Source of the DNA: Pseudorhizobium banfieldiae
GTDB taxonomy: Bacteria > Pseudomonadota > Alphaproteobacteria > Rhizobiales > Rhizobiaceae
DNA: 64,000 nucleotides
Assembly: GCF_000967425.1 (NCBI RefSeq)
Contig: NZ_FO082820.1
Coordinates: 2,232,001 to 2,296,000 of the forward strand
Direction: 5' to 3'
In this document: positions 1 through 64,000 of the stretch, in pieces
How positions within the stretch are numbered: the stretch's first letter is position 1
Layout: every line of letters starts with the position of its first letter
The notes under the pieces: generated by a model
What the model was told of the DNA's origin: nothing
The model's database searches: none
Seen by the model: only the letters and a program-made list of their open reading frames with translations
Translations under genes and position numbers: made by a program

Positions 1-789
1 GCCCCAAACGCCGTCATCGCGCATGATCCGAACGGCGTCTTCGACATCGAGGCATTGAAGGCTGAGGCACGGGCCTGGAGCGGCATCGAAGGCCTAGACC
101 TCGCCAAGGAAGCCACCTCAGGCCAGTCGTCGCAGTGGACACAGACGCCCTGGGTTTGGAACGAGGGATATGGCGAGTCGAACCCAGACGAGGCCAAGTA
201 CCACATCGTCTGCGTGGACTACGGCGTGAAGCGCAACATCCTGCGGCTGTTCGCGGGTCTCGACTGTAAGGTGACCATCGTCCCCGCGCAGACCTCGGCG
301 GAAGACATCATGGCGCTGAACCCCGATGGCGTCTTCCTCTCGAACGGACCGGGAGACCCGGCCGCCACCGGCGACTATGCCGTGCCGATGATCCAGCAGG
401 TACTCGACGAGGACATCCCGACCTTCGGCATCTGCCTTGGCCACCAGATGCTCGGCCTCGCTCTAGGCGCAACGACCGTCAAGATGCACCAGGGACATCA
501 CGGCGGAAACCACCCCGTGAAGGACCACACGACCGGCAAGGTGGAGATCGTCTCGATGAACCACGGCTTCGCGGTCGATGCGAACACGCTTCCGGAAGGC
601 GTTGAAGAGACTCACGTTTCCCTCTTCGACGGCAGCAACTGCGGCCTGCGCGTCAGCGGCAAGCCAATCTTCTCCGTCCAGCATCACCCGGAAGCATCGC
701 CCGGCCCTCAGGACAGCCACTACCTGTTCCGGCGCTTCATCAACATGGTGCGCGAGCGCAAGGGCGAGCCGGCGCTTGCCGAGCGCTGA
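1..789 (+). CDS. carA: Carbamoyl-phosphate synthase small (glutaminase) subunit, 5' end cut by window
   Basis: This is the 3' part of carA, the glutaminase subunit of carbamoyl-phosphate synthetase. It passes ammonia from glutamine to CarB for arginine and pyrimidine synthesis in the cytoplasm. The frame is open from base 1, so the true start lies outside the window; 262 codons remain. What is visible is the end of the N-terminal domain followed by a class I glutamine amidotransferase domain, with the nucleophile elbow GICLGHQ (Cys codon 433-435) and the HHPEA motif that supplies the His-Glu pair. carB is 4.1 kb away beyond three opposite-strand genes, so the two subunits are not one operon here. 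An intrinsic terminator follows the stop codon. Identity is certain from the motifs and full-length similarity. Confidence 0.96.
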   Translation, partial: APNAVIAHDPNGVFDIEALKAEARAWSGIEGLDLAKEATSGQSSQWTQTPWVWNEGYGESNPDEAKYHIVCVDYGVKRNILRLFAGLDCKVTIVPAQTSAEDIMALNPDGVFLSNGPGDPAATGDYAVPMIQQVLDEDIPTFGICLGHQMLGLALGATTVKMHQGHHGGNHPVKDHTTGKVEIVSMNHGFAVDANTLPEGVEETHVSLFDGSNCGLRVSGKPIFSVQHHPEASPGPQDSHYLFRRFINMVRERKGEPALAER

Positions 790-803
790 TCCCGGACGGT
801 CAA

Positions 804-826
804 GGCCCGCGCAAGCGGGCCTTTTT
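804..826 (+). terminator. Intrinsic terminator of carA
   Basis: A perfect 7-bp GC stem (GGCCCGC 804-810, GCGGGCC 815-821) with a GCAA loop is followed by five T residues. It sits 14 bases after the carA stop. The T-run touches the stop codon of the convergent MATE gene, whose TCA (TGA on the minus strand) is at 826-828. Confidence 0.85.
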
Positions 827-2208
827 CATTTGGATCGCACGAGGAGGTAGAAGCGACCGCACAGCATCGCGGCCGCGGCAGCAAGACCGGTGACGAAGCC
901 GAACCAGACGCCTGGGCCGCCATAGCCCAGCGGAAAGGCGAAGATCCAGGCGCAGGCAAAACCGATCGGCCAGTAGGCAATCAGCGCCAGCACCATGGGT
1001 ATCGTGGTGTCCTTGAGCCCCCGCAGCAGTCCAGCCCCCACCGCCTGCAATCCGTCCGCCAACTGGAACACACCCGCAATTACGATCAGCGTTGCCGCAT
1101 AGTCGAGCACCGCCTGTGCATCCTCCCGCGTCGTGTCGAGAAAGAGCCCACCGAGCACCCGCGGCAGAAGGGCAAACAGCGTACTTCCGCAGATCGAGAA
1201 GACGAGGCTGACCAGCAGTACTGCCACGGCCGCACGCCTTACCCCCTGCATGTCACGCCGGCCGTAGGCGAGCCCGACCCGCACCGTCGCAACCTGCGCC
1301 AGCCCGAGGGGTATCATGAAGGCGATGGACGCCAGTTGCAGCGCGATACCATGGGCCGCGAGTTCTCTGGTGCCGATCGTGCCGATCATCAGCGACGCGG
1401 CTGCAAAGAGACTCGTCTCGGCGAGGATCGTAAAGCTGATCGGCAGGCCGAGCACGAGGTTTTCGCGGATGGCGCCCCAGTCAGCGCGCCAGAAGCGAAC
1501 GAACAACTCGTAAATGCGGGTCTGCACCCGGCTTTCGATGTAGATGATCATCGCGACACAGCCGATCGTGCTGGCACAAACCGACGCGACGGCTGCCCCG
1601 ACCAGGCCCCAGGCGGGTGCACCGAAGTTCCCGAAGATCAGGGCATAGTTGAGGAGCGCATTGGCCAGGAACATGCCGATCGTGACATAGAGAATGATGC
1701 TCCCGCGCTCCAGTCCGCTCAGGAAGCTGCGAAGAACCATGAGCGTCAGGGCCGGGAAGATGCCCCATTGCGCCACGCGCAGATAATCCTGGGCAACTGT
1801 CGCGACCTGCTCCTCCTGCCCCAGCAGCATCAGGATCGGCTTGGAGAAGAACAGGATCGGGAACGTGAGAAGTCCATAGGCCAGCACGACCCAGATCCCC
1901 ATCCGCACCGCGCGTCGCACGGAGGTCACATCCCCCTGCCCGACGGCATGCGCCACCATGGGCACGACCGCCGCTGCGAACCCAGAGCCGAAGATGAAGA
2001 CGATGAAGAAGGCCTGGCTTCCGAGCACCACAGCCGCCAGTTCTACCGTCCCCAGCCAGCCAACCATGATAACGTCGGTGGTGTTGATCGCCATCTGCGC
2101 CAACTGCGCCCCCACGAAAGGGATGCCGAGGCCGATGGTCGAACGGATATGGTGTCCCCAGGCGTTCACCCCGCGCGGCGGGTCAGATGAGATGGTGTGG
2201 CTGGACAT
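826..2208 (-). CDS. MATE family efflux transporter
   Basis: A 460-residue, very hydrophobic protein with about 12 predicted membrane segments arranged as two similar halves, the hallmark of MATE (NorM-type) exporters. These pump organic cations and drugs out of the cytoplasm by Na+ or H+ antiport. The N-terminal half contains family-like stretches such as GLGIPFVGAQLAQMAI and TDVIMVGWLG; the length matches the usual 440-470 residues. The start at 2208 (MSSHTISS) precedes the first membrane segment by about 24 residues. The gene is convergent with carA and preceded by a minus-strand terminator that separates it from the metallopeptidase gene, so it probably has its own promoter. The substrate cannot be told from sequence. 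Confidence 0.9.
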   Translation of the reverse strand: MSSHTISSDPPRGVNAWGHHIRSTIGLGIPFVGAQLAQMAINTTDVIMVGWLGTVELAAVVLGSQAFFIVFIFGSGFAAAVVPMVAHAVGQGDVTSVRRAVRMGIWVVLAYGLLTFPILFFSKPILMLLGQEEQVATVAQDYLRVAQWGIFPALTLMVLRSFLSGLERGSIILYVTIGMFLANALLNYALIFGNFGAPAWGLVGAAVASVCASTIGCVAMIIYIESRVQTRIYELFVRFWRADWGAIRENLVLGLPISFTILAETSLFAAASLMIGTIGTRELAAHGIALQLASIAFMIPLGLAQVATVRVGLAYGRRDMQGVRRAAVAVLLVSLVFSICGSTLFALLPRVLGGLFLDTTREDAQAVLDYAATLIVIAGVFQLADGLQAVGAGLLRGLKDTTIPMVLALIAYWPIGFACAWIFAFPLGYGGPGVWFGFVTGLAAAAAMLCGRFYLLVRSK

Positions 2209-2225
2209 GCGGCATCTCCAAGCGC

Positions 2226-2257
2226 AAAAACGCCGCTTCCAGACATGGCAAGCGGCG
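2226..2257 (-). terminator. Minus-strand terminator of the metallopeptidase gene
   Basis: CGCCGCTT (2231-2238) and AAGCGGCG (2250-2257) form a perfect 8-bp stem. On the minus strand it is followed by five T residues (A-run 2226-2230). It lies between the stop of the YpfJ-type gene (2412) and the start of the MATE gene (2208), so it fits a terminator for the former. Confidence 0.75.
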
Positions 2258-2411
2258 GCGCGGCGTCGATGCCATACCTAGCGGCGGCCGGAAGCTGCAA
2301 CAATGCATCAACAGTCAATGTTATTGATGCGACCGCCAAGAATGTTGATGGCAGATGGGAACCAATCCTGCACGAACACCGAACGGAAACGCCTCGCAAG
2401 TGGCCGGCGGC

Positions 2412-3317
2412 TTACAGATCGGCTGAGAAGGTGTCGCAGGCGTTGACATCACCGCTCTCGAAACCGCGACCGAACCATTCCATCCGCTGCGCGGAAGTGC
2501 CATGGTTGAAGCTCTCCGGCACCACATAGCCCTGGCTGCGCTTCTGCAGTGTATCGTCGCCGATCTGCTGCGCGGCATTGAGGGCCTCCTCGAGGTCACC
2601 CTGTTCCAGCAGGCCCCTCTGGTCCGTGAACTTGGCCCAGACGCCGGCAAAGCAGTCAGCCTGCAACTCCACGCGAACCGACATGCGATTGGCCTCGACT
2701 TCGCTCATCCGCTGCCGGGCCTGGTTGAAGCGCGGCAGCACACCTATGAGGTTCTGAACGTGGTGACCGACTTCATGGGCGATCACGTAGGCTTCCGCAA
2801 AATCGCCTGCTGCACCGAACTTCTGCTTGAGCTCTTGGAAGAAGGAGGTGTCGAGATAGACCTTCTCGTCGCCGGGGCAGTAAAAGGGCCCCGTGGCGGC
2901 GGACGCAAAGCCACAGGCAGACTGCACCTGGCCCGAGAACAGCACCAGGGTCGGTTCGCGGTAATTCTCGCCGCTCGCCTGGAAGATGCCGTTCCAGGTA
3001 TCCTCGGTCTCGGCAAGCACAGTTCGGATGAATGCCGCCGTTTCGTCGTCAGCCGGAGCGCTGCTGGTCTGTTGCTCGTAGCCACCGCCATCGAGGCCGA
3101 TATCGCCGCCTGAGAGCAATGTCAGCGGGTTGATGCCGAGGATCCACGAGATGATCAGGATCAGGATGATGCCGCCGATGCCGATGCCGCCACCGGCCCG
3201 GCGAACGCCACCACGCCCGGCGGGGATGCGCAGGCCGCCACGCCCGAACGGGCTACGCCCTCCGGCTCCGCGCCGATCCTCGACATTGCTCGACTGGCGG
3301 CGACCTCTCCATTCCAT
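2412..3317 (-). CDS. ypfJ: YpfJ-type neutral zinc metallopeptidase, membrane anchored
   Basis: This 301-residue protein belongs to the YpfJ/PF04228 family of putative neutral zinc metallopeptidases. The zinc-binding motif HEVGHH is plain to see in the middle of the protein, and a downstream ELQADCFAG segment supplies the likely third ligand, as in other members. The N-terminal 45 residues are rich in Gly and Arg and are followed by one membrane segment (GGIILILIISWILGI), so the catalytic domain probably faces the periplasm. The length and the domain order are normal for the family. Substrates are unknown in general, and the neighbours give no clue. A terminator downstream separates it from the MATE gene. 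Confidence 0.88.
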   Translation of the reverse strand: MEWRGRRQSSNVEDRRGAGGRSPFGRGGLRIPAGRGGVRRAGGGIGIGGIILILIISWILGINPLTLLSGGDIGLDGGGYEQQTSSAPADDETAAFIRTVLAETEDTWNGIFQASGENYREPTLVLFSGQVQSACGFASAATGPFYCPGDEKVYLDTSFFQELKQKFGAAGDFAEAYVIAHEVGHHVQNLIGVLPRFNQARQRMSEVEANRMSVRVELQADCFAGVWAKFTDQRGLLEQGDLEEALNAAQQIGDDTLQKRSQGYVVPESFNHGTSAQRMEWFGRGFESGDVNACDTFSADL

Positions 3318-3396
3318 CTCACGCTCTCCTCAGGCTCTTGAGGACCGTACAACGCGGCGAAGGCAAAGATGATCCAGTCCCCTGTTACCTACCGTT

Positions 3397-4617
3397 CTAG
3401 GCAACCCGCAGGGCGCTCTTTCCCGGCAGGAAGATCGTCAGGAGCCCGAGCGCCGGCAGGAATGCACAAATGGTATAGACCGTGGAGAGGCCATAGCTGT
3501 CGGCGAGCACGCCGAGAAGCGCTGCGGCGATGCCGCCGACACCAAAGGCGATGCCGAAGAAAATGCCGGCGATCATGCCCACCCGCCCCGGAACGAGCTC
3601 CTGCGCCATTACGACAATGGCGGGGAAGGAGGAGGCCATGAGAAAGCCGATGATTGCCGAGAGAAGGATCGTCATCGGCAGGCTGGCGAAGGGCATCGCA
3701 AGCGTAAAAGGCAGCACCCCGAGGATCGAGATCCAGATTACCACCTTCGACCCGAACCGGTCGCCGACCTGCCCGCCAACGACGGTGCCCAGCGCAATCG
3801 AACCGAGGAACACGAAGAGCATGATCTGCGACTGCTGCACGGTGACCCCGAAGCGTTCGATCACGAAGAAGGTGTAGTAACTGCTGATCGAGGCCATGTA
3901 GGCGTTCTTCGAGAAGGTCAGGATCGTCAGCACCACGAGCGCGATCACCACGGCGCGTCTGGGAAGACTGTGGGCGTGAAGCGCCTTCTTGCGTCCCTTG
4001 CTGGCGAGCATGTGTGCCTTGTACCAGCGCGCGATCCAGGTGAGCACAATGATGCCGAGCAGTGCGATGCCGGAAAACCAGGCGACACTGCCCTGCCCGT
4101 TCGGGACGATCAGGAAAGCCGCAAGCAGGGGCCCGATCGACTGGCCGAAGTTGCCGCCCACCTGAAAGGTCGCCTGGGCAAAGCCATAGCGGCCGCCGGC
4201 GGCGAGACGGGCGACGCGGGATGCCTCCGGGTGGAAGACGGCGGAGCCGATCCCAACCATGGCCGCGGCAAGCACGAGGATCACGTAGGTATGGGATCCG
4301 GCCAGCAGCAGCAGGCCGAGAAAGGTCGAGCCCATACCGATGGGCAGCGAATAGGGATAAGGCTTCTTGTCTGTGATCGTGCCGATGATCGGCTGCAGCA
4401 GCGACGCGGTGCACTGGAAGGCAAGCGTCAGCAGGCCGATCTGCCAGAATTCGAGATTGAAGTCGGCCTTCAGCATCGGGTAGATCGCGGAAATCATCGA
4501 CTGCATGATGTCGTTGAGCATGTGGCAGAAGCTCGTCGCCAGGATGATCGGCAGAACGGTCTTCTCGGCCACGGCGGTCGCTGGCGTGCCGATCGGCTGA
4601 GAGGTGGCATCGACCAT
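3397..4617 (-). CDS. fsr: MFS exporter, fosmidomycin-resistance (Fsr) type
   Basis: A 406-residue major facilitator protein with 12 predicted membrane segments. Its N-terminal half is strikingly similar to Escherichia coli Fsr: FCHMLNDIMQS, TASLLQPIIGT, PYSLPIGMG and GSAVFHPEASRVAR are Fsr landmarks. Fsr exports fosmidomycin, an inhibitor of isoprenoid synthesis, by proton antiport; the natural substrate is not known. The gene is divergent from carB, and the 303-base space between them must hold both promoters. A start at 4617 (MVDATSQP) leaves about 20 residues before the first membrane helix. The assignment to the Fsr subgroup is firm; the resistance phenotype is inferred from the family only. 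Confidence 0.9.
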   Translation of the reverse strand: MVDATSQPIGTPATAVAEKTVLPIILATSFCHMLNDIMQSMISAIYPMLKADFNLEFWQIGLLTLAFQCTASLLQPIIGTITDKKPYPYSLPIGMGSTFLGLLLLAGSHTYVILVLAAAMVGIGSAVFHPEASRVARLAAGGRYGFAQATFQVGGNFGQSIGPLLAAFLIVPNGQGSVAWFSGIALLGIIVLTWIARWYKAHMLASKGRKKALHAHSLPRRAVVIALVVLTILTFSKNAYMASISSYYTFFVIERFGVTVQQSQIMLFVFLGSIALGTVVGGQVGDRFGSKVVIWISILGVLPFTLAMPFASLPMTILLSAIIGFLMASSFPAIVVMAQELVPGRVGMIAGIFFGIAFGVGGIAAALLGVLADSYGLSTVYTICAFLPALGLLTIFLPGKSALRVA

Positions 4618-4819
4618 GAAGTCTTCTCCATGCAGTACGCGGCTGCGTCGCCATGCCGCGGAAAACTGCAGGTCTATTCTTGCGGATTCGTCCTGTCCAT
4701 GCCAATGAACGGGCTCGCAGTACGGCTGTATGCAATTCCTCTTTCCTAGCGCATTTTGGGCGCCATCAATTCCTGTCGATTTGGCAAATTATGGGGTTCC
4801 GTTCGCTTCGACATTTGCC

Positions 4820-4825
4820 TATAAG
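4820..4825 (+). promoter_or_regulatory. Possible -10 element for carB
   Basis: TATAAG (5 of 6 matches to TATAAT) lies 35 bases upstream of the hairpin in the carB leader. No good -35 box is visible at 17 bases (TTCCGT at 4797-4802 is weak). If used, transcription would begin near 4832 and give a leader of about 90 nt. Confidence 0.3.
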
Positions 4826-4859
4826 CCGCGTCTAGCCTCAAAAGACCAAGCTCATGCGC

Positions 4860-4893
4860 CCGGCCGGTGAACCTTCCACCTTGGCCGGTTTTT
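4860..4893 (+). terminator. Terminator-like hairpin in the carB leader (possible attenuator)
   Basis: CCGGCC (4860-4865) pairs with GGCCGG (4883-4888), and the inner GGTG (4866-4869) pairs with CACC (4877-4880), with a TT bulge on the 3' side. Five T residues (4889-4893) follow at once. The structure is 27 bases upstream of the carB start. No plus-strand gene lies upstream for 4 kb, since carA has its own terminator, so it most likely acts on the carB transcript itself. An alternative pairing of CCAAG (4846-4850) with CTTGG (4880-4884) could open the stem. Attenuation is an inference. Confidence 0.6.
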
Positions 4894-4920
4894 CGCGCAG
4901 CCAGGAAACGGAAAGAAGCT

Positions 4921-8406
<3,486 letters not shown>

Positions 8407-8418
8407 CCAGCATCCAGG

Positions 8419-8451
8419 AACCGGTCGGCCGATATTGACCGGTTTCTTTTT
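8419..8451 (+). terminator. Intrinsic terminator of carB
   Basis: AACCGGTC (8419-8426) and GACCGGTT (8437-8444) form a perfect 8-bp stem around a 10-base loop, followed by the T-rich tail TCTTTTT. It lies 13 bases after the carB stop and before the dyad of the ArsR operon. Confidence 0.85.
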
Positions 8452-8461
8452 CTGCTGTATT

Positions 8462-8491
8462 TAGCCTTTCAGTTAATTAACCGGATGGCTA
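8462..8491. promoter_or_regulatory. 30-bp dyad, likely operator of the ArsR/SRPBCC operon
   Basis: TAGCC (8462-8466) and GGCTA (8487-8491) flank the perfect palindrome GTTAATTAAC (8472-8481). All arms share one centre at 8476.5, and 12 of 15 positions are symmetric. The dyad ends three bases before the start codon of the ArsR-type regulator and follows the stretch TATTTA that could be its -10 box. Binding by the encoded regulator is inferred from position and from the autoregulation common in ArsR systems. Confidence 0.6.
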
Positions 8492-8494
8492 ACC

Positions 8495-8836
8495 ATGGCC
8501 GATGCCCTTTCGCAGACATTCGCCGCCCTTGCCGACCCCACGCGCCGCGCCATCCTCGCGCGGCTGGCAAGGGGAGAGGCGACCGTGAACGAGCTGGCCG
8601 GACCCTTCGACATGAGCCTACCCGCCGTTTCCAAACACCTGAAGGTTCTGGAGAGAGCAAAGCTGATCTCCCGCAGCCGCACGGCACAGTGGCGCCCTTG
8701 CCGGCTGGAGCCCGAGACGCTGAAGACCGTCGATGGCTGGCTGGGCGACTACCGCTCCCTCTGGGAACACAGGCTGGATCGGCTCGAGGGTTATCTCGCG
8801 ACTTTGAAGACGGAAGAGAAGGAAGAGCAAAAATGA
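8495..8836 (+). CDS. ArsR-family winged-helix regulator paired with SRPBCC proteins
   Basis: A 113-residue ArsR-type winged helix regulator. The region from ALADPTRRAILARLARGE to PAVSKHLKVLERAKLI is the typical DNA-binding domain of the subgroup that sits next to AHSA1/SRPBCC genes. It lacks the ELCVCDL-type metal-binding motif of arsenic sensors, so it is probably not a metal sensor. The stop codon overlaps the start of the next gene (ATGA), which implies translational coupling. The start at 8495 lies just after a 30-bp dyad that is the likely operator. The three-gene operon ends near the inverted repeat at 9756-9792. The inducer is unknown. Confidence 0.88.
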   Translation: MADALSQTFAALADPTRRAILARLARGEATVNELAGPFDMSLPAVSKHLKVLERAKLISRSRTAQWRPCRLEPETLKTVDGWLGDYRSLWEHRLDRLEGYLATLKTEEKEEQK

Positions 8837-9279
8837 CGGAGAAGATGGAGATCCTCAACGACCGCCTGTTCGAGGTCGACCCGCCTACCCTCTTCGACGC
8901 TTTCGCAGACCCGGAGAAGCTCACGCAATGGTGGGGGCCGCACGGCTTCACCAACCGGATCGACCAGTTCGACTTTCGCCCCGGCGGTGACTGGCGCATC
9001 ACCATGACGGCGTCGAACGGCACCGACTTCGACAACCACTCGACATTCCAAGAAGTCGTGCCCACTGAGCGGATCGTCTTCCTGCATCACCTCCCCATGC
9101 ACGTCTACACCATGGAGATGCGGTTCGTCGGCGAAAGCGGCGGCACCCGGCTCCACTGGCGCATGCTCTTCGAGCCGACCGAAGAAAACCTGCAGCTCAA
9201 GAAGTTCATTGCCGCCGCGAACGAGCAGAATTTCGACCGCCTCCAAGACCTCCTCCAACAGCTGAACGAAGGACGCTGA
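8833..9279 (+). CDS. SRPBCC (AHSA1-like) domain protein, first copy
   Basis: A 148-residue SRPBCC/AHSA1-type protein. The pattern VDPPTLFDAFADPEKLTQWWGP, then FRPGGDWRITM and a C-terminal helix, is diagnostic of this START-like fold, which forms a deep hydrophobic pocket for small ligands. The start ATG at 8833 overlaps the stop of the ArsR gene by four bases; a longer frame from 8485 runs inside the regulator and is rejected. Family members paired with ArsR regulators are widespread, but their biochemical role is mostly unknown. It is followed after one base by a second, related SRPBCC gene, suggesting a duplicated module working on one ligand or as a heterodimer. Confidence 0.88.
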   Translation: MTEKMEILNDRLFEVDPPTLFDAFADPEKLTQWWGPHGFTNRIDQFDFRPGGDWRITMTASNGTDFDNHSTFQEVVPTERIVFLHHLPMHVYTMEMRFVGESGGTRLHWRMLFEPTEENLQLKKFIAAANEQNFDRLQDLLQQLNEGR

Positions 9280-9280
9280 C

Positions 9281-9748
9281 ATGACGACAGTACGAGACAG
9301 CAACAGGATCATTGAGGTAGACCGACTCATCTCCGCCCCGCCGGAGCTCGTCTTCAAGATGCTGACGGAGGCAAGACACCTCGATCAATGGTGGGGCCCT
9401 GATGGCTTCAGGACTGAAACGCACGAGATGGACTTTTCCGTCGGCGGGGTCTGGCGTTACACGATGCATGGCCCGGACAAGGACTGGCCGAACTGGATCC
9501 GCTACAAGGAGATCACCCCGCCCGGCCGAATTGCCTATGACCATGGAGCCGAGATCGGAGAGCCCGCCTGGTTCGAAGGAACCATCACGCTGACCTCCGA
9601 AGGCGAAGGAACCCGCATCGCGATCACCCTCATCTTCCCCACACCGGAAGCACGCGAAGAATCGATGAAGTTCGGCGCGGTCGAAGGCGGCAGGCAGACA
9701 CTGGCGCGGCTCGACGCCTATGTCACGGCACCGCTGACACAAGCCTGA
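9281..9748 (+). CDS. SRPBCC (AHSA1-like) domain protein, second copy
   Basis: A 155-residue SRPBCC protein, third gene of the ArsR operon. It shares with its upstream neighbour the motifs SAPPELVFKMLTEARHLDQWWGP and FSVGGVWRYTM, so the two probably arose by duplication, though they have diverged well. The start at 9281 leaves a single base after the previous stop, and an AAGGACG stretch just upstream can serve as ribosome site. As with the first copy, a ligand-binding pocket is expected and no catalytic residue can be named. An inverted repeat just after the stop may end the transcript. Confidence 0.88.
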   Translation: MTTVRDSNRIIEVDRLISAPPELVFKMLTEARHLDQWWGPDGFRTETHEMDFSVGGVWRYTMHGPDKDWPNWIRYKEITPPGRIAYDHGAEIGEPAWFEGTITLTSEGEGTRIAITLIFPTPEAREESMKFGAVEGGRQTLARLDAYVTAPLTQA

Positions 9749-9755
9749 GCGATGG

Positions 9756-9792
9756 GGGGCGCTTGCCAGATCTGACACTTGTCAAGCGCCCC
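9756..9792. promoter_or_regulatory. Long inverted repeat between the SRPBCC operon and the MFS gene
   Basis: GGGGCGCTTG (9756-9765) and CAAGCGCCCC (9783-9792) are perfect 10-bp arms around a 17-base spacer. There is no T-run after it, only GTTTCG, so it is either a weak terminator of the ArsR/SRPBCC operon or an operator for the exporter gene that begins 42 bases later. Confidence 0.5.
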
Positions 9793-9833
9793 GTTTCGAT
9801 AAAATCTCCGCCGGTTTTTCGGGGAGAACAACG

Positions 9834-11378
9834 ATGGCGGCACCTGTTGAAACGCCTCAGCATGCAGGCAGGCGCGAATGGATCGGCCTGTCCGTCCTTT
9901 CGATCGCCTGCCTGATCTATTCCATGGATCTGTCAGTGCTGTTTCTGGCGGTGCCTGCAATCGTCGCCGATCTTGATCCGTCGGCGGCGCAACTCCTGTG
10001 GATCAATGACATCTACGGTTTCATGGTCGCAGGCTTCCTAATGACCATGGGAACCCTCGGCGACCGTATCGGCCGGCGGCGGGTCCTGTTGATCGGAGCG
10101 TTCGCCTTCGGCGTCGCGTCGGCCCTCGCCGCCTTTTCGCAGACAGCCGGACAACTGATCGCCTCACGAGCGCTGTTGGGTATCGCCGGAGCTACGATCG
10201 CTCCCTCAACCCTCTCGCTGATCGTCAACCTCTTCCGCAATGAAGCGGAGCGAAACAGGGCCATCGGCATCTGGGGCACGGCGTTCGCATTGGGAGGTCT
10301 CGTCGGCCCGCTGATCGGTGGATTGCTGCTTCAATACTTCCACTGGGGTGCGGTCTTTCTCATCAACATTCCGGTCATGCTGGTGCTCCTGGCGGTCGCT
10401 CCGTTCCTGCTGCCGGAGTACAAGAGCGACGACGCCGGCCGCCTCGATCTCGTGAGCGTGCTGCTGTCGCTGGCGACGGTTCTGCCTGTGATCTACGGCA
10501 TCAAGCACATGGCCGCCGACGGGTTCGAGCTCATCCAGCTGCTGTATCTTGCCGTCGGGCTTTTCTTCGGCACCGTCTTCATTCGGCGCCAGAAGCGGCT
10601 TTCCCATCCCCTGATTGACCTCGCCCTGTTCCGAAATCCCGCCTTCAATGCCTCTCTGCTGGTCAATCTCGCCGGCATCTTCTTTGTCTTCGGCGTCTTC
10701 CTGTTCCAGAACCTGTTCCTTCAGCTCGTGCTCGGGCTCTCGCCCCTGAGGGCCGCCCTCTGGTCCGCACCGTCAGCCCTGGTGTTCACGATCATGTCCT
10801 TGCAGGCCTACCGCTTCACAAACCACTTCGGCCCGATCAGGACCGTGCTCGGCGGGCCGGTGGTGAATGCGATCGGCACGGCGGCCATGGCCGTCGCAGC
10901 CTATTCGGAGAGCCTGCTCGGCATCCTCGGCGCCAGCATGATCATCGGCCTCGGCTTCGTTCCCGTCATCCTGACGACGACCGGTCTGATCGTCGGCACG
11001 GCGCCGCCGGAACGGGCGGGCTCGGCCTCGGCGATCTCGGAAACAAGCGCCGAGTTTGGCGGAGCGCTCGGCGTCGCCCTCCTCGGTAGCCTGGCAACGC
11101 TCGTCTACCGGACGGCGATGAACGGCACCGATCTCAGGGGGCTCAACGCCCAGCAGGCGGAAGCAGTGTCGGAGACCCTCGCCGGTGCAGTGGAGACTGC
11201 CCAGCAGCTTCCAATCTCGGCCTCGGCCATCTGGCTCCCGGCGGCAAAGAGCGGCTTCGCGCTGGGCTTCTCGCTCTGTTGCATCGTCGCCACCGCCACC
11301 TTGCTTCTCCTCGCCTTGCTTGCCCGCCGCGTCTATGCCGCAGCCCGGATCGACGAGAGCGCTTTGGCATCCCACTGA
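9834..11378 (+). CDS. MFS drug exporter, DHA2 family (14 TM, SmvA/QacA-like)
   Basis: A 514-residue transporter of the drug:H+ antiporter-2 family. Visible landmarks are the first-helix motif MDLSVLFLAVPAI, motif A (GTLGDRIGRRRVLLIG) in the loop between helices 2 and 3, and motif C (GTAFALGGLVGPLIGG) in helix 5; the length fits 14 membrane segments. SmvA-like members export quaternary ammonium compounds and methyl viologen; the substrate here is unknown. The start at 9834 is set by a GGGGAG ribosome site. A 10-bp inverted repeat lies upstream and could be an operator. There is no dedicated TetR gene next to it; the nearest regulator is the ArsR gene of the preceding operon. Confidence 0.9.
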   Translation: MAAPVETPQHAGRREWIGLSVLSIACLIYSMDLSVLFLAVPAIVADLDPSAAQLLWINDIYGFMVAGFLMTMGTLGDRIGRRRVLLIGAFAFGVASALAAFSQTAGQLIASRALLGIAGATIAPSTLSLIVNLFRNEAERNRAIGIWGTAFALGGLVGPLIGGLLLQYFHWGAVFLINIPVMLVLLAVAPFLLPEYKSDDAGRLDLVSVLLSLATVLPVIYGIKHMAADGFELIQLLYLAVGLFFGTVFIRRQKRLSHPLIDLALFRNPAFNASLLVNLAGIFFVFGVFLFQNLFLQLVLGLSPLRAALWSAPSALVFTIMSLQAYRFTNHFGPIRTVLGGPVVNAIGTAAMAVAAYSESLLGILGASMIIGLGFVPVILTTTGLIVGTAPPERAGSASAISETSAEFGGALGVALLGSLATLVYRTAMNGTDLRGLNAQQAEAVSETLAGAVETAQQLPISASAIWLPAAKSGFALGFSLCCIVATATLLLLALLARRVYAAARIDESALASH

Positions 11379-11399
11379 ACCAGGCACAGCTCAACCGGC

Positions 11400-12860
11400 T
11401 CATGCAAAGCCTGCCGCAAGCGTTTGAACGGACTCCATATCCTGACGGAAGCGGATCATCTCCTTCGCCTTCAAGTCTGGATCCGGAATGCGCAGCAGAT
11501 AGGACGGGTGGACGGTCACGAAGAGGATCTGTCCATCCTCCATGGTCAGCGGCTTGCCTCGGACATCCGCGAGCTTCTGCTTCTCGTCCGTCAGTGCAAA
11601 ATAGGCCGTCGCTCCCATGGCGACGATCAGTTTCGGCTGCACGAGATCAAGCTCCTGCTTCAGCCACCAGCGGCATTGCTGGATCTCGCCTTGGTTCGGC
11701 TTCTGGTGGATGCGTCGCTTGCCACGCGCCTCGTACTTGAAGTGCTTCACCGCGTTGGTGACGTACAGAAAACGCCGATCAAGGCCCACCTCCTGCAGGA
11801 CGTCATTGAACACCTTCCCCGCCGGCCCGACGAACGGCCTGCCGGCAAGATCCTCCTGGTCGCCTGGCTGCTCCCCAACGACCATCACCTTCGCCTGCTC
11901 CGGCCCCTGCCCGAATACGGTCTGCGTTGCCATGCAGTGGAGCGGGCAACGGGTGCAGTGTCGCGCCTCTTGCCTGACCGCCTCCAGTGTTCCCGCAGGA
12001 GCCGTTGCAACCGGCGGCACGCTTTCCGCGGCAGCCTGAAGCCGATGGTGAAACGGCAGGGGCTCACTTGCAGCCTTTGCCGCCATCTCCAGCACATTGC
12101 GCTCGGCATTGGCGATAAGACCCGGAATAAGCTCCGCCTCAGGCAGGTTCTTCCAGTATTTCTTCGGCATCTCCGCCGTCATCGCCTTCACCTTCAATCG
12201 AGCAGGATTGAAGATGGATGCATAATAGGTCCGCCACAGATCATCCGTCTCGTCCTTGAGATGCGGCTTCTCCGCAGGCTCGGTCGTCGTGCGCAATGTC
12301 TCGCCATCCCAGGACGCCGATCCCTTGGGCGTCGCGATCAGCCAGTCCATGTCGTTGAACCGGCGTTGGAAGAAGGGTGCGACCCGCTCGACGATGAAAT
12401 GATCCGGCTCGAACCAGGCGACGAAGCGCCGCCGTCCGGCGGTTCCCGGTGGCAGCGGCAATTCCTTGAAACGCACAAAGGCCGTCATCTTGTGATAGTC
12501 ACGCCCGACGGACTTCGCCATCTGCCGTGCTTCCACCACATCGACATCGGCCGCCATTGCCAGTGTGTATCGGTCGCGCGCCAACCGGGCGAGGAGCCTG
12601 TAGAGCAGCGCGAAACGTCGCGGATCACTGTGGCAGACGACCGCGCCCGCTAGTTTAAGGAAATCGGGCGGCACCGAAATAGCTTTGCCCTGCACGCTCG
12701 GCGGCAGCACATTCTGCGGCTCGTCGGCAAAGAGGCCGCCCGTCGCGTCCGGCGTCTGCCAGACAACCTTATCCGGGTCCACACCGGCCTGGAGAAGCGG
12801 GCGCGCAGCCTCTCGCCACTCGCCAAGATCGCCCCTGCCCTCCAGCGTGACGGTATACAT
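11400..12860 (-). CDS. udgX: UdgX-type uracil-DNA-binding protein with N-terminal DUF4130 domain
   Basis: A 486-residue fusion of two DNA-metabolism modules. Residues 1 to about 260 match the DUF4130 domain linked to these loci (TIGR03915 type). Residues from about 295 form a family-4-like uracil-DNA glycosylase domain of the UdgX class, with GEQPGDQED at 329-337, the loop KRRIH at 381-385 and HPS at 451-453. In characterised UdgX the histidine of KRRIH forms a covalent bond with the abasic site after uracil excision, so the enzyme traps itself on DNA; His385 is its equivalent. Cysteines 302, 305 and 396 fit Fe-S ligands. Its start overlaps the stop of the radical-SAM gene (TGATG), indicating translational coupling and a shared, probably SOS-controlled, promoter. 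Confidence 0.93.
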   Translation of the reverse strand: MYTVTLEGRGDLGEWREAARPLLQAGVDPDKVVWQTPDATGGLFADEPQNVLPPSVQGKAISVPPDFLKLAGAVVCHSDPRRFALLYRLLARLARDRYTLAMAADVDVVEARQMAKSVGRDYHKMTAFVRFKELPLPPGTAGRRRFVAWFEPDHFIVERVAPFFQRRFNDMDWLIATPKGSASWDGETLRTTTEPAEKPHLKDETDDLWRTYYASIFNPARLKVKAMTAEMPKKYWKNLPEAELIPGLIANAERNVLEMAAKAASEPLPFHHRLQAAAESVPPVATAPAGTLEAVRQEARHCTRCPLHCMATQTVFGQGPEQAKVMVVGEQPGDQEDLAGRPFVGPAGKVFNDVLQEVGLDRRFLYVTNAVKHFKYEARGKRRIHQKPNQGEIQQCRWWLKQELDLVQPKLIVAMGATAYFALTDEKQKLADVRGKPLTMEDGQILFVTVHPSYLLRIPDPDLKAKEMIRFRQDMESVQTLAAGFA

Positions 12861-14092
12861 CAGAGCAGCGACAACTGTTCCGGCTTCGGCTCGAACATCG
12901 CCCGCAGATCCGGCCGGTCGACGAGGCGGTGCGGCGTCCAGCCGTCGACGGTGATGAAGGGCCGCACCCTCTTCAGCGACACGCCGAGCCGCTTCAGGTC
13001 GTCCAGCCGCAGCCGCGAAAACCGGCGCGCCGAGAGGATTGCCTTCACCGTCTTGGTGCCGAGCCCCGGCACTCGCAGCAGCATTTCCCGGTCGGCACGA
13101 TTGATATCAACCGGAAACCGGTGGCGATGCCCCAGCGCCCAGGCGAGCTTCGGATCGAGATCCAGATCGAGCATACCGTCTGCGCGCGCCGACGTGATCT
13201 CGCCGATATCGAACCCATAGAACCGGTAAAGCCAATCCGCTTGGTAGAGCCGATGCTCGCGCATCAGCGGCGGCTTGATTAGCGGAAGGTTCTTCGATGA
13301 ATCCGGAATGGGGCTGAAGGCGGAATAGTAGACGCGCTTCAGGCCATAGCTTCCATAGAGCCGCGCGCTCGTTCCGAGGATCGTTGCGTCATTGGCGCCG
13401 TCCGCGCCGACGATCATCTGTGTGCTCTGTCCGGCAGGAGCAAAACGGCGCTTTCGCTTCGTCTGCAGCGTCGGCTCGCTCATTTCCTCTATCTTGAGCC
13501 GCAGTTCGCCCATAGAGCGACGAATGCCATCCGGCTGCTTTTCCGGCGCATATCGGGTAATGCCGGCATCGGTCGGCAGTTCGATGTTGAGCGACAGCCG
13601 GTCTGCGTAGAGCCCCGCCTCCTCGATCAGATGAGGAGAGGCCTCTGGAATGGACTTGAGATGAATATAGCCCCGGAAGTTGTGAGTCGCTCTCAGTTCC
13701 CGGGCGATCCGCACCATCTCCTCCATCGTGTGGTCGGAGGAGCGGATGATGCCCGACGAAAGAAAAAGCCCTTCGATATAGTTGCGACGGTAGAACTCCA
13801 GCGTCAGCCAGATCACCTCCTCCACCGAGAACCGCGCCCGCTCCACATTGCTGGACGAGCGGTTGATGCAATAGGCGCAGTTATAGATGCAGAAGTTCGT
13901 GAGCAGGATCTTCAGGAGCGAGATGCAGCGACCGTCGGGTGCATAGGCATGGCAGATACCCGATCCTTCCGTGGACCCCAATCCGCCGGAAGCCTCCGAG
14001 CTGCGCTTGGCGGTACCGCTGGAGGCGCAGGATGCGTCATATTTGGCGGCGTCGGAGAGAATGACCAATCGTTCTTTTAGCGACTTCTTCAT
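12860..14092 (-). CDS. Putative DNA modification/repair radical SAM protein (UdgX-linked)
   Basis: A 410-residue radical SAM enzyme of the UdgX-linked group (TIGR03916 type). The Fe-S motif is CIYNCAYC with cysteines 68, 72 and 75. The C-terminal part (about 320-350) has a helix-hairpin-helix, VPGLGTKTVKAIL, a DNA-binding element, which supports a DNA substrate. The reaction is unknown. I chose ATG at 14092: a GTG at 14104 would lie inside the LexA-type box, and the predicted -10 element (TATAGT) places the transcript start within a few bases of this ATG, so the mRNA may be leaderless. It is translationally coupled to udgX downstream. The pair is a recognised but poorly understood bacterial DNA-repair module. 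Confidence 0.92.
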   Translation of the reverse strand: MKKSLKERLVILSDAAKYDASCASSGTAKRSSEASGGLGSTEGSGICHAYAPDGRCISLLKILLTNFCIYNCAYCINRSSSNVERARFSVEEVIWLTLEFYRRNYIEGLFLSSGIIRSSDHTMEEMVRIARELRATHNFRGYIHLKSIPEASPHLIEEAGLYADRLSLNIELPTDAGITRYAPEKQPDGIRRSMGELRLKIEEMSEPTLQTKRKRRFAPAGQSTQMIVGADGANDATILGTSARLYGSYGLKRVYYSAFSPIPDSSKNLPLIKPPLMREHRLYQADWLYRFYGFDIGEITSARADGMLDLDLDPKLAWALGHRHRFPVDINRADREMLLRVPGLGTKTVKAILSARRFSRLRLDDLKRLGVSLKRVRPFITVDGWTPHRLVDRPDLRAMFEPKPEQLSLL

Positions 14093-14098
14093 TAGTGC

Positions 14099-14127
14099 GT
14101 TCACTATATGTTCTTTTAAGTCGGGTC
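14099..14127 (-). promoter_or_regulatory. SOS (LexA) box and promoter of the radical-SAM/udgX operon
   Basis: On the minus strand the sequence GAACATATAGTGAAC (14113-14099) is an exact GAAC-N7-GAAC direct repeat, the LexA box of Rhizobiales and other alphaproteobacteria. It covers TATAGT, a 5-of-6 match to the -10 hexamer, and a TTGACC -35 box lies 15 bases further upstream. The ATG at 14092 follows by ten bases. LexA binding there would block the promoter directly. Box and spacing are seen in the sequence; SOS control is inference. Confidence 0.75.
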
Positions 14128-14216
14128 AAGGGACCGGTCGCAACTCCGCCGGGACCTTGAAACCGGCGCAACCCGCCCCATCTCGAAATTGCTGGAACTT
14201 TCGCGATGATCTCTGT

Positions 14217-14281
14217 TATAGTTCCAGAAATTCTGATGTGTGGATGGTTCCGAAGTTTCACTCCGGAACCTGTTTCTTTTT
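14217..14281 (+). promoter_or_regulatory. greA promoter element and terminator-like leader hairpin
   Basis: TATAGT (14217-14222) is a likely -10 hexamer. About 24 bases later GGTTCCG (14246-14252) and CGGAACC (14264-14270) form a 7-bp stem with an 11-base loop, followed by the T-rich tract TGTTTCTTTTT. The greA start is another 42 bases downstream. The layout resembles the promoter-proximal terminator in the Escherichia coli greA leader that yields GraL RNAs. Confidence 0.5.
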
Positions 14282-14322
14282 GTGGCCGCGACGAGCGCGG
14301 TTGCATCGTGAAGGGCAAGGAA

Positions 14323-14799
14323 ATGGTCGAAAAGGTACCGATGACGCAGAATGGCTTCACCCAGCTGCAAGAAGAACTGCGCTGGCGCCAGCAGGAAGAG
14401 CGTCCCCGCATCATCGAGGCGATCGCAGAGGCACGCGCTCATGGCGATCTCTCGGAGAATGCGGAGTACCATGCGGCCAAGGAAGCTCAGAGCCATAACG
14501 AGGGCCGGATTACCGAGCTGGAGGATCTTATCGCGCGGGCCGAAGTAATCGATCTGACGAAGATGTCTGGCTCGAAGATCAAGTTCGGCGCCACCGTCAA
14601 GCTCGTTGACGAAGACACCGACGAGGAAAAGACCTACCAGATCGTCGGCGACCAGGAGGCCGACGTGAAGGCGGGGCGGATTTCCGTTTCCTCGCCGATA
14701 GCCCGTGCCATGATCGGCAAGGAAGCCGGCGACTCGATCGAGGTCAATGCGCCCGGTGGCTCCAAGGGCTACGAGATCCTCTCCGTCAGCTGGGGCTGA
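14323..14799 (+). CDS. greA: Transcription elongation factor GreA
   Basis: A 158-residue GreA protein that enters the RNA polymerase secondary channel and stimulates cleavage of backtracked RNA. The N-terminal coiled coil ([31 protein letters not shown]) contains the acidic tip residues of the D-L-S-E-N-A-E-Y motif, and the FKBP-like C-terminal domain ends in GYEIL. The length is exactly the rhizobial norm. The start at 14323 (MVEKVPMTQ) follows the GGGCAAGG ribosome site; longer frames from 14206 would translate the leader hairpin. It is divergent from the radical-SAM/udgX operon and followed closely by the LPS mannosyltransferase gene. Confidence 0.97.
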
Positions 14800-14806
14800 C
14801 GCCCCC

Positions 14807-15856
14807 TTGAGCTCGCTGAGAGACATCACCGTGATCGCGCCGCACTTTAAGCGGCGCTTGTCCGGGGTGACGTCGACCGTAGTCCAGCTCGTGCCCGAAC
14901 AGGTGCGGCTCGGCCGCGGCATTGTCACGCTGGGGCCGGGACTTCCCGACAGCCTGCCGAAGATGCGATGGGCGCAACTGCCGGAGCTCTGGAAACGCCC
15001 CGCGGGCGGGCGCAGTCGCATCTGGCACGCCCGGCGCAACAGTGAAATGCTGCCCGGCATCCTCATGCGATCCGTCCTGCGCATGCCGCTGAAGCTCCTC
15101 TTCACCTCCGCGGCACAACGCAATCACTCCCGCTATACGAAATGGCTCATCCGCCAGATGGATGCGGTGGTCGCGACCAGCGCCCGCTCCGGCTCCTTCC
15201 TGGAAGTTCCCCATACCGTCATCCGGCACGGCATCGACCTTGAGGTTTTCCATCCTCCTCAGGATCTGGACGATACGATCGGCGCGACCGGCTTGCCGGG
15301 CCGCTTCCTCGTTGGTTGCTTCGGACGTGTTCGCCACCAGAAGGGGACTGATCTCTTCGTCCGCGCGATGATCGAACTCCTGCCGCAGCACCCCGACTGG
15401 ACAGCCGTCGTCTGCGGGCGGGTTACGGCCGAGCACCAGGTGTTCGGGGACGAGTTGAAGCGCGCTGTCGCCGAAGCCGGCCTGTCGGACCGCATCCGTT
15501 TCCTGGGCGAAGTCGACGACATCAAGCCATGGTATCGCCGCCTGACGCTCTATGTCGCCCCCTCCCGCAACGAAGGCTTCGGGCTCACTCCGCTGGAAGC
15601 CATGGCTTCGCAGACCGCCGTCGTGGCGAGCGATGCCGGAGCCTATGCAGAGCAGATCGTCGCCGGCGAGACGGGAGCGATTGTGCCTGCCGGAAACTAC
15701 GACGCGTTGCGCGATGCGATCGAACCTTATCTGGCCGACCCAGCCCTCGCGGAAGAGCATGGGCGCAAGGGACTGGAGCATGTTCGCGCAAGTTTTGCAC
15801 TTCGTGGAGAAGCCGAGGCGCTTGAGAGGGTTTACAGCGCAATGATCAATCTCTAA
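14807..15856 (+). CDS. lpcC: LPS core mannosyltransferase (LpcC/LpsB type, GT4)
   Basis: A 349-residue GT-B glycosyltransferase very similar to rhizobial LpcC/LpsB, which adds mannose to the Kdo of the lipopolysaccharide inner core at the cytoplasmic face of the inner membrane. Landmarks are RRLSGVTSTVVQL at the N-terminus, ATSARSGSFLEVPHTVIRHG in the middle, GCFGRVRHQKGTDLFVRAM and the E-x7-E motif EGFGLTPLE of retaining GT4 enzymes. The start is uncertain: TTG at 14807 gives MSSLRDITVIAP, matching homologues, while ATG at 14747 has a GAGG site but overlaps greA by 53 bases and adds unrelated residues. In Sinorhizobium this position after greA holds lpsB. Confidence 0.93.
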   Translation: MSSLRDITVIAPHFKRRLSGVTSTVVQLVPEQVRLGRGIVTLGPGLPDSLPKMRWAQLPELWKRPAGGRSRIWHARRNSEMLPGILMRSVLRMPLKLLFTSAAQRNHSRYTKWLIRQMDAVVATSARSGSFLEVPHTVIRHGIDLEVFHPPQDLDDTIGATGLPGRFLVGCFGRVRHQKGTDLFVRAMIELLPQHPDWTAVVCGRVTAEHQVFGDELKRAVAEAGLSDRIRFLGEVDDIKPWYRRLTLYVAPSRNEGFGLTPLEAMASQTAVVASDAGAYAEQIVAGETGAIVPAGNYDALRDAIEPYLADPALAEEHGRKGLEHVRASFALRGEAEALERVYSAMINL

Positions 15857-15901
15857 CCGACTGGTTACCTAATCCGTCCCTCAGTCTCCCGTCGGCATCC
15901 T

Positions 15902-16702
15902 ATGGCCTCTTCCAATCCCGATGATCCTGTCAACGTCATCTGCATGAAGTGGGGGACCCTTTATGGTCCCGACTACGTGAACAATCTCTTCAACGGCGTC
16001 ACTAGGCACCTTCGGCGCCCACACCGCTTCGTCTGCTTCACCGACGATGCAAGCGGACTGAACCCCGAGATCGATGTACAGCCCCTGCCGCTTCTACAGA
16101 TGCGTCAGGGCGAAACGGACCTTCGCTGGCGGAAGCTCTCCATCTTGGCCGCCGATCTGGCCGGACTTGCAGGTCCCACGCTTTTCCTCGACCTGGACCT
16201 TGTCATCATCGACGACATCGACCCGTTTTTCGACCTTGAAGGGCAGTTCTTCATCATTCGCGACGACGACCTGTTCCGCTCGAAGCCGCTGAGGAAGATA
16301 AACCCAAGCCGTAACCGCTTCCTCGCGATGGTGGGCAACAGCTCGGTCTTCCGATTCGAATTCGGAAAACATGCGCACATTCTGGACGACTACCTAGCCG
16401 ATCCCGGACAGGCCGCCGTCGAATTCGAGCATGAGCAGCAATTCCTTAGCGACCGCGTCTTCAAGGACGGGGAGCTACGCTACTGGCCGGCGCAATGGTG
16501 CGTTAGCTTCAAGAATGCTTGCGTGCCTCGCTACCTGAAGAGCTTTTTTGCCAATCCCGCTCCCCCGTCAGGCGCACGTATCATTGTGTTCGCCGGCAAT
16601 CCGAAGATGAGCGAGGTGTTGGCCGGTGGCGGGCAGAAGTGGTATCGCCGTATCGGCAACGTGGACTGGCTGCGGCGAGCCTGGATGTCGGATAGCGTCT
16701 AA
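15902..16702 (+). CDS. Putative glycosyltransferase of the LPS-core region
   Basis: A 266-residue protein with features of a GT-A glycosyltransferase: an early CMKWGTLYGPDYVNNLF segment and the acidic stretch LFLDLDLVIIDDIDPFF around residues 94-110, which holds a D-x-D type metal/nucleotide-sugar site. A later EFEHEQQFLSDRV segment resembles the second acidic patch of such enzymes. No signal peptide or membrane segment is visible, so it probably acts at the cytoplasmic face of the inner membrane on LPS core intermediates, as implied by its place 45 bases after the mannosyltransferase gene. Donor and acceptor sugars are unknown. In Sinorhizobium this slot carries lpsE/D/C instead. Confidence is good for the class, low for a precise role. 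Confidence 0.72.
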   Translation: MASSNPDDPVNVICMKWGTLYGPDYVNNLFNGVTRHLRRPHRFVCFTDDASGLNPEIDVQPLPLLQMRQGETDLRWRKLSILAADLAGLAGPTLFLDLDLVIIDDIDPFFDLEGQFFIIRDDDLFRSKPLRKINPSRNRFLAMVGNSSVFRFEFGKHAHILDDYLADPGQAAVEFEHEQQFLSDRVFKDGELRYWPAQWCVSFKNACVPRYLKSFFANPAPPSGARIIVFAGNPKMSEVLAGGGQKWYRRIGNVDWLRRAWMSDSV

Positions 16703-16743
16703 CCCGAGACGATGAGACCGCGTCCCGCGGGAGTGAAAGGTTA

Positions 16744-17475
16744 ATGCCCAGAAAAAAGACCCGGTTTGAAAGCTTCTTCTCGTTTACGCGTCATCAACGC
16801 AGATGGGGTGGGCGCAAGCATTCGGATCTACCCGAAGACCTTGAGCAACTGAAATCTATGCTGGTCGAGTCTGATAATAGAACGCCCGAAATGGGCCAGA
16901 TCAAGTCACTCGACAAGCATATGGACAACCTGCGCATCCAATTCGCCGGAAAACCTGAACTTCTTTTCCATCATGCCAAGTTGATCGTGTTGGTCCGCCG
17001 CGAATTTGACACCCACGAGAATTATCGGCGTTTCCGGGCTCTTTGGGAGCGGGAAAGCGCCTTTCTTCGCGAGCGATCGGATCTGAGATGGCTGGTATCA
17101 GCTGCCGACACCTTTGCTGATCACGACGAAGATCCTCTCACGCGGGCTACTGCCATGATGACATCCCTTCTCGTCAACACGATCAAGGTCTGCGAGACCG
17201 ACCGGTTCATTCACGGTGGGGAGAGCACAGTACAGAAAGAGCGCATCAAGCGGGTCAATAATGGCTATCGCGCGTTGTTCGACGGGTTAACGTTCATCAA
17301 CGTCGGCATTGATGATACGCTTCGCAACATGCGCTGGAGGCTAGAACCTTACTTCGCTCACGGTCCCGCAGGCGAGTTGGCCGCCGAGGTATTTGCGCGT
17401 CTTCAGGAACACGACACCGCCTATAGCCGGCTACGGGCCCTCCATCACCGCCAAAGAAACGCTTGGTGGGATTGA
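16744..17475 (+). CDS. Hypothetical protein of low GC content in the LPS-core slot
   Basis: I do not recognise this 243-residue protein. It is hydrophilic, without signal peptide or membrane segments, very basic at the N-terminus (MPRKKTRFESFF) and largely helical in character, with many charged residues and aromatic pairs near the end (RQRNAWWD). The start at 16744 has an AAAGG site. By hand count the first 240 bases (16741-16980) contain 49% G+C, against about 65-70% in nearby housekeeping genes, which points to recent acquisition. It lies between the putative glycosyltransferase and the Lrp gene, a place that carries different LPS genes in related bacteria, so a link to the cell surface is possible but unproven. 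Confidence 0.7.
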   Translation: MPRKKTRFESFFSFTRHQRRWGGRKHSDLPEDLEQLKSMLVESDNRTPEMGQIKSLDKHMDNLRIQFAGKPELLFHHAKLIVLVRREFDTHENYRRFRALWERESAFLRERSDLRWLVSAADTFADHDEDPLTRATAMMTSLLVNTIKVCETDRFIHGGESTVQKERIKRVNNGYRALFDGLTFINVGIDDTLRNMRWRLEPYFAHGPAGELAAEVFARLQEHDTAYSRLRALHHRQRNAWWD

Positions 17476-17496
17476 AGTCCCACCCCGAAGGACGTC

Positions 17497-17970
17497 TTAC
17501 ACTTCCACCAGCCCCAACTGCTTCACCTGGCGGATGGTCAGCATGGTGCGAACCGTATCGACGTGCTCATCCGCCGTCAGCTCCTCGATCACGAAGTTCT
17601 GAAATACGGTCAGATTTTGGGCCGTGCAGCGCAGCAGGAAATCGCTGTCGCCGGACACCATCCAGGCCTCGCGCACGATCGGCCAGGCCTCCACACGCTT
17701 CGCGAAGGATTTGAGGTCGGCATCGGCCTGCCGTTTCAGGCCGACCATGCAGAAGGCGACGAGATCGAAGCCGAGCTTCGGCCCGTTGAGCAGTGCGTGA
17801 TAGCCCTCGATCACCCCGCCCTCTTCAAGCTTGCGTACCCGCCGGAGACAAGGCGGGGCGGATATCCCCACCCGTTCGGCCAGCTCCACATTGGTCATCC
17901 GTCCGTCGCGTTGAAGTTCGCGCAATATCTTGATGTCGATGGCGTCCAGGTCGGCGCGAAGCACGGTCAT
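17497..17970 (-). CDS. Lrp/AsnC family transcriptional regulator
   Basis: A 157-residue Lrp/AsnC regulator. The N-terminal helix-turn-helix is plain (DIKILRELQRDGRMTNVELAERVGISAPPCLRRVRKLEEGG), followed by a RAM (ligand-binding, octamer-forming) domain with the GLKRQADADLKSF and VSGDSDFLLR segments. Such proteins sense amino acids and control metabolism genes. The start is ambiguous: ATG at 17970 gives the conserved MTVLRADLDAID start but its AAGGGG site is directly adjacent, while ATG at 18033 has a well-spaced GGAG site and adds 21 residues of low conservation character. It is convergent with the hypothetical gene and divergent from trxB, and the same regulator occupies this place in Sinorhizobium. 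Confidence 0.92.
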   Translation of the reverse strand: MTVLRADLDAIDIKILRELQRDGRMTNVELAERVGISAPPCLRRVRKLEEGGVIEGYHALLNGPKLGFDLVAFCMVGLKRQADADLKSFAKRVEAWPIVREAWMVSGDSDFLLRCTAQNLTVFQNFVIEELTADEHVDTVRTMLTIRQVKQLGLVEV

Positions 17971-18194
17971 CCCCTTCGTTTTCCCGAAGCTTTTAGTCGA
18001 AAGCCGCTTGAACGCAAGAATGTGCGCAGGCATATCCGCTCCGTCGTGCCAACTGATCTGTTGTTAACGCAAGGCTGCCCTTGATGTAGCGCATGGATCA
18101 CCCTTAAATGGCAGTAAGAGCGGCAGATTGGCATCGGCCTCCTTATATGAGGAAGCGCGACCGCGCGACGATCGGCCCGCTGAAAGGAAATTCG

Positions 18195-19169
18195 ATGTCT
18201 GCCCGCCATACTGAAGTACTCATCATCGGCTCCGGCCCTGCCGGCTATACGGCCGCCATCTACGCGGCGCGCGCCATGCTGAAACCCGTCCTGATCGCCG
18301 GGATGGAACAGGGCGGCCAACTGATGATCACGACCGATGTCGAGAACTATCCCGGCTTTGCTGACCCGATCCAGGGACCTTGGTTGATGGAGCAGATGCT
18401 CAATCAGGCAGTCCATGTCGGCGCCGAGATCGTCAACGACCTCGTTACCGAAGTTGAACTCGCTCGCCGTCCCTTTACGGTCAGCACTGATTCGGGCGCC
18501 ATCTGGACGGCCGACACGCTGATCATTGCAACGGGCGCGAAGGCGAAGTGGCTGGGCATCGAAAGCGAGCAGCGCTTCCAAGGCTTCGGCGTCTCCGCCT
18601 GTGCAACCTGCGACGGCTTCTTCTACCGCAACAAGGACGTCATCGTCGTCGGCGGCGGCAATTCTGCGGTCGAGGAAGCCCTCTACCTCTCCAATATCGC
18701 CAGGACGGTGACCGTCGTTCATCGCCGCGACAGCTTCCGCTCCGAGAAGATCCTGGCGGAACGCCTGTCCCAGCGACCGAACGTGAAGGTACTGTGGAAC
18801 ACGGAAATCGCCGAGATTACCGGCGAGCCGGCCAAGCCTCCGATGCCGCCTTCGGTCAATGGCGTAAGGCTGCGCGACACGCGAACCGGCGAAGTGAGCG
18901 AACACGCAATCGACGGTGTCTTCATCGCAATCGGCCACGCGCCGGCGACTGAACTGTTCAAGGACACGCTCCGGATGAAGCCGAACGGCTATCTCTGGAC
19001 GGCGCCGGATTCGACCGCCACCAGCGTTCCAGGCGTCTTTGCAGCGGGCGACGTCACCGACGACACGTTCCGGCAGGCCATCACGGCCGCGGGGCTGGGA
19101 TGCATGGCCGCGCTCGAGGCGGAACGCTATCTTGCCGGCATCCAGCCGATCGTTCAGGCCGCGGAGTGA
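18195..19169 (+). CDS. trxB: Thioredoxin-disulfide reductase
   Basis: A 324-residue thioredoxin reductase that passes electrons from NADPH through FAD and a disulfide to thioredoxin in the cytoplasm. The FAD-binding GSGPAG lies at 12-17, the redox centre SACATCDG has cysteines 136 and 139, and the NADPH site GGGNSAVEEA follows. The C-terminal GVFAAGDVTDD completes the FAD site. The start at 18195 (MSARHTEV) is set by an AAAGGAAA ribosome site; the longer frame from 18108 is rejected. It stands nine bases before the LysR gene, so the two probably share a transcript and an oxidative-stress role. Confidence 0.97.
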   Translation: MSARHTEVLIIGSGPAGYTAAIYAARAMLKPVLIAGMEQGGQLMITTDVENYPGFADPIQGPWLMEQMLNQAVHVGAEIVNDLVTEVELARRPFTVSTDSGAIWTADTLIIATGAKAKWLGIESEQRFQGFGVSACATCDGFFYRNKDVIVVGGGNSAVEEALYLSNIARTVTVVHRRDSFRSEKILAERLSQRPNVKVLWNTEIAEITGEPAKPPMPPSVNGVRLRDTRTGEVSEHAIDGVFIAIGHAPATELFKDTLRMKPNGYLWTAPDSTATSVPGVFAAGDVTDDTFRQAITAAGLGCMAALEAERYLAGIQPIVQAAE

Positions 19170-19178
19170 CCGGATAGC

Positions 19179-20081
19179 ATGGGGGTACCTCTCGACTGGG
19201 ACAAGCTGAGGATATTTCACGCAGCGGCTGAGGCAGGCTCCTTCACCCATGCCGCCGACAAGCTGCATCTGTCCCAGTCGGCCATCAGCCGCCAGGTCAG
19301 CGCGCTGGAGCAGGATGTCGGCGTCAAACTCTTTCACCGCCATGCGCGCGGTCTCATCCTGACCGAGCAGGGCGAGCTCCTCTACAGGACGGCCCACGAC
19401 GTCCTGCTGAAGCTCGAGACGGTCAAGATGCAACTGACGGAGACGACGGAAAAGCCGTCGGGCAAGCTCCGCGTCACCACCACCGTCGGTCTGGGCCAAG
19501 GCTGGCTGACGGACAAGGTCCAGGAGTTCCTGCAGCTCTATCCGGAAATGTCGATTCAGCTCCTCCTCGACAACGAGGAACTCGACGTCAACATGCGCCA
19601 TGCCGACTGCGCCATTCGCTTGCGCCAGCCGCAGCAGTCCGACCTCATTCAGCGCAAGCTGTTCACGGTGCACATGCATGTCTATGCCGCGCCCTCCTAC
19701 ATCAATCGCTTCGGGGAGCCCCACACGATCGAAGACCTCGACAATCACCGCATCATCACTTTCGGTGAGCCTGCTCCTAACTACCTCCTCGACGTGAACT
19801 GGCTGGAAAACGCTGGGCGGTCCTCCGACAACCCGCGGGCACCTCACCTGCAGATCAACAGTCAGACATCGATCAAGAGAGCCTGCCTACTGGGGATCGG
19901 CATCGCCGTCCTGCCGGACTATATCGTCGGCCGCGATCCCGGGCTCATCCAGTTGCCGCTCGCGGCCGACATCCCCTCCTTCGATACCTATTTCTGCTAT
20001 CCGGACGAGATGAAGAACGCCGCCAAGCTGAAGGTCTTCCGCGACTTCATCGTCACCAAGGCGAGGAACTGGAACTTTTGA
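19179..20081 (+). CDS. lsrB: LysR-type regulator, LsrB/VtlR orthologue
   Basis: A 300-residue LysR regulator with an N-terminal winged helix (WDKLRIFHAAAEAGSFTHAA, then SQSAISRQVSALE) and a substrate-binding domain. Position after trxB and before tandem AbcR-type sRNAs identifies it as the orthologue of Sinorhizobium LsrB and Brucella/Agrobacterium VtlR, which control LPS, oxidative-stress genes and an AbcR sRNA. LsrB senses oxidation through cysteines. Here cysteines are at 144, 236 and 273; the first two fit conserved positions, while residue 170, near where I recall another LsrB cysteine, is Ala. Start MGVPLDWDKL at 19179 is supported by nine-base spacing from trxB and a GTGACCGGATAGC leader without a strong Shine-Dalgarno sequence. 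Confidence 0.92.
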   Translation: MGVPLDWDKLRIFHAAAEAGSFTHAADKLHLSQSAISRQVSALEQDVGVKLFHRHARGLILTEQGELLYRTAHDVLLKLETVKMQLTETTEKPSGKLRVTTTVGLGQGWLTDKVQEFLQLYPEMSIQLLLDNEELDVNMRHADCAIRLRQPQQSDLIQRKLFTVHMHVYAAPSYINRFGEPHTIEDLDNHRIITFGEPAPNYLLDVNWLENAGRSSDNPRAPHLQINSQTSIKRACLLGIGIAVLPDYIVGRDPGLIQLPLAADIPSFDTYFCYPDEMKNAAKLKVFRDFIVTKARNWNF

Positions 20082-20139
20082 GAGGTTGTACTGGGCAGAT
20101 GCCCAAGTCCTGCGCATGCTGCATGGCTGGCCTGCAGTT

Positions 20140-20297
20140 TTGACCATTGTTCAGTGCACAAAAAACCACCATATCGCACACAGCTGATGCACATGGTGGC
20201 TTTCCTCCCAGTTCCACCGCAGCAGCTGTTCCCCTCTGGAGGTTTTTTGACCTTCACACTTATAGGGCCCTGGAGCGATCCGGTGGCCCTTTTTTTT
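20140..20297 (+). ncRNA. abcR: AbcR-type (alpha-r15) small RNA, copy 1, with upstream -35-like box
   Basis: Between the LsrB/VtlR gene and an ArsR gene lie two related sRNA units, the known position of the AbcR1/AbcR2 pair in Rhizobiales. Copy 1 has a 5' hairpin (CCACCAT 20166-20172 with ATGGTGG 20193-20199), an unpaired anti-Shine-Dalgarno-like CTTTCCTCCCAG, the shared core CAGCTGTTCCCCTCTGGAGG (20223 on), and an intrinsic terminator (AGGGCC 20264-20269, GGCCCT 20285-20290, then eight T). TTGACC at 20140-20145 may be the promoter -35 box, so the RNA itself probably begins near 20165. AbcR RNAs repress ABC transporter mRNAs with Hfq. The exact 5' end is not visible. Confidence 0.82.
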
Positions 20298-20339
20298 GTC
20301 TTGATGCTGGCCCGGCTCTTGCCGATCGGGGCGAGCCCC

Positions 20340-20455
20340 CTTATTGCGACGGGTTGGCTGGACACGGCAACCTAAAGTTGCCGCTTCAGCTGTTCCCCTC
20401 TGGAGGTTTGACCTTCACACCTCGGGCCTGGAGTTTTCTCCCGGCCCTCTTTTTT
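20340..20455 (+). ncRNA. abcR: AbcR-type (alpha-r15) small RNA, copy 2
   Basis: The second unit repeats the core CAGCTGTTCCCCTCTGGAGG (20387 on) and GACCTTCACAC of copy 1 but lacks three T residues between them. It has its own 5' hairpin (CGGCAAC 20365-20371 with GTTGCCG 20377-20383) and its own terminator (GGGCC 20424-20428, GGCCC 20443-20447, T-run 20450-20455). The different 5' hairpin suggests a partly different target set, as known for AbcR1 and AbcR2. The start near 20340 is estimated from the usual length of about 115 nt. I cannot say which copy is AbcR1. Confidence 0.8.
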
Positions 20456-20484
20456 GCCTCTTAAAATCGGAATAATGCGATCTA

Positions 20485-20506
20485 TATATCGTTTATGGAC
20501 GATATA
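20485..20506. promoter_or_regulatory. Operator-like palindrome on the ArsR start codon
   Basis: TATATCG (20485-20491) and CGATATA (20500-20506) are perfect 7-bp arms with an 8-base spacer that contains the ATG (20495) of the ArsR-type gene. Position and symmetry fit autorepression by the encoded winged-helix protein. Occupancy would hinder transcription start or, at the RNA level, a hairpin could mask the start codon. Confidence 0.55.
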
Positions 20507-20809
20507 AGCTCGATTGATCACGTCGATATCCTGAAGGTCTTGGCCCATCCCACGCGGCTGGAATTCCTAAACTGGATGCGTGAGCCCGAGAAGCATTTCA
20601 CCTCCCAGCTTCATCCACTGGAGATGGGCATCTGTTCGCAGCAGTTCGAGAAGCGCTGTGGTCTTTCGCAATCGACAGTCTCGGCCCATCTGGCCGCCCT
20701 CGCCCGGGCTGGTCTGGTGGAGATCAGCCGTGTCGGCCAATGGTCCTTCTATCGCCGCAACGAGCCAGCGATCCAGGCTTTCCTCTCTGAGCTAAAAGAC
20801 AGGCTCTGA
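20495..20809 (+). CDS. ArsR-family regulator next to alkene reductase
   Basis: A 104-residue ArsR-type winged helix protein. The N-terminal VLAHPTRLEFLNWMREPEK helix, the recognition region RCGLSQSTVSAHLAALARAGLVE and the wing VGQWSFYRRNE are typical. Three cysteines are absent from the classic metal site; the single pair is Cys in MGICSQQ and in EKRCGLS, so redox or electrophile sensing is possible. The gene is 35 bases upstream of an old-yellow-enzyme gene, and a comparable regulator/NemA pairing is known elsewhere (NemR is TetR-type, so only the logic is similar). A palindrome covers its start codon. It lies just after the AbcR sRNA genes, as the ArsR gene does in Sinorhizobium. Confidence 0.88.
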   Translation: MDDISSIDHVDILKVLAHPTRLEFLNWMREPEKHFTSQLHPLEMGICSQQFEKRCGLSQSTVSAHLAALARAGLVEISRVGQWSFYRRNEPAIQAFLSELKDRL

Positions 20810-20844
20810 TTACCTCACAGCATCCTCCCAAGGAAAGGACTTCC

Positions 20845-21963
20845 ATGACCAATCTCTTCGACCCTATCAGGATCGGTGACATCGATGTCGCCAACCGTAT
20901 CGCCATGGCACCGCTCACCCGGAACCGCTCCCCGCAGGCGATCCCCAACGACCTGAATGCCACGTATTACGAACAACGCGCCACTGCCGGTCTTATCATC
21001 AGCGAAGGCACCCCCGTCAGCCAGCAGGGCCAAGGCTACGCCGACGTACCTGGCCTCTACCTCCCGCAGGCGGTCGAAGGCTGGAAGAAGGTCACTGAGG
21101 GCGTCCATCAAAAGGGCGGCAAGATTGTCGCCCAGCTTTGGCACGTCGGCCGTGTCTCGCATGTCTCCCTACAGCCGAACGGCGGCCTGCCTGTCGCACC
21201 GTCTGCTGTCCCCGCCAAGTCCAAGACCTATGTCATCAACGAGGACGGCACCGGCGCCTTCGTCGAGACGTCGGAACCGCGGGCCCTGGAGACCCCCGAA
21301 ATCCCGAGCATTGTCGATGATTTCCGCAAGGCGGCTCGTGCCGCGATCGAGGCCGGCTTCGATGGTGTCGAGATCCACGGCGCCAATGGCTACCTGATCG
21401 ACCAGTTCCTCAAAACCGGCGCCAACGAGCGCTCCGATGACTACGGTGGGTCGATCGAGAACCGCTCCCGCTTCCTGCTGGAAGTCGTCGATTCCGTGGC
21501 TGCGGAAATCGGCGCCGGCCGCACCGGCATTCGTCTTTCGCCGACGACGCCCGCCAACGGGATTTCGGACAAGAACCCCCAGCCGCTGTTCAACTATGTC
21601 GCCGAGCAATTGGCCAAGCGCAACCTGTCCTTCATCCATGTCATCGAGGGAGCGACCGGTGGTGAGCGCGGCTTCCAGTACGAAGGAACTGCATTCGACT
21701 ACGACGCCTTCCGCAACGCCTATCGCGAGGCCGGCGGCAAGGCAGGCTGGATGGTAAATAATGGCTACGATCGGAATGCGGCGATGGAGGCTGTCGCCAG
21801 CGGCCGCGCCGATCTCGTCTCCTTCGGGCGTCTGTTCATCGCCAATCCCGACCTGGTCGAACGCTTCCGCTCCGGCACCCCGCTCAACACGCCCGATCGC
21901 GATACCTTCTACGGTGGAGGCGCAAAGGGCTACACCGACTACCCCTCGCTCGAAGCGGCCTGA
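20845..21963 (+). CDS. nemA: Alkene reductase, old yellow enzyme family (NemA type)
   Basis: A 372-residue flavoprotein of the old yellow enzyme family, which uses NADPH and FMN to reduce activated alkenes and other electrophiles such as N-ethylmaleimide and nitroesters. Landmarks are the start LFDPIRIGDIDVANRIAMAPLTRNRS, the FMN region AQLWHVGRVSH, the active-site pair in EIHGANGYLIDQFL and the phosphate-binding ADLVSFGRLFIANPDLVERF. The length is typical. An AAGGAAAGG ribosome site precedes the ATG. It is probably co-transcribed with the upstream ArsR gene, which may sense the same electrophiles, and it ends in a strong hairpin at 21969-21993. Confidence 0.94.
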   Translation: MTNLFDPIRIGDIDVANRIAMAPLTRNRSPQAIPNDLNATYYEQRATAGLIISEGTPVSQQGQGYADVPGLYLPQAVEGWKKVTEGVHQKGGKIVAQLWHVGRVSHVSLQPNGGLPVAPSAVPAKSKTYVINEDGTGAFVETSEPRALETPEIPSIVDDFRKAARAAIEAGFDGVEIHGANGYLIDQFLKTGANERSDDYGGSIENRSRFLLEVVDSVAAEIGAGRTGIRLSPTTPANGISDKNPQPLFNYVAEQLAKRNLSFIHVIEGATGGERGFQYEGTAFDYDAFRNAYREAGGKAGWMVNNGYDRNAAMEAVASGRADLVSFGRLFIANPDLVERFRSGTPLNTPDRDTFYGGGAKGYTDYPSLEAA

Positions 21964-21968
21964 TCTTC

Positions 21969-21993
21969 AGAGGGGTGCCTTCGGCGCCCCTCT
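21969..21993 (+). terminator. Hairpin after nemA
   Basis: AGAGGGGTGCC and GGCGCCCCTCT form an 11-bp stem (one T-G pair) with a TTC loop, six bases after the nemA stop. The tail is only mildly T-rich, so it may also serve as an mRNA end stabiliser. Confidence 0.65.
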
Positions 21994-22079
21994 TCCCCGG
22001 GCAAGCCATTGTCCCTCAATAGCCTGCACGATCGGTGCCACTTGGTTCGGGACAGAATGTCCGCCTGAAAAGTCCGCGA

Positions 22080-22343
22080 TCAAGCCTGACGCTGCTCGTC
22101 CTCGCCGTCGACTACCTCTGCCTCGGGACGATCGCCGCCGTCACTGTACTCGGTGTGCCAAACGCCGTTCTCGTCCTGCCAGCTGATTTCTTCCGGCTCG
22201 CCACCGACCTGCTGCTCCGCTGCCACGATGCGGGCCGCCTGCAGGGCATCGGAATGCGTGGCGAACGTCTCGGAATAGACGTCACCGAGACGATAGGCCC
22301 AGCCACCATCATGCTGGACGACCTTGTAGACAACCTTGGTCAT
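22080..22343 (-). CDS. DUF2188 domain protein
   Basis: An 87-residue protein of the DUF2188 family. The pattern VVYKVVQHDGGWAYRLGDVYSETFATHSDALQAAR is the family signature; it folds as a small alpha/beta unit of unknown function and is common in rhizobia. The acidic tail (EAEVVDGEDEQ) is characteristic. The start at 22343 has GAAAGGA ten bases upstream; a longer frame reaching 22739 crosses the promoter of the divergent antiporter gene and is rejected. It is convergent with nemA and divergent from the antiporter gene. No function can be given. Confidence 0.8.
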   Translation of the reverse strand: MTKVVYKVVQHDGGWAYRLGDVYSETFATHSDALQAARIVAAEQQVGGEPEEISWQDENGVWHTEYSDGGDRPEAEVVDGEDEQRQA

Positions 22344-22542
22344 GCTTCTCACGTCCTTTCTTTCGCCCGTCGCGCGGGGAACGCCCCGGCGCATCAGGTT
22401 CTGAGAAAGTGTCGTTGGCGCCGCGAGGTTCCAGTGCGGGGAGAAATATGACATCAAACCGGCAAGGCCGCAAACCACCCCCGACCAGACTTGATGCGCC
22501 GCTCCGGCACCATAGATAGCTGCACAGACTGAGGAACAGCCA

Positions 22543-23670
22543 GTGGCGCCTGCATCGATTCTGAAACAGGAAAGGCTTCTGCCGGTCGCGGCAGCGATTG
22601 CGGTCCTTTTCTTCTTCACCGAACATTCGCTGCTGGAGATGGGGCAGACGGCTGCACTCATTGCCTCAGCCGCGCTGATCGCCGTCATCGTCCTTGCGTC
22701 GACTCGCGTCGCCCACCACGCCGAGGTCCTGGCCCGCAAGGTAGGCGACCCCTATGGCACGATGATCCTGACGCTGTCGGCCGTGGCCGTCGAGGTCTTG
22801 ATCCTCGCAATCATGATGCGTAGCGCATCGTCGCCGACCCTCGTCCGCGACACGATCTACGCAGCGGTGATGCTGGACATCAACGGCATCCTCGGGCTCG
22901 CTGCGCTGCTGGGAGGGCTGCGGCACGGCGAGCAGTCCTATAATGACGATTCCAGTCGCACCTATAGCGTGATGATCCTCACCGCGATGGGCATCTCCAT
23001 GGTGGTACCGGAGTTCGTCCCGCGCGATCGCTGGCATCTGTACTCCGCCTTCACCATTGGCGCCATGGTGGCTCTTTACGCCCTCTTCCTGCGCATGCAG
23101 GTTGGCACCCATAGTTATTTCTTCAGCTATAGCTATCCGACGACCCATCGACGGGCCGCTGCGAACGGAGCCGTCCGGCGTGCCGACGAAGAGCCAAAGC
23201 ACGATCCGGCCGAGGAATCCGCTGCCGTCTCCATCGGCGTGATCCTCGTCGGCGTCATCATCATCGGCGTGCTCGCAGAGTTCATGTCCACCCTCCTCAA
23301 CGCCGGACTGGAGGGAACCGGCGCCCCGCCCGCAATGATGGCGGTGGTCGTGGCGACGATCTCGGCAGCGCCGGAAATCCTGACCGCGCTACGCGCTGCG
23401 CTCCGAAACCAGATGCAGGCGGTGGTCAACATCGCCCTCGGAGCGTCGCTCTCCACCGTCATCCTGACGGTCCCGGTGATGGAGGCGATCGCCCTCTATA
23501 CCGGCCAACCCTTCCTGATGGCGATGACCCCGGTTCAGACCGTCATGGTCGCCATCACCCTGATCGCGGTGGCCATCAACCTGAACGACGGCCAGACCAA
23601 TGCCATCGAGGGCATGACCCATTTCGTCCTCTTCGCAACCTTCGTGATGCTGACCATCCTGGGCCTGTGA
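22543..23670 (+). CDS. chaA: ChaA-type calcium(sodium)/proton antiporter
   Basis: A 375-residue cation/proton antiporter of the CaCA superfamily, ChaA/YrbG-like, in the inner membrane. It has about 11 membrane segments and the two alpha-repeat regions: GTMILTLSAVAVEVLILA with the acidic residue of the ion site, and ATISAAPEILTALRAALRNQMQAVVNIALGAS. Such antiporters extrude Ca2+, Na+ or K+ and help at alkaline pH. The start is GTG at 22543 with a GAGGAA ribosome site seven bases upstream. The central loop (about 195-225) is charged, rich in Arg and Glu, and probably cytoplasmic. It stands alone between DUF2188 and the sugar dehydrogenase gene. Ion preference cannot be read from sequence. Confidence 0.9.
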   Translation: MAPASILKQERLLPVAAAIAVLFFFTEHSLLEMGQTAALIASAALIAVIVLASTRVAHHAEVLARKVGDPYGTMILTLSAVAVEVLILAIMMRSASSPTLVRDTIYAAVMLDINGILGLAALLGGLRHGEQSYNDDSSRTYSVMILTAMGISMVVPEFVPRDRWHLYSAFTIGAMVALYALFLRMQVGTHSYFFSYSYPTTHRRAAANGAVRRADEEPKHDPAEESAAVSIGVILVGVIIIGVLAEFMSTLLNAGLEGTGAPPAMMAVVVATISAAPEILTALRAALRNQMQAVVNIALGASLSTVILTVPVMEAIALYTGQPFLMAMTPVQTVMVAITLIAVAINLNDGQTNAIEGMTHFVLFATFVMLTILGL

Positions 23671-23828
23671 GACCCTCGCCGCACGTCGCGATCACCGGTC
23701 CTCATTGCATCCTGCGATAAACATAACTTGATGGTCGCGTGTTCAACGGCTTGGCCATGACGCCCTAGATGAGGTCCACAACCGGAAGTCTCGCATCCCG
23801 GGAACCTGTCATAGAAAGGAGATCAATC

Positions 23829-25094
23829 ATGAACCGTCTGCTCGTGCTTCTGTCCGGAACCATGCTCACTGCGGCATTGTTGTCGGTGCCAGCCTTGGCA
23901 CAAGAAGGTGCAGCACCAGCCACCGGGAACGAGAACACGCAAAGCGGAGAACCGGTCGAGACGAAGCCCGCCAACGCACCCGACCAGCAGCCCGCATTTG
24001 CCGGTCAGACGCGGGCGCCACAACCAGCCGAGACTGTCGAGATCGAGACGGAGGTTGTCGCCCAAGACTTGCCTCATCTCTGGGCAATGGAATTCCTTCC
24101 GGACGGACGAATGCTCGTCAACGCGAAGCAAGGCGCCATGCACATCGTCTCCGCCGAAGGCGAAGCCGGGCCTGCACTGGAAGGCGTCCCTGAGGTCCTC
24201 TCCGATGGGCAGGGGGGCCTTCTGGATGTCGCGCTCGCGCCTGACTTCGAATCGTCCGGCATGATCTTCTTCTCCTTCTCCGAACAGCGGGACCACGGCA
24301 ACGGGACATCGGTCGCCTCGGCCAAGCTGGTCACGGACGATCAGGGCGGCGGAACGCTCGAGGACGTCCAGGTGATCTTCCGGCAGACGCCGAGTTATGA
24401 CGGCAACAAGCACTTTGGTTCGCGGCTGGTGTTCGGCCCGAACGACGAGCTCTATGTCACGGTCGGCGAGCGGTCCGATCCCGAGCCGCGGGTTCAGGCC
24501 CAGGATCTCTCCAGCGGCCTTGGCAAGATCTTCCGGATCGACAGGAATGGAGAGCCGCTGCCCGACAATCCCTTCGTCGGCCAGGAGAATGCCCAGCCCG
24601 AGATTTGGAGCCTCGGTCATCGCAACCTTCAGTCGGCGACACTGGATGGGCAGGGTCGTCTCTGGACCGTCGAGCATGGTCCCCGCGGTGGTGACGAGCT
24701 GAACCGGCCCGAGCCCGGCAAGAATTACGGCTGGCCCGAAGTGACCTACGGTCTCGAGTACAGCGGCGACCCCGTCGGTGAAGGCATTACCCAGCAGGCA
24801 GAGACCGAACAGCCGGTCTATTACTGGGATCCGGTCATCGCCCCTTCCGGCATGGCCTACTACGATGGCGACGCCATTCCGGAATGGCAGGGCGCGTTCC
24901 TCATAGGCGGTCTGGTGTCACAGGGTATCGTCGTGGTCCATATGGACGGTGACCGCGTGCAGTACGAGGAGCGAGTTCCTCTCAATGCCCGCATCCGGGA
25001 CGTCAAGGTGGGACCGGACGGTGCGGTCTATGCGGTCACCGAGCAACGCGGCGGCGGCGGGTCGACGATCGTCAAGCTCACCAAGGCAGGCTGA
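23829..25094 (+). CDS. Secreted PQQ-dependent sugar dehydrogenase (Asd/YliI-like)
   Basis: A 421-residue secreted protein with a signal peptide (MNRLLVLLSGTMLTAALLS, cut after VPALAQ), then a low-complexity acidic, Pro-rich spacer to about residue 65, then a soluble-glucose-dehydrogenase-type six-bladed propeller. Typical segments are LPHLWAMEFLPDGRMLVN, GLLDVALAPDFESSGMIFFSFS, HFGSRLVFGPNDELYVTVGER and SLGHRNLQS...TVEHGPRGGDE, which form the PQQ and calcium sites in YliI and related aldose dehydrogenases. It would oxidise sugars in the periplasm and pass electrons to the respiratory chain. The start at 23829 is fixed by an AAGGAG site; an upstream ATG at 23769 would precede the signal peptide. 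No PQQ synthesis genes are in the window. Confidence 0.9.
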   Translation: MNRLLVLLSGTMLTAALLSVPALAQEGAAPATGNENTQSGEPVETKPANAPDQQPAFAGQTRAPQPAETVEIETEVVAQDLPHLWAMEFLPDGRMLVNAKQGAMHIVSAEGEAGPALEGVPEVLSDGQGGLLDVALAPDFESSGMIFFSFSEQRDHGNGTSVASAKLVTDDQGGGTLEDVQVIFRQTPSYDGNKHFGSRLVFGPNDELYVTVGERSDPEPRVQAQDLSSGLGKIFRIDRNGEPLPDNPFVGQENAQPEIWSLGHRNLQSATLDGQGRLWTVEHGPRGGDELNRPEPGKNYGWPEVTYGLEYSGDPVGEGITQQAETEQPVYYWDPVIAPSGMAYYDGDAIPEWQGAFLIGGLVSQGIVVVHMDGDRVQYEERVPLNARIRDVKVGPDGAVYAVTEQRGGGGSTIVKLTKAG

Positions 25095-25096
25095 TG

Positions 25097-25133
25097 AAAA
25101 AAGGGGCCCGCCGGCTTGCCGGCGGGCCCCTTT
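25097..25133. terminator. Bidirectional terminator between the sugar dehydrogenase and aatA
   Basis: GGGGCCCGCCGGC (25103-25115) and GCCGGCGGGCCCC (25118-25130) form a perfect 13-bp stem with a two-base spacer. A-run 25097-25102 precedes it and TTT follows, so it can end transcripts from both convergent genes. Confidence 0.9.
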
Positions 25134-25151
25134 CAAGAAGTCGCATCTTGC

Positions 25152-26441
<1,290 letters not shown>

Positions 26442-26579
26442 TCAAGCCGAAAGCGAGCATCGCTTAGCCGCTGTGATCCAGCATTTGCCGACCTTCGAAC
26501 AATTGCGCTTCGTCTGCCCAAAATCCGCCCTTCTTCCATCGCCTCCTGTGTCAGGTGTGGAGCGCGATGGAGACGGACG

Positions 26580-26894
26580 ATGTTCCTCGACGAAAAGAGG
26601 GTAGCTCGTAGGTTCGCATTCTTGCGTTCGCCGTTTTCGATCGCCATCGCGGCGCTGGCAGCCTGTGTCGCCATGATGCTGGTCCTCATTGAGGGCCCCA
26701 TGGGCGCTAGCGAACTGCCGGTTACATTCTCCGTCGTTCAGGCCTTTCGTCCGATCTCGGCCGTGCTCGACCCCCGCCTGGCCTTCATCGTCACCATCGG
26801 TGGCTTTCTGCTGATGGCGGGCGGAGGCTTCATCCTCTCGCGGCGCAGCTTCCGCGACGTCTTGAAGGCCGAGAACGAGCGCGGGCGCGACTAA
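26580..26894 (+). CDS. Small hypothetical membrane protein
   Basis: A 104-residue protein I do not recognise. It has two predicted membrane segments (about residues 18-38 and 66-86) with a short loop of about 25 residues, and charged ends (MFLDEKRVARR at the start, KAENERGRD at the end). The start at 26580 has a GGAGAC site at proper distance; the frame is open further upstream to 26427 but that part is low-quality coding sequence in the aatA promoter region. It is transcribed toward a DMT transporter gene 101 bases later. Codon use in the frame looks normal for the region. The function is unknown and the gene is likely, not certain. Confidence 0.5.
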   Translation: MFLDEKRVARRFAFLRSPFSIAIAALAACVAMMLVLIEGPMGASELPVTFSVVQAFRPISAVLDPRLAFIVTIGGFLLMAGGGFILSRRSFRDVLKAENERGRD

Positions 26895-26995
26895 AGCGGA
26901 GCCCACCTCCCTCACCTGCCCTTGATGCGCAACGCCGCCGCTGCTAGGCATCGCGTCCACGCCAGCGTCACCCCTCACCCAGCCGACTACGCTCC

Positions 26996-27892
26996 ATGAC
27001 CCGCATCCAAGCGAACCTTGTTCTGTTGCTCGCCGCCGCGATCTGGGGCGGCGGATTCGTGGCGCAGTCCACCGCCATGGACAATATCCAGCCCTTCTGG
27101 TTTGTCGGCCTGCGCTTCGCCATTGCCGCCCTCGCCGTGCTGCCCTTTGCCTGGCTCGAAAGCCGCAAGGCCACCACCCAACTGGGCCGCCGGGACTGGC
27201 TTGCTTTCGTAGCGGTCGGCCTCGCCCTCTTCGGCGGCGCGATCACGCAGCAGATCGGGCTTCTCACCACGACCGTTACCAACTCCAGCTTCCTCACTGG
27301 TCTATACGTCGTCTTCGTCCCGCTGATCTCCGTCATCGTCCTGCGACGCTACCCGCACTGGATCATCTGGCCTGCAGCGGCCATGTCGCTTACAGGCATC
27401 TTCCTGATGAGCGGCGGACAACTGACGAACCTCACGCCAGGCGACTACCTGACGATCGTCTGCGCATTCTTCTGGGCCGTGCAGATCATTCTTGCCGGGC
27501 TTTTCGTCACCTCCACCGGGCGGCCGCTGGCGCTCGCCTTTGCGCAATTCGCCACCTGCTCGGTGCTCGCGCTGTCATTCGCAGTCCCGACAGAGACCAT
27601 CGGCTGGGAGGTCATACGGGCGTCGGCTGCCGAAATCCTGTATGTTGGCTTAATCTCGTCCGGCCTGGCATTCGTGCTGCAGGTCATTGGCCAGCGCTAT
27701 ACGACCGCACCGCAGGCCGCCATCTTCCTGTCGAGCGAAGCCTTGTTCGGCAGCTTCCTCGGGGCGCTCCTGCTGGGGGAAATACTGCCGCCGATCGGCT
27801 ATGTCGGCTGTGCCATCATCTTCACGACCATGCTCCTGGTGGAACTGGTGCCGGAACTCACCCGTCGCAGATCCCGAAGCGTCACCAGTTGA
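26996..27892 (+). CDS. DMT-superfamily (EamA) transporter
   Basis: A 298-residue inner-membrane transporter of the drug/metabolite superfamily with about ten membrane segments in two EamA repeats. The first repeat begins LVLLLAAAIWGGGFVAQSTAMDN and ends near the hydrophobic PHWIIWPAAAMSLTGIFLM; the second begins DYLTIVCAFFWAVQIILAG and includes the TTAPQAAIFLSSEALFGSFLGALLLGE signature typical of the C-terminal repeat. Members export amino acids, metabolites or drugs; the substrate is unknown. The start at 26996 is the first ATG in the frame. It is followed by a 429-base intergenic stretch before cspA, so it is probably transcribed alone or with the small membrane-protein gene. Confidence 0.9.
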   Translation: MTRIQANLVLLLAAAIWGGGFVAQSTAMDNIQPFWFVGLRFAIAALAVLPFAWLESRKATTQLGRRDWLAFVAVGLALFGGAITQQIGLLTTTVTNSSFLTGLYVVFVPLISVIVLRRYPHWIIWPAAAMSLTGIFLMSGGQLTNLTPGDYLTIVCAFFWAVQIILAGLFVTSTGRPLALAFAQFATCSVLALSFAVPTETIGWEVIRASAAEILYVGLISSGLAFVLQVIGQRYTTAPQAAIFLSSEALFGSFLGALLLGEILPPIGYVGCAIIFTTMLLVELVPELTRRRSRSVTS

Positions 27893-28321
27893 ACGCCCAT
27901 TACTGCCTCGCAGCTAACCGCCATTGACAAAATCTCTGCACCACCAGGCGGACTGTTTAGAGCAACAGAACAGGTCAGGTCTCTACTTCAGTTTCACTGC
28001 GAAATCTCGCATTGTCCGGAGTATACAACGCACCGACTCAGCCCCTTCCGGTGACGCAAAACTTTTTCTTGCCAATTCCCAAGAAACACAGCACTCTGTG
28101 CAAGTTCGGGCAATTTACGAGCATGGGAAGACCTATAATAATGCGATCCGAAGGCGTCAAAACTTCGGGCGGACTTCTGGGGACGGAATCAAAATTCACC
28201 AGCCAGATAACCGCGGTAACGACAGGGACCCTTTCTTAAAGCTGCCTGCCGCCCGCCCTTCGGGGCGTTTCTGTGATGCTGTCCGCCGCTGAACACGGAC
28301 AGGAAGAAAAGGACCTGATGC
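27893..28321 (+). promoter_or_regulatory. Long AT-richer intergenic region with the cspA promoter and leader
   Basis: This 429-base stretch has markedly lower GC than its surroundings (lines 28021-28140 count 55 GC of 120). A perfect TATAAT lies at 28134-28139 without a clear -35 box. If used, the cspA leader would be about 175 nt. The leader contains CGCCC-TTCG-GGGCG (28254-28267), a UUCG-tetraloop hairpin followed by TTT, and GTCCG/CGGAC arms (28281-28285, 28296-28300) just before the ribosome site. No gene can be supported in this stretch. Confidence 0.4.
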
Positions 28322-28537
28322 ATGGCCGAGACTGGCACTGTAAAATTCTTCAATACCGACAAGGGCTTCGGCTTCATTAAGCCAGACAATGGTGGCGCCG
28401 ATATCTTCGTTCACATCTCTGCTGTACAGGCTTCCGGCCTGTCCGGTCTTTCGGAAAATCAGAAAGTAAGCTTCGACACGGAACCGGATCGTCGTGGCAA
28501 GGGACCCAAGGCGGTCAACCTGCAGATCTCCGGTTAA
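28322..28537 (+). CDS. cspA: Cold-shock protein CspA
   Basis: A 71-residue single cold-shock domain that binds single-stranded RNA and DNA and acts as an RNA chaperone. RNP1 is KGFGFI and RNP2 is DIFVHIS, both intact. The start MAETGTVKFFNTDKGFGFI is the rhizobial form. The ATG follows AAAGGACCTG, a good ribosome site. The long, structured leader is typical of cold-inducible csp genes, whose mRNA structure changes at low temperature; that control is inferred here. A terminator follows at 28567-28591 and also serves the convergent hydrolase gene boundary. Confidence 0.96.
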   Translation: MAETGTVKFFNTDKGFGFIKPDNGGADIFVHISAVQASGLSGLSENQKVSFDTEPDRRGKGPKAVNLQISG

Positions 28538-28566
28538 GCCCGGAAGGCTTTCCATTCGAGTTGAGG

Positions 28567-28591
28567 CCCGGCAGTCATGCCGGGTTTTTTT
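28567..28591 (+). terminator. Intrinsic terminator of cspA
   Basis: CCCGGCA (28567-28573) and TGCCGGG (28578-28584) with a GTCA loop are followed by seven T residues. The T-run overlaps the stop codon (TAA, 28592-28590 on the minus strand) of the convergent hydrolase gene. Confidence 0.9.
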
Positions 28592-29243
28592 ATGCTTCTA
28601 TCCCTTGCAGGAACGGGTTGCTCCTCCGCTCCTCGCCGATACGACCGCCGGGGCCGTGGCCGCAGAGAAAACCGACATCATCGCCCAGCGGCAGAACCTT
28701 GTCCCGAATGGAGCGGAGAAGGGTTGCATGGTCGCCACCAGGCAGGTCGGTGCGCCCGATCGAGCCGTTGAACAGCACATCCCCCAGGTGCGCAAACCGC
28801 TGCTCCCGGTGGAAATAGATCACGTGGCCGGGCGCGTGGCCGGGGCAATGGTAGACATCGAAGACATGCCCGTCGAAGGAAACCTGCTCACCATCGGTCA
28901 GAATTCGGTCGGGCTCTAGGTTGCGAACCTTCATCGGCACACCGAACATCTTCGCCTGGGCTTCTAGCCCCTGCAGGAGCGGCAGGTCATCGCGATGAGG
29001 TCCGATAACCTTGACCCCGAGCGCCTCCCGCAATTCATCCGCGCCCCCGGCATGGTCGATGTGGCCATGCGTGAGCCAGATTTCGCGGATGGTCAGCTTG
29101 TTGCCATCGATTGCCTCGACGATCCGCTCCACGTCGCCACCCGGGTCGATGACCACGCCACCCTTCGTGTCAGCATCGAAGAGGATGGCGCAATTCTGCT
29201 GGAAGGGGGTCACCGGGACGATACCGGCCTGCAATCTGCCCAT
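28590..29243 (-). CDS. MBL-fold hydrolase, glyoxalase II-like (YcbL type)
   Basis: A 217-residue metallo-beta-lactamase-fold hydrolase close to the short, type II glyoxalase-II-like proteins (YcbL, without the C-terminal helical domain of GloB). The metal-binding motif is THGHIDHAGG, further ligands are in CPGHAPGHV, the bridging aspartate in HLGDVLF and the last histidine in CGHGPGG. Such enzymes hydrolyse S-lactoylglutathione or similar thioesters; the substrate is inferred. The start at 29243 (MGRLQAGIVPV) has a GGAG site six bases upstream; a GTG at 29255 would overlap this site. It is convergent with cspA. Confidence 0.9.
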   Translation of the reverse strand: MGRLQAGIVPVTPFQQNCAILFDADTKGGVVIDPGGDVERIVEAIDGNKLTIREIWLTHGHIDHAGGADELREALGVKVIGPHRDDLPLLQGLEAQAKMFGVPMKVRNLEPDRILTDGEQVSFDGHVFDVYHCPGHAPGHVIYFHREQRFAHLGDVLFNGSIGRTDLPGGDHATLLRSIRDKVLPLGDDVGFLCGHGPGGRIGEERRSNPFLQGIEA

Positions 29244-29313
29244 GAGGAACTCCACAATCTCGGGCCGATCTACAATGCCTTTGGCGAGGGTGGCAAGGCT
29301 TGTGCGGGCAGGA

Positions 29314-29499
29314 CTAGTTGGAGGCCGTCATGTAGGCGCCATTTGCCGATACCGGAGGTGCGAAGGATGCAGTGGCAAGCAACAGGGCAGAAACGGCAAC
29401 CTTTGCGGTAAAGACGGTGATCAGCAGCGGCCGAAGCGAGTTCGACGGAGACTGCTTTTCGGGAGCGCCGGCCGTCTTGGAAGTGTCTTCTGTATGCAT
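29314..29499 (-). CDS. Small membrane or exported peptide, unknown
   Basis: A 61-residue hypothetical peptide. Residues 1-22 are polar (MHTEDTSKTAGAPEKQ), residues 24-46 are hydrophobic (LLITVFTAKVAVSALLLATASF) and may be a membrane anchor or an uncleaved signal with a possible cut after PPVSA. A clear GGAGAG ribosome site lies five bases before the ATG at 29499; the longer frame to 29661 is rejected. It is divergent from the MarR/response-regulator/kinase operon, with about 350 bases between starts, and so could be a target of it. I do not recognise a family. Translation is plausible rather than certain. Confidence 0.42.
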   Translation of the reverse strand: MHTEDTSKTAGAPEKQSPSNSLRPLLITVFTAKVAVSALLLATASFAPPVSANGAYMTASN

Positions 29500-29852
29500 T
29501 GTCTCTCTCCGATCTGTATGGACACGGCAACGGCGCTGCCCCGGCTTCGGTTCCGCAAAAATCAAGCTTTGCTCCTTCGCCGCCGCCGCGCGCTTCTGCC
29601 ATGCTCTTTCGCGGGAACAGGTTGCTTCCAAGGGGGTTACGACACGATGGGCCCAAGGCATCGCCTCTGCTGCGTGAGATCGACCGCGGCGCCACAGCCG
29701 CTGCGGGCATCACGGCAAACAGCGCCGCGTCACACTCCCTGCTCTCACGATTGCGGTTGATTGTTCCGCCCGTTCGCGCTTTATCGGGACAGGTTTGGCG
29801 AAGAAGAAGAGCGTCCGGCGCATGGCTGCGGCAGACGCCGGGGAAGGACAGG

Positions 29853-30368
29853 GTGTCACGTGCACCGGCAGCAAAAGCAGTGAAGAAGGAACGGCCGGTA
29901 CTACCGGCGGTGAACGAGGCGCAGATCGATTTCGAGACCATCGAACTTCTGTTCTTTGCCTATCGCGATTTCGTGTCCGATCCGGATGCGATCCTTGCCA
30001 GGATTGGCATGGGGCGTGCCCATCATCGCGTCGTCTATTTCGTCTCACGTCATCCGGGCATGATGGTCACCGACCTTCTCGACATTCTGCAGATCACCAA
30101 GCAGAGCCTTGCACGCGTCCTCAAGCAATTGATCGAGATGGGCTACATCCGCCAGATGGCAGGCGCAAAAGACCGTCGCCAACGGCGGCTCTACCCCACG
30201 CTTGCCGGGCGCGAACTGGCGCTTGCCCTCTCCGAGCCACAGTCGCGTCGCATCACCAACGCATTGAATTCCCTCTCTCCCGACGGGCGGGATGCGGTGA
30301 TAAGCTTCCTCGGCAAGATGCGCGGGCGCGACCCAAGCCTGCAGGTGATTGAAAGCGAGCTGGATTGA
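29853..30368 (+). CDS. MarR-family regulator (PetP-like)
   Basis: A 171-residue MarR-type winged helix regulator. The N-terminal 25 residues are basic and Pro/Ala rich, then a dimerisation helix (DFETIELLFFAYRDFVSDPDAIL) and a winged helix (MVTDLLDILQITKQSLARVLKQLIEMGYIRQ, wing AGAKDRRQRRLY) follow. The start is GTG at 29853 with an AAGGACAGG site; the frame is open further upstream but that part is out of character for the family. Its stop overlaps the start of the response-regulator gene (TGATG). The MarR/OmpR pair resembles petP-petR of Rhodobacter, which lies beside petABC there; here petABC is 22 kb away. Confidence 0.85.
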   Translation: MSRAPAAKAVKKERPVLPAVNEAQIDFETIELLFFAYRDFVSDPDAILARIGMGRAHHRVVYFVSRHPGMMVTDLLDILQITKQSLARVLKQLIEMGYIRQMAGAKDRRQRRLYPTLAGRELALALSEPQSRRITNALNSLSPDGRDAVISFLGKMRGRDPSLQVIESELD

Positions 30369-31063
30369 TGACGGTACTTCTATCCGATGATGCCCCTCAC
30401 CTCCTCGTCGTCGATGACGATACCCGCATCAGGGATCTGCTCAGCCGATACCTGAGCGAACAGGGCTTTCGCGTCACGGTAGCGGGCGACGCCGCCGAGG
30501 CAAGACGCAAGCTGGACGGGTTGAAGTACGACCTCATCATCCTCGACGTCATGATGCCGGGCGAATCCGGCCTGTCCCTGACGCAGTCGCTCTACCAGAA
30601 CAGAACCACGCCGGTGATCCTGCTCACCGCCAAGGCCGAGGCGGAATCGCGAATCGCCGGACTGGAAGCCGGTGCCGACGATTATCTCTCCAAACCCTTC
30701 GATCCCCGCGAACTCGTGCTGAGGATCAACAACATCATCAAGCGCAATGCCTCGCCCGATGCGCCGAAGATCGAGCAGATCATGTTTGGCCCTTTTACGT
30801 TCTCGATTGTTCGCAAGGAACTCCGCAAGGCCTCCGAACATATCCGGCTCACCGATCGGGAGCAGGAAATCATGCTCCTCTTCGCCCTGCGCGCAGGCGA
30901 AACCATCCCCCGCCATGAATTGATCGGCGATGATGCCGAGGTCGGTGAACGCACCATCGACGTGCAGATCAACCGCTTGCGCCGCAAGATCGAGGACGAC
31001 CCCGCCAATCCTGTTTATCTCCAGACGGTCCGAGGCATCGGCTACCGCCTGAGCATCGATTGA
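30368..31063 (+). CDS. OmpR-family response regulator (PetR-like)
   Basis: A 231-residue two-component response regulator. The receiver domain has the acidic pair VVDDDTR, the phosphate-accepting Asp60 in IILDVMMPG, and the switch lysine in YLSKPFDP. The C-terminal winged helix (LTDREQEIMLLF...VGERTIDVQINRLRRKIEDDP...VRGIGYRL) is of the OmpR/PhoB type and binds direct repeats. The start is the ATG at 30368 that shares bases with the MarR stop, so the three genes MarR, regulator and kinase form one operon with translational coupling. Its partner is the kinase encoded just downstream. Targets are unknown in this organism. Confidence 0.93.
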   Translation: MTVLLSDDAPHLLVVDDDTRIRDLLSRYLSEQGFRVTVAGDAAEARRKLDGLKYDLIILDVMMPGESGLSLTQSLYQNRTTPVILLTAKAEAESRIAGLEAGADDYLSKPFDPRELVLRINNIIKRNASPDAPKIEQIMFGPFTFSIVRKELRKASEHIRLTDREQEIMLLFALRAGETIPRHELIGDDAEVGERTIDVQINRLRRKIEDDPANPVYLQTVRGIGYRLSID

Positions 31064-31071
31064 GCAACCCG

Positions 31072-32472
31072 ATGGCGGACGCACGCACGAGAGCCATCGC
31101 GGCGTTCGACACCCTTCGAAGGGACTTCCGCGCCATCCAGATTCCGGGGTTGCGCCTGATCAAGCGCCGGTTGAAGCGGCTTTTGCCGACCCGGCTTTAC
31201 ACCCGCTCGGTGATGATCGTCATCATACCGATGCTGCTGCTGCAAAGCGTGGTCGCCGCGGTCTTCATGGAACGCCACTGGCGAATGGTGACCGAGCGCC
31301 TGTCGGAGGGGGTGACGCGGGATATAGCAGCCTTGATCACCATGATAGAAACCGATCCGGACGGCGTCGATCAGGGCTATATTTCCCGCATAGCAAACGA
31401 ACTGAACCTGACCGTTGCGATTGAGCCTGGAGGGGAACTGCCGCCGCCCCGCCCCAAGCCCTTCTTCTCCATTCTCGACGGCATCCTGGCGGACCAGATC
31501 AGCAATCGTATCCAGCGCCCCTTCTGGATCGACACGGTGGGCGACAGCAACCTTGTCGAAATACGCATCAAGCTCGAAGACGAAGTGCTCCGTGTCTTCA
31601 CGCGCCGCAGTCAGACCTACGCCTCCAACACGCATATCTTCCTGGTCTGGATGGCCGGCACGGCGCTAGCCCTCATCGGCATTTCCGTTCTCTTCCTGCG
31701 CGGCCAGATCCGACCGATCCTGATGCTCGCCCAGGCGGCCGAGGCCTTCGGCAAGGGCCAGCGGATTGCCGATTTCACTCCGCGTGGCGCCGACGAAATC
31801 CGGCTCGCGGGGTCCGCCTTTATCCTCATGCGCGAACGCATCGAACGGCAGCTCGAGCAGCGGACGGCCATGCTGTCGGGCGTCAGTCACGACCTTCGAA
31901 CCATCCTGACCCGTTTCAAGCTGCAGCTGGCGCTTGCCGGCGACAGGCCGGAACTGAAAGGCATGGCGCAGGACGTCGATGACATGCAGAACATGCTCGA
32001 AGGGTATCTGGCCTTCGCCAAGGGTGAATCAGAGGAGGATGTCGGCCACCTGCGCCTCAGCGAGGTCCTGGAAAAGATCCGGGAGGACTTCCGGCTCAAG
32101 GGCAAGAAGATGACCTACGAGATCGACGGGGACGACGACATCGCCGTGCGGCCGAACGCGTTCAGCCGCCTGGTCAACAACCTTGCGGCCAACAGCGAGC
32201 GCTATGGAGATGCGCTGCATGTGGAGGCCCGGCACACGGCCCGCTGGCTGACCCTGATCTTCGATGACGATGGCCCCGGAATTCCCGCGGCATCCCGCGA
32301 GGAGGTTTTCAAGCCCTTCTTCCGGCTCGACGAGGCGCGCAACATCGACAAGTCCGGCACCGGTCTCGGCCTGTCGATCGTGCGTGACATCGCCCACGCC
32401 CATGGCGGCAACGTCACCCTTTCCGACAGTCCGCAAGGTGGCCTGAGAGCAGTAGTCCGGGTGCCAGCCTGA
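31072..32472 (+). CDS. EnvZ-like sensor histidine kinase
   Basis: A 466-residue membrane sensor kinase, partner of the preceding regulator. Two membrane segments (about 40-62 and 193-214) enclose a periplasmic domain of about 130 residues, followed by a HAMP linker, a dimerisation domain with the phosphorylated His in SGVSHDLRTILTRF, and an ATPase domain with N-box NNLAANSERYG, G1 DDDGPGIP and G2 GTGLGLSIV. The H-box has Ile where nearly all EnvZ-like kinases have Pro (HDLRTP). The start is ambiguous: TTG at 31060 overlaps the upstream stop, while ATG at 31072 gives MADARTRAI; I prefer the latter. The stimulus is unknown. Confidence 0.92.
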   Translation: MADARTRAIAAFDTLRRDFRAIQIPGLRLIKRRLKRLLPTRLYTRSVMIVIIPMLLLQSVVAAVFMERHWRMVTERLSEGVTRDIAALITMIETDPDGVDQGYISRIANELNLTVAIEPGGELPPPRPKPFFSILDGILADQISNRIQRPFWIDTVGDSNLVEIRIKLEDEVLRVFTRRSQTYASNTHIFLVWMAGTALALIGISVLFLRGQIRPILMLAQAAEAFGKGQRIADFTPRGADEIRLAGSAFILMRERIERQLEQRTAMLSGVSHDLRTILTRFKLQLALAGDRPELKGMAQDVDDMQNMLEGYLAFAKGESEEDVGHLRLSEVLEKIREDFRLKGKKMTYEIDGDDDIAVRPNAFSRLVNNLAANSERYGDALHVEARHTARWLTLIFDDDGPGIPAASREEVFKPFFRLDEARNIDKSGTGLGLSIVRDIAHAHGGNVTLSDSPQGGLRAVVRVPA

Positions 32473-32485
32473 TAGCCTGAGGCGG

Positions 32486-32827
32486 TTACATCAGCTTCCG
32501 ACCGTTCGGCACCGGCCGCTCCACGGCCGCCAGCACGATAGCCCCCGCCTCGTCCTCGAAGCCCAGCGTCAGCACCTCGGAGCGAAAGGGGCCGATCTGT
32601 CGCGGCGGAAAGTTCACCACCGCGAGCACCTGGCGGCCAACCAAATCCTGCTCGTCATAGTGCACCGTGATCTGCGCCGAAGATTTCTTGACGCCGATCT
32701 CGGCGCCGAAGTCGATCTTCAGCTTCCAGGCCGGCTTGCGCGCCTCCGGGAACGGCGCAACCTCGATCACCGTCCCCACGCGGATATCGACCTTCTCGAA
32801 GTCGCCGTAGGAGATTTCGTCTGTCAT
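32486..32827 (-). CDS. csaA: tRNA-binding domain protein (CsaA type)
   Basis: A 113-residue CsaA-like protein formed by one EMAP-II/tRNA-binding OB fold. Landmarks are DIRVGTVIEVAPFPEARKPAWKLKIDFG, SSAQITVHY, and QVLAVVNFPPRQIGPFRSEVLTLGF near the end. CsaA homodimers bind tRNA and unfolded proteins and have been linked to secretion in Bacillus. The length is typical. It is convergent with the kinase gene and lies 10 bases after proC on the same strand, so it is likely the last gene of a ybjN-proC-csaA transcript. Its role in rhizobia is not established. Confidence 0.93.
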   Translation of the reverse strand: MTDEISYGDFEKVDIRVGTVIEVAPFPEARKPAWKLKIDFGAEIGVKKSSAQITVHYDEQDLVGRQVLAVVNFPPRQIGPFRSEVLTLGFEDEAGAIVLAAVERPVPNGRKLM

Positions 32828-32837
32828 CTGCCGGCCC

Positions 32838-33659
32838 TCAGCTGCCGAGTTCTTCCGCCCGCTGCCGTGCGGCTGCGATTGCCTTGTCGAACAGCGGCTG
32901 CATGCCCTCTTCCGCCATCAGCACCGCGAGCGCCGCAGCCGTGGTTCCACCCGGAGACGTAACGTTCTGGCGAAGGCGCGAAGGTGTCTCGGGAGACCGG
33001 TGCAACAGCTCACCGGCTCCCGAGACTGTTTCCCGTGCGAGGCGCATGGCGAGGTCCGCCGGCAGGCCGGCCTTGCGGCCTGCCTCCGCCATACATTCGA
33101 CGAGATAGAAGACGTAGGCGGGTCCACTGCCGGATACGGCGGTGACGGCATCGATATCCTGCTCGCTCGCCACCCACTCCACGGGTCCGCTGACCCGGAG
33201 CAATGCGTCCACCTGTGCGCGCTGCGTGCTGGTCACACGACCGTTGGCATAGGCACCCGTCACCCCACGGCCGATCATGGCGGGAGTATTGGGCATGGCG
33301 CGTACCATCGCTCCCTGCCCCAGATGCCCCTCGATGGAGGCAAGCGTCTTCCCCGCGGCGATCGATACGATCACCGTGTCGGCGGAGACGATGGTCTTGA
33401 GGGATGGCAGCACTGCGTCCATCACCTGCGGCTTCACCGCAAGAAAGATGATCTCCGGCACGATGCCTTCCGGCGGGGTAACCGCATGTCGGGCGCCGGC
33501 ATCGACAATGCGCGTCTGCATCTCCGGCGACGGCGAAGGGTCGATCACGATGATCGCCTTGCCGGGCACTCCGGCATCCACCCATCCGGCAAGCAGGGCA
33601 CCGCCCATGTTGCCGGCACCGACGAGAACGACCGAACCCGCGGGAGCCGCGCCGCTCAT
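32838..33659 (-). CDS. proC: Pyrroline-5-carboxylate reductase
   Basis: A 273-residue pyrroline-5-carboxylate reductase, last enzyme of proline synthesis, which uses NAD(P)H. The Rossmann motif is VLVGAGNMGGALLAGW near the N-terminus, followed by LAVKPQVMDAV, VRAMPNTPAMIGRG and the C-terminal dimerisation/active-site region AVSGSGPAYVFYLVECMAEAGRKAGL and NVTSPGGTTAAAL. The start at 33659 (MSGAAPAGS) overlaps the stop of the YbjN gene by four bases (ATGA); the longer frame to 33998 runs through that gene and is rejected. Part of the ybjN-proC-csaA operon. Confidence 0.96.
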   Translation of the reverse strand: MSGAAPAGSVVLVGAGNMGGALLAGWVDAGVPGKAIIVIDPSPSPEMQTRIVDAGARHAVTPPEGIVPEIIFLAVKPQVMDAVLPSLKTIVSADTVIVSIAAGKTLASIEGHLGQGAMVRAMPNTPAMIGRGVTGAYANGRVTSTQRAQVDALLRVSGPVEWVASEQDIDAVTAVSGSGPAYVFYLVECMAEAGRKAGLPADLAMRLARETVSGAGELLHRSPETPSRLRQNVTSPGGTTAAALAVLMAEEGMQPLFDKAIAAARQRAEELGS

Positions 33660-34156
33660 GCTTCCCCCACGGTCTCGAACAACACAACCTCCATGGCATT
33701 CTTGGCGTCCATTCCGGACCACACGACGAACTGGAAGGCCTGGAAGTAGCTCTCGCAGGCGTCGAGCGCACTGGATAACAAAACCTCCACCTGCTGGCTC
33801 GTGGGCTCGGCCCCGCCAGCGAGCAACAGCGATTGACGGAAGATGACCACATCCTCCTGTCGCCACAGGTCGAAATGCCCCATCAACACCTGCCCATTGA
33901 TGTGTGACAGCAGGCGGATCACCTCGTTGACCCTTGCGTCGGGGATCCTGATGTCGAAGGCGCAGGCGAGATGAAGGGCTTCGAACTCCTCCATCCACGA
34001 AAAGGAGACATGATAATCTGCCCAGCGGCCCTCGACCGTCATGGCAATCTCGTCTTCGCCCGAGCGCTCGAACGCCCAGTCGTTCGATGCCGCGACGACC
34101 TCGATCATGTCGACGGGATTGGACTGGCGACCGAATTCAAATTCCATGAGGCTCAT
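33656..34156 (-). CDS. YbjN domain protein
   Basis: A 166-residue cytoplasmic protein of the YbjN family (PF10722), which has a fold like type III secretion chaperones. Recognisable parts are NPVDMIEVVAASNDWAFERSGEDEIAMTVEGRWADYHVSFSWMEE and LLSHINGQVLMGHFDLWRQEDVVIFRQSLLL. Overexpressed E. coli YbjN affects motility and stress genes, but the biochemical role is unknown. The start at 34156 (MSLMEFEFG) has an AAAGG site six bases upstream; the longer frame to 34234 is not supported. Its stop overlaps the proC start, and the ybjN-proC pairing is common in Rhizobiales. Confidence 0.9.
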   Translation of the reverse strand: MSLMEFEFGRQSNPVDMIEVVAASNDWAFERSGEDEIAMTVEGRWADYHVSFSWMEEFEALHLACAFDIRIPDARVNEVIRLLSHINGQVLMGHFDLWRQEDVVIFRQSLLLAGGAEPTSQQVEVLLSSALDACESYFQAFQFVVWSGMDAKNAMEVVLFETVGEA

Positions 34157-34551
34157 GCAGCACCTTTTCGACCGGAGTGAAATCTGACGTTCGTGAAGGA
34201 CGCGAGACGCAGGACACACCACCGGAAACAACAATTCTGATGATCGCCCGACACCGACAAGTATAGGGCCGCGAACCTGCCCGGAGCTTACGGGCCGTTT
34301 CGAATCATCATTTAAAATCAGTGTATAGTTGCCGAGTCCGGCTGCCAGCCCCCGAGGGCCATTTTGACGTGGACGGAGTGCTGGAGCGGTTGCTGCACGG
34401 CTTCAGCTGGGAGTCATAAGCGACTCTGGGGATTGTCTTTTTTGGACCTGTCCACAGGAGCGAAATTTTCTTCGTTTTTTAACGATCTAGCGGCCGCGGC
34501 GTGATCCCGCGACCGTGAGCCGTCTACGGCGCCTAAGCTGCGCGGAAGGCG
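34157..34551. other. 395-base intergenic region between the YbjN and BMFP genes
   Basis: No protein gene is supported here. The left part must hold the minus-strand promoter of ybjN-proC-csaA. A plus-strand structured block at about 34330-34443 is listed separately as a possible sRNA. CCTGT-CC-ACAGG at 34448-34459 resembles a degenerate DnaA box core but stands alone. A second T-rich stretch (34472-34478) follows a weak 4-bp stem. Confidence 0.5.
34330..34443 (+). ncRNA. Candidate small RNA with two 3' hairpins and a T-run
   Basis: GCTGGAGC (34380-34387) pairs with GCTTCAGC (34400-34407; 8 bp, one G-T pair) and GAGTC (34411-34415) pairs with GACTC (34422-34426). A six-T run follows at 34438-34443 after GGGGATTGTC. 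The order of two hairpins and a T-run would fit the 3' end of a plus-strand sRNA, but the last hairpin is not directly next to the T-run and no promoter is clear. The 5' end given is a guess. Confidence 0.25.
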
Positions 34552-34809
34552 TCACCCTTGCGTCGCGAGCTTTGCCTCGAGTGCCTCGATGCGCGCCTTC
34601 AGCGCCTCGTTCTCATCGCGCGCCCGTGCCGCCATTTCGCGCACCGCCTCGAACTCCTCGCGCTTGACCACATCCATGTTGTTGAGGAAGCGCTCCGCCT
34701 GGGCCTGGAAGGCCGTTTCCGCCTCTCGCCGCAGTCCCTGGGCCGCCCCGGCTGCGTCGGTCATCAACTTGGCGAAATCGTCTAGGATTCGGTTCGTGCC
34801 GTTGGACAT
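34552..34809 (-). CDS. BMFP-domain (UbiK-like) accessory protein
   Basis: An 85-residue BMFP/UbiK-like protein (PF04380): an N-terminal amphipathic helix (NRILDDFAKLMTDAAGAAQGLRREAETAFQAQAE) and a C-terminal coiled coil (AARARDENEALKARIEALEAKLA). The E. coli member UbiK binds UbiJ and aids aerobic ubiquinone synthesis; Brucella BMFP shows membrane fusogenic activity. The start is ATG at 34809 or 34815; a GGGAG site fits either, with better spacing for 34809. It is divergent from lgt. The much longer frame toward 36042 is an antisense shadow of lgt. Confidence 0.88.
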   Translation of the reverse strand: MSNGTNRILDDFAKLMTDAAGAAQGLRREAETAFQAQAERFLNNMDVVKREEFEAVREMAARARDENEALKARIEALEAKLATQG

Positions 34810-34965
34810 GGTCATGAGCTCCCGTGGTTGCGGCCAGCGCCGTGCTGGTGAAGTAGGGTTTTGCGCCTTCTCTTGCAAGCCGATAGACAGCCCGGAGATT
34901 GGCCTTGACCGCTGTCGGGCCTGTCGCCATGTTCCGCCCCTGTCGCATCCGTGGGAAGGCACGCC

Positions 34966-35802
34966 TTGTTGGAAGTTCTGAATACGCTCGCCGTCATGCC
35001 GTTTCCGGACATTGATCCGGTCGCCTTCGCGATCGGACCCGTCGCGGTTCACTGGTATGGCTTGGCCTATGTCGCCGGCATCCTCTGCGGCTGGCTCTAT
35101 GCCAGGAGGCTGGCTGCGAATGATGCACTGTGGCCGCAGGACCGCTCCCCCCTTACTGCCGCGCATCTGGACGACTTCCTGCTCTGGGTGGCGGTCGGCA
35201 TCGTTCTCGGCGGCCGCATCGGCTATGTGCTCTTCTACGATCTGGCCGCGGTCTCGCAGGATCCGATGCGGGCGATAGAGATCTGGAACGGCGGCATGTC
35301 CTTCCACGGGGGCTTTCTGGGCGCGACGCTGGCGATGATCCTCTTTGCCCGCCGCAACGGCATACCGGTCCTCAGCATGTTCGACACGATTGCCGCAGTC
35401 GTTCCCTTCGGCCTGTTTTTCGGGCGCATCGCCAACTTCATCAATGGCGAATTGTGGGGACGGATCAGCGATGTCCCATGGGCGGTGGTCTTCCCCACCG
35501 GCGGGCCCTTCTCTCGTCATCCAAGCCAGTTGTACGAGGCGGGCCTTGAAGGCCTCCTCCTTCTGGCCGTCCTCGCGTTTCTCGTTCTGCGCTGGAAGGC
35601 GCTGAAATGGCCGGGCTTCGTGGCGGGCGCCTTTGTCTGCGGCTATGGCCTCTCCCGGATTTTCGTGGAATTCTTCCGCGAGCCGGACGCCCAGCTCGGC
35701 TATCTTGCGTTCGGCTGGTTGACGATGGGGATGGTGCTGTCGCTGCCAATGGTCGCCCTGGGCGTCTGGCTGATGTTGCGGGCTCGAAAGAGCGCCGCCT
35801 GA
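34966..35802 (+). CDS. lgt: Prolipoprotein diacylglyceryl transferase
   Basis: A 278-residue inner-membrane enzyme with seven membrane segments that transfers diacylglycerol from phosphatidylglycerol to the lipobox cysteine, the first step of lipoprotein maturation. Key segments are [26 protein letters not shown] with the essential His, the signature [14 protein letters not shown] with the catalytic Arg, and [13 protein letters not shown]. The start is TTG at 34966 or 34969, placed by the GGAAGG site at 34953-34958; an ATG at 34996 (MPFPDIDP) would drop ten residues. A lipoprotein gene and other envelope genes follow within 4 kb. Confidence 0.95.
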
Positions 35803-35820
35803 ACGGAGACTTTGGGTACC

Positions 35821-36921
35821 ATGAGCACGCCGCTCGCCGCAAAGATCAAGAGGCTGATCCGGGCGACCGGCCCCATGAGTGTGGGCGATTACTTCGCCAT
35901 GTGTCTCGCCGATCCGGAGCACGGCTACTACCGTACAAGGGAGCCATTTGGGACAGCGGGAGACTTCATAACTGCGCCAGAGATCAGCCAGCTCTTCGGG
36001 GAGATTCTCGGGATCTTCATGATTCATGCCTGGCAGCAGCATGGTTCACCCGCAGACGTCCGGTTGGTGGAGATTGGCCCGGGCCGAGGCACCATGATGG
36101 CGGACATGCTCCGGGTCATCAGCCGTCTCGCACCACGACTGTTCGACGGGATGAGCATTCATCTGGTGGAAACGAGCGAGCGCCTGCGCGGCCTGCAGCG
36201 GATAACGCTGGAATCGCATTCCCGCCGGATCGCTTGGCATCGCGATTTCCAGGAAGCGCCGCCGGGCCCTGCTCTGATCGTGGCGAACGAACTCTTCGAC
36301 GCCATTCCTATCCGCCAGTTCGTCAAGACGCCGGAGGGGTTTCGCGAACGCGTCGTGGCACTCGAGGGGGACGACCAGTTGTCCTTCTCGCTTGGTGTCG
36401 CTGGACTTGATCCTGCCCTTCTCCCTTCGCCAGCCTCGTCCGTGCCGGACGGTACGATCTTCGAGGTCGCCCCGGCCCGGCAGGCGGTGATGTCGACCTT
36501 GTGCGACCGGCTGAAGGCCACGGGCGGCACCGCGCTGATCATAGATTACGGCCACATGGTCACCGGCTTTGGCGATACGCTGCAGGCTATTCGCGGTCAT
36601 GCATATGATCCACCGCTGGCACATCCGGGTGAAGCCGATCTGACGAGCCACGTGGATTTCGAGGACCTGGCGCGGATAGCGCTTGGTTGCGGCATCCACC
36701 TCAATGGTGGCATGAGGCAAGGAGACTTCCTTCGCGGCCTCGGGCTCTCCGAGCGGGCTGCAGCACTCGCCGGCGGCAAGAACGCAGCCGACCAGAAGCT
36801 TATCGCCGCCGCCGTCGACAGGCTCGCTGGCGAGGGAGCGGGCAAGATGGGCGAGCTTTTCAAGGTGATTGCAGTATCCTCCCCGGCGCTTGATCTTGCA
36901 CCGTTTCGTCCGGTGGCGTGA
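35821..36921 (+). CDS. SAM-dependent methyltransferase, MidA/NDUFAF7 family
   Basis: A 366-residue class I methyltransferase of the DUF185/MidA family. The mitochondrial member NDUFAF7 methylates an arginine of complex I subunit NDUFS2 during assembly, so a role in NADH dehydrogenase assembly is likely but unproven in bacteria. Landmarks are GPMSVGDYFAMCLADPEHGYY, FGTAGDFITAPEISQLFGE, the SAM motif LVEIGPGRGTMMADM, ANELFDAIPIRQFV and LIIDYGHMVTGFGDTLQAIRGH. The start at 35821 (MSTPLAAKI) lies 18 bases after the lgt stop; a TTG at 35812 is possible. lgt, midA and pgeF stay together in many rhizobia and form a likely operon. Confidence 0.93.
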   Translation: MSTPLAAKIKRLIRATGPMSVGDYFAMCLADPEHGYYRTREPFGTAGDFITAPEISQLFGEILGIFMIHAWQQHGSPADVRLVEIGPGRGTMMADMLRVISRLAPRLFDGMSIHLVETSERLRGLQRITLESHSRRIAWHRDFQEAPPGPALIVANELFDAIPIRQFVKTPEGFRERVVALEGDDQLSFSLGVAGLDPALLPSPASSVPDGTIFEVAPARQAVMSTLCDRLKATGGTALIIDYGHMVTGFGDTLQAIRGHAYDPPLAHPGEADLTSHVDFEDLARIALGCGIHLNGGMRQGDFLRGLGLSERAAALAGGKNAADQKLIAAAVDRLAGEGAGKMGELFKVIAVSSPALDLAPFRPVA

Positions 36922-37038
36922 CGAACATGGAGATTGACAGCCCAGCCACGGTCGCGCCAACATCGCCGCCGACGAAGCAGCACAACCTGTGCATCGGCCC
37001 CTGGCCTTACCCCTCCAGACATGAGAGACAGCCTGCCC

Positions 37039-37833
37039 ATGACGGAAAAGTCTTCGCCGACGCCCATCGAAAGCCCGCTCCTCAATGAAAACGGCGGCAG
37101 CCGCGTGCGCCATGGCTACTTCACCCGCCAGGGCGGCGTTTCCGAAGGGATCTATGCCGGGCTGAATGTAGGTGTGGGCTCCAACGACGAGACGCACAAG
37201 GTCAGGGAAAACCGTGACCGCGTTGCTACATGGTTCGGCCTTCCACTCGACCGGCTTGCCACCGTGCATCAGGTCCACTCGCCGGACGTGGTGGTGGTAG
37301 ATGCGCAATACGGAGGAGAGCGTCCGAAGGCGGACGCGCTGGTGACCGCGACCCCGGGCGTGATACTGGGCGTATTGACGGCGGACTGCGGCCCTGTCCT
37401 GTTCTGCGACGGAGACAACGGTGTCATTGGAGCTGCCCATGCAGGCTGGAAGGGAGCGCTGGGCGGCGTCTTGGAAAACACCGTCGAGGCGATGGTCAGC
37501 ATCGGCGCCGATCGCGACGGGATCACCGCATGCCTCGGCCCTTCGATAGGGCCGGAGAGCTACGAAGTCGGACCCGAGTTCATCGAACGATTCCTTCAGT
37601 TCGATGATGGCTACGACGCCTTTTTCACGCCGGCGCCGAAGCAGGGGCACGCCTATTTCGACCTTCAGGCCTTGACCCTGCACCGGCTGCAAGCCGCCGG
37701 CATTCGTGCCACGCATCTGGGGATGGACACCTATGCCGACGAGACGAGGTTCTATTCCTATCGCCGCACCACGCACCGGGGCGAGCCGGATTACGGTCGC
37801 CAGATTTCCGCAATAGCGATGACGGAGAAGTAA
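37039..37833 (+). CDS. pgeF: Peptidoglycan editing factor PgeF (YfiH, multicopper-like fold)
   Basis: A 264-residue PgeF/YfiH protein. It has the zinc-binding triad of the family: His80 in HQVHSPD, Cys117 in LTADCGPVLF and His134 in AAHAGWKGALGG. E. coli YfiH removes wrongly placed L-Ser from UDP-MurNAc precursors, while mammalian FAMIN of the same fold acts on purine nucleosides, so the true substrate in rhizobia is open. The start at 37039 (MTEKSSPTP) gives the usual length and follows a GAGAG stretch; starts at 37021 and 36934 are possible but weaker. The gene overlaps nothing and is one base from the M24-type gene, implying co-transcription. Confidence 0.92.
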   Translation: MTEKSSPTPIESPLLNENGGSRVRHGYFTRQGGVSEGIYAGLNVGVGSNDETHKVRENRDRVATWFGLPLDRLATVHQVHSPDVVVVDAQYGGERPKADALVTATPGVILGVLTADCGPVLFCDGDNGVIGAAHAGWKGALGGVLENTVEAMVSIGADRDGITACLGPSIGPESYEVGPEFIERFLQFDDGYDAFFTPAPKQGHAYFDLQALTLHRLQAAGIRATHLGMDTYADETRFYSYRRTTHRGEPDYGRQISAIAMTEK

Positions 37834-37834
37834 G

Positions 37835-38986
37835 ATGGCGCTGCATTTCGAACGCGAGGAATATGCCGCCCGGCTCGAGCGCCTTGTCGAGAAGATGCGC
37901 GAGGAAAAGCTGGAAGCCCTGCTGCTCTTTGCCCAGGAAAGCATGTACTGGCTCACCGGCTACGACAGCTTCGGCTACTGCTTCTTCCAGACGCTCGTGG
38001 TCAAGGCGGACGGGACGATGACGCTCCTGACGCGCTCGGCCGACCTCCGGCAGGCGCGCCACACGTCGATCATCGAGAATGTGGTCGTCTGGGTCGACCG
38101 TGTGAACGCCGACCCGACGCTCGACCTGAAGAACCTCCTGAGCGACTTCGACCTGCTTGGCGCCCGCATCGGCATCGAATTCGACACGCACGGCATGACG
38201 GGACGGGTGGCGCGCCTCCTGGACAATCAACTGGCTTCGTTCGGCCAGATCATCGACGCCTCATACCTGGTCAGCGGGCTTCGCCTCGTCAAAAGCCCGG
38301 CCGAAGTCACCCATGTCAGGCGCGCGGCCGAACTGGCCGATGATGCATTGGATGCAGCTCTTCCCCTCATCAAGGCCGGAGGAAGCGAGGCCGATATCCT
38401 CGCCGCCATGCAGGGTGCCGTCTTCAGCGGCGGCGGCGACTACCCGGCGAACGAATTCATCATAGGCTCGGGCCCAGACGCCCTGCTCTGCCGCTACAAG
38501 GCCGGCCGGCGGACACTCGAAGCCAGCGACCAACTCACGCTCGAATGGGCCGGCGTCAGTGCCCACTACCACGCCGCCATGATGCGCACCGTGGTGATTG
38601 GAGAGCCAAGCGCTCGTCACCGGGAGCTCTACAAGGCGTGCCACGAAGCGATCAAAGGGATCGAAGGCGTGCTTCGCCCGGGCAATACGTTCGGGGACGT
38701 CTTCGATACCCACGCGGAGATATTCGACGAGCGCGGACTGACGCGCCATAGGCTCAACGCCTGCGGCTACTCTCTCGGCGCCCGCTTCTCCCCGTCCTGG
38801 ATGGAGCACCAGATGTTCCATGTCGGCAACCCGCAGGAAATCCTGCCGAACATGACGCTGTTCACGCACATGATCATCATGGATTCCGACACCGGTACCG
38901 CCATGACCCTCGGCCACACCTATCTCACCACGGAAGACGCTCCTGAACCACTGTCGCGCCACGGCCTCGATCTCATCCTGAGATGA
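37835..38986 (+). CDS. M24-fold (creatinase/Xaa-Pro peptidase-like) hydrolase without metal ligands
   Basis: A 383-residue pita-bread-fold protein: an N-terminal creatinase domain (residues 1-150, with MYWLTGYDSFGYCFFQTLVV) and a C-terminal M24 domain. In metal-dependent members the ligands are Asp, Asp, His, Glu, Glu. Here the regions read LEWAGVSAHYHAAMMRT, CGYSLGARF and NMTLFTHMIIM, so none of the first four ligands is conserved at the expected places. This is the pattern of creatinase-like, metal-independent hydrolases rather than aminopeptidase P. A substrate with a C-N bond to an amidine or amide is plausible but unknown. It starts one base after pgeF and is probably in the lgt-midA-pgeF operon. 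Confidence 0.86.
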   Translation: MALHFEREEYAARLERLVEKMREEKLEALLLFAQESMYWLTGYDSFGYCFFQTLVVKADGTMTLLTRSADLRQARHTSIIENVVVWVDRVNADPTLDLKNLLSDFDLLGARIGIEFDTHGMTGRVARLLDNQLASFGQIIDASYLVSGLRLVKSPAEVTHVRRAAELADDALDAALPLIKAGGSEADILAAMQGAVFSGGGDYPANEFIIGSGPDALLCRYKAGRRTLEASDQLTLEWAGVSAHYHAAMMRTVVIGEPSARHRELYKACHEAIKGIEGVLRPGNTFGDVFDTHAEIFDERGLTRHRLNACGYSLGARFSPSWMEHQMFHVGNPQEILPNMTLFTHMIIMDSDTGTAMTLGHTYLTTEDAPEPLSRHGLDLILR

Positions 38987-39003
38987 GGCATCCACAGGCC
39001 GAT

Positions 39004-39032
39004 TTGACAGGCCGGAAACCGAGCTTCTAAGT
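39004..39032 (+). promoter_or_regulatory. Promoter-like -35/-10 pair before the lipoprotein gene
   Basis: A perfect TTGACA (39004-39009) is followed by a 17-base spacer and CTAAGT (39027-39032), a weak -10 hexamer. The lipoprotein ATG is at 39065. It would give the lipoprotein gene its own transcript in addition to read-through. Confidence 0.4.
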
Positions 39033-39064
39033 TCGGCGCGGGCGGACCGGGCGACGGAGGCGGC

Positions 39065-39787
39065 ATGCGGTTGGTGATAGCAGGACTGGTCATCGCATTG
39101 TCTTCGGCAATTTTGGCGGGATGCACGACCGACGCTCTGACGCCGCCGGCCGATGTTGGTGGGGGGCTGCGACCGTCGACACCGGTGACGCAGGCCGAGG
39201 CCGACCGGCTCGCGCGGACGCCTGATCCACAGGACTACGGCTCCGACACCTACGGCCAACAGCCCCGACAGTACCCGCCGCAGAACACGCTCGAAGCGCA
39301 AGCCCAGGCTCTGCAATCCGGCGCTTCCCCAGCGGCTTCCTCGCCGCCCGTCCAACAGCGCCAGCAAGCAGAGCCAGCGGCCGCACCGGCACAGCCGGCC
39401 CCACAGGCCGTCGCCACGCAAGGTTCGGTCCGCTTCCTACCCATCATCGGGGCGCCCCTGCAGGCGGTAACGCCGCTTTCGCGCCAGCTTGGAACACAGG
39501 CACGTGCGAGCGGGCTGACGATCCGGGCCTCAGGCGACAGCACGACGGATCACATCCTCAAGGGATATTTCTCCGCCTTCGCCGACGGCGAAGCCGTGAC
39601 CGTCGTCTATGTCTGGGACATCCTCGACAACAGTGGGGGCCGGTTGCACCGCGTGCAGGGTCAGGAGCGGATCGCGGCCTCTCCGCGGGGCGATCCGTGG
39701 TCGGCTGTTCCCACTGCCACCATGGAGACGATCGCCACCAAGACGATCAACGAATATGTGGCCTGGAAGAATACGCGTCCCGGCTGA
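39065..39787 (+). CDS. Hypothetical lipoprotein
   Basis: A 240-residue predicted lipoprotein: a signal peptide ends in the lipobox LAGC (cysteine 20), so it is anchored in the periplasmic face of the inner or outer membrane. Residues 21-115 are of low complexity, rich in Pro, Gln and Ala, and form a likely flexible linker. The C-terminal domain (from about 120, VRFLPIIGAPLQAVTPLSRQL, then VTVVYVWDILDNSGGRLHRVQGQE) is conserved in rhizobial proteins of unknown function and resembles small beta-rich adaptors. It follows the M24 gene by 78 bases and precedes prs. Its maturation needs Lgt, encoded 4 kb upstream. Confidence 0.82.
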   Translation: MRLVIAGLVIALSSAILAGCTTDALTPPADVGGGLRPSTPVTQAEADRLARTPDPQDYGSDTYGQQPRQYPPQNTLEAQAQALQSGASPAASSPPVQQRQQAEPAAAPAQPAPQAVATQGSVRFLPIIGAPLQAVTPLSRQLGTQARASGLTIRASGDSTTDHILKGYFSAFADGEAVTVVYVWDILDNSGGRLHRVQGQERIAASPRGDPWSAVPTATMETIATKTINEYVAWKNTRPG

Positions 39788-39897
39788 CGGACGTCACGGT
39801 TTATTCATAAAATTAGGGGAGCTGGACCGAACGCTCTTGCATTCGGCTAGTGCAACGGTAAAAGGCGCCCATCCAGCGTCAGAACGGGCGGACCGAA

Positions 39898-40830
39898 ATG
39901 AAGGTTTTCGCAGGCAATTCGAACCGGCAGCTTGCCGATGCGATCTGCAGCTATCTCAATGTACCAGTCGGAAAAGCCAGCGTCAGACGCTTTGCGGACC
40001 AGGAAATCTTCGTAGAGATACAGGAAAACGTGCGAGGCGAGGATGTCTTCGTCATCCAGTCCACGTCGTTCCCTGCCAATGACCACCTGATGGAGCTCCT
40101 GATCATGATCGACGCCTTCCGTCGGTCCTCTGCCAAGCGCATCACCGCGGTCCTCCCCTATTTCGGCTATGCCCGCCAGGACCGCAAGGCCGGCCCCCGC
40201 ACGCCGATCTCCGCCAAGCTCGTCGCCAACCTGATCACCGAGGCGGGCGCCGACCGCGTCCTGACGCTCGATCTTCATGCAGGCCAGATCCAGGGCTTCT
40301 TCGACATCCCGACGGACAATCTGTTCGCCGTGCCGATCCTCGCCCGCGACGTAAAGGACAACTACGACGTCAGGAACGTCATGGTCGTCTCTCCCGATGT
40401 CGGCGGCGTCGTGCGCGCCCGCTCGCTCGCCAAGCGGATCGACTGTCCGCTTGCCATCGTCGACAAGCGCCGCGAGCGTGCCGGTGAGTCCGAGGTGATG
40501 AACGTGATCGGCGAAGTCGCCGGCAAGGATTGCCTGCTGGTCGACGACATCGTCGATTCCGGCGGAACGCTTTGCAACGCTGCCGAAGCCCTTCTGGACA
40601 AGGGCGCAACCAGCGTTACCGCATATATCACCCACGGCGTCCTGTCCGGAGGCGCCGTCGCCCGCATCACTTCATCCAAGCTGCGCGAACTCGTGATCAC
40701 CGACTCGATCCAGCCGACCACGGCCGTGCAGTCGGCCCACAATATCCGCGTCGTCACCACCGCAAACCTGCTCGGCGAAGCCATCAACCGGACGGCTTCA
40801 GAGGAATCGGTCTCCAGCCTCTTCGACTGA
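39898..40830 (+). CDS. prs: Ribose-phosphate pyrophosphokinase
   Basis: A 310-residue PRPP synthetase that makes phosphoribosyl pyrophosphate from ribose 5-phosphate and ATP for nucleotides, His, Trp and NAD. Landmarks are [15 protein letters not shown] at the start, the ATP loop [38 protein letters not shown], and the PRPP-binding loop [20 protein letters not shown]. The ATG at 39898 has the standard length; TTGCA/TGCAA arms and a weak promoter precede it. It is monocistronic in appearance, followed 108 bases later by the chemoreceptor gene. Confidence 0.97.
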
Positions 40831-40938
40831 CCGGCGGCTCAGACGGCAGTATACGAGAGTCGTTCATTAACGCTGCCGCAATGAATTACTGACAAAGCTT
40901 CCGCACCAGTTTTACGTGTGTGGGGGATCTTTATCGTC

Positions 40939-43212
40939 ATGTCGCAGCCATTGAAGCGTGTCGGCGCCGGAAAATCTTGGTCGCTGAAAGCCAAGTTCGC
41001 CGGGCTCGTCGTTGGTGCAACCTTCGTATCCTGCCTTTCCGTCGGCTTGCTGAGCTATCAGATCGGCAAGAGCGGGCTCATCGAAGCCAGCCAGCTTCGA
41101 CTTGAGTCGATCGCCGCTAACCAGTCCGACGATCTCTCGACATACCAGGCCAGGATCCAACAGGCGCTGAGCGAACTCGGTCAGAACAGCGCGATCGGCC
41201 AGGCGGTCGATACGATGTCCAACATCATCCCCGCCGAGGGAGACCAGATCCGGGCCGCCTACCAGAAGTCGGACCTCACCCCCATGCAGCGCGCCGAGTT
41301 GAGCGACGCCGGGCTGAAGCTCCTTTACGCAATCCAGCACGCGACCATCCACGGCACGATCGTGAGCGCCTGGAAGAACGCCGGCGTCAGTGAAATCTAT
41401 ATCGTCGATACGAAGGGCCAGGTGATCTACTCCGTTACCAAGGGCTCGGAGCTCCTCGAACAGGCCTCCGCGATCTCCGGCATCAACGATATCCTCGGCC
41501 GGATAAACGGCGGCTCTTCTGACCAGATCCACACCTCGACCTTCGCTCCGTTCGATGCCGATGGCGGCAAGCCTTCTGCGTTGATCGGCAAGCAACTGGC
41601 CGTCTCCTCCTGGGGGGACACTGTCGTCAAGGGTGCGGTCATCTTCAGGGTGTCGGCAGAGCGACTGGTCAACGCCGTCACTCCCAAGGAGTACGGCACG
41701 TCGATCGACGAGGCGCTGCTGCTCGACAGCAAGGGTACTTTCCGCACCGGCTCCTTCGTCGACGGACAATCGCACGACGTCCCGGCAGATCTTGCCGAAG
41801 CGGCCACGGGGCAGACCACCGGCTCGGCGTTCGCAACCGTGGCCGACAAGCCGCTGTTCTTCGCCTATCAGCCGGTTTCCCTCTTCGGCGAGAAGCACCT
41901 TCTGGCTGTGGGCCAGAACGAAGCGCAGGTATTGGCATCGGCCCGCGAACTCGCCTATTGGGCGATCCTCGCCACGCTTGCCGTGTTGGTCGTGATGGGC
42001 CTCGCCGGCACGTACATCGCCGCCCGCCTCACGCGTCCGCTGACGGAACTCGCAAGGCTGATGAACCGTCTCAATGACGGCGACAAATCGATCGTCGTCG
42101 AGCATACCGGGCGCGGCGACGAGGTCGGCACCATGGCTCGCGCGCTCGAATCCTTCCGCCAGGGTGCCCTGGACAAGGAACGCATGGAGGAAGAGGCTCA
42201 CCGCAAGAGCGAGGAGATCGACGAGGAGCGGCAGCAGCGGGAGGCCGAGAAGGCCGCCAGCGCCCGTGAGATCGAAGAAGCCGTCTCGGCGCTCGCAACC
42301 GGTCTCGCCGCCCTCTCCCGCGGCAAGCTCGACCAGCGCATCACCAAGGCTTTCGCCCCGTCGCTCGATCACCTGCGCCACGACTTCAACAACTCGCTGG
42401 CCGGTCTTGAGGAGACGATCTCCGCGATCGGCAGCAGCGTCACCACCATCCGGGCAGGTTCGAGCGAACTGAAGATGGCCTCCGACGATCTGTCGCGGCG
42501 CACCGAACGTCAGGCTGCGGCACTGGAAGAGGCTGCCGCGGCTCTCGGCGAAATGACTGGAGCCGTCAACGGCGCCCTGAACCGTTGCGAGACGGCGGTG
42601 GACGTCGCGGCCGATACGTTGAAGGGCGCACACACCTCCACAGCCGTGGTGCGCGATGCGATCGGTGCGATGGAGCGGATCGAAAGCTCATCCTCCAAGA
42701 TCCGTCAGATCATCGACGTGATCGACCAGATCGCCTTCCAGACCAACCTGCTGGCGCTCAATGCCGGCGTCGAGGCGGCACGTGCCGGTGAAGCCGGCAA
42801 GGGCTTTGCGGTCGTGGCTCAGGAAGTCCGGGAACTCGCGCAGAAGTCGGCGACCGCGGCGCGCGACATCGGCGCTCTGATCACGGCATCGGCCTCTGAT
42901 GTCGAGAACGGCGTCGCACTCGTCCTCAAGACCGGAGAAAGCCTGGAACACATCCAGGGCAACATCCAGTCGATCAACGAGCATATCGGCGCGATCGTCG
43001 GCTCGTCGCGTGAACAGTCGGCGCGCCTGACGGAGATCAATTCCGCCGTCAGCGGCCTCGACCAGGTGACGCAGCAGAATGCCGCCATGGTCGAGGAGAC
43101 CTCCGCGTCGGCGCATTCGCTGGCCAACGAGGCGGAAGTGTTGAACGAGCAGATCAGCCACTTCTCCGTCGGCAATGCCGGCGCAAGCCAGGGCGATCGT
43201 CGCGCGGCCTGA
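40939..43212 (+). CDS. Methyl-accepting chemotaxis protein
   Basis: A 757-residue chemoreceptor. It has an N-terminal membrane helix (AGLVVGATFVSCLSVGLLSY), a large periplasmic domain of about 310 residues with the segment YIVDTKGQVIYSVTKGSELL that fits a Cache-like ligand pocket, a second helix near 350 (YWAILATLAVLVVMGLAGTYIAA), a HAMP domain, and a long coiled-coil signalling domain with the tip hairpin NLLALNAGVEAARAGEAGKGFAVVAQEVRELAQ. There is no CheR-binding pentapeptide at the C-terminus (QGDRRAA). The start at 40939 (MSQPLKRVG) is preferred to GTG at 40918. It ends in a strong terminator. The ligand is unknown. Confidence 0.95.
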   Translation: MSQPLKRVGAGKSWSLKAKFAGLVVGATFVSCLSVGLLSYQIGKSGLIEASQLRLESIAANQSDDLSTYQARIQQALSELGQNSAIGQAVDTMSNIIPAEGDQIRAAYQKSDLTPMQRAELSDAGLKLLYAIQHATIHGTIVSAWKNAGVSEIYIVDTKGQVIYSVTKGSELLEQASAISGINDILGRINGGSSDQIHTSTFAPFDADGGKPSALIGKQLAVSSWGDTVVKGAVIFRVSAERLVNAVTPKEYGTSIDEALLLDSKGTFRTGSFVDGQSHDVPADLAEAATGQTTGSAFATVADKPLFFAYQPVSLFGEKHLLAVGQNEAQVLASARELAYWAILATLAVLVVMGLAGTYIAARLTRPLTELARLMNRLNDGDKSIVVEHTGRGDEVGTMARALESFRQGALDKERMEEEAHRKSEEIDEERQQREAEKAASAREIEEAVSALATGLAALSRGKLDQRITKAFAPSLDHLRHDFNNSLAGLEETISAIGSSVTTIRAGSSELKMASDDLSRRTERQAAALEEAAAALGEMTGAVNGALNRCETAVDVAADTLKGAHTSTAVVRDAIGAMERIESSSSKIRQIIDVIDQIAFQTNLLALNAGVEAARAGEAGKGFAVVAQEVRELAQKSATAARDIGALITASASDVENGVALVLKTGESLEHIQGNIQSINEHIGAIVGSSREQSARLTEINSAVSGLDQVTQQNAAMVEETSASAHSLANEAEVLNEQISHFSVGNAGASQGDRRAA

Positions 43213-43233
43213 CCTACTAACTCTCGTCGTTCA

Positions 43234-43269
43234 AAGCGCCGGCTCCACCAGGAGCCGGCGCTTTTCTTT
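43234..43269 (+). terminator. Intrinsic terminator of the chemoreceptor gene
   Basis: AAGCGCCGGCTCC (43234-43246) and GGAGCCGGCGCTT (43251-43263) form a perfect 13-bp stem with an ACCA loop, followed by TTCTTT. Confidence 0.9.
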
Positions 43270-43356
43270 GTGGGCTTGATTATCGCTCCCGTTTTCAATC
43301 CGCCACAAAGGCTCTACGTGTACCCGCCGAAGAGGAAAACATCCCCAGGAGCAATC

Positions 43357-43608
43357 ATGGCTGCGCGCGATCGCTATTCGAGAAAGCTGGAGTGCTCCCA
43401 ATGCGGCCACTCGGGTTTTGCCGAAGTGTCTGAAAGCGAGGAGAGACGCGGGGGAAACAGGGACTTCCGCATCGACGAGATGCCGGCGGGGTTCCTGGCG
43501 GAGTTCCCGTCCCATGATCCCCGCAAATACATGGTCCGCTGCCAGTGCGGCCACAAGTTCCGGTTTGAGCAGAAGACGGCGTATCCGCCGGGGGGCGAGC
43601 CGCGCTAG
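43357..43608 (+). CDS. Small zinc-ribbon-like protein, unknown
   Basis: An 83-residue hypothetical protein with two cysteine pairs, CSQCGHSG near residue 13 and RCQCGHKF near residue 62, spaced as in a zinc ribbon. The middle is hydrophilic (SEERRGGNRDFRIDEMPAGF) and no membrane segment is present. The start at 43357 (MAARDRYSRK) has an AGGAG site at 43348-43352; the longer frame from 43270 is not supported. It lies alone between the chemoreceptor terminator and the convergent c-di-GMP gene. A nucleic-acid or protein-binding role is possible; function is unknown. Confidence 0.7.
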   Translation: MAARDRYSRKLECSQCGHSGFAEVSESEERRGGNRDFRIDEMPAGFLAEFPSHDPRKYMVRCQCGHKFRFEQKTAYPPGGEPR

Positions 43609-43638
43609 CGGAGCAGGAGCGATACTGGAGGCGCGGCT

Positions 43639-45693
43639 CTAGGCGACCTTCGCCTGATCAGGTCTGTGATCGGCAACCGCATTGACGATTGCCTCGATCT
43701 CTGTGCGCGGGACAGGCTTGCCGTAGAAATAGCCCTGTACCTGCACGCAGCCCTCTTCGCGCAGGAAGTTGACATGCTCATCCGTCTCGACCCCCTCGGC
43801 CAGGACCGGGATTTCCAGGCTCGAGGCGAGAATGAGCGTCGATCGCACGATAGCAGCAGATTGCGCGCTGGTGGCGACGCCATCGACGAACTGGCGGTCG
43901 ATCTTGATCTTGTCGAAGGGAAAGGCGAGCAGCATGGAGAGCGAGGAATAGCCCGTTCCGTAATCGTCCATCGCGATCCTGGCTCCCAGGCTCTTGAGGT
44001 GGCGTATGGTCTGCAGAGCCCGTTGATGATCGGCGATGATGCCGGTCTCGGTGATTTCCAGCTCCAGGCGCGCCGGATCGAGGCCGGTTTCCTGCAAAAT
44101 GTCTTGGACGAGACCGGGAAAACGCGGATCGGCCAGCTGCTGTGTCGCGACATTGACGGCGATTGACAGCGGATTGCGCCAGCTTGCCGCCTCCCGGCAG
44201 GCTTCACGAAGCACCCACTCCCCGAGTTCGACGATGAAGCCGCTACGTTCGGCGATCGGTATGAATTCGGACGGCGGCACGTTTTCGCGATAAGGATGGT
44301 TCCAGCGCAGCAGCGCTTCGAACCCGACCACAGCGCCGGTGAATGTGTCGTTCTGGCGCTGGTAGTGGAGCTGGAACTCCCCCCTTAGCAAGCCCGAACG
44401 CATGTCCATCGCCAACACGTTCCGCTCCCGCACGGCACGATCCATGGAGGCATCATAGAAACAGACGGCGTTCGAGCCTGTCTCCTTGGCGCGGTACATG
44501 GCGACGTCCGCCCGTGCGAGGAGGTCCTCTACCTCCACATCGTCGTCCAGAATGGCAACACCCACACTGGTGCCGACATTGAGGCTGTTGCCGTTCCATT
44601 CGATGGGCTTGACGATCTCCGCGATCATCCGCGCCGCCAGCCGCGAGGCATCGGCGCGTCCATAATAACGGCGCGTCATGGCGATGAATTCGTCGCCGCC
44701 GATCCGCGCGACGAACTCGCCATCGCTGATGACGCTTGCCAGGCGGTCGCCGATGGTGCGAAGCACCGCGTCTCCGGCCAGATGCCCATGCACATCGTTC
44801 ACTTCCTTGAAGCGGTCGAGATCGAAGGAGAGGATCGCGACCCTGGCTCCCAATCCCACTGCGTGGACGGAAGCCTCCGAGAGCTCTTCCTGGAAGGCCG
44901 AGCGGTTCGGGAGGCCCGTGAGCGGGTCCTGTAGCGAAAGCTGCCGGTATCGCTCGACCGCCTCACGCATCGTGCTGGCATCGATGAGGTAGCTTGCCGC
45001 CGCGAGCGCCAGCAGCACCATCATCAGGCCGAGCACCCCGAGACCGAGCACCGCGGACGAGATCACCGATTGCGGGACCTCCAGCGTGGTGTCCGGTACC
45101 AGGTCAATGGCAGCCATGCCGATGAAATGCACGGACGCGATCGCCACGATCAATGCGGCGACCGCCCCATAGCGGCAGAAACGAGTGACCGGACGCGCGG
45201 CCCGGTTCATCGCAACGGCAGAGAAGAAGGCACCGGCCAGAAGCGACATCGCGACATAGTCGAGACGCCAGACGATCTCCCCCTGCACCTCATAGGCTGA
45301 CATGCCAAGGTAGTGCATGGCGCCGAGCCCGAGGCCCAGCACCACACCTCCCGCCTCCAGGAGCATGCTCCGGCCGCCATAGGCCGAGATGGCGAGGCCC
45401 GCCGTGACACCTCCGATCGACACGGCAAGGGATGCGAGCGTCACGCCCGGCTCGTAACCTGCGATCCCGCCTGTCGTGTATCCGAGCATGGCGAGGAAGT
45501 GCGTCGCCCAGGTGGTCGATCCGCCGATGAACCCGGCGAGGAACAGCCATATCCCCTTCTCCAGACCCCGGCGCCGCGTGACCCGCGAGAACAGCCGGAT
45601 CGTCAACGTCGCGCCCATTGCGAGAACAAGAACGGCCGCAGCGACGTAGCGGAGATCGTGTTCGATGAAAAGGCAGGAGAAAATACGGGACAT
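43639..45693 (-). CDS. MHYT-GGDEF-EAL bifunctional c-di-GMP protein
   Basis: A 684-residue membrane protein. Seven membrane segments form an MHYT sensor with the repeats THFLAM, MHYLGM and VHFIGM, whose His/Met residues are thought to bind copper and sense diatomic gases. A GGDEF domain follows with an intact RIGGDEF active site, then an EAL domain with FEALLRW and downstream NVATQQL and DDYGTGYSSLSML elements. So both a diguanylate cyclase and a c-di-GMP phosphodiesterase site look intact, and the net activity cannot be told. The start at 45693 (MSRIFSCLF) is uncertain; ATGs at 45708 and 45732 are in frame. The gene is divergent from rplY. Confidence 0.94.
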   Translation of the reverse strand: MSRIFSCLFIEHDLRYVAAAVLVLAMGATLTIRLFSRVTRRRGLEKGIWLFLAGFIGGSTTWATHFLAMLGYTTGGIAGYEPGVTLASLAVSIGGVTAGLAISAYGGRSMLLEAGGVVLGLGLGAMHYLGMSAYEVQGEIVWRLDYVAMSLLAGAFFSAVAMNRAARPVTRFCRYGAVAALIVAIASVHFIGMAAIDLVPDTTLEVPQSVISSAVLGLGVLGLMMVLLALAAASYLIDASTMREAVERYRQLSLQDPLTGLPNRSAFQEELSEASVHAVGLGARVAILSFDLDRFKEVNDVHGHLAGDAVLRTIGDRLASVISDGEFVARIGGDEFIAMTRRYYGRADASRLAARMIAEIVKPIEWNGNSLNVGTSVGVAILDDDVEVEDLLARADVAMYRAKETGSNAVCFYDASMDRAVRERNVLAMDMRSGLLRGEFQLHYQRQNDTFTGAVVGFEALLRWNHPYRENVPPSEFIPIAERSGFIVELGEWVLREACREAASWRNPLSIAVNVATQQLADPRFPGLVQDILQETGLDPARLELEITETGIIADHQRALQTIRHLKSLGARIAMDDYGTGYSSLSMLLAFPFDKIKIDRQFVDGVATSAQSAAIVRSTLILASSLEIPVLAEGVETDEHVNFLREEGCVQVQGYFYGKPVPRTEIEAIVNAVADHRPDQAKVA

Positions 45694-45902
45694 GATGAGC
45701 CGATCCATGAGAATATGATGGCTTCCTAACATCCCATATGTGTTCTATCCGTTCGCTGACATGGTAAAGACTCGACGAATGTCAGCCCCTCCGGCGTCGG
45801 CTTGCCATCCGGCAACCTTTGTATTATAGCCCGCCGGTCCGCGTAGACACCCTTGGAGGCAACGCGGATGGAGAGCATCGCGAGGTGTCCTCCCAGTCTC
45901 CG

Positions 45903-45921
45903 CCGTGCACCGGTTGCACGG
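45903..45921 (+). promoter_or_regulatory. Hairpin in the rplY leader
   Basis: CCGTGCA (45903-45909) and TGCACGG (45915-45921) form a perfect 7-bp stem with a five-base loop, 34 bases upstream of the rplY start. No T-run follows. It may be a protein-binding or stability element; L25 autoregulation is only a guess. Confidence 0.4.
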
Positions 45922-45955
45922 TCAGACTCTCCAAACAACCTCGAAAGGACATGCC

Positions 45956-46570
45956 ATGAGCCAGGAAACTTATGAGCTCAAGGCCGAGGCGCGCGAACGG
46001 GTCGGTAAGGGGTCCGCCCGTGAACTTCGCCGCAACGGTTTCATCCCTGCCGTCATCTATGGTGACAAGCAGCCCCCCATTTCCATCGCACTTTCGACCA
46101 ACGAAGTGACGAAGCGTATCCACGCCGGTGGTTTCATGACCACCATCGCGACCATCGATGTCGACGGCAAGAAGTACCAGGTTCTGCCGAAGGACTACCA
46201 GCTGGATCCGGTGCGCGACTTCACCATGCATGTCGATTTCCTGCGCGTCTCGAAGGACACCGCTGTTACCGTTGACGTGCCGGTCCACTTCATCAACGAC
46301 CAGAAGTCCGGCGTTAAGATCGGCGGCGTCCTGAACATCGTTCGCCACACGGTAGAATTCAACTGCCCGGCCGACGCCATTCCGGACTCCATCACCGTGG
46401 ACCTGACCGGCTTCAAGATCGGCGACAGCATTCACATCTCGCACGTTACCCTGCCGAAGGGCGTGAAGCCGGTCATCACCGACCGCGACTTCACCATCGC
46501 GACCATCGTCGCCCCGGCGGCCGGCGTCGAGGAAGAAGAGCAGCCGGCTGAGGGCGAAGCTTCCGAGTAA
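45956..46570 (+). CDS. rplY: Ribosomal protein bL25 (Ctc form)
   Basis: A 204-residue bL25 protein of the long Ctc type. The N-terminal part ([31 protein letters not shown]) binds 5S rRNA and the C-terminal beta domain ([25 protein letters not shown]) is present, followed by an acidic tail ([13 protein letters not shown]). The start at 45956 (MSQETYEL) has a GAAAGGAC ribosome site. It is divergent from the c-di-GMP gene and precedes pth, the usual rplY-pth-ychF order of alphaproteobacteria, here with an oxygenase gene and clpS inserted between pth and ychF. A leader hairpin lies upstream and a terminator downstream. Confidence 0.96.
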
Positions 46571-46590
46571 GCTTCCGCATTTGCCGAACG

Positions 46591-46618
46591 AAACCCGCCC
46601 TCGTGGCGGGTTTTTTGT
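46591..46618 (+). terminator. Intrinsic terminator of rplY
   Basis: AAACCCGCC (46591-46599) and GGCGGGTTT (46605-46613) form a 9-bp stem with a CTCGT loop and are followed by TTTTTTG. It lies 20 bases after the stop and separates rplY from pth. Confidence 0.9.
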
Positions 46619-46742
46619 TTTCGGACCACCGAGACGATCTACCCGGCGAAAGGCGGAGCGCGCTGGTGGCGAGGAAACCGGTTGACTTCCGCGGGCGTTC
46701 AAGGTGGAGAAGGCCATACCGCTGAACACTGGTTTCTTGCAT

Positions 46743-47459
46743 ATGAAGATCATCGCTGGCCTCGGAAATCCTGGCCCCAAATACTCCGGAAACCGCCACA
46801 ATATTGGCTTCATGGCTGCCGACGCGCTTCAGCGCCTGCCGGGGTTCGCGCCATGGTCGAAGAAGTTCAAGGCAGAGATTTCGGAAGGCGAACTTGCCGG
46901 CGAGAAGGTCCTGCTGATGAAGCCGCAGACCTACATGAACCTCTCCGGCGAAGCGGTCGGCGAAGCGATGCGCTTCTACAAGCTCGCCCCGGCCGACATT
47001 CTAGCAATCTATGACGAACTCGACCTTGCTCCGGGCAAGGCGCGCCTCAAGATCGGCGGCGGACATGGCGGGCACAACGGCGTCAAGTCTCTCGACGCCC
47101 ATTGCGGCAAGGAATACCGCCGGCTGCGCCTCGGGATTGGCCATCCGGGCTCCAAGGAGCTCGTGCACAATTATGTCCTGGGTGACTTCGCCAAGTCGGA
47201 TCGCACATGGCTCGAACCGCTTCTGGATGCAATCGCCGACAATGCGGCGATGCTGGTGAAGGGCGAGGACTCGCAGTTCCTGAACAAGCTGGCTCTCGCG
47301 GTCGGCGACAAGCCCGCCGCTCAAGCCGCGGCACCCGACCCGAAAAAGCCGGCAATGCAGTCGCACATCCGCCAGGCACGGAACCAGAAGCCCGCCGCGC
47401 CGGCGACGGGACCGATGGCCGACATGTTGAAGAAGCTGTTCGGCGGCAAAGGCGACTAA
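46743..47459 (+). CDS. pth: Peptidyl-tRNA hydrolase
   Basis: A 238-residue peptidyl-tRNA hydrolase that frees tRNA from dropped-off peptidyl-tRNA. Active-site residues are visible: Asn in GLGNPG, His in NRHNIGF, Asp in YDELDL, and [13 protein letters not shown] with the peptide-binding Asn. The C-terminal 45 residues ([32 protein letters not shown]) form a basic, Ala/Pro-rich extension beyond the 190-residue core, which is common in rhizobia. The start at 46743 ([11 protein letters not shown]) is standard; an upstream TTG at 46704 is unlikely. Confidence 0.96.
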
Positions 47460-47511
47460 TCCGGAACCATCGGCACTGGACCGCCTTTCCTTACCCGAAA
47501 GGAGACTCCCT

Positions 47512-48435
47512 ATGCTCGATCTTGCGGTCCTCCCGCTTCCTGCGCCGGTGCATGACAAGCTGGACAGTGTCCTTCGAGGCTTCTTGACGGAATCGGGGCC
47601 CCGCTTCGACTTCTCCAGCCCTTCTGGCGAGCAGGCGCTCGTAGGTCCCGATTCCGTTTCCTGGCGCATCTTCAAGAATCAGGTAGCGCTCTTCATCGGT
47701 GGTGTGGCCGCCGTTCTGCTCGAACTGGGCGAGCCGAAGGTGCGGGACGGTGTCTGGCATCACACGAGTTTCCGCACCGAACCGCTGAAGCGCCTGCAGC
47801 GCACCGGCCTCGCCGCCATGGTGACCGTCTACGGCGCGCAAAGCCGCGCCGAGGCGATGATTGCAGGCGTGGTCCGCGCCCACGACCGTATCACCGGCGT
47901 CACGTCCGAGGGTGAGCCCTATCACGCCAACGACCCCGCGCTACTGGACTGGGTCCAGGCGACGGCGGGCTTCGGCTTTATGGAGGCCTATCACCGCTAT
48001 GTCCGTCCCCTGTCGCAGGCGGAACGGGAGGCGCTGTTTCGGGAAGCCGCCCCGGCCGCCCGGCTCTACGGCGCCGTCGGCGCCCCGGCCTCCGAGGCGG
48101 AGTGGGCCCGGATGCTGGAGGGCATGCGCGATCGCCTGACACCCTCCCCTATCGTCTTCGAATTTCTCGACATCATGCAGCGCGTGGACGCCCTGCCGCG
48201 GATCGCCAATCCGATGCAGGTTGCGCTTGTCAAGGCGGCAGTTGCAATCCTTCCGCCCTGGGTCAGGACACGGCTCGGCATCGGCGAAGAGTACCACCTG
48301 TCGCGCCGCGAGCGGATCGCAGTCGGCCTTGCGGCCAAGGCCGCCGACCGGCTTCTCCTGAAATCCTCACCGCCCGTCCAGGCCTGCCGCCGCCTTGGTT
48401 TGCCGAATGATTACCTCTACCGCCCGGCGCACTGA
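47512..48435 (+). CDS. Oxygenase MpaB family (DUF2236) protein
   Basis: A 307-residue protein of the MpaB/DUF2236 family, which includes the fungal MpaB oxygenase and heme-containing latex-clearing proteins. Landmarks are SWRIFKNQVALFIGGVAAVLLELGEPKVRDGVWHHTSFRTEPLKRLQRT, VRAHDRITG, GEPYHANDPALLDWVQATAGFGFMEAYHRYV, with Arg and His residues that bind heme in related proteins. A tail segment (SRRERIAVGLAAKAADRLLLK) is typical. The ribosome site GAAAGGAG precedes the ATG at 47512. The true substrate in bacteria is unknown. It sits between pth and the convergent clpS. Confidence 0.9.
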   Translation: MLDLAVLPLPAPVHDKLDSVLRGFLTESGPRFDFSSPSGEQALVGPDSVSWRIFKNQVALFIGGVAAVLLELGEPKVRDGVWHHTSFRTEPLKRLQRTGLAAMVTVYGAQSRAEAMIAGVVRAHDRITGVTSEGEPYHANDPALLDWVQATAGFGFMEAYHRYVRPLSQAEREALFREAAPAARLYGAVGAPASEAEWARMLEGMRDRLTPSPIVFEFLDIMQRVDALPRIANPMQVALVKAAVAILPPWVRTRLGIGEEYHLSRRERIAVGLAAKAADRLLLKSSPPVQACRRLGLPNDYLYRPAH

Positions 48436-48750
48436 TCACTCCTCCGGTTCGGTGGTGAACATCAGCGGATAGCCCGCCTCCTTCGCGAGATCGATGGCTT
48501 CCTTCGCCTTCGTCTCTGCAATGTCCCTGGCGCAGACCACCACCACGGCGGTGCCCATCCGGTGGGCGGTCAGCATCACGCGGTAGCTCGTCTCCTCGGT
48601 CATGCGAAAGACAGCCTTCAGGACCATCACCACGAATTCTCGCGGCGTATAGTCGTCATTGACCAGGATGACCTTGTAGAGCTTCGGCCGTTCAAGCTTC
48701 GGTTTGGTCTTTGTCCTGGGCAGGAGGATCGTGTCGTCCTTCGTCGGCAT
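48436..48750 (-). CDS. clpS: ATP-dependent Clp protease adaptor ClpS
   Basis: A 104-residue ClpS adaptor that delivers N-degron substrates to ClpA. The body has LYKVILVNDDYTPREFVVMVLKAVF, with the N-degron pocket residues N-D-D-Y-T, and HRMGTAVVVVCARDIAETKAKEAIDLAKEAGYPLMFTTEPEE. The start at 48750 (MPTKDDTILL) is standard; a longer frame to 48810 extends into the ychF promoter region. No clpA gene is next to it, unlike the main clpS, so it may be the second ClpS paralogue (ClpS2 type) found in rhizobia, which differs in N-degron preference; this is an inference. It is divergent from ychF. Confidence 0.92.
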   Translation of the reverse strand: MPTKDDTILLPRTKTKPKLERPKLYKVILVNDDYTPREFVVMVLKAVFRMTEETSYRVMLTAHRMGTAVVVVCARDIAETKAKEAIDLAKEAGYPLMFTTEPEE

Positions 48751-48901
48751 GTCGACCTCGCCGTGACATCGGATGAACGGCGGAAAGTATGGCACCGGCC
48801 CGGGCCGCATTCAACAGCAACCGGGATCGACCCTTGACCCCTCGGGCCGTTTATCCCATAGCCAAGCCAACGATCGTTTTCAGCAACAGGTATCTCTACC
48901 G

Positions 48902-50005
48902 ATGGGTTTCAAGTGCGGCATCGTGGGCCTGCCGAATGTCGGCAAGTCTACGCTCTTCAATGCTCTGACCAAGACGGCTGCGGCGCAAGCCGCCAATTAT
49001 CCCTTCTGCACCATCGAGCCGAATACCGGCGAAGTGGCCGTCCCGGATCCGCGCATGCAGAAGCTCGCCCAGATCGCCGGCTCGAAGGAGATCATCCCGA
49101 CCCGCATCTCCTTCGTCGACATCGCCGGGCTTGTCCGGGGCGCATCGAAGGGGGAAGGCCTCGGCAACAAGTTCCTCGCCAATATCCGCGAGGTCGACGC
49201 GATCGTTCATGTCCTGCGCTGCTTCGAGGATACCGACATCACCCATGTCGAGGGTCGCATCGATCCGGTCGGTGATGCCGAGACCATCGAGACCGAGCTG
49301 ATGCTCGCCGATCTCGAAAGCCTGGAGCGCCGGGTCGAGCAGACCCGCAAGCGGGCGACCGGCAAGGACAAGGAATCCCTTGCCCAGCTTCCTGTCATGG
49401 AAGCGGTCATCAAGCTGCTGCAGGACGGCAAGCCGGCGCGCCTGCTCCTGAAGACCATGAGCCCCGAGGAGATCGACATCCTCAAGGGCCTGAACCTTCT
49501 CACCTCTCATCCGGTGCTCTACGTCTGCAATGTCGCGGAAGCCGATGCTGCGACCGGCAATGCGCATACGGAAGCGGTTTCCAAGATGGCGGCCGAACAG
49601 GGCGCCGAATGCGTCATCATTTCCGCTGCGATCGAGGCTGAAGTGGCCCAGTTGCCGGAAGACGAAGCGACGGAGTTCCTGTCGGCTCTCGGCCTCGAGG
49701 AGGCCGGCCTGGATCGCCTTATTCGTGCCGGCTACAACCTCCTCGACCTGATCACCTATTTCACCGTCGGCCCCAAAGAGACCCGTGCCTGGACGATCGT
49801 GCGCGGCACGAAGGCCCCGCAGGCGGCGGGCGTCATCCACACGGATTTCGAGCGCGGTTTCATCCGCGCTTTCACCATCGGCTATGACGACTATATCGCC
49901 TACAAGGGCGAAGTCGGTGCGAAGGAAGCCGGCAAGGGCCGCGACGAAGGCAAGGAGTACGTCGTCCACGACGGCGACGTCATCCACTTCCGCTTCAACA
50001 CCTAG
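48902..50005 (+). CDS. ychF: Redox-regulated ATPase YchF
   Basis: A 367-residue Obg-family ATPase. The P-loop is [14 protein letters not shown], followed by [22 protein letters not shown]; the NKxD-like specificity loop is replaced by the NVAEAD pattern, which explains ATP preference. A coiled-coil insertion and the C-terminal TGS domain ([31 protein letters not shown]) complete the protein. YchF binds ribosomes and limits translation and oxidative-stress responses. The start at 48902 (MGFKCGIVG) is right; frames beginning at 48773 include the promoter. A weak terminator follows. Confidence 0.97.
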
Positions 50006-50013
50006 ATGAATTG

Positions 50014-50044
50014 AACAGGCGCCGGGAGAGGATCGGCGCCTGTT
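50014..50044 (+). terminator. Terminator of ychF
   Basis: AACAGGCGCC (50014-50023) and GGCGCCTGTT (50035-50044) form a perfect 10-bp stem with an 11-base loop, followed only by TCCC. It lies nine bases after the stop and faces the convergent DUF2892 gene. Confidence 0.7.
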
Positions 50045-50063
50045 TCCCGATCTCCGCGTGCGA

Positions 50064-50273
50064 TCAGCGCACCTTCTTCATCGGGCAACTCGAAATCCCG
50101 AAAAGCGAATAGAGCGGGCATGTCGCGAATAGCCCGGTTACGAGCGGCACGATGCCGATCAGCGCGAAATAGCGCCACGGCGATTCCCGATAGATGAAGA
50201 ACAGCGACAACAGCAGGATTCCGGCAACGACGCGGATGATACGGTCCGCGGACCCGACATTCTTGGCGAACAT
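50064..50273 (-). CDS. DUF2892 (YgaP-like) membrane protein
   Basis: A 69-residue DUF2892 protein, as in the C-terminal membrane part of the sulfurtransferase YgaP. Two membrane segments (about 10-30 and 36-54) frame a GSADRIIRVVAG start and a CPLYSLFGISSC end with two cysteines. YgaP uses its membrane hairpin for thiocyanate handling, but a stand-alone DUF2892 protein has no proven function. The start at 50273 (MFAKNVGS) has a GAAAGGAAG-like site just upstream. It lies downstream of, and in the same direction as, the Crp/Fnr regulator gene, with a GTGACT-A-AGTCAC palindrome between them. Confidence 0.85.
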   Translation of the reverse strand: MFAKNVGSADRIIRVVAGILLLSLFFIYRESPWRYFALIGIVPLVTGLFATCPLYSLFGISSCPMKKVR

Positions 50274-50330
50274 GACGCTTCCTTTCCTCGTCCGATCCTA
50301 GAAGTCTAGTCGAGGCCACGGGCCGCGTCG

Positions 50331-50343
50331 GTGACTAAGTCAC
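50331..50343. promoter_or_regulatory. Palindrome at the crp/fnr-DUF2892 junction
   Basis: GTGACT-A-AGTCAC is a perfect 13-bp palindrome that overlaps the last bases of the Crp/Fnr-type gene and lies 58 bases upstream of the DUF2892 start. It resembles Crp/Fnr sites (GTGA...TCAC) but has a 5-base instead of a 6-base spacer. A role for the encoded regulator is inferred. Confidence 0.45.
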
Positions 50344-51008
50344 AGAGCAGGTTCCGTCTCCCCTGCGAGCCGCTGCAGGCCAGCTCTGTTCCTGATGCGA
50401 ATCCGGCCGCGTTCGCTTTCCACCAGCCCCTTCGACGATAGAGCCTCCAGACGGCGCGATACCACCTCGCGGGCCGAGCCGATCAGAACGGCAAGCTCCT
50501 GATGGGTCGCTGTTATTTCGCCATCAGGTCCCGCACGTTCAAGCAGCGTACGTGCAAGTCTCTGGCCGACCGACACGAAGGCAACCTGCTCCAGGAGAGA
50601 CATCAGGTCCGAAAGCCGGGAGGCGAAGGCCCCGAAGACGAAGTTGCGGAAGACAGGCGAACTCGACACCAGAGCCTCGAACTGCGCGCGCGGGACCATC
50701 ACCGCCGAGACGTCTGTCTCTGCGATAGCCTCGCCAGTATAGTGAGCCTGCCCCAGAACGCCGAGCGTGGTTTGCACGCAAGTCTGCCCGGGCGCCACGG
50801 AATAGAGAAGCATCTCGCGACCGCTTCGGCCGGTGAGATAGACGCCGATCCGTCCGGAGATGAGGATGACGAACGCCTGCGCCTCGTCACCCGGGCGAAA
50901 CAGCACCGTTCCTCGCGGCACATGTGCCAGGCGCAGAGGCTCGAGCACCGCGCGTGCCGGCGCTTCCAGCGCGCTGAGGAAATCCGCCTGATCCAGCCAG
51001 TTAGGCAT
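50340..51008 (-). CDS. Crp/Fnr-family transcriptional regulator
   Basis: A 222-residue Crp/Fnr regulator. The N-terminal cyclic-nucleotide-like beta roll (RGTVLFRPGDEAQAFVILISGRIGVYLTGRSGREMLLYSVAPGQTCVQTTLGVL) is followed by the dimer helix and a helix-turn-helix (ITATHQELAVLIGSAREVVSRRLEALSSKGLVE). It lacks the cysteine cluster of FNR, with only Cys77 near the roll, so oxygen sensing through an Fe-S cluster is unlikely; a heme or effector is possible. The R-E-x-x-S-R motif in the recognition helix fits GTGA-type half sites. It is probably co-transcribed with DUF2892 and is divergent from the MaoC genes. Confidence 0.9.
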   Translation of the reverse strand: MPNWLDQADFLSALEAPARAVLEPLRLAHVPRGTVLFRPGDEAQAFVILISGRIGVYLTGRSGREMLLYSVAPGQTCVQTTLGVLGQAHYTGEAIAETDVSAVMVPRAQFEALVSSSPVFRNFVFGAFASRLSDLMSLLEQVAFVSVGQRLARTLLERAGPDGEITATHQELAVLIGSAREVVSRRLEALSSKGLVESERGRIRIRNRAGLQRLAGETEPAL

Positions 51009-51075
51009 GGACGCTCCTTGAATTTGCCCCCCTGCCCCGCCATTGTGCCACGCGGAATCGGCAAGAGGAATCCGA

Positions 51076-51546
51076 ATGGCGGAACCGGACTATCATTTTG
51101 AAGACTTCACGCCTGGACGCGTCCTTCCGCTGCCCGAGCGGCAGGTCAGCGCAGAGGAGATCGTCGAATTTGCTGCCGAGTTCGACCCGCAGCCCATGCA
51201 CCTCGACGAGGCGGCGGGCAAGGCAAGCATCCTCGGAGGCCTTTCCGCTTCCGGCTGGCACACGGGCAGCATGTTCATGCGCATGATGTATGACGGATGG
51301 CTGTCGCAATCGTCTTCGGAAGGATCGCCCGGCATCGATTTCATGGAATGGAAGAGGCCGGTTCTCGCGGGCGATACGCTTTCCGGGCGCTCGACCGTCG
51401 TGTCGGCCCGCGAACTCCGCTCGCGCCCCGGCATCGGCATGGTGACCTTCCTCCATGAGGTGGAGAACCAGCGGGGCGAGCTCGTGATGAAGGGGGAGAA
51501 CCCGATCATGATGCGCCTGCGCACTCCCGTCGGAGAACCGCTATGA
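51076..51546 (+). CDS. MaoC-family hydratase, first copy
   Basis: A 156-residue single hot-dog MaoC-like protein. Landmarks are FEDFTPGRVLPL, EIVEFAAEFDPQPMHLDEAAGKAS and GGLSASGWHTGSMFMRMMYDG. In enoyl-CoA hydratase 2 the catalytic pair is Asp and His in a D-x4-H motif; the sequence DPQPMH keeps it (Asp and His four residues apart). It probably hydrates an enoyl-CoA or acts in a similar step. The start at 51076 (MAEPDYHFED) has a GAGGAA site. It overlaps the next MaoC gene by four bases (ATGA), so the two may form a heterodimer. Confidence 0.93.
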   Translation: MAEPDYHFEDFTPGRVLPLPERQVSAEEIVEFAAEFDPQPMHLDEAAGKASILGGLSASGWHTGSMFMRMMYDGWLSQSSSEGSPGIDFMEWKRPVLAGDTLSGRSTVVSARELRSRPGIGMVTFLHEVENQRGELVMKGENPIMMRLRTPVGEPL

Positions 51547-52010
51547 GACTGATCGAGCTTTCTCCGCCAGGCAGGAAGGTGATCACCGGCACCATGCTGT
51601 TCACCGCCGAGGACATCATCCGCTTTGCGCGAAAATATGACCCGCAGCCCTTCCACACTGATCCGGAAGCGGCCAAAGGCTCCGTCTTCGGCGGCCTCTG
51701 CGCCTCCGGCTGGCACACCTGCGCCGGCTGGATGAAGACCTATATCGCCTACTGGGATGCAGAAGTGGCAAGGCTGGAAGCCGAAGGGCTGGTCGCGCCG
51801 AAGCTTGGTCCTTCCGCAGGCTTCAAGAAACTCCAGTGGCTGAAGCCCGTCTATGCCGGCGACAGCATCACCTATTCGGTCGAAGTCGTAGACAGTCGAC
51901 CGCTGGCATCACGTCCCGGCACATGGCTAAACCTGACCTCCAATGACGGGGTGAACCAGCATGGCGAGGTCGTCATGCGCTACGATGGAACCGTGCTCGA
52001 GTTCGAATAG
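51543..52010 (+). CDS. MaoC-family hydratase, second copy
   Basis: A 155-residue MaoC-like protein, partner of the preceding gene with which it shares an ATGA overlap. It has the same DPQPFH motif (Asp...His) in FARKYDPQPFHTDPEAAKGSVFGGLCASGWHT, so the catalytic pair is kept in both copies. The middle is longer than in the first copy (DAEVARLEAEGLVAPKLGP). Paired MaoC subunits occur in (R)-specific hydratases; here both appear active-type. There are no fatty-acid genes beside the pair, so the pathway is unknown. Transcription is toward the convergent apt gene. Confidence 0.93.
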   Translation: MRLIELSPPGRKVITGTMLFTAEDIIRFARKYDPQPFHTDPEAAKGSVFGGLCASGWHTCAGWMKTYIAYWDAEVARLEAEGLVAPKLGPSAGFKKLQWLKPVYAGDSITYSVEVVDSRPLASRPGTWLNLTSNDGVNQHGEVVMRYDGTVLEFE

Positions 52011-52032
52011 CCGCCCGCGGTGGCGCCAGACG

Positions 52033-52572
52033 TCAGTGCCCCTCGAACTCCATCAGCGTCCGCACCTCGACGCCGAGCGCCTCGAGCTTGCGGCGCCCGC
52101 CCAGCTCCGGCAGGTCGATGACGAAGCAGGCCGAGACGATCTCAGCGCCCTGCTGGCGCAATAGCTTGACAGCGCCTTCCGCAGTGCCACCGGTGGCAAT
52201 CAGGTCGTCGGTTAGGATGACCTTGTCGCCGGGCTTAACGGCATCCACATGCATCTCCATCTCGTCGACGCCGTATTCAAGGCTATAGGCGATCCGTACG
52301 GTCTCGTGCGGCAGCTTGCCCTTCTTGCGGATCGGCACGAACCCCGCCGAGAGCTGGTGCGCCAACGCCCCTCCGAGGATGAAGCCGCGCGCCTCGATGC
52401 CGGCGATCTTGTCGACCCCCAGGCCCGTATAGGGCCGCACAAGCTCGTCCACCGCCTGGCGGAAGGCCACCGCGTCGCCGAGCAGGGTCGTGATGTCACG
52501 GAAGATGATCCCGGGCTTCGGGTAGTCCACGATCGAGCGGACGGAGGCAGCGAGGTCGATGGGCTTGGTCAT
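52033..52572 (-). CDS. apt: Adenine phosphoribosyltransferase
   Basis: A 179-residue adenine phosphoribosyltransferase that makes AMP from adenine and PRPP. The PRPP-binding motif is [17 protein letters not shown], the hood region [31 protein letters not shown] binds adenine, and the start ([31 protein letters not shown]) is standard. The start at 52572 is chosen on this match; the frame to 52632 adds a proline-rich leader that has no family support. It follows the cytochrome bc1 operon terminator on the same strand, so it has its own promoter, probably within 52573-52640. Confidence 0.96.
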
Positions 52573-52640
52573 GGGAAGTCCGAATTGCTGGAAGGGAAGG
52601 AACGGGCGGAGGAAACCTAACGGTTTATCCAAGGTCCCCC

Positions 52641-52676
52641 AACAAAAAAGGCGACCCGGAGGTCGCCTTTTTTGTT
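52641..52676. terminator. Terminator after the petABC operon
   Basis: AACAAAAAAGGCGACC (52641-52656) and GGTCGCCTTTTTTGTT (52661-52676) form a perfect 16-bp stem with a four-base loop. On the minus strand it ends the petABC transcript 18 bases after the cytochrome c1 stop. The A-run and T-run make it bidirectional. Confidence 0.92.
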
Positions 52677-52693
52677 GTAGCTGAGGGTTTGCC

Positions 52694-53572
52694 TCAGTGT
52701 TCCTTGCTCGCGTAGACCGACTTCTTCGTCAGATAGATGAGCCCGGTGAAGATCAGCAGGAAGACCATGACCATGAAGCCCGTGCGCTTGCGATCCTCCA
52801 GATGCGGCTCTGCAGCCCACATCAGGAACGCGGAGACGTCCTTAGCGTACTGGTCGAGTGTTTCCGGAGCGCCATCATCATAGGTGACCTGGCCATCCGA
52901 GATCGGTGGGGCCATGGCAAGCGATGCCGAGGCGATGAAGTACGGGTTGTAGTAGGTCCCTTCCGGAACCTCGACCCCTTCCGGCGGCTCCTGGTAACCC
53001 GTCAGCAGCGAGTAGATGTAGTCCGGGCCACCTTCCTGGTACTGCGTGAAGATGTCGAACACGAACTGAGGGAAGCCACGGGTGACACCGCGCGCCTTGG
53101 CGATCAGAGAGAAGTCCGGCGGCGCCGCGCCGTTGTTGGAAGCTGCTGCGGCCTGTGCGTTGGGGAACGGCGGCGGGAAGTAGTCGGACGGAACCGCAGC
53201 CCGGTCGAACATGTCGCCATCGTCGTTGGGACCGTCGGTCACCTGATAGTTGGCGGCGAAGGCCTTTACCTGCTCTTCGGAATAGCCGAGGTCCTCGAGC
53301 GTACGGAATGATACCAGTGTCATGGAGTGACAGGCGGCACAGACTTCGGTGTAGACCTTCAGCCCCCGCTGCAACTGGCCCTTGTCGTAGTGGCCGAACG
53401 GGCCGGCAAAGCTCCAGTCCACCTCCCGCGGCTTATTGATGGGGTAGTGCGGTGTTGCGCCTTCTGCATGGGCTTCACCATCGGCCGCATGCTCGTCCTG
53501 GGCGAGCGCGGTGCCGAGGCCGAGGCCTGCCACGACGGCCAACGAAAGGATGCTTGTAACAAGCTTTTTCAT
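52694..53572 (-). CDS. petC: Cytochrome c1 of the bc1 complex
   Basis: A 292-residue cytochrome c1, the membrane-anchored heme subunit that takes electrons from the Rieske protein and passes them to cytochrome c. A signal peptide ([20 protein letters not shown], cut after ALA) precedes the heme site C78-A-A-C81-H82 and the axial Met region is in the C-terminal half. A C-terminal membrane helix ([21 protein letters not shown]) anchors it with [10 protein letters not shown] outside. It is the last gene of petABC on the minus strand, with 25 bases between petB and petC, and is followed by a strong terminator. Confidence 0.97.
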
Positions 53573-53597
53573 AACTCTTTTTCCCTCTCGGTCTCGG

Positions 53598-54890
53598 CTA
53601 TCGGACGCTGGCTTCTGCAGGCGGAAGCTTTTCCATGTCGGACTTGTTCTGCTTCGCGAGAACCGCCTCGGTGATCGAGTTCGGTATGCGGCGCGGCGTC
53701 TCGAACAGGCCGAGCAGCGGCATGATCACCAGGAAGAAGCCGAAGTAATAGAGCGTGCCGAGCTGAGACAGGATGACGTAGACGCCTTCCGCAGGCATGG
53801 CGCCAAGCCAGCCGAGAAGAATGCAGTCGGCAACGAAGATCCAGAAGAACAGCTTGTACCACGGACGGTAGACGGCCGAGCGAACCTTCGACGTGTCAAG
53901 CCAGGGCAGGAAGAACAGCACGATGATCGAGCCGAACATCACGAGCACGCCACCGAGCTTGGAGTCGATCGGGCCGACATTGAAGGTGATGGCGCGCAGC
54001 ATCGCGTAGAACGGCAGGTAGTACCATTCCGGAACGATGTGGGCCGGGGTCTTCAGGGCATCCGCCGGAATGTAGTTGTCCGGGTGGCCGAGATAGTTCG
54101 GCATGTAGAAGATGAACCAGGCGAAGACGAGCAGGAAGACCGACACACCGAGCGCATCCTTGAGCGTCGCATAGGGCGTGAAGGCAACGGTGTCCGTCTT
54201 CGTCTTCACCTCAACGCCGGTCGGGTTCGTCTGGCCGGTCACGTGCAGCGCCCAGATGTGCAGCACGACGACGCCGGCAATCATGAACGGCAGCAGGTAG
54301 TGCAGCGAGAAGAAGCGGTTCAGCGTCGGCTGGTCGACTGCGAAGCCACCCAGCAGGAACTGCTGGATCCACTCGCCGACCAGCGGGAAGGCGGAGAAGA
54401 AGCCGGTGATGACGGTCGCGCCCCAGAAGGACATCTGACCCCAGGGCAGAACGTAGCCCATGAAGCCGGTCGCCATCATCAGGAGGTAGATCACAACGCC
54501 GAGGATCCAGAGGATTTCGCGGGGCGCCTTGTAGGAGCCGTAGTAGAGACCGCGGGCGATGTGCAGGTAGACGGCGATGAAGAAGAACGACGCGCCGTTG
54601 GCATGCATGTAGCGCAGCAGCCAACCGTGGTTGACGTCGCGCATGATCTTCTCGACGGAGTTGAAGGCAACCGTCGTTTCGGCCGCGTAATGCATGGCCA
54701 GAACCACACCCGACAGGATCTGCACGATCAGCATCACCGACAGCATCGCGCCGAAGGTGTAGGCATAGTTCAGGTTGCGGGGAACGGGGTAGGAGACGAA
54801 GCTGTCATGGATCATTCGCGGCAATGGAAGCCGCGAGTCGATCCATTTCTCGATGCCGGAGGTCGGCTGGTATGTGGAATGACCGCTCAT
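53598..54890 (-). CDS. petB: Cytochrome b of the bc1 complex
   Basis: A 430-residue cytochrome b with eight membrane segments and the two b-type heme sites. The four ligand histidines are visible in helices B and D: H in [12 protein letters not shown] and [10 protein letters not shown] region, and in [17 protein letters not shown] and [13 protein letters not shown]. The Qo motif [11 protein letters not shown] is intact, and [19 protein letters not shown] is the usual cd-helix region. It forms the quinol-oxidising core of the respiratory complex in the inner membrane. Start MSGHSTYQP at 54890 lies 13 bases downstream of the petA stop. Typical length and order for alphaproteobacteria. Confidence 0.97.
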
Positions 54891-54903
54891 TATCTAGAAC
54901 CCC

Positions 54904-55482
54904 TCACCCGATCTGGATCACTGTGTCGGACGTAAACGTGAAAGTCGGCACCGGCAGGTTGGTCGGCGCTGGACCCTTACGGATGCGGCCTGCGGTGTCA
55001 TAGTGCGAACCGTGGCAGGGACAGAACCAACCGCCGAAATCGCCGGCCTGGCCGAGCGGAACGCAACCGAGATGGGTGCAGGAACCGATCATCACGATCC
55101 AGTTCTCCTTGCCTTCACCGGCCGAGCGAGCCAAGTCGGTCGCTTCCGCGGTCGCATCGATATTGTCGTTTCTTGCGATCGGATCCTTGAGTTCCTCGAG
55201 CGCAACGGCGTTGGCGGCTTCGATCTCCTGCTCCGTACGGTTACGGATGAAGACCGGCTTGCCGCGCCACTTGACCGTCAGCGACATGCCCGGCTCGACG
55301 CCCGAGACGTCGACCTCGATGGAGGCGAGTGCCAGCGTCGAGGCGTCCGGCCGCATCTGGTCGATGAAGGGCCATGCCACTGCCGCCGCTCCGACCGCGC
55401 CGGCCATGCCGGTGGTCAGGTAAAGGAAATCACGGCGAGTGGGCTCGCCCAGTGCTTCGCTGTGTGTCTCGTGCTCGCTCAC
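54904..55482 (-). CDS. petA: Rieske iron-sulfur subunit of the bc1 complex
   Basis: A 192-residue Rieske protein with a [2Fe-2S] cluster. The cluster motifs are C135-T-H137-L-G-C140 and C154-P-C156-H157-G-S-H, with the pair of cysteines 140 and 156 able to form the stabilising disulfide. The N-terminal [11 protein letters not shown] is a twin-arginine type Tat signal and membrane anchor, since the folded cluster protein is exported with its cluster. Length is normal. It is the first gene of petABC. Its promoter must lie upstream of 55482. The petP/petR-like regulators in this window lie 22 kb away and may or may not act here. Confidence 0.97.
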
Positions 55483-55819
55483 GGCTCAAACATCCTTCTC
55501 ACGCAATTCGCGAAAACCCGCATTTGCCCCTCAACCGGAGATGTGGAACTGGTCACAATTGGAACACAGATTCCCCGGCAATTCGGCGCCTTCTATGCCT
55601 GATCGCAAATTATGTCCAGTCTTGGCAAGTGGATAGGAGCCAGTTTGTCGCGGCCTTTCCGTAAGCTTTTCCAAGGCTGTGACATGAGCGTTGCGCGCCC
55701 CCATCCCCGGCCTTCCATGTCCGCCTCGCACGTTAACCTCCGCGCAGGCTTCGCGTTGCAGTGCAGCAACCCGCGTGCTACGCCCGAACGCGCCGGCGCA
55801 TCAATGGGAACAGGGCGGA
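55483..55819. other. Intergenic region between petA and the EEP-family gene
   Basis: This 337-base stretch must contain the divergent promoters of petABC and the hydrolase gene. I see no good promoter pair by eye, no hairpin with a T-run and no gene. An in-frame ATG for the hydrolase at 55691 lies within it but is not supported by family length. Confidence 0.4.
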
Positions 55820-56758
55820 ATGAGGTATTTTCTGTCGGTGGCGATATGCGTCATCGTGTCGCTCGTGATCCTCATCGCGGCTGCACGCTATGTCGGCGAC
55901 ATCTGGATCTTTGCGGCAATCGGCAGCCTGCAACTCCACCTTGCCGTTACATGCATCCTGGCGGCTGTCGCTGCCTTCGTGCTTCACCGCAGCCTGCTTC
56001 CCGTACTGCTGCTTGCAGCCTCGCTGGCGCTTGGGCTGCACGCGCTCTGGATGACCCGGGAGATGGTCCAGCAGCCGCTGGTCGGCGACAATGCCGCTGC
56101 TCCTGCGCTCAGGCTGATGTCCTTCAACATCCTGTCGAAGAACAGGGAGAATGCCGGCGCGATCCGCGACCTGATCCTTGCCTCCGGCGCCGATGTGGTG
56201 AACGTCCTCGAGGCGATGCCGCTGCGGGGGGAACTCGACGCCCTTTCGCGGATCTATCCCCATCGTATCGGTTGTGGCGAGATGACAAAGACCTGCGACC
56301 TCATGGTGCTGTCCAAGACACCCTTGACCTCGCCCTCCGTTCACTCGCTCAGCACGATCTTCGAAAACCGGATGATCCTTTCGGATCTGTCATGGCAGGG
56401 ACGCATCGTTCATCTGGCGGCCATCCATACGACCAAGCCTTATTTCGACGATTTCCAGACCTTGGAGCTCACCAACGCCGCCCGCAGGCTGGACCGGATC
56501 GAGGGTCCCCTGCTCGTCGCTGGAGACTTCAACGCCTCCAGCCTGGCGCCGAACATCCGCATGTTCCTGCGCTGGACCGGCCTTCGCACCGCATCCTGGG
56601 AGCCTCCCACATGGCCGGACTGGGGAGGATGGCTCGGTGTGCCGATCGATCACGTCTATGTCCGCAAACCGCTGCATATAAGATCGCTGCAGCGGTTGCC
56701 GTCATCACTGGGCTCCAACCACTACGGGCTGGTCGCCGACATCGTCCTCGCGCCGTGA
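55820..56758 (+). CDS. Endonuclease/exonuclease/phosphatase family membrane protein
   Basis: A 312-residue protein with three predicted N-terminal membrane segments (about 1-75) followed by an endonuclease/exonuclease/phosphatase domain. The domain begins LRLMSFNILSKNRENAGAIRDLILASGADVVNVLEAMP, continues through LDALSRIYPHRIGCGEMTKTCDLMVLSK, and has the catalytic pair in VAGDFNASSLAPNIR and IDHVYVRK; SNHYGLVADI ends the fold. The active site thus faces the periplasm. Such proteins can be phosphodiesterases or nucleases of unknown substrate. The ATG at 55820 (MRYFLSVAI) is preferred over 55691, since the signal-like helix starts there. Similar proteins occur across rhizobia. Confidence 0.86.
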   Translation: MRYFLSVAICVIVSLVILIAAARYVGDIWIFAAIGSLQLHLAVTCILAAVAAFVLHRSLLPVLLLAASLALGLHALWMTREMVQQPLVGDNAAAPALRLMSFNILSKNRENAGAIRDLILASGADVVNVLEAMPLRGELDALSRIYPHRIGCGEMTKTCDLMVLSKTPLTSPSVHSLSTIFENRMILSDLSWQGRIVHLAAIHTTKPYFDDFQTLELTNAARRLDRIEGPLLVAGDFNASSLAPNIRMFLRWTGLRTASWEPPTWPDWGGWLGVPIDHVYVRKPLHIRSLQRLPSSLGSNHYGLVADIVLAP

Positions 56759-56762
56759 CCGC

Positions 56763-58625
56763 CTATTGTGCGGCGTCTGCCGCCAGGAAGCCTCCCGACT
56801 GGCGCGCCCACAGATCGGCATAGATTCCATTCGCCGCGACCAGCTGCGCGTGCGTCCCCTGCTCCACGATGCGCCCCTCATCCATCACGATCAGACGGTC
56901 GAGTGCCGCGATGGTGGAGAGCCGGTGGGCAATCGCGAGGACGGTCTTGCCCTGCATCAGGCGCTCGAGGTTAGACTGGATGGCAGCCTCCACTTCGGAA
57001 TCAAGCGCCGACGTCGCCTCGTCCAGCACCAGGATCGGCGCATTCTTCAACATGACGCGGGCGATGGCGATGCGCTGCCGCTGGCCGCCGGAAAGCTTGA
57101 CGCCCCGCTCGCCGACATGGGCATCATAGCCACGGCGGCCGCGCTGGTCCTCCAGCTCGGCGATGAAACCGTCGGCCTCCGCCCGCCGGGCGGCCTCGCG
57201 CAACTGCTCCTCGCTCGCATTCGGCCTCCCGAACAGGATGTTGTCGCGGATCGACCGGTGCAGCAGCGATGTGTCCTGCGTCACCATGCCGATCTGCACC
57301 CGCAGCGATTCCTGCGTCACCCGCGAGATATCCTGGCCGTCGATCAGGATGCGGCCCTTCTCGATCTCGTAGAACCGAAGCAGAAGGTTGACCAGTGTCG
57401 ACTTTCCAGCGCCTGAGCGCCCGACGATACCGAGCTTTTCGCCCGGTCGGATGGTGAGGCACAGGTCGTCGATCACGCTCCTGCCCTTGCCGTAGTGGAA
57501 GCTGACGTTCTCGAAGCGGATCTCAGGCGCCCGCACGGTCAGCCTCTCGGCATCCGGCTTGTCGAGAAGGCCTATCGGCTGCGAGATGAGTTCTGCCGAG
57601 TTCTGGACGGTGCCGAGATTGCGCATCAACCCGTTCAGTTGCGTCATCAGCCGGCCGAGCAGGAAGTTCAGCCGCAGCATCAGCGCCATGGTGAAGGCAA
57701 CCGCACCGGAGCTGATCAGTCCCGCAAGCCACAGGTGGATGCTGAGCGCTCCCATCATCACGATCATCGTGCTGGACAGGAGCGCCATGGAGGCGCGCAC
57801 ACCGGTCAGCAGGCGTGTGAAGCGGATGATGGTGGACTGGAAGCTCTCGAACCCGGAGCGCATGTAGCGGTCGTTCGCTTCGTCGCTGCCGAACAGCCGG
57901 AGCGTCTGGATGTTGGAGTAGGAATCGACCATTCGCCCGCTGATCATCGACCCGGCCTCGGCCGAAAGCTTGGCGTGCTCGCGGATCCTCGGCACGAAGT
58001 ACTTCGCCAGGAAGGCGAAGATGGTCAGCCAGACAAGAACCACGGCCGCCATGCGCAGATCCAGCTGCGCCACCAGCACCAGCGTCGACACCGAGTAGAT
58101 CAGCACGAACCACAGGCTCTCCATCAGCGTCGTCAGGACGTCGCCGGTCGCCTGGCCCGCCGACCAGACCTTTGTGACGATGCGGCCGGAAAAGTCGTTC
58201 TGGAAGAAGGACAGCGATTGCCGCGACACATGTACATAGGATTGCCAGCGCACCAGATTATAGAAGCCCGGCGTGATGATCTGCTGGTCGACGAGGGCCG
58301 TCAGCGAGGCGATCGCAAAGCGCCCGAAGCCGATGACCAAGGCCATCAGCAGCAGCTCGTTGCCGTGGGCTTCCATCAAGCCCGCCCATCCGGCACCTCG
58401 ATCCACGGTGGCCAGGATGTCGACGACGCGACCGACGAACCAGAACATCGCCGCCTCGACACCGGCAGCAGCCCCTCCGAGCACCAGCATCGCCAGGAAC
58501 GGCAGCTTCGCCTGACGCACATAGAACCAGATGAAGGCCGCGAGACCGGCAGGTGGATTGAGGTCGTCCCGCCGCTCGAAGGGCCTAATCCAGTTCTCGA
58601 AATAGCGGACGACGGATGTGATCAT
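56763..58625 (-). CDS. ABC exporter, ATP-binding/permease (first of tandem pair)
   Basis: A 620-residue exporter half-transporter of the MsbA/LmrA type. An N-terminal six-helix membrane domain (to about 330) precedes an ATPase domain with Walker A GRSGAGKST, Q-loop region QIGMVTQDTSLLHRSIRDNI, signature LSGGQRQRIAIARVM, Walker B VLDEATSALD with the catalytic Glu and H-loop IAHRLST. The membrane domain starts MITSVVRYFENWIRPF. Substrate is unknown; drugs, lipids or peptides are possible. It lies 123 bases after the stop of the second exporter gene on the same strand, so they may form a heterodimer. The convergent EEP gene ends four bases away. Confidence 0.93.
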   Translation of the reverse strand: MITSVVRYFENWIRPFERRDDLNPPAGLAAFIWFYVRQAKLPFLAMLVLGGAAAGVEAAMFWFVGRVVDILATVDRGAGWAGLMEAHGNELLLMALVIGFGRFAIASLTALVDQQIITPGFYNLVRWQSYVHVSRQSLSFFQNDFSGRIVTKVWSAGQATGDVLTTLMESLWFVLIYSVSTLVLVAQLDLRMAAVVLVWLTIFAFLAKYFVPRIREHAKLSAEAGSMISGRMVDSYSNIQTLRLFGSDEANDRYMRSGFESFQSTIIRFTRLLTGVRASMALLSSTMIVMMGALSIHLWLAGLISSGAVAFTMALMLRLNFLLGRLMTQLNGLMRNLGTVQNSAELISQPIGLLDKPDAERLTVRAPEIRFENVSFHYGKGRSVIDDLCLTIRPGEKLGIVGRSGAGKSTLVNLLLRFYEIEKGRILIDGQDISRVTQESLRVQIGMVTQDTSLLHRSIRDNILFGRPNASEEQLREAARRAEADGFIAELEDQRGRRGYDAHVGERGVKLSGGQRQRIAIARVMLKNAPILVLDEATSALDSEVEAAIQSNLERLMQGKTVLAIAHRLSTIAALDRLIVMDEGRIVEQGTHAQLVAANGIYADLWARQSGGFLAADAAQ

Positions 58626-58748
58626 TGGCGGGATATAGGCGCTTCCGGTTGCGGGACAAAACCCTCACTGCAAGAATTGAACCACCAAAGGTAAGTCGCG
58701 CCCACGCGCGGCTCACAGGTATCTGACGGTGTGGAAGGCGGGCCAGCT

Positions 58749-60602
58749 CTATTCCGCCGCCGCCTCCTCCAGGTCGTGGTTGCCGAGGAAGCCGCCGGAC
58801 TGGCGGCTCCAGAGGTCGGCATAGATCCCGTCCGAGGCAGCGAGTTCCTGGTGCGTCCCAGTCTCCACGATCCGCCCCTTGTCGAGCACGATCAGCCGGT
58901 CCATCTCCGTCAGCGTCGACAGCCGGTGAGCAATCGCGATTACCGTCTTGCCCTGCATGAGGGCAAAGAGGTTCTCCTGGATCGCTGCTTCGACTTCAGA
59001 GTCCAGGGCCGATGTCGCCTCGTCGAGCACCAGGATCGGCGCATCCTTGAGGAAGACGCGGGCGATTGCGATCCGCTGCCGCTGGCCACCGGAGAGCTTC
59101 ACGCCGCGCTCGCCGACATGCGCATCAAGGCCAGTCCGGCCCTGCATGTCCGAGAGGCCCTGGATAAACTCCCAGGCATTGGCTCGCCTCGCCGCCTCGA
59201 TGATCTCCGCATCGCTCGCCTCCGGTTTGCCATAGGCGATGTTGTCGCGGATCGAGCGGTGCAGCAGCGAGGTGTCCTGCGTCACCACGCCGATCAGCGA
59301 GCGCAGGCTCTCCTGCGAAACCTGCGCGATGTCCTGCCCATCGATCGTGATCCGGCCCGCCTCCAGGTCGTAGAAGCGCAGCAGCAGGTTCATCAGCGTC
59401 GTCTTGCCAGCACCCGAACGTCCCACCAGCCCGACCTTCTCGCCCGCTGCGATATCGAGCGTCAGATCCTCGATCACGCCCTTCTTCTTGCCGTAGTGGA
59501 AGCGGACATTCTCGTAGCGGATATGCCCCTTCTTCGCCTGCAGCTGCGGCGCGCCCTTCTTGTCCGTTACCTCGTGCGGCTTCGTCATCATGGACATGCC
59601 GTCATAGACCGTGCCGATCGCTTCGAAGAGGGCCGAGACCTCCCACATGATCCACTGCGACATGCCGTTGATGCGCATGGCAAGGCCGATAGCCACCGCG
59701 ACGGAGCCCACGGACACCTCGCCCGTTAGCCAGAAGGCGATGCTCGCAGCGGCCACGGCGAAGATCGTCACCGCATTGTTGACGTCGACACAGATGTTGA
59801 GGAGCGAGATCTGACGCATCTGCCGGTGAACGGTGCCGAGGAACTCGTCCATCCCCTCCCGTGCATAGGTCTCCTCGCGGCCCGCATGCGAGAACAGCTT
59901 GACCGTGCCGATATTGGTATAGCTGTCGACGATCCGGCCCGTCATCATCGAGCGCGCGTCGGCCTGCTCGCTGGAAAGCTTCCGGAGCTTCGGGATGAAG
60001 TGCCAGAGAATCAGGCTGTAGAACACGAACCACAGGACGAGAGGCACGACGAGCCGCCAGTCCACCACAATCACCAGCGCCAGCATGGAAACGAAGAAGC
60101 TGATCGCGTAGACGAAGACGTCTATGATCTTCATCACCGTCTCGCGGATGGCGAGCGAGGTCTGCATGACCTTGGTCGAAACGCGGCCCGCAAACTCGTT
60201 GGCGAAGAAGGTCATCGAGTGGCGCAGCAGGAAGCGATGCATCTGCCAGCGGGCGATCATCGGGAAGTTGCCGGCCAGCACCTGGTGCATCGTCATCGTG
60301 TGGATGGCGCCGGCGAGCGGCAGCACCACAAGCAGCACCACCCCCATCCAGAACAGACGGCCACTCTCCTGCTCAAGGAAGGTCGCACGGTCGGCGTTCG
60401 ACAGCCAGTCGATGATGTTGCCGAGGAACTGGTAGAGGAAGACCTCGGCGATGGCGATGACCATTGAGCAGATGCCGAGCAGCAGGAGCCAGGGCGCCGT
60501 GGGTTTCGTGTAGTGCCAGCAGAAGGCAAGCAGTCCCTTTGGCGGAAGACCCGGCGGATCCTGGGGATAGGGATCGACACGACGCTCGAACCACGAAAAC
60601 AT
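58749..60602 (-). CDS. ABC exporter, ATP-binding/permease (second of tandem pair)
   Basis: A 617-residue ABC exporter half-transporter, clearly homologous to the next gene but distinct. The ATPase has Walker A GRSGAGKTT, LIGVVTQDTSLLHRSIRDNIAYGKPEASD, signature LSGGQRQRIAIARVF, Walker B VLDEATSALD with Glu, and H-loop IAHRLST. Both copies keep all catalytic residues, so both sites should hydrolyse ATP. The start at 60602 (MFSWFERRVDPYPQDPP) has a GGAGAATGACG site; a MTM start at 60608 is possible. A 7-bp inverted repeat about 130 bases upstream may be an operator. The ligand is unknown. It is the promoter-proximal member of the pair. Confidence 0.93.
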   Translation of the reverse strand: MFSWFERRVDPYPQDPPGLPPKGLLAFCWHYTKPTAPWLLLLGICSMVIAIAEVFLYQFLGNIIDWLSNADRATFLEQESGRLFWMGVVLLVVLPLAGAIHTMTMHQVLAGNFPMIARWQMHRFLLRHSMTFFANEFAGRVSTKVMQTSLAIRETVMKIIDVFVYAISFFVSMLALVIVVDWRLVVPLVLWFVFYSLILWHFIPKLRKLSSEQADARSMMTGRIVDSYTNIGTVKLFSHAGREETYAREGMDEFLGTVHRQMRQISLLNICVDVNNAVTIFAVAAASIAFWLTGEVSVGSVAVAIGLAMRINGMSQWIMWEVSALFEAIGTVYDGMSMMTKPHEVTDKKGAPQLQAKKGHIRYENVRFHYGKKKGVIEDLTLDIAAGEKVGLVGRSGAGKTTLMNLLLRFYDLEAGRITIDGQDIAQVSQESLRSLIGVVTQDTSLLHRSIRDNIAYGKPEASDAEIIEAARRANAWEFIQGLSDMQGRTGLDAHVGERGVKLSGGQRQRIAIARVFLKDAPILVLDEATSALDSEVEAAIQENLFALMQGKTVIAIAHRLSTLTEMDRLIVLDKGRIVETGTHQELAASDGIYADLWSRQSGGFLGNHDLEEAAAE

Positions 60603-60991
60603 CGTCATTCTCCAGAAACGATAGGCCCGGACCGAGCTTCGTCCGTTCTGAGACGGGTAGCCGGATGGGCAGAAAACAAAAGACGAGGCCACAACCGGCC
60701 GCGAGGCAAATCAGGAAAGAAATGGAAGGCGTAAGACTGCGATACGCCTATGCCAGAAGGCAGGATGCCCATGGCAGAAGGCGGGAATTCACGGCAATAT
60801 CCATGGGGGCCTCCTGGGGCTGGCGTTGAAGACGGAGGTCTTCTAGCTCCGTTCACCGGAATTTGGAAGGGCCAATCGTCGCATCCCTCGGCGCACACGC
60901 TGCCGATGCTTGTCTGTTGAGGCCCGGCCACAACGCCTGAGCCCCCCTCACCGGCTTTGACTGCCAAGGCCGGATCGCCTAAGGGCAGATC
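60603..60991. other. Intergenic region between the ABC exporter pair and trmL
   Basis: This 389-base stretch is divergent promoter space. I see no gene. It contains an inverted repeat AGGCGTA/TACGCCT (60727-60749), a CCCATGG/CCATGGG pair (60768-60774, 60801-60807) with a 26-base loop, and a trmL-proximal GC-rich part. None can be assigned a function. Confidence 0.4.
60727..60749. promoter_or_regulatory. Inverted repeat upstream of the ABC exporter pair
   Basis: AGGCGTA (60727-60733) and TACGCCT (60743-60749) are perfect 7-bp arms with a 9-base spacer. They lie 125 bases upstream of the first exporter start on the minus strand and 243 bases upstream of trmL. A role as operator is a guess. Confidence 0.35.
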
Positions 60992-61453
60992 ATGCCGGAT
61001 CTTCACATCGCCATCTACCAGCCTGATATTCCGGGCAATACCGGAACCATACTGCGCCTTGCCGCCTGCCTAGGAATGAAGGTTCACATCATCGAGCCGG
61101 CCGGCTTTGATATCTCCGACCGCAATCTCAAGCGGGCCGGCATGGACTATCTGGCCAGCGCCTCCTTGACCCGCCACGTCACCTGGCAGGCGTTCCAGGA
61201 CTGGCGGCAATCCTCCGATCGCAGGCTGGTCCTGGCCTCCACAAAGGCCGCCCTGCCCTATGTTAGCTTCGAGTTTCGTCCGAGCGACGTGCTCCTCTTC
61301 GGCCGTGAGAGCGCTGGCGTCCCGGACTATGTCCATGGGGCCGCGGATGCGCGCATCCTGATCCCGATGGTCGAGGGGCAGAGGTCGATCAATGTCGCCA
61401 TGTCGGCGGCCATGATCGCAGGAGAGGCGCTTCGTCAGACCGTCTGGGCCTGA
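60992..61453 (+). CDS. trmL: tRNA (cytidine/uridine-34 2'-O) methyltransferase TrmL
   Basis: A 153-residue SPOUT-class methyltransferase (TrmL, formerly YibK), which methylates the ribose of the wobble base 34 in tRNA-Leu with SAM. Landmarks are IAIYQPDIPGNTGTILRLAACLGMKVHIIEPAGF, DRNLKRAGMDYL, LLFGRESAGVPDYVH and the trefoil-knot segment ILIPMVEGQRSINVAMSAAMIAGEALRQT. Length is normal for the minimal SPOUT family. The start at 60992 is the only good one. It stands alone between the ABC pair and the Na/Pi gene. Confidence 0.95.
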   Translation: MPDLHIAIYQPDIPGNTGTILRLAACLGMKVHIIEPAGFDISDRNLKRAGMDYLASASLTRHVTWQAFQDWRQSSDRRLVLASTKAALPYVSFEFRPSDVLLFGRESAGVPDYVHGAADARILIPMVEGQRSINVAMSAAMIAGEALRQTVWA

Positions 61454-61571
61454 GGACGGAACTGCACGGAAAACCGTCGCAGGCGACATCTTCCTTAACC
61501 ACTCCTCCGGCATATTTTCTTTAGCCGGCAAGAGAACTACCTTGTCCTGCAGGGGCATTTCGGAATTCGGC

Positions 61572-63224
61572 ATGGAATCGACGATCGTCATCATCAATCT
61601 CTTCGGCGCGGTGGCCCTGCTGCTCTTTGGCCTTGCCCAGGTGAAGGATGGCGTCACCCGTGCATTCGGCACCCGGCTTCGCACAGGTCTCGCCACCGGA
61701 ACGCAGAGTGGCCTCCGCTCTTTCGTGTCGGGTTTCGTCGCAACCGTGGCTCTGCAAAGTTCGACCGCCACGGCACTTACCGTTGCCTCCTTCGTCGAGC
61801 GGGACCTGATCCGCGCGCGAATGGCGCAGATCGTCCTGCTCGGCGCCAATGTCGGAACTGCCGTCACGGCCTGGATCGTCGCTACCGGCATCGAGTGGCT
61901 GTCGCCGTTGCTGATCCTTGTCGGCCTCGTCGTCCACCGCGGCGGCTCGACCGCGCGCAAGGGCGGCGGCACGGCGCTGATCGGCATCGGCCTCATGCTC
62001 CTGTCGCTCCACCTCCTGTCCATGGCGACCGAACCGATGCGGGAATCGCCGGCACTCTCGGCCTTCATCCGGCTCCTCGATGGCGCATGGCCCGTGGCGC
62101 TGGCCCTGACAGCATTGCTGGCCGTCGTCTCCTCGTCCAGCCTCGCGGTCGTCGTGCTCGTCCTGTCGCTCGCTTCCACCGGGACCCTGTCCACTGAACT
62201 CATCATAGTATTGATCCTCGGCGCCAATCTCGGCGGCGCCATTCCACCGGTGCTTGCAACATTTTCGGGACCTGCCTCCGCCCGCCGCATCACCACCGGC
62301 AATCTTGTGGTCCGGGCCATCGGCTGCCTGATCACCCTCCCGCTGGTCGCCTTTGCCGCCGAACTGCTGGAAACGCTGCCGCTCAATCCGGCAAAACTGC
62401 CGGTCGACGCGCATCTCGCCTTCAACATCGCACTGGCACTTCTTGCATGGCCCTTCTCAGGCCTTCTCTCCGACTTGATGAAGCGCCTCATTCCGACCGC
62501 CGAAGACCCGGATACCGGTCCGAAGTTCCTTGACGCCCAGGCGCTGTCCACTCCCGTGGTCGCTCTCGCGAACGCCACCCGCGAGGTCCTTCGCGTCGGC
62601 GATCTCATCGAACGTATGCTCGTCCGCGTGGAAAATGCCTTCCGGCACAATGACCTCGCGCCGCTTGCCGAGATAGAGGCGATGGAGAAGCGGGTCGACA
62701 ACCTCCAGCAGGAGGTCAAGATCTACCTCTCGAAGCTCGGCCGCGAGGGCCTCGAAGGCGAGAACCTGCGCCGGTCTCTCGCGGTGATGGACTATGCCAT
62801 CAATCTGGAACATACGGGCGACATCATCGAGAAGGGCCTGGGCGAGCAGGTCCGCAAGAAGATATCGGGCAGCCTCAAGTTCTCCGAGGATGGCTACCAG
62901 GAGCTGAAGAACCTCTTCGACCTCACGATCGAGAACCTGCGCATCGCCCAGACCATCTTCGTGACCGGAGACTTCAACCTCGCACTGCGCCTGATGGAGA
63001 TGAAGGTCGACGTGCGAAAGGCTGAGAAGCTATCGGCGGAGCGGCACCTCGAGAGGCTTCGCGATGGCCGACTGGAAAGCCTGCAGACGAGTTCCCTGCA
63101 TCTGGACATCCTCCGCGACCTTAAGCGTATCAACGCCCATATCGTCTCGGTCGCTCATCCGATCCTCGATGATAGCGGGCTGCTTCGTGAGAGCCGCCTG
63201 CGCCAGGCAGAACCCGGCGCCTGA
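61572..63224 (+). CDS. Na/Pi cotransporter family protein with PhoU-like domain
   Basis: A 550-residue membrane protein with two Na/Pi-cotransporter repeats. The first holds the signature FVATVALQSSTATALTVASFVE; the second, VVSSSSLAVVVLVLSLAST, is its partner in the inverted-repeat fold. The N-terminal half has about eight to nine membrane segments. From about residue 340 a helical PhoU-like domain (VVALANATREVLRVGDLIERMLVRVENAFR and NLEHTGDIIEKGLGEQV) follows, which in related YjbB-type proteins tunes phosphate export. It may export or import phosphate; the direction is unclear. The start at 61572 (MESTIVIINLFG) is preferred over TTG at 61542. Confidence 0.92.
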   Translation: MESTIVIINLFGAVALLLFGLAQVKDGVTRAFGTRLRTGLATGTQSGLRSFVSGFVATVALQSSTATALTVASFVERDLIRARMAQIVLLGANVGTAVTAWIVATGIEWLSPLLILVGLVVHRGGSTARKGGGTALIGIGLMLLSLHLLSMATEPMRESPALSAFIRLLDGAWPVALALTALLAVVSSSSLAVVVLVLSLASTGTLSTELIIVLILGANLGGAIPPVLATFSGPASARRITTGNLVVRAIGCLITLPLVAFAAELLETLPLNPAKLPVDAHLAFNIALALLAWPFSGLLSDLMKRLIPTAEDPDTGPKFLDAQALSTPVVALANATREVLRVGDLIERMLVRVENAFRHNDLAPLAEIEAMEKRVDNLQQEVKIYLSKLGREGLEGENLRRSLAVMDYAINLEHTGDIIEKGLGEQVRKKISGSLKFSEDGYQELKNLFDLTIENLRIAQTIFVTGDFNLALRLMEMKVDVRKAEKLSAERHLERLRDGRLESLQTSSLHLDILRDLKRINAHIVSVAHPILDDSGLLRESRLRQAEPGA

Positions 63225-63241
63225 TCGTCTTCCGCCTCTCG

Positions 63242-64000
63242 TCATGACTGGTCTCCCGGTCGCACATGCGCCAGGACCGGCATACCAACCCGCACGGCGA
63301 GCGACCCGAAGGCGACGGCGAGAGCCGCAAGTCCCGCCAGTCCCCATGCCGCGGAGAATCCCGCCGCCCCGATCACCGGCTGCGAGATGAGCGGCGACAC
63401 GAACTGGCCTAGGAAGATGCTGGAGACCAGCAGGCCCGAGATCCGCCCCCTGATCTGTGGCGGCGCAAGCAGCATCACTGCGCCGGCGAAGTTCGGCATC
63501 ACGGTTCCCATGCCGATGCCCGAGATCGCCAGCGCCATCAGCACCCCAGGATAGCTATCTGCGAACGAAAGCAGCACGAACGCAGATCCGATTGATCCGA
63601 AGGCCAGTGCAAACACACCCATCACTCCCAGTCGCTGCCGCACCCTTGCGAACAGAAGGGCGCTGACGACGCCGACCCCCTGCCCGAGACCAATCGCTCC
63701 GCCGGCCAGGCTCGGCGATGAGATTCCCATGGACTTCAGGAAGAACGGCAGCTGCGTCGGGATCATGTAGAAGACGACCATGTTGAAGATCGCGCCGACC
63801 AGCAGCAATCCGAGAAGGATCGTCGTTCGCCGGTCGAGCGGCCGCGCCTCCAGCGTCCTCTGTGCCGCCGAAGCGCGTGCTGGCTCGGTGAGGAAGAACA
63901 GCGCGGCCGGAAGAAGCAGGAAGGCCAGCGCATAGACCAGGAACGGCATGCGCCAGTGGATTTCGGCGAGCAACCCGCCGCCCGTCAGGAATAGAGTCCC
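63242..64000 (-). CDS. MFS transporter, 5' end cut by window
   Basis: The C-terminal part (about 252 codons) of a major facilitator transporter. The frame runs to base 64000 without a stop and with no convincing start in view, so the beginning lies outside the window. The visible part has about seven membrane segments, with a charged loop (EPARASAAQRTLEARPLDRR) between the two six-helix halves and ARVRQRLGVMGVFALAFG in the second half, which resembles motif A of MFS carriers. The carrier group is DHA1-like. No gene in the window suggests the substrate. It is convergent with the Na/Pi cotransporter gene. Confidence 0.86.
   Translation of the reverse strand, partial: GTLFLTGGGLLAEIHWRMPFLVYALAFLLLPAALFFLTEPARASAAQRTLEARPLDRRTTILLGLLLVGAIFNMVVFYMIPTQLPFFLKSMGISSPSLAGGAIGLGQGVGVVSALLFARVRQRLGVMGVFALAFGSIGSAFVLLSFADSYPGVLMALAISGIGMGTVMPNFAGAVMLLAPPQIRGRISGLLVSSIFLGQFVSPLISQPVIGAAGFSAAWGLAGLAALAVAFGSLAVRVGMPVLAHVRPGDQS

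Follow-up and report, generated by a model that had tools for sequence, protein, structure and literature searches.

A putative SOS-controlled operon for a radical-SAM protein with a clamp-type tail and a DUF4130–UdgX fusion in Pseudorhizobium banfieldiae

Pseudorhizobium banfieldiae carries on contig NZ_FO082820.1 two overlapping genes, the first of which encodes a radical-SAM protein and the second a protein in which a DUF4130 domain is fused to UdgX. Both lie on the minus strand of the stretch of DNA analysed here (64,000 nucleotides, positions 2,232,001 to 2,296,000 of the contig; hereafter the window). Their features, in window coordinates, are as follows:

11400..12860, minus strand: DUF4130–UdgX fusion protein of 486 aa, matching TIGR03915 and TIGR03914
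11427..12131, minus strand: UdgX domain (TIGR03914, over its cut-off), residues 244–478
11706..11720, minus strand: KRRIH loop with H385, aligning with His109 of Mycobacterium smegmatis UdgX
12135..12836, minus strand: DUF4130 domain (TIGR03915, 218 bits, cut-off 112.25), residues 9–242
12858..12862, minus strand: TGATG stop/start overlap, read from the sequence
12860..14092, minus strand: radical-SAM protein with helix-hairpin-helix, 410 aa, TIGR03916 (rSAM_link_UDG), 575.9 bits
12863..12877, minus strand: C-terminal QLSLL, a peptide of sliding-clamp-binding type, residues 406–410, from its conservation in 199 proteins
13019..13111, minus strand: helix-hairpin-helix, residues 328–358 (PF12836, E 2.7e-5, 24.6 bits, below the 27-bit cut-off)
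13868..13891, minus strand: CxxxCxxC radical-SAM cluster motif (C68, C72, C75), from alignment and sequence
13925..14029, minus strand: three further invariant Cys (C22, C47, C56), before CxxxCxxC, from the alignment of 199 proteins
14096, minus strand: transcription start as predicted from the −10 position, giving a 4-nt leader
14099..14113, minus strand: LexA-type operator GAAC-N7-GAAC, GAACATATAGTGAAC, an exact match conserved among relatives
14103..14108, minus strand: −10-like TATAGT within the operator, spacer 15, read from the sequence
14124..14129, minus strand: −35-like TTGACC, with the TTGAC spacing kept in genus loci

The first gene product belongs to TIGR03916 by its score (cut-off 343.5 bits), its CxxxCxxC motif and its TIGR03915 partner; PF04055 was likewise over its cut-off, with HHH_3 and HHH below theirs. 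It was aligned with its homologues in a set of 199 proteins, made up of 121 from whole genomes (the window's own included; 121 of 123 were kept, L053 and L099 having no complete radical-SAM reading) and 78 from a scan of named genomes. That scan confirmed 581 stretches, of which the best 80 by similarity to a Psychrobacter-like query were taken; 78 of these were kept after L198 and L225 failed the motif filter.

The radical-SAM protein of the window ends KPEQLSLL, and Q406 is invariant across the alignment of 199. The strict pattern Q[LM]xL[FLWMI] was found within the last 15 residues of 173 of the 199, as against 2.5/199 shuffled tails, 1/5,178 internal windows and 3/1,277 other ORFs (at least 150 aa long, many of them spurious frames). 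A relaxed pattern, framed after inspection of the tails, is weak: it matches 199/199 tails, and also 15.8/199 when these are shuffled, 97/5,178 internal windows and 18/1,277 other ORFs. When the set is thinned to 30 representatives with less than 70% identity, 23 have the strict and 30 the relaxed form. Five radical-SAM proteins lie outside the 199 (L198, L225, L235, L237 and L238): two have the strict form and L238 the relaxed one, L198 ends QTSLFG, and the copy from an uncultured gut phage (L237) has no tag at its C-terminus. The strict tag is kept in 14/17 and 22/23 loci where a gap separates the gene from the next long ORF (more than 30 nt in the latter set), and it is therefore not a by-product of the gene overlap. 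The binding consensus of the beta clamp is QL[SD]LF, with six-residue forms such as QLSLGF, and a peptide of this type was found here in a flexible tail, residues 404–410 having pLDDT <50 in the predicted structure and being modelled as disordered. On this sequence evidence, the C-terminal tag of the radical-SAM protein probably binds the sliding clamp. The phage exception L237 weighs against this, as does the failure of the positive control: the strict motif occurs nowhere in DinB, ImuB or DnaE2 of the host as read, so that the host genome offers no such control. It is also conceivable, if unlikely, that the operon is SOS-controlled and that QLSLL serves not for clamp binding but as a structural or partner-docking tail, for instance for DUF4130; a short helix at 405–408 in the model (of low confidence) and the lack of the strict tag in the three host proteins would agree with this, yet the tail, which follows a variable linker, matches the clamp consensus in Proteobacteria as well as Bacteroidota, and its last residue varies between F, L and W. 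Clamp binding, the preferred reading of the tail, would place the enzyme at replication or repair forks, thereby narrowing the search for its substrate, and would provide a five-residue handle for testing.

Widespread though TIGR03916 is, we know of no reaction assigned to the family. The window protein holds exactly six cysteines, namely the three of CxxxCxxC and C22, C47 and C56, and the columns of the latter three are conserved at 1.00 over the 199 proteins. The radical-SAM barrel is common to this protein and to lipoyl synthase, HydE and biotin synthase, and extra Cys before CxxxCxxC are found on both sides of the comparison, as in lipoyl synthase; identity is only 10–17% in the best rows, however, and unlike those enzymes the window protein has a helix-hairpin-helix and a repair context. 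An identity as a SplB-type photoproduct lyase seems improbable to us, although the accessible part of PMC3765255 speaks for it in tying DUF4130 to ‘SplB-like radical SAM photolyases’. Spore photoproduct lyase is absent from the 50 matches listed for the protein, a listing that excludes nothing.

UdgX is recognized in the second gene product by a TIGR03914 score over the cut-off, by the KRRIH loop with its covalent-type His and by the UdgX fold; the fold-match lists for the fusion protein are filled by UdgX-domain matches. We take His109 of the M. smegmatis enzyme to be its covalent residue, and the PDB titles agree. In contrast to that enzyme (6ail, 6ajo, 6l6s), the UdgX of the window is fused behind DUF4130 and adjoins a radical-SAM gene. 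The initial annotation had described the operon as a radical-SAM/UdgX pair; the UdgX domain is present, but the description is incomplete, as the second protein is a DUF4130–UdgX fusion and the constant partner is DUF4130. This domain adjoins the radical-SAM protein in 119/121 loci, and the fusion is found in 91/121 proteobacterial loci. DUF4130 occurs with no UDG match in the examined stretch in 27/121 proteobacterial loci (fewer than 900 nt being covered in L112 and L122). In the second set, from the best 80 of 581 stretches, the downstream ORFs (69 of the 78 loci have one) are all of 305 aa or less; partners were picked in 63/78 loci by a length of 230–300 aa and their N-terminal letters, and 63/63 match DUF4130. 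In the adjoining stretches examined, the core pair is thus also found with no UdgX fused to it. As judged from the gene neighbourhoods, the radical-SAM protein and DUF4130 are the constant core and UdgX is an add-on. A system centred on UdgX, in which the radical-SAM protein and DUF4130 restore or remove the UdgX–DNA adduct, would fit the fusion in 91 of the proteobacterial loci and His385 in the KRRIH loop; it is slightly less probable still than a SplB-like lyase, given the 27 loci just described and a second set with no downstream ORF above 305 aa, whose 63 picked partners are DUF4130.

The DNA signals of the initial annotation were borne out on re-reading the sequence: an exact GAAC-N7-GAAC at 14113–14099 on the minus strand, lying over the −10 TATAGT (14108–14103) with TTGACC 15 bases upstream (14129–14124), and a TGATG overlap of the two genes at 12862–12858. 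GAACATATAGTGAAC ends 6 nt 5′ of the ATG of the radical-SAM gene (14092). The optimal promoter spacer is 17 bp, and that of 15 bp found here is short; relatives among the 30 nearest loci have TTTAGT, TATAGA and TATATA as variants of the −10. Taken without its position, the GAAC-N7-GAAC motif is no better than chance, with two exact boxes seen in the window and 1.83 expected from shuffles. Genome-wide (4.58 Mb) there are 162 matches, as against 100 for the reversed pattern.

The position of the box is conserved. A profile search of 60 genomes (own included) gave 34 with a TIGR03916 match, 32 of them over the cut-off; Caulobacter vibrioides has a match in this search. The 30 nearest loci comprise the window's own and 29 relatives, the over-cut-off relatives G015 and G039 having been left out; 29 of the 30 are of the genus (own included) and one is of another family. 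Alignment of the upstream regions across relatives, as the initial annotation had proposed, placed the exact box 5–12 nt before the start codon in 30/30 of these loci (own included), the distance from box end to ATG being 5–7 nt for genus members and 12 nt for the locus of the other family. TTGAC lies exactly 11 nt 5′ of the box in 29/29 genus loci (own included). In a class-wide draw, 18/289 genomes (own included) were above the TIGR03916 cut-off, and in 16/17 further class loci no more than 60 nt separate the start of an exact box from the model match; a phylum-wide draw matched 84/398 genomes. The combined set holds 94 loci of the window's class (taken as alpha) and 29 of other classes (taken as beta/gamma). 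The alpha box lies 150–30 nt before the conserved codon in 93/94 class loci (own included), with 0.31/94 expected in the same interval from mononucleotide shuffles, and the gamma-type box CTGT-N8-ACAG was found there in 0/94. By family group, tallied by hand, the alpha box is found in 16/17 and the exact gamma box in 5/8; the loci are akin to each other, and the box counts are not independent events.

Other lineages have boxes of other types before the same pair. Among the 29 loci from other classes of the phylum, 19 have CTGT-N8-ACAG and none the alpha box; five of the ten in which the exact gamma box is absent are one mismatch off. The Xanthomonas-type LexA box, which we take to be TTAG-N6-TACTA, was not found in L096, L108 or L119. 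In Moraxellaceae (Psychrobacter, Moraxella, Acinetobacter), to our knowledge a family without LexA, none of the exact boxes tested occurs in the 8 loci from the best 80 of 581. The same 80 stretches provide 68 Bacteroidota loci (L171 and L226, a MAG titled Saccharospirillaceae, were excluded from the count), of which, within 200 nt upstream, 21 have CTAA-N5-TTAG and 17 GGA-N5-TCC, none has both and 30 have neither; shuffles of the 68 give 0.42 and 0.92, respectively. These are the two Bacteroidetes LexA motifs given in the accessible part of PMC8565304. Four of the 30 motif-less loci, all from Chryseobacterium, have GAAC-N7-GAAC. On a plasmid of Pusillibacter faecalis (Bacillota), the pair is preceded by two GAAC-N4-GTTC boxes, and three further records (L236, L237 and L238) have no exact LexA-type box that fits their own lineage. 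At least four kinds of LexA-type box, with a fifth, that of Bacillota, seen once, stand before one pair, which would mark it as a steady SOS effector.

The host itself has the SOS system that such a box would serve. Its genome has one lexA and one recA over their cut-offs; a box of the same type ends 20 nt upstream of lexA (longest frame), another begins 184 nt ahead of the match to recA, and a third (GAACATAAAGTGAAC on the gene's strand) ends 20 nt upstream of imuA, in the imuA-imuB-dnaE2 cassette. Ten further boxes, chosen for AT-rich spacers, were examined from the 162 matches (100 listed). Six of these precede uvrA, dinB, two ligase-D-like genes, radA and a SplB-like radical-SAM gene, and the other four (L144, L148, L149 and L150) have no recognisable repair gene behind them; dinB and imuB are supported by PF11799 and dnaE2 by PF02811, the other names being read from translations. 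LexA and RecA are present, the same box stands before core SOS genes, and a GTTC-N7-GTTC operator lies at the promoter of the pair. The LexA control put forward in the initial annotation is thus strongly supported by comparison (conserved box position, lineage-specific box types, boxes of host repair genes): the operon is very probably under SOS control, and we infer both LexA binding and induction. This reading was preferred because the box position is conserved (30/30 and 93/94 loci). A chance match before a gene with a constitutive promoter, to which two matches per 64 kb, the shuffle expectation, might point, is hardly credible and was ruled out by that fixed position in relatives, other lineages moreover having lineage-specific boxes of their own.

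The box is also close to the start codon. With the −10 inside the operator, transcription is predicted to start at A14096, leaving a 4-nt leader. An upstream in-frame GTG at 14104, the choice of the ORF listing, was rejected as the start codon: the box-to-ATG distance in the genus is 5, 6 or 7 nt, and the frame is not always kept. In a tally in which the start codon of each alpha locus was set by rule, the box ends no more than 8 nt before the start codon in 60/93 loci, the commonest distances being 2 nt, in 21 loci, and 6 nt, in 19; a distance of 2 nt puts the predicted start on the A of the ATG itself. Shine-Dalgarno-like strings, by a loose pattern, were seen in 7/60 short-distance as against 17/33 longer-distance alpha loci. 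The closeness in those 60 loci suggests a near-leaderless mRNA, a geometry that is not universal, the box being farther off in 33/93 class loci. For the window, a near-leaderless start, as predicted from the promoter geometry, is more likely than not, and is held a little less firmly than clamp binding.

The operator and its conservation, the domain content and the conservation of the tag are established at the level of sequence. As a whole, a two-gene SOS operon with a near-leaderless start, encoding a clamp-tethered radical-SAM protein and a DUF4130–UdgX fusion, is given a probability of about 0.7. In the proposed mechanism, LexA on the GAAC-N7-GAAC operator would cover the −10 and block RNA polymerase, and RecA-driven cleavage would remove LexA and permit transcription from about 4 nt before the ATG, yielding a nearly leaderless mRNA. 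The first product would be a radical-SAM enzyme tethered by its clamp-type tag to the beta clamp, and the second DUF4130 fused to a UdgX that may cap uracil-derived sites covalently; most likely the two would jointly process damaged DNA close to the replisome, together with the SOS polymerases. More tentatively, and at somewhat less than even odds, the radical-SAM/DUF4130 pair may be a widespread clamp-tethered SOS effector that performs radical DNA repair at stalled forks by means of an extra C22/C47/C56 cluster, UdgX being optional and the operon not one of uracil excision at heart.

Identity as a defence system was rejected, PADLOC giving no match; in PHROGs the matches were only weak. All three NCBIfam profiles (TIGR03916, TIGR03915 and TIGR03914) are over their cut-offs, with no difference in kind; this analysis adds to them the clamp-type tag at the C-terminus and the SOS box. 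COG4277 presumably corresponds to TIGR03916. By its partners, the operon is the same as the LexA-controlled COG1573–COG4277 ‘UDG base excision repair’ operon of PMC8565304, which in its accessible part labels this a uracil-DNA glycosylase system, cites reports (from Caulobacter and Verrucomicrobia) of SOS control of such a system in Alphaproteobacteria and Verrucomicrobia, and predicts SOS regulation for the COG1573–COG4277 operon in Bacteroidetes. SOS control of the operon is, on that part of PMC8565304, already known in outline and not new as a regulatory idea. In contrast to that description, only some lineages have UdgX in fused form, and DUF4130, not UdgX, as the constant partner qualifies the printed label. 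What is added here is the DUF4130–UdgX fusion with its split into core and add-on, the near-leaderless geometry and the clamp-type tag; the tag, the operator-to-start geometry and the split were not met in the accessible portions of the open-licence literature. The LexA box of Caulobacter is given as GTTCN7GTTC in the accessible parts of PMC9578287 and PMC12700426, and neither ‘uracil’ nor ‘radical SAM’ occurs in the main text of the latter as accessible. CC2333 is among the Caulobacter UDGs in the accessible part of PMC1839093.

The DUF4130 domain, the constant partner of the radical-SAM protein, forms part of the DUF4130-UdgX fusion encoded by the second gene of the operon and occupies the following position:

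12836-12135, minus strand, DUF4130 domain, carrying the residues invariant in alignment A3

Across the 59 sequences of this alignment the invariant residues include H123, R130, P152, R167, W173, Y212, R221, Y235, W236 and E241, a pattern that makes the domain look like an enzyme.

Within the genus, the radical-SAM gene is fragmentary or split in three members and is unmatched in four more (genomes G002, G014, G015, G008, G009, G019 and G023), which suggests that it has been lost repeatedly. The gene is also matched by ten phage records (H41-H50), eight of them uncultured and from human faeces; in one phage copy (L237) it is adjoined by an ORF judged by eye to be DUF4130-like, and the radical-SAM reading is missing the C-terminal tag. 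It is further found on 158 plasmid records, 58 of them from Phaeobacter, and 142 of the 158 were typed as non-mobilizable.

The gamma box (CTGT-N8-ACAG) is absent from three loci of a single family (L096, L108 and L119). These share a CTGAA-N3-TTCAG palindrome approximately 100 nt upstream of the radical-SAM anchor, possibly the site of a different regulator, and two of the three additionally contain GGTCTCATCCAATGAGACC. The alpha-type spacing GAAC-N7-GAAC lies upstream of the radical-SAM gene in four Chryseobacterium loci (L157-L160), members of a phylum whose known LexA motifs differ from it. In a metagenome-assembled genome titled Saccharospirillaceae (L226), which is perhaps mis-binned, the gene is Bacteroidota-like and accompanied by two GGA-N5-TCC boxes.

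The genome that carries the operon also encodes a second, stand-alone UdgX (G000:C1:2813973-2814563, L240), near which no GAAC-N7-GAAC box was found in the 2.5 kb stretch fetched. Both ligase-D-like genes of this genome (L142 and L143) are preceded by the identical box GAACATAATGAGAAC, whose end lies in each case 58 nt from the start, and each is accompanied by a similar divergent ORF.
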